A stretch of DNA of 34,170 nt from contig JAAYCU010000344.1 in the NCBI GenBank assembly GCA_012729595.1, positions 1-34,170 on the forward strand, given 5' to 3'. Below are positions 1 through 34,170 of this stretch, in pieces. The notes beneath the pieces were generated by a model. It was not told where the DNA came from and did no database searches. It saw only the letters and a list, made by a program, of their open reading frames with translations. Made by a program: the position numbers and the translations under genes. The stretch comes from Phycisphaerales bacterium. Lineage in GTDB: Bacteria; Planctomycetota; Phycisphaerae; UBA1845; PWPN01. Each line of letters opens with the position of its first letter. Within the stretch, counting starts at the first letter, position 1.

Positions 1-81
1 GTTGGCGATGTGCTGGCGACTGCCCCGCTTCTCATCGCAGGCGAGCACGACCCTCTCCCGTAAATCCATTGAGTAGGTCAT
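1..81 (-). CDS. IS630-family transposase, N-terminal fragment cut by window edge
   Basis: Reading the minus strand from the ATG at 79-81 gives 27 residues beginning MTYSMDLRERVV and ending at the window edge. This start, a short lead-in followed by DLRERVV and a Cys-Asp-Glu stretch, is typical of the helix-turn-helix N-terminus of IS630/Tc1-like transposases. These cut and paste DNA at TA dinucleotides. The rest of the gene lies outside the window, so it is not known whether the element is intact. The sequence just outside it (about 82-140) is AT-rich with short inverted repeats, as expected for an IS end, but I could not fix the terminal repeat. Confidence 0.7.
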   Translation of the reverse strand, partial: MTYSMDLRERVVLACDEKRGSRQHIAN

Positions 82-226
82 GCATATATATCGGCAAATG
101 CTACGCTATTTCGTGAAATGCTCTAGCGATCCAAGTTGGGCATAAACCGCTAATCCCCGCTTGCCGGGGCTGTCCGGGCCGCTTTTTAGTACGCAATTTG
201 AGCGGGTGGAGGCGATAAAAATATCC

Positions 227-254
227 TTGACGAACCGATTATCAATGCTATAGT
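227..254 (+). promoter_or_regulatory. Sigma-70-type promoter of thrS
   Basis: TTGACG (227-232), a 16-base spacer and TATAGT (249-254), with TGC directly before the -10 to make it an extended -10. Transcription would start near 261 and give a leader of about 200 nt before thrS. It is the best promoter match in the left part of the window. Confidence 0.65.
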
Positions 255-293
255 TGAAGATAAGTAAAGCGTTCGCCAGCGGTTGACGAACCG
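227..293 (+). repeat. Direct repeat TTGACGAACCG, two copies
   Basis: The 11-base word TTGACGAACCG occurs at 227-237, covering the thrS -35 box, and again at 283-293 inside the leader. The second copy also forms a small hairpin, CGGTT-GACG-AACCG. The 56-base spacing and the overlap with the -35 suggest a possible regulatory role. This is inference only. Confidence 0.5.
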
Positions 294-339
294 TATCTAG
301 TAGGCTCGCGCTAACGAGGGCCTGAAAGACACGTATTTG

Positions 340-446
340 AACGGCATGAGATCCACGACGCGTACAACGGCTTCATGATATGCTTCGCTCTCCATATCGG
401 CGGAGTACGAAGCGCCAGCGCGAATGGATCCCGTGCCGTTTTTTTT
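340..446 (+). terminator. Intrinsic terminator/attenuator in the thrS leader
   Basis: Bases 340-354 pair with 426-440 in a 15-position stem with one G-U pair and one A-C mismatch. Eight T residues (439-446) end the structure, 14 bases before the thrS ATG. The 71-base loop holds a second hairpin (GCTTCG pairing with CGAAGC, with an inner CTCC/GGAG). The word AACGGC occurs both in the left arm (340-345) and in the loop (366-371), so the right arm has two possible partners. This is the layout of a transcription attenuator for an aminoacyl-tRNA synthetase gene. The conserved T-box sequence was not found. Confidence 0.55.
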
Positions 447-460
447 GAGCGCAGGTGTCG

Positions 461-2401
461 ATGCCCCGAATAACTCTTCCTGACGGTTCCTCGCGTGAAA
501 TACAAACCGGCGCCACCGTCGCCGACGTGGCCGACATGATCGGTCCGCGTCTGGCCCGCTCGGCCATCGGCGGAAAAATCGATGGTGAGGTCGTTGATCT
601 CGGCAGTCCGCTTACCCGCGACTGTCAAATCAAAATCCTTACCCCTAGCGTCGACGACGCGGACAGCCTCCACCTACTCCGGCATAGTTGCGCGCATATC
701 ATGGCCGAGGCTATTTGCAGTTTGTTCCCCGAAACCAAACTGGTCTACGGCCCGCCGGTGGAAAACGGCTTCTATTATGATGTCGATCTGGACCGCCCGC
801 TGACCCCGGAGGATTTCGCGGCCATCGAGGCCAGGATGGCCGAGATTATCAAGGCTGATCGCCCCTTCGTCCGTTACGAGATGGACCGCGACGAAGGCAT
901 GCGGAAACTTCAGGCCGAAGGCAACCGCTATAAAATCGACAACGCCGAACGGGCCGAGGGCAAACTCAGCTTCTACGTCACCGGCGAGCGGTCAGACAGC
1001 GCCTTCGAGGATCTCTGTCGCGGCCCGCACGTGCCCAGCACCGGCCGCATCGGCGCTTTCAAAGTGATGCAGGTCAGCGGGGCCTATTACCGCGGCGATC
1101 AAAAGGAAAAACAACTCCAGCGTATCTATGGCACCGCCTGGCCGACGAAGAAAGATCTCGAAGCCCACCTCTTCCGGCTCGAAGAGGCCAGAAAACGCGA
1201 TCATCGCGTCCTCGGCAAACAGCTTGGTATTTTCAGCATCCACGAGGAGATCGGGCCGGGCCTCATTCACTGGCACCCTCGCGGCGGCATGATCCGCCAT
1301 CTGGTCGAGAACTTCTGGAAAGACGAGCACCTTAAGAGGGGCTACGACATTGTTTTCACTCCGCACATCGCCAGCGAGCGGATTTACCGGCGCAGCGGGC
1401 ATCTCGAAAAATACGGCGACATGATGTATTCGCCCATGGATATCGACGGGCTGAATTATTACCTCAAGCCGATGAATTGCCCCGGCCACTACATGATCTA
1501 TCTGAGCGATATCCGCAGCTACCGCGATCTGCCCATCCGCATGTGCGAGCTAGGCACGGTATATCGCTACGAGCCGTCCGGCACGCTGCACGGCATGTTG
1601 CGGGTCCGCGGATTCACCCAGGACGACGCCCACACCTTCTGCACTCCCGAGCAGTTAGGCCAGGAGCTGGATATGCTCCTGGAACTGATGGACCTGATGA
1701 TGCGGACCTTCGGGTATCAGTACAAGGCTTATCTGGCCACCCGGCCGGAAAAGTATCTGGGCACCTTGCAGGAATGGGAGCGGGCGACCAACGAACTTCA
1801 GATGGCCATGGAACGTCGAGGCTTGGCGTTTGAGGTCGACGAGGGCGGTGGCGTATTCTACGCCCCCAAGATCGACATCAAGCTGATCGACTCCATGGGT
1901 CGCGAGTGGCAGGGTCCGACCATCCAGGTCGATCTTCAGGCCGCCAAACGATTCGAGATTACCTACGTCGGGGCGGACAACGCTCCGCACGAAACGATTA
2001 TCATCCACCGCACCGTGCTTGGCAGCATGGAGCGCTTTATCGGCGGGTTGATCGAGCATTACGGCGGAGCCTTCCCGATGTGGTTGGCCCCGGTGCAGAT
2101 CCTGCTGGCCTCGGTCAGCGAAAAGAGCGCCGATTATGCCCGGGAGGTTCTGGCCCGCTTGAAGGCCGCCGGCCTGCGAACGCGGCTGGATGTCTCCCAC
2201 GAAAAGATCGGCCCCAAAAAACACGCTGCTCGCCAGGAAAAGATTCCGTACATCCTGGTCGTCGGCGAGAAAGAGGCGGCCGAGGGAACGGTCAACGTGA
2301 ACGACCGTTCCGGAAAGAGTCTCGGCAACCAGGCGGTGGATGCGTTCATCGCCCACTGCCGGAAGCTGGTGGCCGAGCGGGCCCTCGAACCGGGGGCATG
2401 A
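461..2401 (+). CDS. thrS: Threonyl-tRNA synthetase
   Basis: Charges tRNA-Thr with threonine in the cytoplasm. The 646-residue product has the usual bacterial length and domain order: TGS domain (about 1-60); editing domain with the HxxxH pair (His75, His79) and the Cys186/His190 pair that hydrolyses Ser-tRNA-Thr; class II catalytic core with zinc ligands Cys340 (in MNCPGHY), His391 (DDAH) and His516 (HRTVLGSMERF); and a C-terminal anticodon-binding domain from about 540. The start is taken as the ATG at 461. A GTG two codons upstream (455) is possible but lies inside the weak AGGTG ribosome site. It is preceded by a long leader with an attenuator-like structure and followed 115 bases later by infC, the common thrS-infC order. 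Confidence 0.97.
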   Translation: MPRITLPDGSSREIQTGATVADVADMIGPRLARSAIGGKIDGEVVDLGSPLTRDCQIKILTPSVDDADSLHLLRHSCAHIMAEAICSLFPETKLVYGPPVENGFYYDVDLDRPLTPEDFAAIEARMAEIIKADRPFVRYEMDRDEGMRKLQAEGNRYKIDNAERAEGKLSFYVTGERSDSAFEDLCRGPHVPSTGRIGAFKVMQVSGAYYRGDQKEKQLQRIYGTAWPTKKDLEAHLFRLEEARKRDHRVLGKQLGIFSIHEEIGPGLIHWHPRGGMIRHLVENFWKDEHLKRGYDIVFTPHIASERIYRRSGHLEKYGDMMYSPMDIDGLNYYLKPMNCPGHYMIYLSDIRSYRDLPIRMCELGTVYRYEPSGTLHGMLRVRGFTQDDAHTFCTPEQLGQELDMLLELMDLMMRTFGYQYKAYLATRPEKYLGTLQEWERATNELQMAMERRGLAFEVDEGGGVFYAPKIDIKLIDSMGREWQGPTIQVDLQAAKRFEITYVGADNAPHETIIIHRTVLGSMERFIGGLIEHYGGAFPMWLAPVQILLASVSEKSADYAREVLARLKAAGLRTRLDVSHEKIGPKKHAARQEKIPYILVVGEKEAAEGTVNVNDRSGKSLGNQAVDAFIAHCRKLVAERALEPGA

Positions 2402-2502
2402 TTGCGTTGCAGGCGGATTCGGTCGTGCGGCCGGACCGCTGCCCATAACACGATGGCCGGGGTGTGACCGGCCGCGCCGGTGGTTTGACGACCACCGCGT
2501 TT

Positions 2503-2510
2503 GAGAAAGG
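2503..2510 (+). promoter_or_regulatory. Ribosome binding site deciding the infC start
   Basis: GAGAAAGG lies 6 bases before the ATC at 2517 and 12 bases before the TTG at 2523. An in-frame TAA at 2511 excludes any earlier start. The spacing favours ATC. Confidence 0.55.
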
Positions 2511-2516
2511 TAACTT

Positions 2517-3041
2517 ATCGATTTGAGAGAGGGTTCAGCCATCGCCCAGGGACATCGGTACAACGAACAGATTCGGCTTTCGCCGGTCCGGGTAGTCGAC
2601 CATCAAAACAACCAGTTGGGCATCATGCCCACCGACCAGGCCATGCGTCTCGCCCAGGAGGCCCAGCTCGACCTGGTAGAGGTTGCTCCGACGGAGCGGC
2701 CCCCGGTCTGCCGAATCATGGACTACGGCAAGTTCAAGTACTCGCAGAAGAAGAAAAAACAGAAGCACCACGAGCAGAAGCTCAAGGAAGTGCGCCTCCA
2801 TCCGAAGACCAGCGATTACGACCAGCAGACCAAGGTCAAACAGGCCGCCTCGTTCCTCGAAAAAGGGGACAAGGTCCAGTTTACCATGATCTTTCGCGGT
2901 CGCGAGCGGTTCCATCAGGAGGTCGGAACCCAGATCTTCAACGGCATTGTCGCCCATTTCGGGGACAAGGCCAAGGTGGAGCGCCCGCCGCGCAGCGAAG
3001 GCTGGCGGATGACCATGGTGCTGGCCCCCATCAAGCATTAA
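2517..3041 (+). CDS. infC: Translation initiation factor IF-3, non-AUG start
   Basis: Binds the 30S subunit, prevents premature 50S joining and proofreads the initiation codon. The protein (172-174 residues) shows both IF-3 domains: the N-domain beginning YNEQIRLSPVRVV, with MDYGKFKY before a lysine-rich linker, and the C-domain with KEVRLHPKTSDYD and GDKVQFTMIFRGRE. No ATG exists near the N-terminus. The frame opens after a TAA at 2511, and the only candidates are ATC (2517, ideal SD spacing) and TTG (2523, long spacing). Rare starts are a known feature of infC (AUU in E. coli, AUC in Myxococcus) and let IF-3 repress its own synthesis. rpmI and rplT, the usual downstream genes, are absent; sat follows instead. 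Confidence 0.95.
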   Translation: MDLREGSAIAQGHRYNEQIRLSPVRVVDHQNNQLGIMPTDQAMRLAQEAQLDLVEVAPTERPPVCRIMDYGKFKYSQKKKKQKHHEQKLKEVRLHPKTSDYDQQTKVKQAASFLEKGDKVQFTMIFRGRERFHQEVGTQIFNGIVAHFGDKAKVERPPRSEGWRMTMVLAPIKH

Positions 3042-3197
3042 GGCACGCCGGCCGCCGAAATAGCTCTTGATTGACGTGTCGGCTGAGCTGAGGGGAATTC
3101 GCGTTTTTACGCCGCCCCCGTAAGCCGGCGGCGCGCCGTCTTGTCGCGAGACGAGCCGCACGGTTTCTCCATAATAATCTTGAAAAACAAGGATCCA

Positions 3198-4466
3198 ATG
3201 TATATGACAGACTTGATCGCACCCCACGGCGGCCTTGGCAGGCCGGTTAATCGCACCGTGTCACCTGAGCGGCTGGCGGAGTTCAAAAAAGAAGCCGAGA
3301 CCCTGACGGCGTTGCCGGTCAGCGATGCGGACCTGTCCAGCGTCTACCGAATCGGCGACGGCGGGCTGAGCCCCTTGACCGGCCCGATGGTCAAGGAGGT
3401 CTACGACCGCGTTTTGCGCGAGGTCAACCTGATCCACGATGGAAAACCTTATGCCTGGTCGATCCCGATCTCCCTTCCGGTCGACAAGGACCTGGCCGGT
3501 TCGCTCAAGGCGGGGCAGAAGGTCCGCCTGACCAACAACGGCGGCGGGACCGTCGGCATCCTGCGTATCGAGGACATTTTCCCTTACGACAAGATGGCTT
3601 ACATCGAAAGCGTCTACCAGACCCAACGCACCGATCACCCCGGCGGCCGCATGGTCCTCGGTGATCCGCGCGAAATGCTGGTCGGCGGCGATATCGAAGT
3701 CCTGCCCCAGCCCCGCCATCCCGAGTACGGCAAATACGTACTGCGGCCGGAGGAAGCCCGGGCCCTCTTCGCCGCCAAAGGTTGGCAACGCGTGGTCGCT
3801 TTCCAGACCCGCAACCCGCTGCACCGGGCCCACGAATATGCCCTGGTCTATGGTTTGGAGGTGCTGACCCGAGCCGGGTTCAAGGCCGGCGCGGTGCTCA
3901 ACCCGCTTGTCGGGGAAACCAAGTCCGACGACGTGGATGCCCCGACCCGGATGCGGACCTATGAGGTTTTGATCAACGACCACCTCCTGGGGCAGGGCGA
4001 CAAGGACGAGGCCCTCTGGAAAGAAAAGGGGTACGACCTCAACGATGCGGTCATGCTCCTCGGTCTGGACATCAAGATGTTCTACGCCGGCCCGAAAGAG
4101 GCGATCATGCACGGCATCTATCGCCAGAACTTCGGCTTTACCGACATCATCATCGGGCGCAAGCACGCCGACGCCCCTTACGACGACGGCAAGGACATCT
4201 GGGATCCGCTGGCCGCCCAGCACATTTTCGACCAGCTCAACGGCCAGTTGCTTATCCAGCCGCTCAAGGTCGGTTTCGCCGCCTACTACGAGGAGCTCGG
4301 CCGCGTCGGTCTGGTGGACGAATGCGCTCCCAAGGGCTGGAAACCGATCCCCATCAGCGGCCGCGACGTGCGCGACGCCCTGGCCGCCGGCCGCCTGCCC
4401 GACGAACGGGTCATGCGCGCCTCCACCGCCCGCATCCTCATCGAGGCCATGAAGACGAAAAAGTGA
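3198..4466 (+). CDS. sat: Sulfate adenylyltransferase (ATP sulfurylase)
   Basis: Activates sulfate with ATP to give adenosine 5'-phosphosulfate and pyrophosphate, or runs in reverse in sulfur oxidisers. The 422-residue product starts [12 protein letters not shown], typical of the monofunctional Sat/MET3-like family rather than CysDN. It carries the nucleotide-binding [11 protein letters not shown] motif (203-213) and a GRKHAD motif in the C-terminal half (GRDHAG in many relatives). The ATG at 3198 follows AAGGA at 3189-3193; ATG 3204 is equally plausible. The open frame runs further upstream, but the protein family begins here. No APS reductase, APS kinase or sulfite reductase lies nearby, so assimilatory or dissimilatory use cannot be decided. 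Confidence 0.95.
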
Positions 4467-4725
4467 TACCTCCATCCTGGTGGACGACGGATTGATTGCT
4501 GGTTGGCAAGGGTCTTGTTCAGTCGTCGGAAATGGGGCTTGAGAAGTCGTCGTCGGCCGAGCAATTGGACGAAACCGTTCGCCGGCTTGACAGATTCCAC
4601 CCATGGCAACGCATGTCCTTTTATTATAAATGGTTATGCGCCAAATTGGCGAGTGTGGACTGTGTGCTTTCGGGGATAGGGGGAGCGTCTGCCCTATTGT
4701 TTCCTTAAGGCAGCGGCCCGCTTAT
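4467..4725. other. Gene-poor spacer between sat and rpmE
   Basis: No convincing gene. A 70-codon open frame at 4496-4708 has no ribosome site or recognisable protein features. No clear terminator for sat was seen. Confidence 0.5.
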
Positions 4726-4753
4726 TTGAAATCATTTTCATAACCTGTATACT
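4726..4753 (+). promoter_or_regulatory. Sigma-70-type promoter of rpmE
   Basis: TTGAAA (4726-4731), 16-base spacer, TATACT (4748-4753), in an AT-rich stretch 55 bases upstream of the rpmE start. Confidence 0.6.
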
Positions 4754-4807
4754 TACTGGACTCGATATAGGTAATGTAGGAAAGTATCAACGCCAAAGGA
4801 TTCGACC

Positions 4808-5056
4808 ATGAAAGATAAGATTCATCCCGCCTATCATGAGTGTACCGTGACCTGTGGTTGTGGGTTTTCGTTCAAGACCCGCTCGACCAAGTCGGAACTG
4901 AAGGTAGAAATCTGCTCCAACTGCCACCCATTCTTTACTGGGCAGCAGAAGTTCATTGATGCGGCCGGTCGGGTGGAGAAATTCAACAAAAAGTACGGCG
5001 GCGACTATTTCACCAAGGCGACCAAGCCCGGCAAGAAGCCGGTGGCGAAAGCTTAG
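4808..5056 (+). CDS. rpmE: 50S ribosomal protein L31, zinc-binding form
   Basis: Component of the large ribosomal subunit at the intersubunit bridge. The 82-residue protein has the start MKDKIHPAY, and the zinc ligands of the C+ form are present: Cys16, Cys18, Cys36 and Cys39, followed by the HPFFTG motif. The paralogous zinc-free form would lack these cysteines. AAAGGA (4795-4800) sits 7 bases before the ATG. The gene has its own promoter and a strong downstream terminator, so it is probably monocistronic. Confidence 0.96.
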
Positions 5057-5140
5057 CGCCCCCTCTCTTGCCGCCCTGGCGCGGTCCCGGATCGCATGCC
5101 GGCGCGACGGCCAAGAGGTTTGGCGCTGCCGATAATCATG

Positions 5141-5198
5141 ACCACGTCGGATCGGCGGCGAAACCCCAACGAAACCGATCCGGCGTGGTTCTTCTTTT
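5141..5198 (+). terminator. Rho-independent terminator after rpmE
   Basis: Bases 5141-5155 pair with 5175-5189 over 15 positions with a single G-T pair, around a 19-base loop. They are followed by TCTTCTTTT (5190-5198). It separates rpmE from prfA. Confidence 0.8.
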
Positions 5199-5212
5199 AA
5201 CGCCGGTGAGCC

Positions 5213-6313
5213 ATGAACCCATCTGCCACCATCGACGATCCCGTCATTCGCAAGCTGGAGGAATTGCTCGCCCGCTTCAACTTCGTCACGGAGTCGATGA
5301 ATCGTCCGGAAAACGCCGGGCACCCCGTCCGTATCGTCGAGCTGTCCAAGGAGCACGGCCGATTGCGGCGGATCGTCGATCCATACCAGGAATACCGCAA
5401 GGCCATGGCCTCCGTGGCGGAAAGCAAGGCCCTGCTGGCCGACCCGACGAGCGACGCTGAGCTTAAGACCCTGGCCGAGGAGGAGGTGGACCAAGGCCAA
5501 CGGAAAGCGGAAGAGCTTCTCGAAGGAATCAAGAAAGCCCTGGTCAGCAGCGACGATGCGGCTATCGAGTCGATCATTCTGGAAATCCGAGCGGGTACCG
5601 GAGGTGATGAGGCGGCTTTGTTCGCCGGCAATCTTTACGACATGTATATGCGTTACTGTGACCACCGGTCGTTCAAGGTCGAGGTAATGGACGCTTCCCC
5701 CTCTGACTTGGGTGGGTACAGGGAAATCATCCTTAACATCCGGGGTCAGGGCGTGTATCAGCATTTGGGTTACGAAGGCGGCGGGCATCGCGTGCAACGG
5801 GTTCCCGATACCGAAACCCAGGGCCGTATCCATACTTCCGCCGCGACCGTGGCCGTGTTGCCCGAGCCCGAGGAAGTGGACGTGCAAATCGACTGGGAAA
5901 AGGATGTCATCGAGCACGTCAGCCGTGCCGGCGGGCCTGGCGGTCAGAACGTCAACAAAGTGTCGTCGGCCATAAAGCTCGAACACGTGCCCACCGGTAT
6001 TACCGTGTCCATGCGCGACGAAAAAAGCCAGCATAAAAACCGGGCCAAGGCCCGCCGCATCCTGGTCACCCGCATTTATGACCAGTTCGTGCAGAGTCAG
6101 CGGGCCGAACGGGACGCCAGCCGTAAGGGCATGATCGGTTCAGGTGACCGCAGCCAGAGGGTTCGCACCTATAACTTCCCCCAGAACCGCTGCACCGACC
6201 ACCGTATCAACCTGGATCTCTACAGCCTAGACAAAATCATGCAGGGCGATCTCGACGAGCTCGTCGCCGCATTACAAGAACACGATTACCAACAGCGGCT
6301 GAGCAACCTGTGA
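5213..6313 (+). CDS. prfA: Peptide chain release factor 1
   Basis: Recognises UAA and UAG in the ribosomal A site and triggers peptide release. The 366-residue protein has the RF1 length, the stop-codon-reading PxT motif as Pro-Asp-Thr (198-200; RF2 would have SPF), and the universal GGQ at 243-245 inside RAGGPGGQNVNK, whose glutamine is normally methylated by PrmC. The N-terminal domain is the expected helical bundle. The GGTGAG before ATG 5213 is very close (2 bases), so initiation may be weak. prmC, the frequent neighbour, is not next to it; an exported protein gene follows. Confidence 0.96.
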   Translation: MNPSATIDDPVIRKLEELLARFNFVTESMNRPENAGHPVRIVELSKEHGRLRRIVDPYQEYRKAMASVAESKALLADPTSDAELKTLAEEEVDQGQRKAEELLEGIKKALVSSDDAAIESIILEIRAGTGGDEAALFAGNLYDMYMRYCDHRSFKVEVMDASPSDLGGYREIILNIRGQGVYQHLGYEGGGHRVQRVPDTETQGRIHTSAATVAVLPEPEEVDVQIDWEKDVIEHVSRAGGPGGQNVNKVSSAIKLEHVPTGITVSMRDEKSQHKNRAKARRILVTRIYDQFVQSQRAERDASRKGMIGSGDRSQRVRTYNFPQNRCTDHRINLDLYSLDKIMQGDLDELVAALQEHDYQQRLSNL

Positions 6314-6469
6314 CCCACGGGCAGAACTGGTCAACCGCCACCCCGTCGATACCCTGTTCGGGTCGGTTTTGCGGGTCTGGACGTTTATGGCCGACCGGCC
6401 TATCCTTTTATCCGGTAGCGAGTCTTTCCAATTATCGGAATACATAAAAATTACACGGGAGGATCGATC

Positions 6470-7639
6470 ATGTTCAGTCGAAAATGGGCGTTATCCGCGG
6501 CCATGACCTACTCCGCGATGCTGATTGCCGTGATCTGTGGAGGGACGACGGTTTGGGCCGCCGAGGACCAAGCGAAGGACGACGTAGTCAAGGTCCAGGC
6601 CGAAGGCGAGGGGCTGGACCAGGACCAGGCGATCAGGGCCGCCCTCCGCGCCGCCCTTGAAAAAGGCGGCAAGCAGGAGATATTCTCTGACACCAAGGTC
6701 GAGAACTACCAGTTGATCCATGACACGATCATCTCCCGGGCCCAGGGTCTGGTGAAAAATTACAAGATCGTCAAAGGTCCGGATCGAGTCATCGGCGGGA
6801 CGGTCAAGGTCTGGATCGAGGCCGACGTATCGAAAAGCGTTCTGGCCCAGAGCTGGGGCGAGGTGCAGAACCTGCTCAATCAGATCGGACGGCCGAAAAT
6901 CCTGGTCTGGATCAACGAGCGTATTGACGGGCGTTTGGAGGAGGGCAGTGCCCTGGAAAGCCAGATTGAGGAACGCCTGCTGAAAAGCGGTTTCGATCTG
7001 GTGGCCCGCAAGGCGGTCGAGGCCATCCGCCAGAAAGAGATGGATGACGCTGCCGCGGAAGACAACATGCCCAAACTCCAGGCCATCGCTAAGGACTTCG
7101 AGGCCCATTTCTTCATCGCCGGGACCGCCAACGCCAATCAGGCCGGCGTCGAGGAAAAATACAACGTGCCCATCTCCTTTTATAACTGCGACGTACAGGT
7201 CAAGGGCTTCTATACCGATACCGGCAAACTCATCGCCAGCAAGAGTATCCCCAACACCCGCGGTGGGGCTCGCGGCTACAAGGAATTCAGCCCGCAGGCC
7301 GGTAAGATGGCTATTGTCAACGTCAGCCAGCCGCTGGTCGATGCCCTTTATGAGCAGATGATGGAGCAATGGGCGACGGCCATCAGTGCAGGCGGCGAAC
7401 TGATACTGGAGGTCGAGGGTTTCAACTTCGCGGCCGCCAACCGGCTGAAAAGGGCTTTGGACGAGATCAAGAAGGTCGAACACGTCAATATGAATTTCTC
7501 CAAGGGCCTGGCCACCTACCGGATCAACGCCAAACTCGGCGCCGATGAACTGGCCGAGCTGCTGTGCGAAGATGATTTCGAGAAAATGCTTGAGATCGTC
7601 GATCTGAAACTAAATCGTATCCAGGCCAAGGGGAAATAA
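6470..7639 (+). CDS. Exported FlgT-like protein of unknown role
   Basis: The 389-residue product starts with a signal peptide (basic start, hydrophobic residues about 8-29, cleavage near VWAAED). The following region, VKVQAEGEG then an AIRAALRAALEKG stretch, then ISRAQGLVKNYKI, matches the N-terminal domain pattern of FlgT and related envelope proteins, where conserved Ala-rich helices are followed by a Gly-Tyr/Lys segment. A middle alpha/beta region follows (PKILVWINERIDG..., about 140-260), then a C-terminal domain resembling the same fold (about 300-389). It is presumably periplasmic. A strong GGGAGGA (6457-6463) precedes the ATG. No flagellar gene is nearby, so a motility role is not supported. 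It stands alone between prfA and hisA. Confidence 0.65.
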   Translation: MFSRKWALSAAMTYSAMLIAVICGGTTVWAAEDQAKDDVVKVQAEGEGLDQDQAIRAALRAALEKGGKQEIFSDTKVENYQLIHDTIISRAQGLVKNYKIVKGPDRVIGGTVKVWIEADVSKSVLAQSWGEVQNLLNQIGRPKILVWINERIDGRLEEGSALESQIEERLLKSGFDLVARKAVEAIRQKEMDDAAAEDNMPKLQAIAKDFEAHFFIAGTANANQAGVEEKYNVPISFYNCDVQVKGFYTDTGKLIASKSIPNTRGGARGYKEFSPQAGKMAIVNVSQPLVDALYEQMMEQWATAISAGGELILEVEGFNFAAANRLKRALDEIKKVEHVNMNFSKGLATYRINAKLGADELAELLCEDDFEKMLEIVDLKLNRIQAKGK

Positions 7640-7656
7640 CGAGGGAGAGGTGGAGA

Positions 7657-7708
7657 GACGGAGGGCTCGAGAGACCAGGAGTCTGGATAGTCTCTATGTT
7701 TCTCCGTC
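7657..7708 (+). other. Nested stem-loop downstream of the FlgT-like gene
   Basis: GACGGAG (7657-7663) pairs with CTCCGTC (7702-7708). Inside it AGAGAC (7670-7675) pairs with GTCTCT (7690-7695) around a CCAG/CTGG tip. There is no T-run, so it may stabilise the 3' end or help terminate. Function is unproven. Confidence 0.4.
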
Positions 7709-7771
7709 ATGTAGGTAACCTTATAACGTATGTTTGTATCATAGATTATTCCGTTGGAGAAATAACCGACC

Positions 7772-8491
7772 ATGGACATTCTGCCGGCGATTGACCTTCG
7801 TGATGGTAAATGCGTTCGTTTGTTGCAGGGCGATTACGCCCGGCAGATCGATTACTCCTACGATCCGGTCGCGGTGGCCAAGGGGTTTGAGCAGGCCGGG
7901 GCCCGCTGGCTGCATCTGGTCGATCTCGACGGAGCCAAAGAGGGTCATCCCTGCAACCTGCCTACCGTGGAAGCCATCCTGAAGGCCACGAGCCTGAAAG
8001 TGGAGATCGGCGGGGGCCTGCGCGAGGCCGCCGATATCGAAGCCCTCATCGCCCATGGTGCTTCCCGGTGCGTAGTCGGCACGCGGGCCCTGGAGGATTG
8101 GGATTGGTTCGAGGAACTCGTCCATCGACCCGCCTGCCGGGGCAAAATCGCCCTGGGCCTTGACGCTCGCGAGGGTAAACTGGCTGTCCGCGGCTGGACC
8201 GCGAAGACCGAGGAGACGGCCGTTCAGATTGCTCAACGGGTCAATGCCTGGCCGCTGGCGGCCATTATCTACACGGATATCAGTTGCGATGGTATGTTGG
8301 CCGGCCCGAATATCGAAGCGACCGGAAGCCTGGCGGAAAGCTGCTCCATCCCGGTCATCGCCTCCGGCGGCGTCACCACGATCGAGGATGTCCGCCGACT
8401 GGCGGTCCTGCCGCTCGGGGGGATCATCATCGGCCGGGCCATCTACGAAAAACGCATCGATCTGGCCCAGGCCATCCGCGAGGCCGCCTGA
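7772..8491 (+). CDS. hisA: Phosphoribosylformimino-5-aminoimidazole carboxamide ribotide isomerase
   Basis: Fourth step of histidine biosynthesis: converts ProFAR to PRFAR by an Amadori rearrangement. The 239-residue single-domain TIM barrel shows the catalytic Asp8 (PAIDLRDG), the second catalytic Asp131 (GLDAREG), Thr168-Asp169 (YTDIS) and the phosphate-binding glycine motifs EIGGGLR (78-84) and ASGGV. It is closer to HisA than HisF because of the PAIDLRDGKCVRL start. It is not in a his operon: no other his gene is in the window, and the neighbours point elsewhere. The next gene converges on it with a 29-base gap. Confidence 0.95.
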   Translation: MDILPAIDLRDGKCVRLLQGDYARQIDYSYDPVAVAKGFEQAGARWLHLVDLDGAKEGHPCNLPTVEAILKATSLKVEIGGGLREAADIEALIAHGASRCVVGTRALEDWDWFEELVHRPACRGKIALGLDAREGKLAVRGWTAKTEETAVQIAQRVNAWPLAAIIYTDISCDGMLAGPNIEATGSLAESCSIPVIASGGVTTIEDVRRLAVLPLGGIIIGRAIYEKRIDLAQAIREAA

Positions 8492-8520
8492 CCACGATTG
8501 GGTTTTCGATTAAGAACGGC

Positions 8521-9579
8521 TCAGGGTTGCGTTGGTTCGATCGGCAAAGCCTCGCGTAGCTCTTTTAACATACGTTGGACCTGTTCACTTTGCCCAGACC
8601 ATCCGCCGACTACAAACACATCCCGTGGTTCGAGAAGTAGGGAACCCTTGTCATCGGAGTCGTTCAGTGCCTGGCGATATCGGGTGTGAGCGTTCTGTGC
8701 CGCGGTGGCGTTCGGGTACTGCGCCAGCCAGATCAATTCTTCGGTATGGCTTGGCTCCTGCCGGACGCGGGCCACGGAAATCATCGCCTCGCCGGTTAAT
8801 CCCAGGCGTTCGTTCAGAGCTTTTGCATCGATTGTTCCGAACAGCTCGGTATAGTGTTCGCGTAGCGGTCGTAGATCCCGCACCACCCAGATGCGACTGT
8901 CGACCCGGCTGGCCGGCGGTATTGTCCGGGCCAGGAGGGGGGCGTCTGTCGCGGGGATATAAAAGATAATTCGCCCAAGAAGGTCGGCCAGGGCCTTCTC
9001 CGTTTGTGGGTTGATCCGCCCCTCGCCGCGCACCCGGATAAGGCTATGCCCTTGCCACCCGTACCAGACCGGTGCCGCGGCTTCCACCTGGGCTCGGATA
9101 CTTCGATCACCCCTGAAAATCCATATCCCATCTGCCAGCAGACTGAATATCCCGAAAGCGTCTTCCGGCGTACCGGTTTCTATCGCTAAAACCTCGGCCC
9201 TTAGTTCCGGCTGCTCATAGGTGCAAACCGAAACACGCGCGATGTCGAAGGTGGCCAGCACTGCGGCCAGGCCCGCTTCGGTCATTGAGGTGGCATCCGC
9301 GGCCGAGCCCGTACGCACCGGTTGAGTTTTGACCCAATCACGCATCGTATCGGTACGAGGAAGGAAGAACGGGGCGTCCTCGGCATCCTGCGCATCCACC
9401 GCGATCAATCGCGGGGCCGGATCCTCTATGAGCAAAACCGGTTCGGAGGACGGCGAGGTTTCCGCCGCCGAATCCGCATCCTGTTCTGTCTGGCGGCAGC
9501 CCGATCCGATTAATCCGGACGCCAGTATCAAACTCAGCAGGCTGGCTATCCATTGCTTGTCGATGATATTGCGTGTCAT
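8521..9579 (-). CDS. Lipoprotein, DUF6599-like, function unknown
   Basis: The 352-residue product begins with a hydrophobic leader ending LIGSGC, a lipobox-like site at Cys28, followed by an acidic Ser/Glu-rich linker. The body resembles the DUF6599 pattern: an early segment with a Cys-Thr-Tyr-Glu and two similar halves, the second around EDAFGIFSLLADG and WQGHSLIRVRGEG. No catalytic motif is visible. It is probably anchored to a membrane facing the periplasm. It converges on hisA and diverges from the radical SAM gene, with about 200 bases between the starts. The family assignment is from memory of the pattern and is tentative. Confidence 0.55.
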   Translation of the reverse strand: MTRNIIDKQWIASLLSLILASGLIGSGCRQTEQDADSAAETSPSSEPVLLIEDPAPRLIAVDAQDAEDAPFFLPRTDTMRDWVKTQPVRTGSAADATSMTEAGLAAVLATFDIARVSVCTYEQPELRAEVLAIETGTPEDAFGIFSLLADGIWIFRGDRSIRAQVEAAAPVWYGWQGHSLIRVRGEGRINPQTEKALADLLGRIIFYIPATDAPLLARTIPPASRVDSRIWVVRDLRPLREHYTELFGTIDAKALNERLGLTGEAMISVARVRQEPSHTEELIWLAQYPNATAAQNAHTRYRQALNDSDDKGSLLLEPRDVFVVGGWSGQSEQVQRMLKELREALPIEPTQP

Positions 9580-9779
9580 TGAACCACCTTTGTTATCCGG
9601 TTGTCTAGTTGAGCGTCCCCGAATCTACCGGAGATTCTATCTATTCCAGCCTGTTCCGGAAAGCCGTCCCTGTATGGTGGAATACGGTCAAGGATTTGGT
9701 TGGGATGCGCCCTCCTGCTGGTTTCCCGGATATAATGGAAAGGGAAGATGGAGATCGGCTCAATTCGTGAGGGTCCATT

Positions 9780-10889
9780 ATGAGTGTCAGTCTGGCCAAA
9801 TTGCTCGAGGACAATACCATGCCGGCCGCGCCGGAGCTGGTACGGGACGAGGGCGATCAGGTGGTGCGTTGTCTGGCCTGCGGCCACTGTTGTCGCATCG
9901 CGGAAGGCAAGGCCGGTATTTGCCGCGTGCGTTTCAATCGCGGCGGCAAGCTGTATGCTCCGGCCGGTTACGTCGCCGGGCTGGCCGTCGACCCCATCGA
10001 GAAGAAACCTTTCTTTCACGCATTCCCCGGACGTGACGCCCTGTCCTTTGGTATGCTCGGATGCGACCTGCATTGTGCCTTCTGCCAGAATTGGATATCC
10101 AGTCAGACCCTGCGCGACGAACGGGCGGTTTCCCTGCCGCACCGGATCACCGCCGATCAGGTTCTGGCCGTCGCTCTCCAGCGTCAGACCCCGGTCATGG
10201 TCAGCACCTACAACGAGCCTCTTATTACCGCCGACTGGGCGGTGGAAATCTTCAAAAGCGCCCGCGAGCACGAGATCGTCTGCGGTTTCGTCTCCAACGG
10301 CCATGCGACCCCGGATGTCCTCCGCTTCCTAAGGCCCTACGTCGACCTCTACAAGGTGGACCTCAAGTGTTTCAGCCAGGAGAACTACCGTAAGCTCGGA
10401 GGGTCTCTCCAGGTGGTTCTTGATTCCATTGCATTGCTCAAGGCGATGGGCTTCTGGGTGGAAATCGTGACGCTGATTATCCCCACCTTCAACGATGGTG
10501 ATCAGGAACTGGGCGACATCGCCAGATTCATCGCCGGGGTAAGCATGGACATCCCCTGGCACGTCACCGCCTTCCATCCCGATTACAAGATGTCCGACCC
10601 GCCGGCCACGCCGGCCAGCACGTTGAAACGCGCATATGAAATAGGCTGCGCCGCCGGGCTGAAATTTGTCTATGCCGGCAATCTGGCCGGATCCGTCGGC
10701 GATCGCGAAAACACGCATTGTCCGGCCTGTGGCGAGTTGCTCATCCGTCGCAGTGGTTTTCATATCGAGGAAAACCGCATGACCGGCGGCCACTGCCCCG
10801 GCTGCCACGCCGACATCCCCGGCGTCTGGGAACCCGACGCCCCGCGCCGCAGCGACGATTCCCGTTTCCCTCGCGCGGTCGGGTTCTGA
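9780..10889 (+). CDS. amrS: AmmeMemoRadiSam-type radical SAM enzyme (AmrS-like)
   Basis: The 369-residue product carries the radical SAM cluster motif CxxxCxxC (Cys95, Cys99, Cys102 in GCDLHCAFCQNW), preceded by a cysteine-rich segment (CLACGHCCRI, 31-40, and Cys48). A C-terminal zinc-ribbon-like CPxCG ... CPGC region ends near GVW. This layout is that of the AmrS protein, which usually travels with AmrA (AMMECR1) and AmrB (Memo) in a system of unclear substrate. Neither partner is present here. GAGGG lies 6 bases before the ATG; an internal ATG at codon 14 is an alternative. Pyruvate-formate-lyase-activating enzymes are the nearest related group, and old annotations may use that name. Confidence 0.85.
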   Translation: MSVSLAKLLEDNTMPAAPELVRDEGDQVVRCLACGHCCRIAEGKAGICRVRFNRGGKLYAPAGYVAGLAVDPIEKKPFFHAFPGRDALSFGMLGCDLHCAFCQNWISSQTLRDERAVSLPHRITADQVLAVALQRQTPVMVSTYNEPLITADWAVEIFKSAREHEIVCGFVSNGHATPDVLRFLRPYVDLYKVDLKCFSQENYRKLGGSLQVVLDSIALLKAMGFWVEIVTLIIPTFNDGDQELGDIARFIAGVSMDIPWHVTAFHPDYKMSDPPATPASTLKRAYEIGCAAGLKFVYAGNLAGSVGDRENTHCPACGELLIRRSGFHIEENRMTGGHCPGCHADIPGVWEPDAPRRSDDSRFPRAVGF

Positions 10890-11063
10890 TTGGTGCGTGA
10901 TGCCCCTGACTTAAATCGGTTCGTATTCAGAGGCTCAGGCGCTGTTTCGATACCTTTTTGTTCGGGCCGGAGATCGGATATCCGGCTCTTCGCCATGTAT
11001 TCCGAGGGTATCGTACGTTGCATTCATCCGGGTGTAATGTTACTTTATTGATAGAGGTGCAAC

Positions 11064-11351
11064 ATGGTTCGCTTGACCGCCCATTATGACGGAAAGGTAC
11101 TCATACCCGACGAAACAGTCGATCTTCCCACCGGTATTCCTCTACGAGTGACCGTGCAAACCGATGAGCCGGTGTCCGCTATGGATCCTATTGAGGCCTT
11201 GGACGGCCTTGGGAAAGAGTTATGGAAAGACATCGATTCCGTTGAATACCAGCGTACGGAACGTGAGGGATGGGAAGTGTTTTTCACGAATGATCGCTCT
11301 CTCTGGAGTGTTCAGGTTCCGGGCATCCAATCGATTCGCGGTCTGGAATAA
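11064..11351 (+). CDS. Orphan antitoxin-like protein, DUF104/AF2212 family
   Basis: The 95-residue protein begins with the family signature, a short beta-rich start YDGKVLIPDETVDLP(T)G followed by a VTV strand, then a helical tail segment ELWKDIDSVEYQRTEREGWE. In this family that segment precedes a VapC-type PIN toxin gene, and the antitoxin usually ends at about this Trp-Glu. Here the frame continues 24 further residues (starting VFFTND) with no family resemblance, and no PIN-domain gene follows. GAGGTG 5 bases before ATG sets the start. It could be a relic whose toxin was lost by a deletion that fused a toxin fragment in frame. Confidence 0.6.
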   Translation: MVRLTAHYDGKVLIPDETVDLPTGIPLRVTVQTDEPVSAMDPIEALDGLGKELWKDIDSVEYQRTEREGWEVFFTNDRSLWSVQVPGIQSIRGLE

Positions 11352-11408
11352 TAGTACGCATACTTCTCGCGGCGGCCGAGGCGCGTCGACTCAATCATGG
11401 CCGGCGGT

Positions 11409-11425
11409 GAATTGCCCGGCAATTC
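11409..11425. repeat. Short perfect inverted repeat
   Basis: GAATTGC-CCG-GCAATTC, 7-base arms, between the antitoxin-like gene and the methyltransferase start. A possible operator or RNA hairpin. Nothing else is seen in this gap. Confidence 0.35.
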
Positions 11426-11469
11426 CCGATCAGGTAGGCTTCCATCGTTTTCGAGGGAACCCGTACACG

Positions 11470-12306
11470 ATGGAAAGGGCTGCGAAGGTTATGCTGACGG
11501 ACGACTGTATTACCCGGGAGATGGCTATTCACGGCACGGTATGGGCCTCGGCCCACGGCGGCTATTTCGCCGACCCGCAAGTGGCTCGACCACTCGTCGA
11601 GGCGGCGGTGGGAACCGTTCGCTCCAGTGCGCCCGAGGTCATCGTCGATCTCGGCGGGGGTACGGGGTATCTGCTCGGGCAGCTTATGAACGATTTGCCT
11701 GATCCCGCCTTGCATTTCGTCAACGTCGAGCTTTCGCCGCGGCAACTGGGGGGCGATCATCACCCGCGGGTGCATAAGGTCTGCTGCGGCCTTACCGAGT
11801 TTCAACGCGAGATCGTGGGCGGCAGTGATCGGCGCGTTCTTTTCCTGATGCGTTCCGTACTGCATTATTTCGGCAAGGACCATCTGCCGGAGGCGCTCAC
11901 CGCCATTCGCGGCCACCTGCGTCCGGGCGAGTACTTCGTGCATCAATCCGCCTGTTTTGACGATCCGGGAGATGCCGAATGCCTCAATCAGCTCTATGCC
12001 GACATGCATTCCCCCAAGCATTACCCCACCACGTCGGTCCTCCGCGATCTTCTCGAAAAGGCCGGCTTCGCGGTCGAATCCATCGAGCCCGGCCCGCCCT
12101 TGCCGCTCGATTCGGCCGAACTGGCCCGTCGTTATCAGATCGGCGGGGCGGACATGGACAGGATTCAGGTCCGTCTTGCCGAACGCTTCGGCCGTATCGA
12201 TCAAGTTTTCGAGCCGGCGTCGGATGGCTTCCGCGCCTGGCTGCACTATCGTATCTTCATTGGCCGGGCGACGGACCTTACCCGCGGAAATACAGATACG
12301 CAATGA
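11470..12306 (+). CDS. Class I SAM-dependent methyltransferase
   Basis: The 278-residue product has the S-adenosylmethionine-binding motif I VDLGGGTGYLL (about 58-68), then a motif II/III region with FVNVELS and FLMRSVLHYFGKDH, the typical loop before strand 5. The substrate is unknown. Start choice: ATG 11470 (MERAAKVMLTDD), with ATG 11491 as an alternative. The open frame extends upstream to 11164, but that part overlaps the antitoxin-like gene in another frame and is not protein-like. The 3' end overlaps the convergent symporter gene by 29 bases. I cannot say whether the target is a small molecule or a macromolecule. Confidence 0.8.
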   Translation: MERAAKVMLTDDCITREMAIHGTVWASAHGGYFADPQVARPLVEAAVGTVRSSAPEVIVDLGGGTGYLLGQLMNDLPDPALHFVNVELSPRQLGGDHHPRVHKVCCGLTEFQREIVGGSDRRVLFLMRSVLHYFGKDHLPEALTAIRGHLRPGEYFVHQSACFDDPGDAECLNQLYADMHSPKHYPTTSVLRDLLEKAGFAVESIEPGPPLPLDSAELARRYQIGGADMDRIQVRLAERFGRIDQVFEPASDGFRAWLHYRIFIGRATDLTRGNTDTQ

Positions 12307-14005
12307 GAATAAGCAAGATCACGGTGCTGGTGTGGATCACGTCCCACTTGTTCCAACTGGCCCGAGTAATACGGCGGTCCTCGGCGGAAAGAGTGGCGAA
12401 GGTCAAGCCTTGAATCTTCGCCGGGGCCGGTGCACCGGTAAGCAGACTGACGCCGGTTATGAAGATCACGCAAATGGTGAACAACATCATCGAGAAATAA
12501 AGGAAATTGATTGTCGCCAGGCCGTTCAAGAAAGTGCCGTCGGCGAACAATCGAGACAGGAATGCATTATTCTCAAGTAGTCCGCCGGGCTGGGTGGATT
12601 TGGTGCAGATTTCACAGCCCAGTCGGAACATGCCGATGACGAACCCGGCGATCAGGCCGGTCATACATCCCTTAGCGTTGACGCGTCTGGAAAATACGCC
12701 GAAGAAGAATACCGCGGCGATCGGCGGAGCGATGTACGCCTGCACGCTTTGGAGATATTCGTACAGGGTGTCGGACATCATGGTGATAAGCGGTATCCAG
12801 ATCAGGCCAAACATGACCATAATGCTGGTCGCGATTCGCCCGACCCAAACCAGAGTGTGCTCAGTGGCTTTGGGATACATTTTTTTGTAGATGTCGATAG
12901 TAAAGAGAGTGGAGCAGGAGTTAAACACGGACGCCAGCGAACTCATCAGGGCGGCCAGCAATGCTCCTACTACAAGGCCACGCAAGCCGGCGGGTAACAG
13001 GTTTCTTACCAGCATCGGATAGGCCTGATTCGAGGCCCCGGGTTCGAGTAAGCCGGCGTAAACCCCGCCGGACTTGGCCAGGGCGTAGGCGATCATGCCC
13101 GGGACGATGAACAGGAACACCGGAAGCAGTTTCAGATAAGCCCCAAAGATGGTGCCGCGGCGAGCCTGGGTCTGGTTCGGGGCGGCCAGCGTTCGTTGCA
13201 CGATATACTGGTCGGTACACCAGTACCACAAGCCGACTACCGGGGCGCAGAACAGCATGCCCAACCATGGGAATTTCTGCTCCGTCCAGAGCACATTCGC
13301 GAGCGTGAATTCCTGGGTGGTAAGCGGTTTCCAGAGGTTGAACATGTCCGAACCGCAGATATTGTACAACTCGCCCCAGCCTCCGAGCGCGTTGAGCCCG
13401 TACGCCGTGAGCATGATCGACCCGACGATCAGTACGCCGGCCTGGATCATGTCCGTATAAACCACCGCCCGCAGACCGCCGAGTACGGTATAGATCCCGG
13501 TTACGACCACCACGCCGATCGCTCCCAGCCAGAAGTTACTAAGATTACCGAGTAACGGCTCGGGAAAAAGAGTCTGAAAAACAATGCCGGCCGCGAACAG
13601 GGATACGGCGATTTTGGTGAAGACATACGAGATCAGGCTGACCAGGGAGAGGAACCATCGGGCGGCCGGCGTATAACGCCGTTCCAAAAACTCCGGCATG
13701 GTGAAAACCAGACTGCGGGCATAGAACGGAACCAGAACCCAGCCGAGTATCAACAGGCACCAGGCATGTAACTCGTAGTGGGCCATGGCCACCCCATCGT
13801 TGGCCCCGGTGCCGGCCAGGCCCACCAGGTGCTCTGAGCCGATGTTGGAGGCGAATAGCGAGCAGCCGACAGCGAACCAGCCGACATTGCGGCCGGCCAG
13901 AAAATAATCCGCCGAAGAATCCTGGCGCTGGCTGATGACCCACCAGGCCATGCCCAGCAAGGTGCTAAAATACAAACCAATGACAATCCAATCCCAGAAT
14001 ACCAT
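12278..14005 (-). CDS. Sodium:solute symporter (SSS family)
   Basis: An inner-membrane secondary transporter that couples solute uptake to sodium. The 575-residue product has the SSS/SLC5 features: start FWDWIVIGLYFSTLLGMAWW, the DYFLAGRNVGWFAVGCSLFASNIGSEHLVG region (TM1, sodium site), GGLRAVVYTDMIQAGVL, a WYWCTDQYIVQR segment and a final C-terminal TM (VILLILIAYLYF). Hydrophobicity suggests 13-14 helices. The sequence is closest in style to the sugar/myo-inositol group, but the substrate is uncertain. ATG 14005 is preferred over the GTG at 14014 because AAAGGTGG (14011-14018 complement) sits 5 bases before it and covers the GTG. Confidence 0.9.
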   Translation of the reverse strand: MVFWDWIVIGLYFSTLLGMAWWVISQRQDSSADYFLAGRNVGWFAVGCSLFASNIGSEHLVGLAGTGANDGVAMAHYELHAWCLLILGWVLVPFYARSLVFTMPEFLERRYTPAARWFLSLVSLISYVFTKIAVSLFAAGIVFQTLFPEPLLGNLSNFWLGAIGVVVVTGIYTVLGGLRAVVYTDMIQAGVLIVGSIMLTAYGLNALGGWGELYNICGSDMFNLWKPLTTQEFTLANVLWTEQKFPWLGMLFCAPVVGLWYWCTDQYIVQRTLAAPNQTQARRGTIFGAYLKLLPVFLFIVPGMIAYALAKSGGVYAGLLEPGASNQAYPMLVRNLLPAGLRGLVVGALLAALMSSLASVFNSCSTLFTIDIYKKMYPKATEHTLVWVGRIATSIMVMFGLIWIPLITMMSDTLYEYLQSVQAYIAPPIAAVFFFGVFSRRVNAKGCMTGLIAGFVIGMFRLGCEICTKSTQPGGLLENNAFLSRLFADGTFLNGLATINFLYFSMMLFTICVIFITGVSLLTGAPAPAKIQGLTFATLSAEDRRITRASWNKWDVIHTSTVILLILIAYLYFRG

Positions 14006-14014
14006 AGTGTCCAC

Positions 14015-14437
14015 CTTTCGCTGTGCAGGAACGCGCCGGTGACCTGATCACGTCGGCGGAACCCTCGATTAAACTGAGTGCCGGCGAGGGTCGCGAATAT
14101 TACCACGAGTCGGTCTGGTGTGGCCTGAAAACCACAAATTTCGTCAAATACGATAGGCAGAGGACGACAATTTTGCAACCGCCGATTATTGATCGAAGAC
14201 CATGAGCGGCCTTCGTATTAGGAAGCGCCTGCTGGAGGTCGGCCCAAACTGTCAGCCGCTGCCGAATGCATTTATCAGGGCCTTGAGAGCCGGAATAAGA
14301 GGGCGAACGTGATGCAGTGATCGTGGAGTAATCCAACGTTTCTGTGTTACGTCTGGGGTTGCCGATGGCACTGAACGGGTCGTAATGGAACCCCTGGATA
14401 CACGACGGGTTGATACGTTCGGATAGGCCGTACGGCT
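14015..14437. other. Gene-free region upstream of the symporter
   Basis: About 420 bases between the symporter start and the terminator of the next gene. No convincing gene or RNA was recognised; it should hold the symporter promoter. Confidence 0.45.
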
Positions 14438-14472
14438 AAAAAAACGCCCGGATGGTTGGACGCATCCGGGCG
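14438..14472 (-). terminator. Rho-independent terminator of the small exported protein gene
   Basis: On the minus strand CGCCCGGATG (14472-14463) pairs perfectly with CATCCGGGCG (14454-14445) and is followed by seven T residues (14444-14438). It lies 28 bases past the stop codon. Confidence 0.85.
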
Positions 14473-14499
14473 CTTGTGTTGCGTAGGTTGTTGGAGGGT

Positions 14500-14850
14500 T
14501 CAGAACCATGATCCCGCCGAGGCCGTCGCCCATGATCCGCCGCCACCCCCGTAGTAGGTAGGATATTGCGTCGGAGCGGAAGAGCCCCAGCCATCGTCCC
14601 AGCCGGTATCCAAGTCGTCATCCCAACTGTCGAAATCATCATCGTAGCCGGAATCCATGTAGGAATCACTGCCTCCGGTCAAGCCGTTGAGCAGGTCGTT
14701 GATCCCAATACCGTTACCCGCGCCGTCCTGCAACTGGATGGTCAGCGTGCCGTCGCATCCATTCATCGGCAACCCTGCAAAGGCCGTCCCGCCGACTACC
14801 AGCAACCCTGCCAATTTCACCCGAATGGCGTTGTACAGTTTCCGTGTCAT
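14500..14850 (-). CDS. Small exported protein with Asp/Gly/Trp/Tyr-rich tail
   Basis: The 116-residue product has an N-terminal export signal (MTRKLYNAIR basic part, then LAGLLVVGGTAFAGLPM) and a cysteine (PMNGCDG) soon after, which could be a lipid or disulfide site. The middle (TLTIQLQDGAGNGIGINDLL) is followed by a low-complexity tail of Asp, Ser, Gly, Tyr and Trp with repeated WDD/GYDDD pieces and a GGGGG run. The acidic tail suggests calcium binding or an extended surface protein; this is inference. AAGGAG 7 bases before ATG 14850 decides the start. It has its own promoter and terminator. I do not recognise the family. Confidence 0.7.
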   Translation of the reverse strand: MTRKLYNAIRVKLAGLLVVGGTAFAGLPMNGCDGTLTIQLQDGAGNGIGINDLLNGLTGGSDSYMDSGYDDDFDSWDDDLDTGWDDGWGSSAPTQYPTYYGGGGGSWATASAGSWF

Positions 14851-14972
14851 GACCAATCTCCTTGTTCCTTTGATTTTTTCCTTGTTTTTTGTTTGCCCGG
14901 ATCACTCGACCCGATGCTTACGAAGGGAAATTGGTCGGTAGCCTCTCGGACCTTTCAGGAAAGGGGGGCAAA

Positions 14973-15001
14973 AAGATAGATAATTCTTAAACGCTTGTCA
15001 T
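14973..15001 (-). promoter_or_regulatory. Probable promoter of the small exported protein gene
   Basis: Minus strand: ATGACA (15001-14996), 17-base spacer, TATCTT (14978-14973). This leaves a leader of about 115 bases. The match is moderate. Confidence 0.4.
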
Positions 15002-15076
15002 TGGGTGACTTATGTGACGTTTTATGGCTCTGTGATGCTATTAGGTTCTCGATTGCGGCGTAATGGGGTGGTGATG

Positions 15077-16288
15077 TCACTCGGAAACCGCGAACAAGCC
15101 GCTCCCGTCGTTGAGCAGAACCGAGATGGTGTTGGCGGTAAAATTGGCGACGGCCAGATCGACCGCTCCGTCGCTATCGAGATCGGCCGGGGCGACAAAA
15201 CTGGGACCGGCCCCGACGGTAACGTTTTCGACCAGGGAAAAGCTACCCTGGCCGTCGTTGAACAGGAGGGAAACGTCGCCGGAGACATTATTGGCCACCG
15301 CCAGGTCCGCCGCTCCATTGCCGTTCAGGTCGGCGACGGCCGGCCAGACCGGACTGTCCCCGGCGGCAACCTCGACCGGCGGCGCGAAATCGCCCCCGCC
15401 GTTATTAAACAGAATCAGCAGCCCGCCGGTGTCCTGCTCGTCGAAGGGATCGCCGTTGTCGGCCACGATCAGATCGATCAGGCCGTCGCCGTTTAGATCG
15501 CCCGCGTTCATACCGTTGAACAAGTGCCCGGGCCTGACCGTAACCGTTTTCTGTTCAGTGAAATGGCCTTGTCCGTCGTTCAGCAGAACGGACACATTAC
15601 CCGAGAACCGGTGGGAGGCGGCCAGGTCGGGCCGGCCATTGCCGTTCAGGTCGGCGGCGATCAAGCCGTTCAACTGCACGAAGTACAGGCTGACCCGGAT
15701 GATCTGGGTTTGGGTAAATCGCCCCGTGCCGTCGTTGGTAAACACGGTGATGTTGTCGTAAGCCCCGTTGGCCGAGGCCAGATCGATATGCCCGTCGCCG
15801 TTGAAGTCGGCCGTGGCCAGATTCGAGGGCGTGTAATCCATATCGATCCGGGAAGGGGAGGAAAAACGCCCGTTGCCTTCGTTATAAAACAGGGAAATGT
15901 GGAACCCGCCGCCGACGGCGATATCAAGCAGGCCGTTGCCGTTGAAGTCGCCGAGCACCGCCGAGAGCGGATTGCGGGCGGTGGCCTTGTTGCCCGCCGA
16001 AGTCAGCGTGCCATCGCCGTTATTGAGCAGGATGGTGATATTGTTCGCCCCGAAATTGACCGAAACCAGATCGAGAATGCCGTTATTGTTCAAGTCGCTG
16101 ACGGCCAGGGCGTAAGGCGACGAGCCGGCCAGCGGCACGCATTCGGTCGCCGACAGGCCGCAACTGGTGATCACCGAAAAGTCCGGCGGGAGATTGTTCG
16201 GCCCCTGGCAACCCTGGCCAGAGGTCAGGATCGTACTGACCGCCAGGGCGAGCATGATCGCCGGTCTAATTATACTGATGCGCTGCAT
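15077..16288 (-). CDS. Lipoprotein consisting of a seven-repeat FG-GAP/VCBS propeller
   Basis: The 403-residue product has a signal peptide ending LTSGQGC, probably lipidated at Cys27. Seven repeats follow, each beginning with a calcium-binding D-x-N-x-[ND]-G-x-x-D-[LI] motif at about residues 65, 114, 161, 213, 264, 320 and 369 and ending with an LLNDGxGxF turn. Seven such units build an integrin-alpha-type beta propeller, used for binding at the cell surface. There is no enzyme domain. The start is ATG 16288 (MQRISIIRP) with GAGG upstream; the frame is open further upstream but without a signal sequence. It follows the metzincin gene on the same strand after 70 bases, so the two are likely co-transcribed. 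Confidence 0.85.
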   Translation of the reverse strand: MQRISIIRPAIMLALAVSTILTSGQGCQGPNNLPPDFSVITSCGLSATECVPLAGSSPYALAVSDLNNNGILDLVSVNFGANNITILLNNGDGTLTSAGNKATARNPLSAVLGDFNGNGLLDIAVGGGFHISLFYNEGNGRFSSPSRIDMDYTPSNLATADFNGDGHIDLASANGAYDNITVFTNDGTGRFTQTQIIRVSLYFVQLNGLIAADLNGNGRPDLAASHRFSGNVSVLLNDGQGHFTEQKTVTVRPGHLFNGMNAGDLNGDGLIDLIVADNGDPFDEQDTGGLLILFNNGGGDFAPPVEVAAGDSPVWPAVADLNGNGAADLAVANNVSGDVSLLFNDGQGSFSLVENVTVGAGPSFVAPADLDSDGAVDLAVANFTANTISVLLNDGSGLFAVSE

Positions 16289-16358
16289 GCGCTGCCTCGT
16301 CGATAGACGGTCCATGCACTTGGCCCTGTGTCCCGGACCGCCGAACACCCGTTATCGT

Positions 16359-18614
16359 TCAATAAGGCTCGACTCCATCGGCGAACGTCCCATCGCCGCG
16401 GTTAAACAAAAAGGTCACATGGCCCGTATCCCGCTCGGCCACGGCAATGTCCACGGCCCCGTCGCCGTTGAAATCGGCCGTCGCCACGAAGACGGGAGAC
16501 GCGCCCGTGCCGTAAGGCCACTGGGCCGCGAAGGTGCCGTCGCCCCGGTTAAGCAGTACGGATACGTCGTTGTCGCCCGTGTTGGCCACTACCACGTCGA
16601 GGTGCCCATTCCCGTTCAGGTCGGCGACGGCCAGGGCTTCGGGCAAGCGACCTGTCGGATAGAAACCCCCTTCGACAAAACCCGCCGCCCCGTCGTTGAG
16701 CATAACCACGACCCCGCCAAACAACTGATCCGCGAACAACAGATCCATGGCCCCATCTTGGTTCACGTCGGCCGCGATGATCCGCCGGGGCGAGTATTCG
16801 TTCGCAAAAAAGCCGGCCTGCACGAAGCCGCCTTCTCCGTCGTTCAGCAGAACCACGATATAGCATTTCCAAAATGCATCCGGAGCCCCCAGCTCGCTAT
16901 CCATGCCGCAGTCGATATAGGCCAGATCGACCGCTCCGTTGCCGTTCAGGTCGGCCGCGGTCAGGGAAATCAAGAACGAGCTGCTGGCCACCACCGCCGG
17001 CGGGGCGAAGGTGGCGTCGCCGTTGTTCATCAGGACGGCTATATCGTTGGACCACGCGTGCAGGACGGCCAGATCGGTCGAGCCGTTACCGTTGAAATCG
17101 GCGGCGACCATCTGCCATGGCCCGTCCCGTACCGCCGCCGGGCCGACTTCGGGGCCTTCCTCCGTGCGATTGAACAGGAACGCGATGTTATCGTCATTCA
17201 GGTTACAGGCGGCCAGGTCGGTCGTGCCGTCGCCGTCAAAGTCGGCGGCCGCCAGGTCTATCGGCCCGGCCCCGACGTAAAACGGGCCGGCAATGGCAAA
17301 TGAATGCCCCTCATCGTTAAACAGCACATATATTTCCGACATCGTGGTGTTGGCTACCGCCAGATCCGCCCACCCGTCGTCGTCAAAGTCGGCCACTACC
17401 AGTACCGACGGATCGCCTCCCAGGTCCACCGTCCTTTTGGTCGCCGGGGCCGCTCGGCCGAGAATCTGCCTCAGCAGCATGGTTCCATCCTGTTCCGGGA
17501 AAAACAGGTGCTCCACGTAAAATAGGCTCGGCAGGGGGATCACGAACTGATCGAGGGTCGAGGCCTTGAAATGCTGATCGGTCAGCAGATGGTCCGGGGC
17601 GTCGTAGGTGTTCATCACGTCGGCCGCGTCGCGCACGTGGCTGAGGCCGAACAGGTGTCCCGCCTCGTGAGAAGCGATATTGCCGATGGCCACGCCCAGC
17701 CGCGTCGCGTCGGGCGGGTCGGTGAAAAGATCGGGCGTGAACCGCTCGGTGAAAACCACCGCCACGTCGTTGCGATCGCAGTTGTAAAAATCCGTCCCGT
17801 TCAGGGCGATACCCAGCCCGCCTGCGTCGTAGCCGCCGAAATACACAATGGACACGCCGTCGTCCGGCAAGTCGGGCGCGTCGTCCGTGCTGTAAATGGT
17901 CAGATCGAACCGGGCGAAGTTCTGTCGTACCGTCCGCACGATCCAGCGCTTGACCTGCTCGGTTCGGCCGGCGTACATCGCGTCGATATTGCCGGCGTCG
18001 AAGGGGGCGATGGTCAGATGATTCCCGCCGCCCAGCTCGACCCGGCCGCCGGCGAAATTGAGCAGCAGGATCTGCCCCCGTGGCGGAACCGGCTCGCCGC
18101 CCCGGTCCACCTGGATCCGTAATTCGTAGTCTCCGCCGGTGAACGCCGCGAATCCGGGACGCATGACGCCAATGAAGTATTCGCTGTCGTGACGGATGAT
18201 TTCATCGACGGCCGGATCGTACGGCCGCGGCGCGATGTTCGCGTTATCATTGACGATGAACAGCTTGTTCTCCGCGTCAAAGACGGCCAGCAGGGCATCC
18301 AGCTCGGAATCCGGCGTGAGCACCCTGGCCCGCAGCCGGTCGCCGGCCTGTATCGGACCCAGGGCGAAGAAATCAACGTCGAGGCGTTCTTTAAGGTCAG
18401 GGATGTTACCCAGAAGACGGGCCCGGCCGGTCGCGTCGAAAGTGACCGGCGTGGCCTGCGGGGGGTACTCGTTGGGTTCGATCTCATTTGCCGGGACCAC
18501 CGCGGCCCAGCCATCGGGATCATCGGCCGGGCCGTTCGGAACGCAACTCCACGGCGCGCACACTATCCCCAGCAGCATCAGCAGACCCAAAAACGGCCTG
18601 AATGCGTTGAGCAT
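16359..18614 (-). CDS. Metzincin-type lipoprotein protease fused to a seven-repeat FG-GAP propeller
   Basis: The 751-residue product has a lipoprotein-like signal (APWSC, Cys24) and a PPC-like domain (about 45-170, starting NEIEPNEYPPQAT). Next is a zinc metalloprotease domain with HEAGHLFGLSH (His316, Glu317, His320, His326) and a downstream Met334 (DVMNTYD) fitting the metzincin Met-turn. A C-terminal propeller has seven FG-GAP/VCBS units with calcium motifs at about 409, 458, 506, 555, 616, 665 and 714. It is probably anchored on the outer surface and cleaves an extracellular protein. AAAGGAGG lies 5 bases before the ATG, and a TATACT -10 lies at 18644-18649 (complement). It leads a two-gene unit with the propeller-only lipoprotein. 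Confidence 0.88.
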   Translation of the reverse strand: MLNAFRPFLGLLMLLGIVCAPWSCVPNGPADDPDGWAAVVPANEIEPNEYPPQATPVTFDATGRARLLGNIPDLKERLDVDFFALGPIQAGDRLRARVLTPDSELDALLAVFDAENKLFIVNDNANIAPRPYDPAVDEIIRHDSEYFIGVMRPGFAAFTGGDYELRIQVDRGGEPVPPRGQILLLNFAGGRVELGGGNHLTIAPFDAGNIDAMYAGRTEQVKRWIVRTVRQNFARFDLTIYSTDDAPDLPDDGVSIVYFGGYDAGGLGIALNGTDFYNCDRNDVAVVFTERFTPDLFTDPPDATRLGVAIGNIASHEAGHLFGLSHVRDAADVMNTYDAPDHLLTDQHFKASTLDQFVIPLPSLFYVEHLFFPEQDGTMLLRQILGRAAPATKRTVDLGGDPSVLVVADFDDDGWADLAVANTTMSEIYVLFNDEGHSFAIAGPFYVGAGPIDLAAADFDGDGTTDLAACNLNDDNIAFLFNRTEEGPEVGPAAVRDGPWQMVAADFNGNGSTDLAVLHAWSNDIAVLMNNGDATFAPPAVVASSSFLISLTAADLNGNGAVDLAYIDCGMDSELGAPDAFWKCYIVVLLNDGEGGFVQAGFFANEYSPRRIIAADVNQDGAMDLLFADQLFGGVVVMLNDGAAGFVEGGFYPTGRLPEALAVADLNGNGHLDVVVANTGDNDVSVLLNRGDGTFAAQWPYGTGASPVFVATADFNGDGAVDIAVAERDTGHVTFLFNRGDGTFADGVEPY

Positions 18615-19023
18615 AGCGCCTCCTTTAACGCCCTGAACCGGCCAGTATACCCTAAAACTTCCGGCGATACCTTATGAATCTGCCTCCCTTGTTCAGGCCG
18701 CCATAGACGAGCCATCCCATCCATGATGTACGACCATCGTTCCGGGGACATACCCCGGGCCTGAGAATAATTGGCCTGTCGTGGGCGCGATCTTTCACGA
18801 GCAGACCCGCAAAGAACCATGTTGGGCGTAATCCCCAGAGAATGGCTGGTCGTGAAAAATGTCTACGTTGATGAAAGGTTCCATCAGCCAAAGACCAATA
18901 ACCTGATGAAAGGAATAAACGACGCCCGGCCGGGCGATATCAGGGACGTGACCCGGGCAGCAAACCAATATACGCAATACCTCCTTACCTCCGCGCCTCC
19001 ATGGCGTATTACTCCAGAATGGT
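18615..19023. other. Gene-poor region upstream of the metzincin gene
   Basis: Holds the metzincin promoter near 18644. An open frame of 117 codons (18771-19124, plus) crosses a strong terminator and has no ribosome site, so I do not call it. No known RNA was recognised, although the terminator that follows implies a plus-strand transcript. Confidence 0.4.
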
Positions 19024-19067
19024 CGGCCGATCCCCCAGCGTCGGGATCGGCCGGCCGTTTCTATTTT
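19024..19067 (+). terminator. Intrinsic-terminator-like hairpin
   Basis: CGGCCGATCCC (19024-19034) pairs perfectly with GGGATCGGCCG (19043-19053) and is followed by a T-rich CCGTTTCTATTTT. It points to plus-strand transcription, yet no plus-strand gene precedes it. Confidence 0.6.
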
Positions 19068-19105
19068 GTAGGAGGTTGGCCTACGCGGATGTCTAACCGA
19101 TTTCC

Positions 19106-19138
19106 TTGCAGATTGAATATCTGATGTTCAATCTGCAA
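19106..19138. repeat. Perfect 12-base inverted repeat
   Basis: TTGCAGATTGAA (19106-19117), 9-base loop, TTCAATCTGCAA (19127-19138). It lies 87 bases past the end of the response-regulator gene (minus strand) and could be its 3' structure. There is no T-run on either side. Confidence 0.6.
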
Positions 19139-19224
19139 AGATCCATCCGGCCTCTTAAGCCAGGCTCAACAGGTTATGATCGATGGCGGAGGTCATGTTA
19201 TACGGAATGAATCTGGGAACTATC

Positions 19225-19806
19225 TCAGGCCACTTCCGCGCGGAGCGTGGCCTCGATGACCTGAATAAGTTGTTGAATGTTAAACGGTTTGGCCAGAGTA
19301 TTATGAAAACCTTCCTGGCGGAGGGTTTGCCGTTCGGTGTCGTCGAGAGAGGCGCTCATGCCGATGAGCCGGATGCCGTGCAGCTCGGAGCGGCCGGCGA
19401 TGAAACGGGAAAGGGTGCGTCCGTCGATTCCCGGCAGATCGACGTCGGCCACCACGACCGCCGGGCAAAACTCCTGGGTGATGCCGCCGGCCTCGAAGGC
19501 ATTGGCTGCCACCCGGACCTCGTAGCCGTTGCGGTCCGTAAGGGCCCCGGCCAGCAGATCGGTCAAGTCCTTCTGTTCGTCCACGATCAGGAGCCGGGTC
19601 AGGCCGTTTTCCAGCTTGTCCAGGGGGATGCCGTTGGCTTTCATGAACCGGACCAACTGGTTGAGCGGGATACGCCGGTCGCGACTGCCGGGGATGCGGT
19701 AGCCGCGCAGGTGTCCGGTATCGAACCATTTGGACACGGTGCGGGGGGCGACGTTGCAGATTCTGGCGACCTGCCCGGTGGTCAGTACTTGTTTCCCGTT
19801 GTCCAT
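19225..19806 (-). CDS. HTH (excisionase/MerR-like) and receiver-domain regulator
   Basis: The 193-residue product has an N-terminal helix-turn-helix (LTTGQVARICNVAPRTVSKWFDTG, then YRIPGSRDRRIP) of the excisionase type, followed by a response-regulator receiver domain. Receiver residues are an acidic pair in LLIVDE, the phosphoacceptor Asp121 (VVVADVDLPG), the Ser of IGMSAS and Lys173 (LAKPF). DNA-binding first and receiver last reverses the usual order; I recall such fusions from planctomycetes. ATG 19806 is preferred; ATG 19815 adds three residues. No histidine kinase is adjacent, so its signal is unknown. The phosphorylation residues are intact. Confidence 0.85.
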   Translation of the reverse strand: MDNGKQVLTTGQVARICNVAPRTVSKWFDTGHLRGYRIPGSRDRRIPLNQLVRFMKANGIPLDKLENGLTRLLIVDEQKDLTDLLAGALTDRNGYEVRVAANAFEAGGITQEFCPAVVVADVDLPGIDGRTLSRFIAGRSELHGIRLIGMSASLDDTERQTLRQEGFHNTLAKPFNIQQLIQVIEATLRAEVA

Positions 19807-19815
19807 GACCTGCAT

Positions 19816-20238
19816 CCGAATACGGCGAACCTGTGGATGAATCCGGTTTACGGGCCGGTCAAGTCAAAGGACGCCTGACCGGATATAGCTTCCCGTAAGG
19901 GTATTTCGGATGATACAGACGGCCGGTTTGATAGAATCGGCAAAACCCTTGTAATACGTAAGGGGTATTGGCCGATAAGACAGACGCGAACCAGAGATAA
20001 TATAAGGAAGGCCGATAATCTCCGTGGGTATTCTGTGTATATGATTATCTAGGCGTATTTGGGTCATCAATTGATACACTTATAGTGTATATTCGATAAT
20101 ATAATATGCAGCCCATGGTGACAGCATGTGTTTTGGCAAGCCGGAATGACATGGGGTAATTCCCGTAGAGCGTTGGCGGTGTTACCTGCAACAAGCGATT
20201 TATATGCCGGTTATGTTGAACTTTGTGGGTAGTGGACC
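19816..20238. other. Gene-free AT-rich region upstream of purF
   Basis: No gene recognised. It contains two copies of a CGTAAGGG(G)TATT-like word (about 19891 and 19958), a 17-base palindrome (20074-20090) and AT-rich blocks that could be promoters for the divergent regulator gene. Confidence 0.4.
20074..20090. promoter_or_regulatory. Operator-like palindrome
   Basis: ATACACT-TAT-AGTGTAT, perfect 7-base arms, in AT-rich DNA between the divergent regulator and purF. A similar palindrome precedes the HEPN operon (32774-32789). The binding protein is unknown. Confidence 0.4.
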
Positions 20239-20267
20239 TTGACGCGGTGGCCGACGATCGATAGATT
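20239..20267 (+). promoter_or_regulatory. Probable promoter of purF
   Basis: TTGACG (20239-20244), 17-base spacer, TAGATT (20262-20267). The predicted start near 20274 leaves a 40-base leader that includes the AAGGAAGG ribosome site (20294-20301). Confidence 0.5.
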
Positions 20268-20313
20268 GTTGTTTTAGCGTCGAATGCCTGCACAAGGAAG
20301 GATCTTCATCGAC

Positions 20314-21741
20314 GTGTTATCCCCGTCCATGCGACATCACTGTGGCCTGTTCGGCATCGCCGGTCATCCCGATGCGGCGCGGCTGACGTATCTCGGTTTG
20401 TATGCCCAGCAGCACCGCGGGCAGGAATCGGCGGGCATAGTTACCCGTGACGACCGCGCGTTCAAGCGTTCGGTGGGCATGGGGCTGGTGACCGACGTGT
20501 TCACACGCCGCCGGCTGGAGGAATTGGCGAACCCCTTTGCCATCGGGCATGTTCGCTACTCGACCACCGGCTCGTGCCACGAGGTCAACATCCAGCCGCT
20601 GCTGGTGAACTATTCGCGCGGACAGGTGGCCGTCGCCCATAACGGAAACCTGATTAACGCCGGTTTGTTACGCAAGGAATACGAGGAGCACGGAGCGATT
20701 TTCAACACCACCTCCGACACGGAGGTGATCGTGCATCTGCTCGCCAACCCTGCCCATCTGGACAAACGGTATCCGGCGGCCCACGTGCTGAGCCACCTGC
20801 AGGGGGCTTACAGCGTGCTGTTTCTGTTTCCCAACCGGATGGTGGCCGCCCGCGATCCATACGGATTCCGCCCGCTGGTCCTGGGACGCATGGACAACGG
20901 GGCGGTCGTGGTGGCCAGCGAGACCTGCGCCTTCGACATCATCGACGCGAAGTTCTGGCGCGAGGTGGAACCGGGCGAGGCGGTGGCCATCTACGACGAC
21001 GGCACTGTCCAGAGCCAGCGGATCACGCCGCCCAACACCTTTCGGCCGGCCTACTGCATTTTCGAGCAGATTTATTTCGCCGACCCGGCCAGCGACGTAT
21101 TTGGCGAGAACGTCCACGAGGTGCGTACGGCCATGGGGGCCCGTCTGGCGACGGAAGCGCCGGTCGACGCCGATGCCGTGGTGGCCATTCCTAACTGCGC
21201 CCGCTGCGCGGCCCTGGGGTACGCCCGGCAGAGTGGGATTCCCTACGGCCGGGCCTTTATCACCAGTCACTACGCCGGACGCTCCTTCATCATGCCCGAG
21301 CAAAACCAGCGCAATCTAACGGTCAAGATGAAGTTGAACGTCATCAAGCCCACGGTCAAGGGCAAACGTCTGATCGTGGTCGAGGATTCGGTGGTACGGG
21401 GCACGACTACTCGCGGCAAGATCGGGACATTACGGGCGGCGGGGGCAAAAGAGATTCACCTGCGGGTGGCCAGCCCGCCGATTCAGCATCCATGCTATTT
21501 TGGTATTGATTTTCCAACCCGCGAGGAGCTGGTCGCCCACGAAAAAAACGTGGAGGAGATCCGCGCCTACCTGGGCGTCGATTCGCTGCATTATCTGTCG
21601 ATCGAAGGGATGCTGGCCTGCGTAAAGCACCCGGGGCGTCATTACTGCACGGCTTGTTTCAGCGGCCAATATCCGATGAACGTCGATCATCCGGTCAGCA
21701 AGTTCGCCCTCGAACGTTTCCAGTTACAGATGTTTGAATAG
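20314..21741 (+). CDS. purF: Amidophosphoribosyltransferase, Fe-S and propeptide type
   Basis: First committed step of purine synthesis: transfers glutamine ammonia to PRPP. The N-terminal nucleophile is the Cys in HHCGLFGIAGH, exposed by removing a short propeptide as in the Bacillus subtilis type. Four cysteines expected to hold a [4Fe-4S] cluster are present (PAYCIF, QHPCYFG, HYCTAC). The PRPP loop reads VVEDSVVRGTTTRG. Start choice: GTG 20314 gives a nine-residue propeptide and follows AAGGAAGG (12-base spacing). ATG 20284 has no ribosome site and would leave about a 10-base leader; ATG 20329 is also possible. The segment usually reading PDSG in this subgroup reads PNCARC here. No other pur gene is nearby. 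Confidence 0.95.
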   Translation: MLSPSMRHHCGLFGIAGHPDAARLTYLGLYAQQHRGQESAGIVTRDDRAFKRSVGMGLVTDVFTRRRLEELANPFAIGHVRYSTTGSCHEVNIQPLLVNYSRGQVAVAHNGNLINAGLLRKEYEEHGAIFNTTSDTEVIVHLLANPAHLDKRYPAAHVLSHLQGAYSVLFLFPNRMVAARDPYGFRPLVLGRMDNGAVVVASETCAFDIIDAKFWREVEPGEAVAIYDDGTVQSQRITPPNTFRPAYCIFEQIYFADPASDVFGENVHEVRTAMGARLATEAPVDADAVVAIPNCARCAALGYARQSGIPYGRAFITSHYAGRSFIMPEQNQRNLTVKMKLNVIKPTVKGKRLIVVEDSVVRGTTTRGKIGTLRAAGAKEIHLRVASPPIQHPCYFGIDFPTREELVAHEKNVEEIRAYLGVDSLHYLSIEGMLACVKHPGRHYCTACFSGQYPMNVDHPVSKFALERFQLQMFE

Positions 21742-21866
21742 AGAATCGCGGCTCCTCTCTGATGGGCCACTGGGGCTTCGCAAAACCCCTGCTCCATGGC
21801 CGTGCGCAAGCCGGCCGGAAGCATCTTCAGCGTAATCTCGTAAAGGGGTGCGTATTAAAAACGCGG

Positions 21867-23138
21867 TCAGGTCACCTTTTTCGGGATAGCGAATCCTCGT
21901 AAGCGCGGGTAAATCGGCAGGCCGTCCGGGCCGATGTCGATTGGGGCCTGTCCACGCATCAGGGGCATAACATAGTCACGCATCGCCTGGGTTATATGGT
22001 TACCCGTCTGGTTAATGAATGACCGGGGTACCAGCTTTTCATGATTGGCCACTGAGGAGAGGTCGGCCAGTCCCGTTGAACAGCTATAATCTTCCGGCCC
22101 GTTACCGCCGCGCACCAAGGTGACCATTTTACAGTTGTGGCCGGCGAGGGCGGCCTCGACCGCGGCGGCCCCGCATTGCCAGGCCTCGTTCACATCGGTC
22201 AGGCTGGCGAAATGCATCGCCTGACGCTGGCAGTTGCCCAGCTTGATCGTCCGGCACTTGATCCCCACCTCGTTTTCCACGATTTCCCGCAGGGTTTCGC
22301 TCGCTCCACCGAGCTGGGTATGGCCGAAGGCGTCTTTGGCGAACTGCCCGCCAACCTCGGCGAGCAGCTTGCCTTTGTCGTCCCGAATCCCCTCGCCAAC
22401 CGCGATAACGCAGAACCCGACCTGCCGTATCACGTCCCGGACATCCGCGATAAACCGCTCGATGGAAAACGCGACCTCCGGAAGATAGACCAGATGCGGA
22501 GCATCTTTTTCATCACGGTGGGCGGTGCCGGTCGCGGCGGCCAGCCAGCCTGCATGGCGGCCCATGATCTCGACGATAGCGCTATAGTCTTTTTTCGCGG
22601 AGATGGCCTCGGTATCCCGACCGGCTTCCATGACCGAGGTGGCCGCGTATTTTGCCGCGCTGCCGAAACCAGGACAGTGATCGGTCATGGGCAGATCGTT
22701 ATCAATGGTCTTCGGCACGCCGATGGCGACCAGGTCATAGCCCATCTGGCCGGCAAGTTGGCTGATCTTGTCGGCGGTGTCCATCGAATCGTTCCCGCCG
22801 GCATAAAAGAAATAGCGGATATCGTGGGTCTTGAAGACCTTTACGATACGCTCGTAATCGACTCGGCTTTTCTCGATGCTTTTCAGCTTATAGCGGCAGG
22901 TGCCCAGTGCGGAACTTGGCGTTCGCTTGAGCGCGTCGATAACCGCCCGATCCTCCTTTCCGAGATCGAACAAGTCTTCATTCAACACGCCAAGTATTCC
23001 ATGATTGGCGCCATATACGCCGGTAAATACTTCCGGGTGTTTCAGAGCGGTCTGAATTACACCACATACCGAGGCGTTGATCACCGCGGTTGGTCCTCCG
23101 GATTGGGCTACTACGCAATGGCCTGCCAGTCTGCTCAT
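21867..23138 (-). CDS. pfp: 6-phosphofructokinase, PPi-dependent type
   Basis: Phosphorylates fructose 6-phosphate in glycolysis. The 423-residue product has the PFK signatures: GGPTAVIN near the N-terminus, GGNDS (114-118), PKTIDND (142-148) and MGRHAGWLA (about 190). An Asp in the GGND position and Lys instead of Gly before TIDND are the residues known to favour pyrophosphate over ATP, so a reversible PPi-dependent enzyme is predicted. Length fits the PPi/clade-X group rather than the 320-residue bacterial ATP enzyme. AAGGAA lies 9 bases before the ATG. It is transcribed convergently with purF. Confidence 0.92.
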   Translation of the reverse strand: MSRLAGHCVVAQSGGPTAVINASVCGVIQTALKHPEVFTGVYGANHGILGVLNEDLFDLGKEDRAVIDALKRTPSSALGTCRYKLKSIEKSRVDYERIVKVFKTHDIRYFFYAGGNDSMDTADKISQLAGQMGYDLVAIGVPKTIDNDLPMTDHCPGFGSAAKYAATSVMEAGRDTEAISAKKDYSAIVEIMGRHAGWLAAATGTAHRDEKDAPHLVYLPEVAFSIERFIADVRDVIRQVGFCVIAVGEGIRDDKGKLLAEVGGQFAKDAFGHTQLGGASETLREIVENEVGIKCRTIKLGNCQRQAMHFASLTDVNEAWQCGAAAVEAALAGHNCKMVTLVRGGNGPEDYSCSTGLADLSSVANHEKLVPRSFINQTGNHITQAMRDYVMPLMRGQAPIDIGPDGLPIYPRLRGFAIPKKVT

Positions 23139-23362
23139 GTCGGTGATTCCTTGTAGTTAAGATTCGTAAGGCGGGATCGCTCCCCCCGGTCATTCCCATG
23201 AATTCGCCCGAAAGTAGCATATTATTAGGTATTTGCCAAGTTTTTCCGGACCAAGCCCTCGGCAAGCGGGGTTCCCGTCAGGTCGGCAGTAATCGACATC
23301 GGTTTGTGGTAAAATGATCAATGGTTGACAGGAATCAGAGTCGTAAGGGAGCGTTAACGCTT

Positions 23363-23863
23363 ATGCCCGAGGTGGCGCAGATACAATACGGCCGGCTGGA
23401 CAATGTGCTGGCGATCAAAGTCGAAGGGCCCTGCACTGCCGTACAGGCCGCTCGCGTACAACGCCTGTTGCACGAGTATATGACCGCCAGTATCGCGGAG
23501 ATTTACTTTGATCTGAGTCGGGCCTGTTATATGGATAGCAGCTTTGCCGGAAGGCTTCTGAGTTTGGCCTTGCGGAATCGGGAAGAAGCCGGCCCGCGCA
23601 TCTGCCTTTACGGTATGCCTACGGCCGTTGAGGACGCCTTGCGGAAAATGCACGTTTTACATTTTTTTCATGTCGAGGCCGGGATACCCGCGGCCATCTC
23701 GGAGTGGATGCCATTCTCCGCACGCGATACGGAATTAGATGAACTGGCCGAACTGGTCATCGAGGCCCATGAGAAACTCATGGAGGCGGATCCCCGCAAT
23801 GCGGAAACGTTTGGCCGCGTGGTCGAGGGCCTGCGCGAGCATCTCCAACCCCCCTCGGAATAA
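23363..23863 (+). CDS. STAS-domain protein (anti-sigma factor antagonist-like)
   Basis: The 166-residue product has one STAS domain. The segment IYFDLSRACYMDSSFAGRLLSLALR carries the Asp-Ser-Ser site (58-60), where SpoIIAA/RsbV-type proteins are phosphorylated on Ser by a partner kinase. A helical C-terminal extension (about 118-166) is longer than in SpoIIAA. ATG 23363 has AAGGGAG upstream; the frame is open back to ATG 23321, but that part lacks a ribosome site and domain content. No kinase or sigma factor gene is adjacent, so the partner is unknown. The gene ends 8 bases before the convergent nif3-like gene. Confidence 0.82.
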   Translation: MPEVAQIQYGRLDNVLAIKVEGPCTAVQAARVQRLLHEYMTASIAEIYFDLSRACYMDSSFAGRLLSLALRNREEAGPRICLYGMPTAVEDALRKMHVLHFFHVEAGIPAAISEWMPFSARDTELDELAELVIEAHEKLMEADPRNAETFGRVVEGLREHLQPPSE

Positions 23864-23871
23864 TCCGGGCG

Positions 23872-25014
23872 TTAATCTCCGGACATCCTGGTCGGCGGAA
23901 TAAACGGCCCGGCATCCCGCCGGCTGATGAGAAACTTGATTTCAGGTAAAGCCTTGGTCAGTCTGGCGGCCAGGGGTTTGAGTACCGGCCGTTCGCTCTC
24001 CCAATGCCCGCAAGCGATGGCCGTCTTGCCGTTGCGCAGGATCGCCAAAGCGTCATGATGGCGGATTTCCCCGGTGACAATTACATCGCAGTCGGCGGAG
24101 TTGGGCTTGTCCATGGGAAGCCGCCCGGCGGCCCCCACGCAAACCGCAGCTTGTGTAAGGCGAGTCGTTTTCGAGCCGACCAGGGTGATTATTTTTGATT
24201 GGGTGCCGCGTTGCAGGAGGCTGCCCAGTCGCCCCAGAGTCATGCCGGCCGGAAGCCGGCCAACCCGACCGATGCCCATCGTTGGAGATGTTGTCAGCGG
24301 ATAAATATCGAATGCCGGTTCTTCATATGGGTGATGGGCGCGCAGAGCTGCGGTCACCTGCGGCAGAGCCGGTTCGGGTACCACCATTTCCAGGCGAATT
24401 TCGGGCACGGTTTCTAGTCGGCCGCGCCGGCCTACCCGAGGGGTGGTACTCTCCGTCCCGAAAAAAGTTCCCTCGCCGCGCAGGCGATAGCTGCACTGTT
24501 CGTAATCGCCGATACGACCGGCGCCCGCCGCGAACATCGCCCTAGACAGCGCGTCCAGGTTATTCGTGGGTACGAACGTGACCATTTTGAATTGTCGTGG
24601 CCCAACCTGAACATACTCAAACGGCATTACGTCGGACAGGCTGCACATTTGCCCAAGCACGTCGTTGGTGCCGCCGTCCGCTGCGTCGAGGGCCGTGTGT
24701 GGCGAATAGACGGCCAGGCCGGCCGCGATGGCTTGGTGGACGATGGATTCGGTGCCCGGATGGTCGGCGCGGACGCTCTTGATCGGTTGAAACAACGGTG
24801 GGTGGTAAGCTATAACCGCCTGACATTGTCGGCTGGTTGCTTCCGCCAAAACCGCCCCCGTCAGGTCGATCGTCAACAGGACCCGACGACAGGGGGCTGC
24901 GGGTGAGCCGATCAAAAGCCCGACGTTGTCCCATGGTTGGGCCAATTTCGACGGCGCCAAATATTCCATCGCCGCTGCCACCCGACCCACGGTCAACCTT
25001 TTTCCTTCTTTCAT
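23872..25014 (-). CDS. Nif3-like dinuclear metal centre protein
   Basis: The 380-residue product matches the Nif3/YqfO (DUF34) family, hexameric proteins with a two-metal site whose role is debated; some members are annotated as GTP cyclohydrolase I type 2. The visible metal motifs are YHPPLF, YSPHTALDA, GEIRHHDA and GHWESERPVL. A PII-like insertion (about 140-255, including the HHPYEEPAFDIYPL motif) marks the longer YqfO type. It follows the flotillin gene by 33 bases on the same strand, with AAGGGTGAG upstream of ATG, so it is probably the last gene of an nfeD-flotillin-nif3 operon. Confidence 0.9.
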   Translation of the reverse strand: MKEGKRLTVGRVAAAMEYLAPSKLAQPWDNVGLLIGSPAAPCRRVLLTIDLTGAVLAEATSRQCQAVIAYHPPLFQPIKSVRADHPGTESIVHQAIAAGLAVYSPHTALDAADGGTNDVLGQMCSLSDVMPFEYVQVGPRQFKMVTFVPTNNLDALSRAMFAAGAGRIGDYEQCSYRLRGEGTFFGTESTTPRVGRRGRLETVPEIRLEMVVPEPALPQVTAALRAHHPYEEPAFDIYPLTTSPTMGIGRVGRLPAGMTLGRLGSLLQRGTQSKIITLVGSKTTRLTQAAVCVGAAGRLPMDKPNSADCDVIVTGEIRHHDALAILRNGKTAIACGHWESERPVLKPLAARLTKALPEIKFLISRRDAGPFIPPTRMSGD

Positions 25015-25047
25015 GAGCTCACCCTTGAGGACGCGACCAGCGGATGG

Positions 25048-26703
25048 TCACTGCTCGGACCGCGTTTCCGGCTTAACAGAGTTGGGCGTCATCGTTGCGT
25101 TCGCTGCCGGTTGATTACTCTCCTCCGCCATGCGTCCCAGATAGTCGGGAAGCTGCACGCCGGCCATTCCGGCGACCTCCTGAAGCGGGGGCAGGGCCTT
25201 GATCATGCCGGACAAAAAATTGGCGGTGGAGGAGCCGCCCTTGTCGCCGCCACCGGTGTCCCAGACGGTGATCTTGTCGATCTTGAGATTCTTGATGGCC
25301 TCGACCTGACGGCCGACGATCTCCTCGAGCTTTTCGATCATCAGCAGGGTGGAAGCGGCCCGGGCATCGCCGTTACAGCTCTTGACCAGGGCGTTATATC
25401 CGGCGGCCTTGCTGTCCAGCACTTGGCGGATACCCTTGGCCTCGGCTTCGTATTTGGCCAGAATCGCGTCGGCCTGCCCGCGGGCTTCGCGACGTAGCCG
25501 TTCGGCCTCGGCCTCGGCGTCGATCTCGATCTTACGTTTTTCGGTCTCCTGCCGGACGATGATCTCGGCGTTGAGCCGTTGTTGTTCGGCCAGATACTGG
25601 GCCTTCTGGATTTCCACTTCGGCCTGCCGCCGGGCGACCTCGCCTTTTTTCAGGGCCTCGGCCCGCTTGATGGCCAGGAGCGCTTCGGCATCGGCGATGT
25701 CGGCCTTGGCCTTGTTCTCCCCGCCGACGGCCAGGGCTTCCTGCTCCTGCACATAGATACGCTGCTCGGCGACCGCCTGTTTTTCACCCTTGACGGCTTC
25801 GGCTTCCTGCTGCTGGACGAAGATACGCTTGTCGGCTTCAGCTTTCTTCTGCCCCTTTTCGGCCTGGGCGACGTTTTCGGCCAGACGAATATTTTTTTCG
25901 CGGTCGGCTTCCGCCTCGCCGACCGATGCGGTGGTTTCCTGCTGACGCACGAAGACGCGTTTGTCGGCCTCGGCCTTTTTCTGCCCCTTTTCCGACTCGG
26001 CAAAGTTTTCGGCGACGCGGATCGTACGTTCGCGCACGGCCTGGGCTTCGCCGATGGCCCCGATCTTCTCCTGTTCGGCCACGTCGACCTTGGCCGCGTT
26101 GATGGCCTCGGCGGCGGCCTTCTTGCCGATGCTCTCGATGTAGGTGGAGCCATCGGTGATATCCGTAATGTTCACGTTGATCAGATACAGGCCGATCTTG
26201 TTCAGTTCCGGCTCGACGTTCTTGCGGATCGATTCGAGGAAACTTTCGCGGTCCTGGTTGATCTGCTCGATGGTCAATGAGGCGACGGTAAGACGCAACT
26301 GGCCGAAGATGATTTCCTTGGCCATGTCCTCGATTTCTCGGGGACTGATCCGCAGCAGACGCTCGGCGGCGTTGGTCATGATCGCCGGTTCGGTGCTGAT
26401 GCCCACGGTGAAGGTACTGGGTACGTTGATGCGGATGTTCTGCATCGACAGGGCGTTTTCCAGCGGAATGGTCATGGTCATCGGCGTCAGGCTCATGTAG
26501 GCGTAGTCCTGGATGAGCGGCCAGACAAAGGTGCCCCCGCCGTGGATACAGCGGGCCGACTGATTTTTTCCGACCCGTCCGTAGATCACTAGAATCTGGT
26601 CGGAGGAGCAGCGTTTGTATCGCGACGCCAGAAACATCAGCGTCGAGAGAACCAGAACTACGAATGCGACAATGACAAACAACCAGATAGTGGTGGCAGG
26701 CAT
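25048..26703 (-). CDS. Flotillin-like protein with repeated coiled coil
   Basis: Membrane scaffold protein of the SPFH family, associated with lipid microdomains. The 551-residue product has one N-terminal TM helix (about 6-29), an SPFH/band-7 domain (about 35-200) and a long Ala/Glu/Lys/Gln-rich helical region (about 200-440). The tail ends KITVWDTGGGDKGG, a flotillin C-terminal motif, and a final segment. In the coiled coil a 44-residue unit occurs twice (EKGQKKAEADKR with RQQE or QQQE), and a 22-residue half unit (AEQRIYVQEQE) follows. AAAGGG sits 6 bases before ATG 26703. The upstream nfeD-like gene is the normal flotillin partner. Confidence 0.93.
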   Translation of the reverse strand: MPATTIWLFVIVAFVVLVLSTLMFLASRYKRCSSDQILVIYGRVGKNQSARCIHGGGTFVWPLIQDYAYMSLTPMTMTIPLENALSMQNIRINVPSTFTVGISTEPAIMTNAAERLLRISPREIEDMAKEIIFGQLRLTVASLTIEQINQDRESFLESIRKNVEPELNKIGLYLINVNITDITDGSTYIESIGKKAAAEAINAAKVDVAEQEKIGAIGEAQAVRERTIRVAENFAESEKGQKKAEADKRVFVRQQETTASVGEAEADREKNIRLAENVAQAEKGQKKAEADKRIFVQQQEAEAVKGEKQAVAEQRIYVQEQEALAVGGENKAKADIADAEALLAIKRAEALKKGEVARRQAEVEIQKAQYLAEQQRLNAEIIVRQETEKRKIEIDAEAEAERLRREARGQADAILAKYEAEAKGIRQVLDSKAAGYNALVKSCNGDARAASTLLMIEKLEEIVGRQVEAIKNLKIDKITVWDTGGGDKGGSSTANFLSGMIKALPPLQEVAGMAGVQLPDYLGRMAEESNQPAANATMTPNSVKPETRSEQ

Positions 26704-26729
26704 CACAATCCCTTTCTGTGATAAAACGG

Positions 26730-27326
26730 TTACGTAGTCGTCTTTTCGACTACCAGGGTGTCCGCATTAACCGCTACCACCCGGACCCGCTGTCCGGTTT
26801 TGATCTCCTCGGAGCCCGTGGTAGTGGCATTCAATACGGCCTGTCGGCCCTGAAATATGATTTGCACCTTACCGATCTGGCCGGGACGAATGGTCAGATA
26901 GACATTGCCTTCCTGACCGACGGCATTATGGAGATTCATGGTCCCGCTGCGTTGGAGCGTGCCGGCCATCTGGAAGAGCTTTTTCATAACCCAGATGGTC
27001 ACCAACCCAGCCAAGACGCCGCCGCCGATTGAGTATGCGGGAGCCACATTACCCTGGCGAACCAAAGCCCAGCCGACTAGCCCGAACATCATGAAAAACG
27101 CGGTAATTCCGTGTAGCGATAAGGCTTTGAAACTCAGATCGGATTCGGAAATACCGTGGTCGACTGGCTCCGGTCCGGCATCCCCGTCGACCCCGTCGGC
27201 ATCGCCTTCCTGTCCCCCGCCAATCAGCATCAGGGCCAGCCGGGCCATGAATAAAACCGTACCGAACGCCGCGCAGGTTACGAACACCAGTTCAAGACCG
27301 CCCATCTCGCTAATAAAGTCTGGCAT
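26730..27326 (-). CDS. NfeD/YuaF-like membrane protein, flotillin partner
   Basis: The 198-residue product has an N-terminal TM helix (about 11-36), an acidic linker (GDADGVDGDAG), two further TM helices (about 72-90 and 97-114) and a C-terminal OB-fold (about 133-195) with the typical VGQEGNVYLTIRPGQIGKVQI and VVAVNADTLVVEK strands. NfeD proteins of this sort act with flotillin in membrane organisation. ATG 27326 is supported by AAAGGAG 6 bases upstream; the frame opens further upstream without a better site. It ends 26 bases before the flotillin gene. Confidence 0.9.
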   Translation of the reverse strand: MPDFISEMGGLELVFVTCAAFGTVLFMARLALMLIGGGQEGDADGVDGDAGPEPVDHGISESDLSFKALSLHGITAFFMMFGLVGWALVRQGNVAPAYSIGGGVLAGLVTIWVMKKLFQMAGTLQRSGTMNLHNAVGQEGNVYLTIRPGQIGKVQIIFQGRQAVLNATTTGSEEIKTGQRVRVVAVNADTLVVEKTTT

Positions 27327-27369
27327 GCCTTCTCCTTTGAGGATGTCCAGCATAGTAGTAGAAATCCCC

Positions 27370-27378
27370 ATAATAGCA
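27370..27378 (-). promoter_or_regulatory. Probable extended -10 promoter of the nfeD-flotillin operon
   Basis: Minus strand TGC-TATTAT (27378-27370), about 44 bases before the nfeD start. No good -35 box was seen. Confidence 0.4.
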
Positions 27379-27437
27379 ACATGTAATCAGCATGCATTTC
27401 GTCCCGGATTTTTCTGCCGAGATTCTACGACTACCTT

Positions 27438-27790
27438 TTACAGACCGGACGCTAGAGCATGGAACCGCCTTCGCGCATCCTTGCCCAAGTGGTGACGATT
27501 GTCCTTCAAGACCGCCAGGGTATGCCGGCCTCGGAAAAGCGCGGATTTGAACCATTCGGTGTCGGCATACAGGGCGTCTCCGGTCACATGGTTACCAGCC
27601 CGCGGAAACCGATCGAGGACACATTCCATCAATCGCTGCGCGGCGGCGCGCACATCCTCGCCGTGACGAATGAGCTCGGGGTAGATGTAGATCTATGGCA
27701 TCGAGGCCGTCTTCCAATTTCAGAACCATACGCCCACAGGCCAGGATACACCGTAGAATGGTCAGTTCCCCCGCTGACGCACCTTGTCTC
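27438..27790 (-). pseudogene. Decayed DDE transposase fragment with a frameshift
   Basis: Two minus-strand frames carry continuous transposase-like sequence. Downstream is a frame of about 85 codons reading YPELIRHGEDVRAAAQ, then VTGDALYADTEWFKSALFRG and LAVLKDNRHHL, the DDE-domain style of IS4-type transposases. The upstream part (ELTILRCILACGRMVLKLE) lies in another frame. The join is near 27695-27705, where the downstream frame meets a TAG. No complete start or end was found and the piece is far too short to be functional. It lies between the nfeD promoter and the erythromycin-esterase-like gene. Confidence 0.65.
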
Positions 27791-29228
27791 AGTAGATGCG
27801 CGAAACCTCTTCCACAAGCTCCCGGGGCGGGTCGGCGTGCAACGGATTGAGTCCGTTCAGGGCTTTGGTTTCGCGGATAAACAGCAGGCCGTCGTAGCGC
27901 AGCGGAATTATGCTGGGGACATAGCTGTGACGCGGCTCTCCCCCCGAGGCATGCACGATACCGATGGCTCGGTGTCCGACCGGCTCGCGCAAGGCCGGAT
28001 TGAGGCGGGCAGCCGCCAGCGGTAGGAAGTATGTGTTATGCCCCACCCCGTCCCGCAGGAATGCGTCCAGCGTCCCGTCAATGGCCGTAGTCAGTTGCAT
28101 GACGGTTCCGCCCGGTTCCCCCCAGCGCCGTCCGGCGCGAAAGCTGCCTCGGTCGCTTGCAAAACCCAGCAAGAAAACCTGTTCCTCGCCCAGAGCTTCG
28201 CGAGCCCGCTGACCGATCGTGATCAGGCCTGCCTGGGCCATGGGAGTGAACCGCGAGTCCCCGATGTGGGTATTATGTGCCCAAACGACCCCCCGAGATT
28301 CCGTACCGTAATATTCCAGCAGCCGTTCGACGGTCTGCATGAAGTTCTCGGCTCTCGGATTCCAGGATTGTGGATGTCGCTGCACGCTCTTGCGCATATG
28401 CTGCTTGGCGCGGGTGATCAGGGCAGTCTTCTGGGCGACCTGCATCCAAACCTCCGGGTTCGTTTCACGCAGAGCTTCGGCCTGATCATGCAGGCGTTGT
28501 GAAATCCATCCCAGCTTGTCCGCCCCAGTGGGCTGGTTTTGTATCACTGCCCGATAGAAGGCGTCATTCTCGCCCCGGAAGCGCAGCAGCGGGGCGAGTC
28601 CTTCCGTGGCCCGCTCGCCCCAGCCGGGTTCGAGCTTTTCGAGCGCGGCCGGTAGAAGCGCGGCGGATTCTCCCCATCCATATACATCGATACCGTGAAT
28701 CCCCGCCCGTTTCTCCAGGGGACGTTTCGAGTTCCAGGTGTGCAGCCATTCGGCCAGTTCCTCAATCACTGGGTTGGCCCACATCCATTCGGCCCAGCGG
28801 TCGAAGGTTATCAGCACTTCGCGCGCGGAACGGCCGGCGTTGTCGAGATGCCGCACGTAACGGTCGAGACGGGCGATCGCGCTCCAGTCGCCCTCGACAG
28901 CGATGAAACGGAACCCGGCCTGGGAGATAAGAGCTTTCGATAACTCCGCCCGCCAGACGTAATAATCATCAGTGCCGTGGGTGGTCTCGCCCATCAGAAC
29001 GACACGGTACGGACCCAGCAGGTCCGTCAGCGGTTCCGTATGATCCGACGATGATAGGGGTACTGCGTGCTCGGCGATGTATGCCCGCCATTGCTCCGCG
29101 ACCTCGGCCCGGGCGATGCACGGGAGCAGCAGAGCGAGAAACACCGGCGCGTATCCGGCCGGTGGCGACCCGCGCCGATTCCGGTAACGGCGGCTGACGG
29201 ACATTGCTGATTTCCTGATGAGATTCAT
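27789..29228 (-). CDS. Exported erythromycin-esterase-family hydrolase
   Basis: The 479-residue product belongs to the EreA/EreB-like superfamily. The motif GETTHGTDDYY (80-90) holds the Glu and His that act in catalysis in EreB, followed by IAVEGDW and, further on, VVWAHNTHIGD. A signal peptide (basic Arg-rich start, hydrophobic 26-39, cleavage near ARA) predicts export. Macrolide resistance cannot be inferred: most chromosomal members have unknown substrates. AGGGGGA 8 bases before ATG 29228 fits the start; an internal ATG at codon 9 is possible. It abuts the decayed transposase. Confidence 0.85.
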   Translation of the reverse strand: MNLIRKSAMSVSRRYRNRRGSPPAGYAPVFLALLLPCIARAEVAEQWRAYIAEHAVPLSSSDHTEPLTDLLGPYRVVLMGETTHGTDDYYVWRAELSKALISQAGFRFIAVEGDWSAIARLDRYVRHLDNAGRSAREVLITFDRWAEWMWANPVIEELAEWLHTWNSKRPLEKRAGIHGIDVYGWGESAALLPAALEKLEPGWGERATEGLAPLLRFRGENDAFYRAVIQNQPTGADKLGWISQRLHDQAEALRETNPEVWMQVAQKTALITRAKQHMRKSVQRHPQSWNPRAENFMQTVERLLEYYGTESRGVVWAHNTHIGDSRFTPMAQAGLITIGQRAREALGEEQVFLLGFASDRGSFRAGRRWGEPGGTVMQLTTAIDGTLDAFLRDGVGHNTYFLPLAAARLNPALREPVGHRAIGIVHASGGEPRHSYVPSIIPLRYDGLLFIRETKALNGLNPLHADPPRELVEEVSRIY

Positions 29229-29594
29229 AGTGGTGTTCCCCCTGGTCGACGAACAGTGGATTTAACACCTATTGAAATTACGGACGCCGGGCCGGAAAGT
29301 TATTCCGCGGGGACGGGGGAATGGCCCCGGGTGTTCGAGGGCGGTAGCTTGAAGGATCCGCCAAGGCTCACGAAGTCGCCCATTTCCACCGGGGGCTGAC
29401 GCCTTCGGCCCGTTTCGCGGAAATCATCCGGTCGTGCCGGGTACCGTCAGCAGGTAACACGCGCAGTATAACTCCGCGATCAAGGCCTTTGCACGCCGAA
29501 ATTTGAGATACTCGATGCATGAAAATGAGCATAACGGTATGGACAATATGCCTATCACCCGGCAACAGTGCCGCTGGACCCGCGCCAGCATGTT
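29229..29594. other. Gene-free stretch
   Basis: Minus-strand frames in this stretch have no protein-like features. I see no terminator or known RNA. A weak TTATACT -10-like word on the minus strand near 29470 has no matching -35. Confidence 0.4.
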
Positions 29595-30620
29595 CTACCG
29601 CGCAGCCAGAAACGACCGGATCTCCTCCTCGCTCGGCGGTCGGGCGGTGCTGAACCAGCCGACCAGAAAGGCAAGGTATTGGATCGGCTGCAGTGAAAGC
29701 GTAATAACCCTGCCTGCGTGAGTGATATACAATTTCTTTTGGCACATATCGTAGAATGACGCGGCCTGCGAGGCGCGGATAATCCTGATGTTCAACCGCT
29801 TCTTCCATAAACGGTATTCGCGACCGATGATTCCTCCGGGAATAAGCCACCACTGGTTTGCGTAAAACAAGGGTATCATGCATATTCCCAAAAAGATTAA
29901 CATGCCATAGATACACATTATGATGAACAGATAGTCTTTGTCGTATATACCAAGAATCAGTGACCAAAGAAACCAAGCCATTCCCATCAGAGATGTTATC
30001 ATTCCCCCGATACGCCTTATCCAGAAAGAGATCGGGGCACGTCTGCCTTTCCTGTTTTCGGAATGATCTTCATCGGTATCCGGATATGGCATCATCTCGT
30101 CATAACCGAGACGAATAATATCCATATATTCGCTTTCCTCATGGATGCCGGCCGGTTCGAAAAAGGTGTCTGATGGAGCAGGCAGGGCTGCATCCACATG
30201 CTTGGGTCCGTTGGTCAGGATGCTTGTATTCTTTGGCAGTGTTTTCAATAAACGTCGCAGTTTGCGACGCGGCGGAGGAAACACGGAGCGGTGAAAACGC
30301 TCCACGGCTCGATGAGGGTAACGGTCGGATGCCCGTGGATGCGCGAGCATCCTGCTCAGGCGATGAAATCGCCCCTTGGGGCTCTGGTTTCGTGCCCGGA
30401 ACATAAGCCATAGAAAGATGATGCTGATTAACAGAAAAATGCCGGCCATGGTCAGGGGTACGAAACCATGTCGTAATTCATGAATTCCGAACATGAAGGT
30501 CGCCATGAAAGTCGACAGCGAGAGTAACAGGCAAATGAGATAATAACTATGATGATGTACGGGGTAATAGAAGCGCTGGACTCTCGGCTTTCGGCTTGGC
30601 GATTCGTTACCCAAAGACAT
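29595..30620 (-). CDS. Four-helix membrane protein with C-terminal PH-like segment
   Basis: I do not recognise the family with certainty. The 341-residue product has two N-terminal TM helices (about 24-45 and 52-75), a hydrophilic stretch of about 110 residues rich in Arg/His/Pro, and two more TM helices (SLMGMAWFLWSLILGIY and FIIMCIYGMLIFLGICMIPLFY). The C-terminal beta-rich segment (WWLIPGGIIGREYRLWKKRLNIRII...) resembles the PH-like domains attached to bacterial membrane proteins. GAGGAAG 5 bases before ATG 30620 supports this start. An earlier ATG (30665) overlaps the M20 stop codon as ATGA and is also possible. It is the last gene of the unit starting at 32692. Confidence 0.65.
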   Translation of the reverse strand: MSLGNESPSRKPRVQRFYYPVHHHSYYLICLLLSLSTFMATFMFGIHELRHGFVPLTMAGIFLLISIIFLWLMFRARNQSPKGRFHRLSRMLAHPRASDRYPHRAVERFHRSVFPPPRRKLRRLLKTLPKNTSILTNGPKHVDAALPAPSDTFFEPAGIHEESEYMDIIRLGYDEMMPYPDTDEDHSENRKGRRAPISFWIRRIGGMITSLMGMAWFLWSLILGIYDKDYLFIIMCIYGMLIFLGICMIPLFYANQWWLIPGGIIGREYRLWKKRLNIRIIRASQAASFYDMCQKKLYITHAGRVITLSLQPIQYLAFLVGWFSTARPPSEEEIRSFLAAR

Positions 30621-30661
30621 CGTTGCTTCCTCGATCAATAGGGTAGGCTTGTATTCATGCC

Positions 30662-31846
30662 TCATGGATTCCGTTCCAGGAAACGCCGGGTCAGTTCGCA
30701 GAACAGGCGCATGCCGACGGGCAGGGCGTCGTCGTTAAAATCGAATTTCGCGTTGTGCAGAGTCGGGCAGGTCTCGGCGTCGCTGGGCCGCAGGCCGAGG
30801 CGGACGAGGACGGCCGGTACTCGTTGGGCGTAGAAGGCGAAGTCCTCCACCCCCATGCTCGGCGGTTCACCGGCGTAAACGTGGTCCTGGCCGAGCAGAT
30901 CGCCGGCGGCCTGTTCCACAAGTTCGGTCAGGCCCGGATCGTTGTGCAAAGGCGGATAACCCTCGCGGATGCTCATTTCCGAGCGGGCCCCGTGGGCGAT
31001 GGCCGTGTGTTCGACCAGATGGCCGAGCGACCGGCGAAGCTGCTCGCCGACCTCGTCGCGCATGTAGCGGAGCGTGCCCTTCAGGTGGCATTGTTCGGGA
31101 ATCACGTTGCTGGCCGTCCCGGCGACCATCTGCCCGATGGTGACGACGGCCGCCTGGAGCGGGTCGACGGTTCGCGAAACGAGGGTCTGCAGGGCGGTGA
31201 CGAGATGGGCGGCGATGACGATCGGATCGACGCAGCGCTGCGGGGCGGCCCCGTGCCCGCTTTTACCGGTGATGGTGATCTCGAACTCGTTATTGGCGGC
31301 GGTGGCCGGCCCGTGGCTGACGGCGATGGAGCCGACCGGGCGGATCGGCCAGCCGTGCAGGGCGACGGCCGCGTCCACCTTAAGCTGTTCGAGGATGCCG
31401 GTGGCGCACAATTTCCCGCCGCCGCCGCCCTCTTCCTCGCCCGGCTGAAAGACGAAGACGACCCGGCCGGGCAGCTCGTCGGCCATCCGGGTCAGCACCA
31501 TGGCCGTCCCCAGCAGGATCGCGGTATGCCCGTCGTGCCCGCAGGCGTGCATGACTCCCGGAACGGCCGAGCGATACGGCACGTCCGTCTCTTCCGTGAT
31601 CGGCAGGGCGTCCATGTCCGCCCGCAAGGCCAGACAAGGCCCGGATCGACCCTCATTAAGGACGGCCACCACGTCCGTGCCGATCAACGGCTTGAGCAAC
31701 GTGAGATTGGGCAACCCGGCCAACACGTCACGGACCTTGCAGGCCGTCTGAAACTCCTCGTAGGAAAGCTCGGGGTGGGTATGCAGAGCCCGGCGAAAAG
31801 CGGTGACCTCGGCGAGCACCTGCCTGATTCTTTCGTTCTTGACCAT
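30662..31846 (-). CDS. M20-family amidohydrolase (N-acyl-amino-acid/hippurate hydrolase type)
   Basis: Hydrolyses an amide bond of acylated amino acids or related compounds with a metal centre. The 394-residue product has the M20D motifs: RRALHTHPELSYEE near the N-terminus, ALRADMDALPI, HACGHDGHTA (metal-binding His and Cys), QPGEEEGGGG (catalytic Glu pair) and a dimerisation domain insert (about 190-300), ending with GVEDFAFY and PTLHNAKFDFND. The natural substrate cannot be told. Its ribosome site (GGTAGG) contains the TAG stop of the upstream HEPN gene, so translation is probably coupled. Confidence 0.93.
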   Translation of the reverse strand: MVKNERIRQVLAEVTAFRRALHTHPELSYEEFQTACKVRDVLAGLPNLTLLKPLIGTDVVAVLNEGRSGPCLALRADMDALPITEETDVPYRSAVPGVMHACGHDGHTAILLGTAMVLTRMADELPGRVVFVFQPGEEEGGGGGKLCATGILEQLKVDAAVALHGWPIRPVGSIAVSHGPATAANNEFEITITGKSGHGAAPQRCVDPIVIAAHLVTALQTLVSRTVDPLQAAVVTIGQMVAGTASNVIPEQCHLKGTLRYMRDEVGEQLRRSLGHLVEHTAIAHGARSEMSIREGYPPLHNDPGLTELVEQAAGDLLGQDHVYAGEPPSMGVEDFAFYAQRVPAVLVRLGLRPSDAETCPTLHNAKFDFNDDALPVGMRLFCELTRRFLERNP

Positions 31847-31853
31847 GTTGCGC

Positions 31854-32300
31854 CTACCAGTCTCGCGGAAGGTGGCTCAAGAATACGCAAAGACAACTCC
31901 GCGCCTGTTGCACGGTAATCCTGCGGGGAAGGTTTCCTTCGTGAAGCAAACTGTTACGATACTCCCTGACCTCGTGAACATACGCCAGGTCGCTTTCGCG
32001 AGCGAAACATCGTGCGGCGATACTGTCGATCAGGATTTTGGCCCAAGGTTGACTCTTGCGTCGGCAACCTCTCTTCCAATAATCCCTGAGGGTGGCCTCG
32101 AACTCCGCGAAGATCCGGATCAGGAAAGCATCCTCAAGATCGTAAATGCATTCTCTGACTTCACGGGTGGTGAACGAGGCTCCTATCAAAAGCGTGGGAT
32201 TATCCCGGCAATCCTTCAGGTAATGGGCGAGCGCCGCCTTGGCAGCTTCATACATCTGCTCGATGGATTTGATCCTATTGAAGCGTTCGCTGATGTTCAC
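31854..32300 (-). CDS. HEPN-domain protein, possible RNase
   Basis: The 148-residue all-helical product carries RNSLLH (Arg115 to His120), fitting the catalytic Rx4-6H motif of HEPN proteins, many of which are RNA-cleaving toxins or defence effectors. The preceding helix (EDAFLIRIFAEFEATLRDYW) is the style of the first HEPN helix, and VREYRNSLLHEG is the second. No nucleotidyltransferase (MNT) motif is in its partner, so it is not the classic HEPN-MNT pair. It starts at GTG 32300, overlapping the upstream gene's stop as GTGA, and ends inside the ribosome site of the M20 gene. Function is inferred from the motif only; non-catalytic HEPN proteins also exist. Confidence 0.6.
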   Translation of the reverse strand: MNISERFNRIKSIEQMYEAAKAALAHYLKDCRDNPTLLIGASFTTREVRECIYDLEDAFLIRIFAEFEATLRDYWKRGCRRKSQPWAKILIDSIAARCFARESDLAYVHEVREYRNSLLHEGNLPRRITVQQARSCLCVFLSHLPRDW

Positions 32301-32692
32301 GTGATTGAGGCCAGATTATTCGTGAGTTCAACAAAGGCATCCCTGGACCAGCTCTTCGGCCATACAACCCTGGATTCGGTTTTAAGATGCCACTGGTCGT
32401 GTGCGCGAACAAGCAGGATACGGTTCAAAGAGGGAAAGGACACAATATCAATACGGCCGTCTGCGCCGACGATATTCCGTCCCACCGGCTCGGCCACGAC
32501 ATACCCTCCGGGCGTTTTGATCGTCAATTCAGGAACAGAGTACGTCCCCAGATGCTCCTCAGTGATTTGTTTTTGCCGTTCCTGGACCAGCCACCCCTCT
32601 TCGCCGGCCCAGGTTTTTATCTCGCGCATCAGCTCGGCGACTAACCCGCACCAAGTTTGTTTCCTCTTATCCCAATCGATTGTTTCGTTCAT
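32297..32692 (-). CDS. Unknown protein coupled to the HEPN gene
   Basis: The 131-residue product is not recognised. It is a mixed alpha/beta protein: an N-terminal helix rich in Trp (WCGLVAELMREIKTW), a central strand-rich part with VAEPVGRNIVGADGRIDIV, and a C-terminal helix (FVELTNNLASIT). The charged core suggests a soluble partner, perhaps the cognate regulator or antitoxin of the HEPN protein. ATG 32692 is preferred (GGGAG about 10 bases upstream); ATG 32716 has a ribosome site too close to use. It has a near-consensus promoter 47 bases upstream and opens the four-gene unit. Confidence 0.65.
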   Translation of the reverse strand: MNETIDWDKRKQTWCGLVAELMREIKTWAGEEGWLVQERQKQITEEHLGTYSVPELTIKTPGGYVVAEPVGRNIVGADGRIDIVSFPSLNRILLVRAHDQWHLKTESRVVWPKSWSRDAFVELTNNLASIT

Positions 32693-32738
32693 CGCCGTGA
32701 TGCTCCCGATAGCCATCCTTCTTGACGTCCCAATGAAA

Positions 32739-32767
32739 ATTATATACGGATGAAATCATACAATCAA
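32739..32767 (-). promoter_or_regulatory. Promoter of the HEPN-M20 unit
   Basis: Minus strand TTGATT (32767-32762), 17-base spacer, TATAAT (32744-32739). The -10 is perfect and the -35 is good. Start of transcription is expected near 32732. Confidence 0.7.
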
Positions 32768-32773
32768 TTCGCC

Positions 32774-32789
32774 ATACATTCATGTGTAT
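32774..32789. promoter_or_regulatory. Operator-like palindrome next to the HEPN-unit -35
   Basis: ATACAT-TCAT-GTGTAT, imperfect arms with one T-G pair, 6 bases upstream of the -35 box. It resembles the palindrome at 20074-20090 (ATACACT-TAT-AGTGTAT). Confidence 0.35.
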
Positions 32790-32831
32790 CAACAAAATTA
32801 TCGTGTGACTGGCTGAACAGAACAAACAAGT

Positions 32832-34001
32832 TTACATCGCCCGCCTCAATATCTCGCGCAGTTCGTCCGGGGTCAGGGCGATGGGGTTGCCTTTCATGCT
32901 GCTGGCCTGTTGGCCCTTCTCGACAAGGATGGGCAGATCGGCCTCGGTTACACCATGGTTTCGTAGCGTCGGGATGGCCAGTTCTTCGCGAAGACGGTGT
33001 ACCCATTGGATGGCCTGTTCGGCATCGGCGGCCGGGGCGCCGGTGAGCAGACGGCCGACTTCGGCGTAACGGGCCGACGCCGGGTTATCCGGCTCTCGTT
33101 CGCGCAAGGCTCGCGTGTTGATCTCCATTGCCTCCGGTAGCAAGGCCGCGCACACCGCCCCGTGCGGCGCGGAAAACATCCCGCCCAGCGGCGCGGCGAA
33201 ACCGTGAACGGCCCCCAGCCCGGCGTTGGCCAGGGCCAGGCCGCTGAACAAACTGGCGATGCACATATCCGTCCGTGCCGCAAGGTCGCGCCCGTCGCGG
33301 TATGCACGAAGCAACGAGCGTCCCACCCGCGAAATCCCCTCGCGACACAGCCCGTCGGTCAGCGGATTGGCCTTGAGCGAAACGAACGCCTCGATCAACT
33401 GGGTCAGGGCGTCCATCCCCGTCGTAGCCGTGGCCGCCGGCGGAAGACCGAGGGTCAATTCCGGATCGATCAGGGCCAGGCGCGGCAACATGAGCGGGCT
33501 GCGCAGGCTGACCTTGACCTTGTGCGCGGTCGAGGCCAGGACGGCGTTACGGGTGACTTCCGCGCCGGTGCCGGCCGTCGTGGGCACGGCGATGCAGGGA
33601 ACCGGTGGATGAAGCAACGGCCGGTTTCGCCCGACAACCTCAAGATAGTCCAGGAGATCGCCGGGGTTGGTCAGCAGGGCGGCGATGGCCTTGCCCGTAT
33701 CAAGCGCGCTGCCGCCGCCGAAACCGATCACCGCGGCGCAGTTCTCTTCCCGAGCCAGTTGCGTTCCGGTTTGGACCATCTCGATGGTCGGCTCGCCGGC
33801 AACGGCGAACGCGATGCTCTTCAAACCCGCGTCCTCCAGTTGATTGCGTAGCGGCTCGGTGTCTTCCGGCGTTCTTCCGGTAACGACCAGTACACGGGTC
33901 GGCCGTTCGCCGGGCAACATTTCGGCAAGCAGCGGGCCGATCTCCCGGAACGCGCCGGGACCGAAAACGATGCGGGTGGCGGTGGCGAACTCGAAACGCA
34001 T
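32832..34001 (-). CDS. Iron-containing alcohol dehydrogenase
   Basis: NAD(P)-dependent oxidoreductase of the group III Fe-ADH/maleylacetate reductase type. The 389-residue product has the GGGSALDTGKAIA nucleotide-binding motif, a metal-binding Asp in GMDALTQLIEAF (a Gln stands where many members have His) and the two histidines of GAVHGFAAPLGGMFSAPHGAV. The start MRFEFATATRIVFGPGA is the family's N-terminus. Its alcohol substrate is unknown. It does not overlap a neighbour and ends 46 bases upstream of the palindrome of the next unit. Confidence 0.92.
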   Translation of the reverse strand: MRFEFATATRIVFGPGAFREIGPLLAEMLPGERPTRVLVVTGRTPEDTEPLRNQLEDAGLKSIAFAVAGEPTIEMVQTGTQLAREENCAAVIGFGGGSALDTGKAIAALLTNPGDLLDYLEVVGRNRPLLHPPVPCIAVPTTAGTGAEVTRNAVLASTAHKVKVSLRSPLMLPRLALIDPELTLGLPPAATATTGMDALTQLIEAFVSLKANPLTDGLCREGISRVGRSLLRAYRDGRDLAARTDMCIASLFSGLALANAGLGAVHGFAAPLGGMFSAPHGAVCAALLPEAMEINTRALREREPDNPASARYAEVGRLLTGAPAADAEQAIQWVHRLREELAIPTLRNHGVTEADLPILVEKGQQASSMKGNPIALTPDELREILRRAM

Positions 34002-34113
34002 GGCGCTTACCAGCCCTGCTCGTCCGGGAAAACATTCGTGTATTTAGTCGTCCCAGAAAAAGTAAGAAATCTCAGTATTTTGGGGCTGCAATGACGCATG
34101 GGGGCGTGTATAT

Positions 34114-34154
34114 TTTGCAAGGAAATGACGGATGGACCGTCAGAATCTTGCAAA
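34114..34154. repeat. Nested inverted repeat at the right edge
   Basis: TTTGCAAG (34114-34121) pairs with CTTGCAAA (34147-34154). Inside, TGACGG (34126-34131) pairs with CCGTCA (34137-34142), leaving a symmetric 4 x 4 internal loop (GAAA/GAAT) and a 5-base tip. It could be an RNA structure, an operator or an element end. Its wider context lies outside the window. Confidence 0.55.
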
Positions 34155-34170
34155 TATGGAACGGATGCCA

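Follow-up and report, generated by a model that had tools for sequence, protein, structure and literature searches.

A candidate threonine-codon leader attenuator upstream of thrS in Phycisphaerales

Organization of the thrS leader

The window analyzed here is a 34,170-nucleotide contig of a Phycisphaerales bacterium (JAAYCU010000344.1, assembly GCA_012729595.1) that carries thrS, the gene for threonyl-tRNA synthetase (ThrRS), at positions 461 to 2401 of the forward strand. ATG 461 is the likely start codon rather than GTG 455, because the ThrRS proteins of relatives begin with MPxVTLPD. The closest named relatives of this thrS come from MAGs of Phycisphaerae and Planctomycetota. Compared with window positions 455 to 2401, most ThrRS sequences of the order (e.g., G002) match in two separate blocks that share a frame, within open frames of approximately 720 to 790 amino acids, which suggests an insertion of approximately 70 residues near residues 328 to 334 of the window protein. 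This insertion is missing from the 648-amino-acid ThrRS of the window and from those of G006, G016, G005, G020, and G013.

An extended -10 promoter, TTGACG-N16-TATAGT, lies upstream of the gene on the same strand (227 to 254), as do the leader features of the window described below. Its -35 hexamer (227 to 232) and -10 hexamer (249 to 254) are separated by a 16-nt spacer, and a TG precedes the -10. The initial annotation had called this promoter strong, and a promoter scan agrees, with 10 of 12 matches and the top rank among three sites in 3 kb (1.1 in shuffles). A similar promoter, TTGACG/C-N16-TATAnT, lies 5' of leaders in relatives. A transcript starting near 261, as inferred from the promoter, would have a leader spanning 261 to 460. 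When this leader was folded, as the initial annotation had proposed, the region from 261 to 470 was more stable than its shuffles (z = -2.79; 1 of 200 shuffles equally good).

The leader ends in a terminator-like hairpin. A complementarity search pairs a 5' arm (340 to 355) with a 3' arm (425 to 440) over 16 positions that are 88% complementary, comprising by eye 14 Watson-Crick pairs, one G-T pair, and one mismatch. The loop holds an inner hairpin (382 to 413), seen in the fold and as an inverted repeat (382 to 393 and 402 to 413), and the stem runs into a tail of eight T residues (439 to 446) that ends 14 bases before ATG 461. Stem, T8 tail, and the covariation described below together identify an intrinsic terminator before thrS, a feature expected of leader-peptide attenuators. 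A search of the whole window against Rfam at the gathering threshold returned no matches, T-box included, and a search of positions 150 to 520 at E <= 1 likewise returned none, including to the T-box and the gamma-proteobacterial Thr leader. On these results we rejected a T-box or another Rfam family as the sensor. Both the T-tailed stem and the lack of a T-box had been proposed from the sequence at the outset and hold up here.

The sensor, which the initial annotation had considered unknown, appears instead to be a short leader open reading frame (ORF) that an ORF scan places between the promoter and the gene (346 to 378). It reads ATG AGA TCC ACG ACG CGT ACA ACG GCT TCA TGA and encodes MRSTTRTTAS, with Thr codons at 355 to 360 and 364 to 369, so that four Thr codons fall within five consecutive codons. 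The ORF sits on the terminator 5' arm, which overlaps its start codon and ends at its first Thr codon. A 13-codon form is also possible, starting from a TTG at 337 in the same frame. Counterparts with conserved frame and position were found in relatives, and short ORFs with Thr codons occupy the same place in a set of 31 leaders from 24 genera.

Conservation of the leader in the family and the order

The family comprises 13 genomes, of which ten are readable; one of the others is masked, one has a contig end just before thrS, and one lacks the 5' end of thrS. A homologous leader is present in seven of the ten, with leader peptides ending in STTRTTAS, STTTTTA, LTTRTTA, SMTRTTL, SVTRTIA, LMTPTIA, and PTTRTTE. 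A further genome, G010, has the Thr ORF and no T-tailed stem. Two genomes of a single genus, G003 and G011, have no leader before thrS and retain TTGACG-N16-TATAGT 72 nt 5' of the thrS match; this pattern is suggestive of a deletion of the attenuator. The leader terminator of G004 (L013) lies approximately 164 nt before thrS, compared with 16 to 63 nt in the other family leaders, a spacing that leaves room for another element or promoter.

Two repeats had been put forward in the initial annotation as parts of the control element. An 11-mer, TTGACGAACCG, occurs as an exact duplicate over the -35 (227 to 237) and within the leader (283 to 293), where it can fold into a small hairpin. It is absent from all other family genomes examined, one of which is masked and one of which has almost no upstream sequence. 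Similarly, a second copy of AACGGC, thought to compete from within the loop, lies on the Thr-Ala codons of the leader ORF (366 to 371), and G004, G005, and G007 lack it. Both repeats exist as described, but because neither is conserved they are not essential parts of the element, and we rejected them as working parts.

Covariation in related leaders, on which the initial annotation had staked its reading, is clearly present. Pairing in the 16-pair stem amounts to 85.7% over the seven family leaders, both sides have changed in 7 of the 16 pairs, and none of 500 shuffles reached the covariation score. Sliding the partner column by one to three positions lowers pairing in these leaders to 43% or less. 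When distal arms were exchanged among the genomes, total pairing was equal or better in 5 of 5040 permutations, the genomes' own arrangement being one of the five. An order-wide alignment of 36 leaders (A2) has both sides changed in 11 of 12 pairs, a figure that is inflated because pairing energy was one of the criteria used to choose the sequences. Together, the terminator and the covariation in related leaders support, at the level of sequence, the earlier proposal that the synthetase gene may be controlled by premature termination.

A covariance model (R1) built from the seven family leaders was searched in 114 genomes of the order. It recovers all seven training leaders and, directly 5' of thrS, held-out leaders in G038 (E = 1.4e-5; ORF MMTTRTSS) and G083 (E = 0.0098; ORF MTHTTA). 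It matches the window's own genome once and the masked family genome weakly. Over the order it gives 43 matches at E <= 0.1, mostly away from thrS, and the matches away from thrS are probably due to chance.

A hairpin-first scan that ignored ORFs covered 102 thrS upstream regions of the order, with 40 rounds of dinucleotide shuffles as the control. It sought a T-tailed 3' arm with a distant 5' arm, a duplex of -22 kcal/mol or better, and a tail 10 to 170 nt 5' of the thrS match. The scan found 42 hairpins (shuffle mean, 7.9; maximum, 12), 37 of them with an ORF of 4 to 16 codons in the 5' arm (mean, 3.3; maximum, 7) and five without such an ORF. Threonine accounts for 72 of the 223 residues of these ORFs (shuffle mean, 1.4 of 30.2, or 4.6%; maximum, 4), a fraction that was not tuned. 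It is encoded by codon 2 in 23 of the 37 ORFs (shuffle mean, 0.1; maximum, 1), and 25 ORFs contain two or more Thr (mean, 0.2; maximum, 1). The offsets of the first Thr codon and the stop fall within a common range, set after the data had been viewed, in 28 cases (mean, 0.1; maximum, 1).

For the 31-leader set, geometry limits and membership were settled with the data already in view, and at least one Thr was required per leader. G016 falls outside it by geometry; G005 is outside because the hairpin-first table assigned that genome another hairpin, and R1 does find the G005 leader. Codons beginning with AC number 68 in frame, compared with 8 in each of the other two frames, and 31 of the 68 are guaranteed by the required Thr. 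The third base of the Thr codons varies (ACG, 44; ACA, 21; ACC, 2; ACT, 1), and the stop keeps its position while changing type (TAG, 14; TGA, 13; TAA, 4). The restriction of Thr codons to one frame, together with the variation in third bases and stop types, therefore indicates selection on the peptide code. With the shortest start taken, 27 of the 31 ORFs are 5 to 7 codons long, for example MTRTA and MTRTTC.

Outside this set the pattern loosens. G030 (L026) and G033 (L025) have a strong T-tailed hairpin before thrS and an ORF that has lost the early Thr and ends in M[FI]TV. In many f4 and f7 genomes, short Thr ORFs such as MMLRTQTL, MLRTRGTRTL, LIDTYQTS, and LIYTRRTK occur with no T-tailed terminator. 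In f7 (G018, G022, G032, G044, and G053), a conserved short ORF ends in TS with ACATCGTGA at the stop, or AACATCGTGA in G018, again without a T-tailed terminator; this ORF may reflect a different mode of control or be a relic. Nine other synthetase (PF00133, PF00587) or homoserine dehydrogenase loci of the window's own genome showed no hairpin with a cognate-rich ORF. A second model, R2, searched in a sample of 392 genomes of the phylum under strict filters, gave four matches besides that of the window itself, none with thrS in the locus. Among 72 named thrS loci with enough upstream sequence, eight have a Thr-ORF hairpin, and all eight are apparently genomes of the order already counted.

Ribosome occlusion of the terminator and competing readings

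We consider it likely, with a probability of roughly 0.87, that thrS is controlled by a ribosome-mediated transcription attenuator that senses Thr codons, the stalled ribosome itself keeping the terminator from forming. RNA polymerase would start near 261 and transcribe a leader whose terminator 5' arm holds the tiny, Thr-rich ORF. When Thr-tRNA is ample, the ribosome would read the ORF quickly and, at the stop codon or after release, leave the outer 5' arm free, so that the hairpin would form and transcription would end before thrS. When Thr-tRNA is scarce because either threonine or ThrRS is low, the ribosome would wait with the first Thr codon in its A site. Its footprint, extending approximately 15 nt upstream of the P site, would then cover the outer arm, no terminator would form, and thrS would be transcribed. 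A separate antiterminator hairpin would be unnecessary. From the conserved architecture we infer translation of the ORF, ribosome stalling, termination, and a response to threonine.

Folding with a modeled ribosome is in line with direct occlusion, the probable mode of action. Bases under the ribosome footprint, 15 nt upstream of the P site and 17 nt from the P site downstream, were kept from pairing. All 31 leaders retain 0 to 2 stem pairs when the A site is on the first Thr codon; when it is on the stop codon, 9 to 17 pairs return in 29 of the 31. In the window leader, moving the A site codon by codon from the first Thr codon to the stop gives 0, 0, 0, 6, 9, 11, 14, and 15 stem pairs. On these counts, a ribosome at the first Thr codons would mask the outer arm, which would be free again with the ribosome at the stop; the full block would come from the first Thr codons only, because later ones cover just part of the stem. 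The first Thr codon lies 14 to 23 nt from the start of the arm, a range produced by the selection of the set, and this spacing agrees with the reach of a ribosome footprint on its upstream side.

Several observations count against this reading. The stems of G083 and G105 fail to return in the fold with a ribosome at the stop codon. Shine-Dalgarno pairing of the leader starts is weak, reaching -4.5 kcal/mol or better in 5 of the 31 leaders, with values of +0.4 at the ATG and -1.5 at the in-frame TTG of the window leader. The hairpins of G030 and G033, with no Thr near the ORF start, and the f4 and f7 Thr ORFs that lack a T-tailed terminator also fit it poorly.

An alternative is that the terminator is blocked by whichever ribosome sits at the leader start, with the Thr codons only fine-tuning the response, as in control by growth rate. 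The ultrashort ORFs, whose start codons lie in the 5' arm, are reminiscent of the E. coli ampC attenuator, which is linked to growth rate, and just one Thr is present in each of several f8 leaders (MTYIA, MTVIA, MTLIPW, and MTHAR). The strong, repeated enrichment of Thr before the gene for the threonine synthetase nevertheless points to amino acid specificity, and we regard this alternative as unlikely.

Somewhat less likely again is a classical attenuator, in which the stalled ribosome would let the AACGGC copy or the 382-to-413 hairpin capture the 3' arm. The repetition of AACGGC in the loop is consistent with such a switch, as is the centroid fold of the leader, which departs from the minimum-energy fold outside the stem. 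Against it, the copy is not conserved and would lie under or beside the stalled ribosome, and in all 31 folds the stem is lost once the arm by itself is blocked. No conserved alternative partner was seen that would form the separate, mutually exclusive antiterminator hairpin of trp-type attenuators. For this reason, and because the loop copy is not conserved, we place the thrS leader as a variant of the general attenuator kind and not as a trp type.

Binding of ThrRS to its own leader, or of another regulator to the hairpin, would make the ORF incidental. In the E. coli type of thrS operator, ThrRS binds a tRNA-like leader close to the ribosome site. E. coli ThrRS does regulate its own expression, as PMC2965389 mentions, but an incidental ORF is hard to square with frame-specific Thr codons whose third bases and stop types vary, and we judge this improbable. 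A plain terminator of upstream transcripts, or chance, is very improbable: window base 1 is also the first base of the contig, so that a gene upstream cannot be read, but the hairpin sits between the thrS promoter and thrS, and 42 hairpins with Thr ORFs contrast with 7.9 in shuffles.

Relation to known attenuators

Leader-peptide attenuation is a long-known principle. The ampC and pyrBI attenuators of E. coli share the direct mode of action proposed for the thrS leader, in that a ribosome on their short leader obstructs a terminator arm; unlike the thrS leader, they involve no sensing of cognate codons for the amino acid of the gene's own synthetase. T-box riboswitches stand before aminoacyl-tRNA synthetase genes and thus share the target gene class and the outcome, whereas the thrS leader gives no T-box match and its sensor would be an ORF. 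Proteobacterial and actinobacterial leader-peptide attenuators, such as those of trp, his, thr, pheST, leuS, and trpS, sense aminoacyl-tRNA by cognate codons and a terminator, as the thrS leader may (PMC1262725 and PMC1183508, accessible portions). The trp, his, and leuS types have separate terminator and antiterminator segments, and the accessible text of PMC1262725 describes separate antiterminators in actinobacterial leuS and trp attenuators; the thrS leader differs in having its ORF, perhaps of 5 to 7 codons, within the terminator 5' arm.

The nearest parallel is thrL of Streptomyces lividans, which lies before thrS and encodes a leader peptide with Thr codons for which attenuation was proposed (PMC8079986, in the portion available). 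As described there, thrL has 18 codons and two Thr, is leaderless, and has no clear T-tailed terminator, unlike the planctomycete leader; the two were compared by description. In the literature located on thrS, leader peptides, and attenuation, the accessible texts yielded the Streptomyces case only. PMC2965389 (2010) states that Proteobacteria and Actinobacteria were the only groups with known leader-peptide systems before its own Firmicutes case. Literature found on Planctomycetes and attenuation, likewise available in part, yielded no leader-peptide amino acid attenuator for that phylum; PMC4833913, as far as its available text goes, concerns ORF-to-gene distances. The kind of element is thus known from Streptomyces thrL, and the phylum and the minimal architecture appear to be new.

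We further think it probable, with distinctly less confidence than in the attenuator itself, that these leaders form a minimal class of attenuator in Planctomycetota, spread over at least three families of one order. Its ORF of 5 to 7 codons would lie wholly inside the terminator 5' arm with codon 2 as the regulatory codon, and a ribosome barely past initiation, waiting for Thr-tRNA, would serve as the antiterminator without a second RNA structure. If so, the leader-peptide mechanism would extend to another phylum, and the finding would point to coupled transcription and translation in Planctomycetota. The leader would then contain perhaps the smallest amino-acid-sensing ORF and would be useful for probing a minimal ribosome-based sensor.
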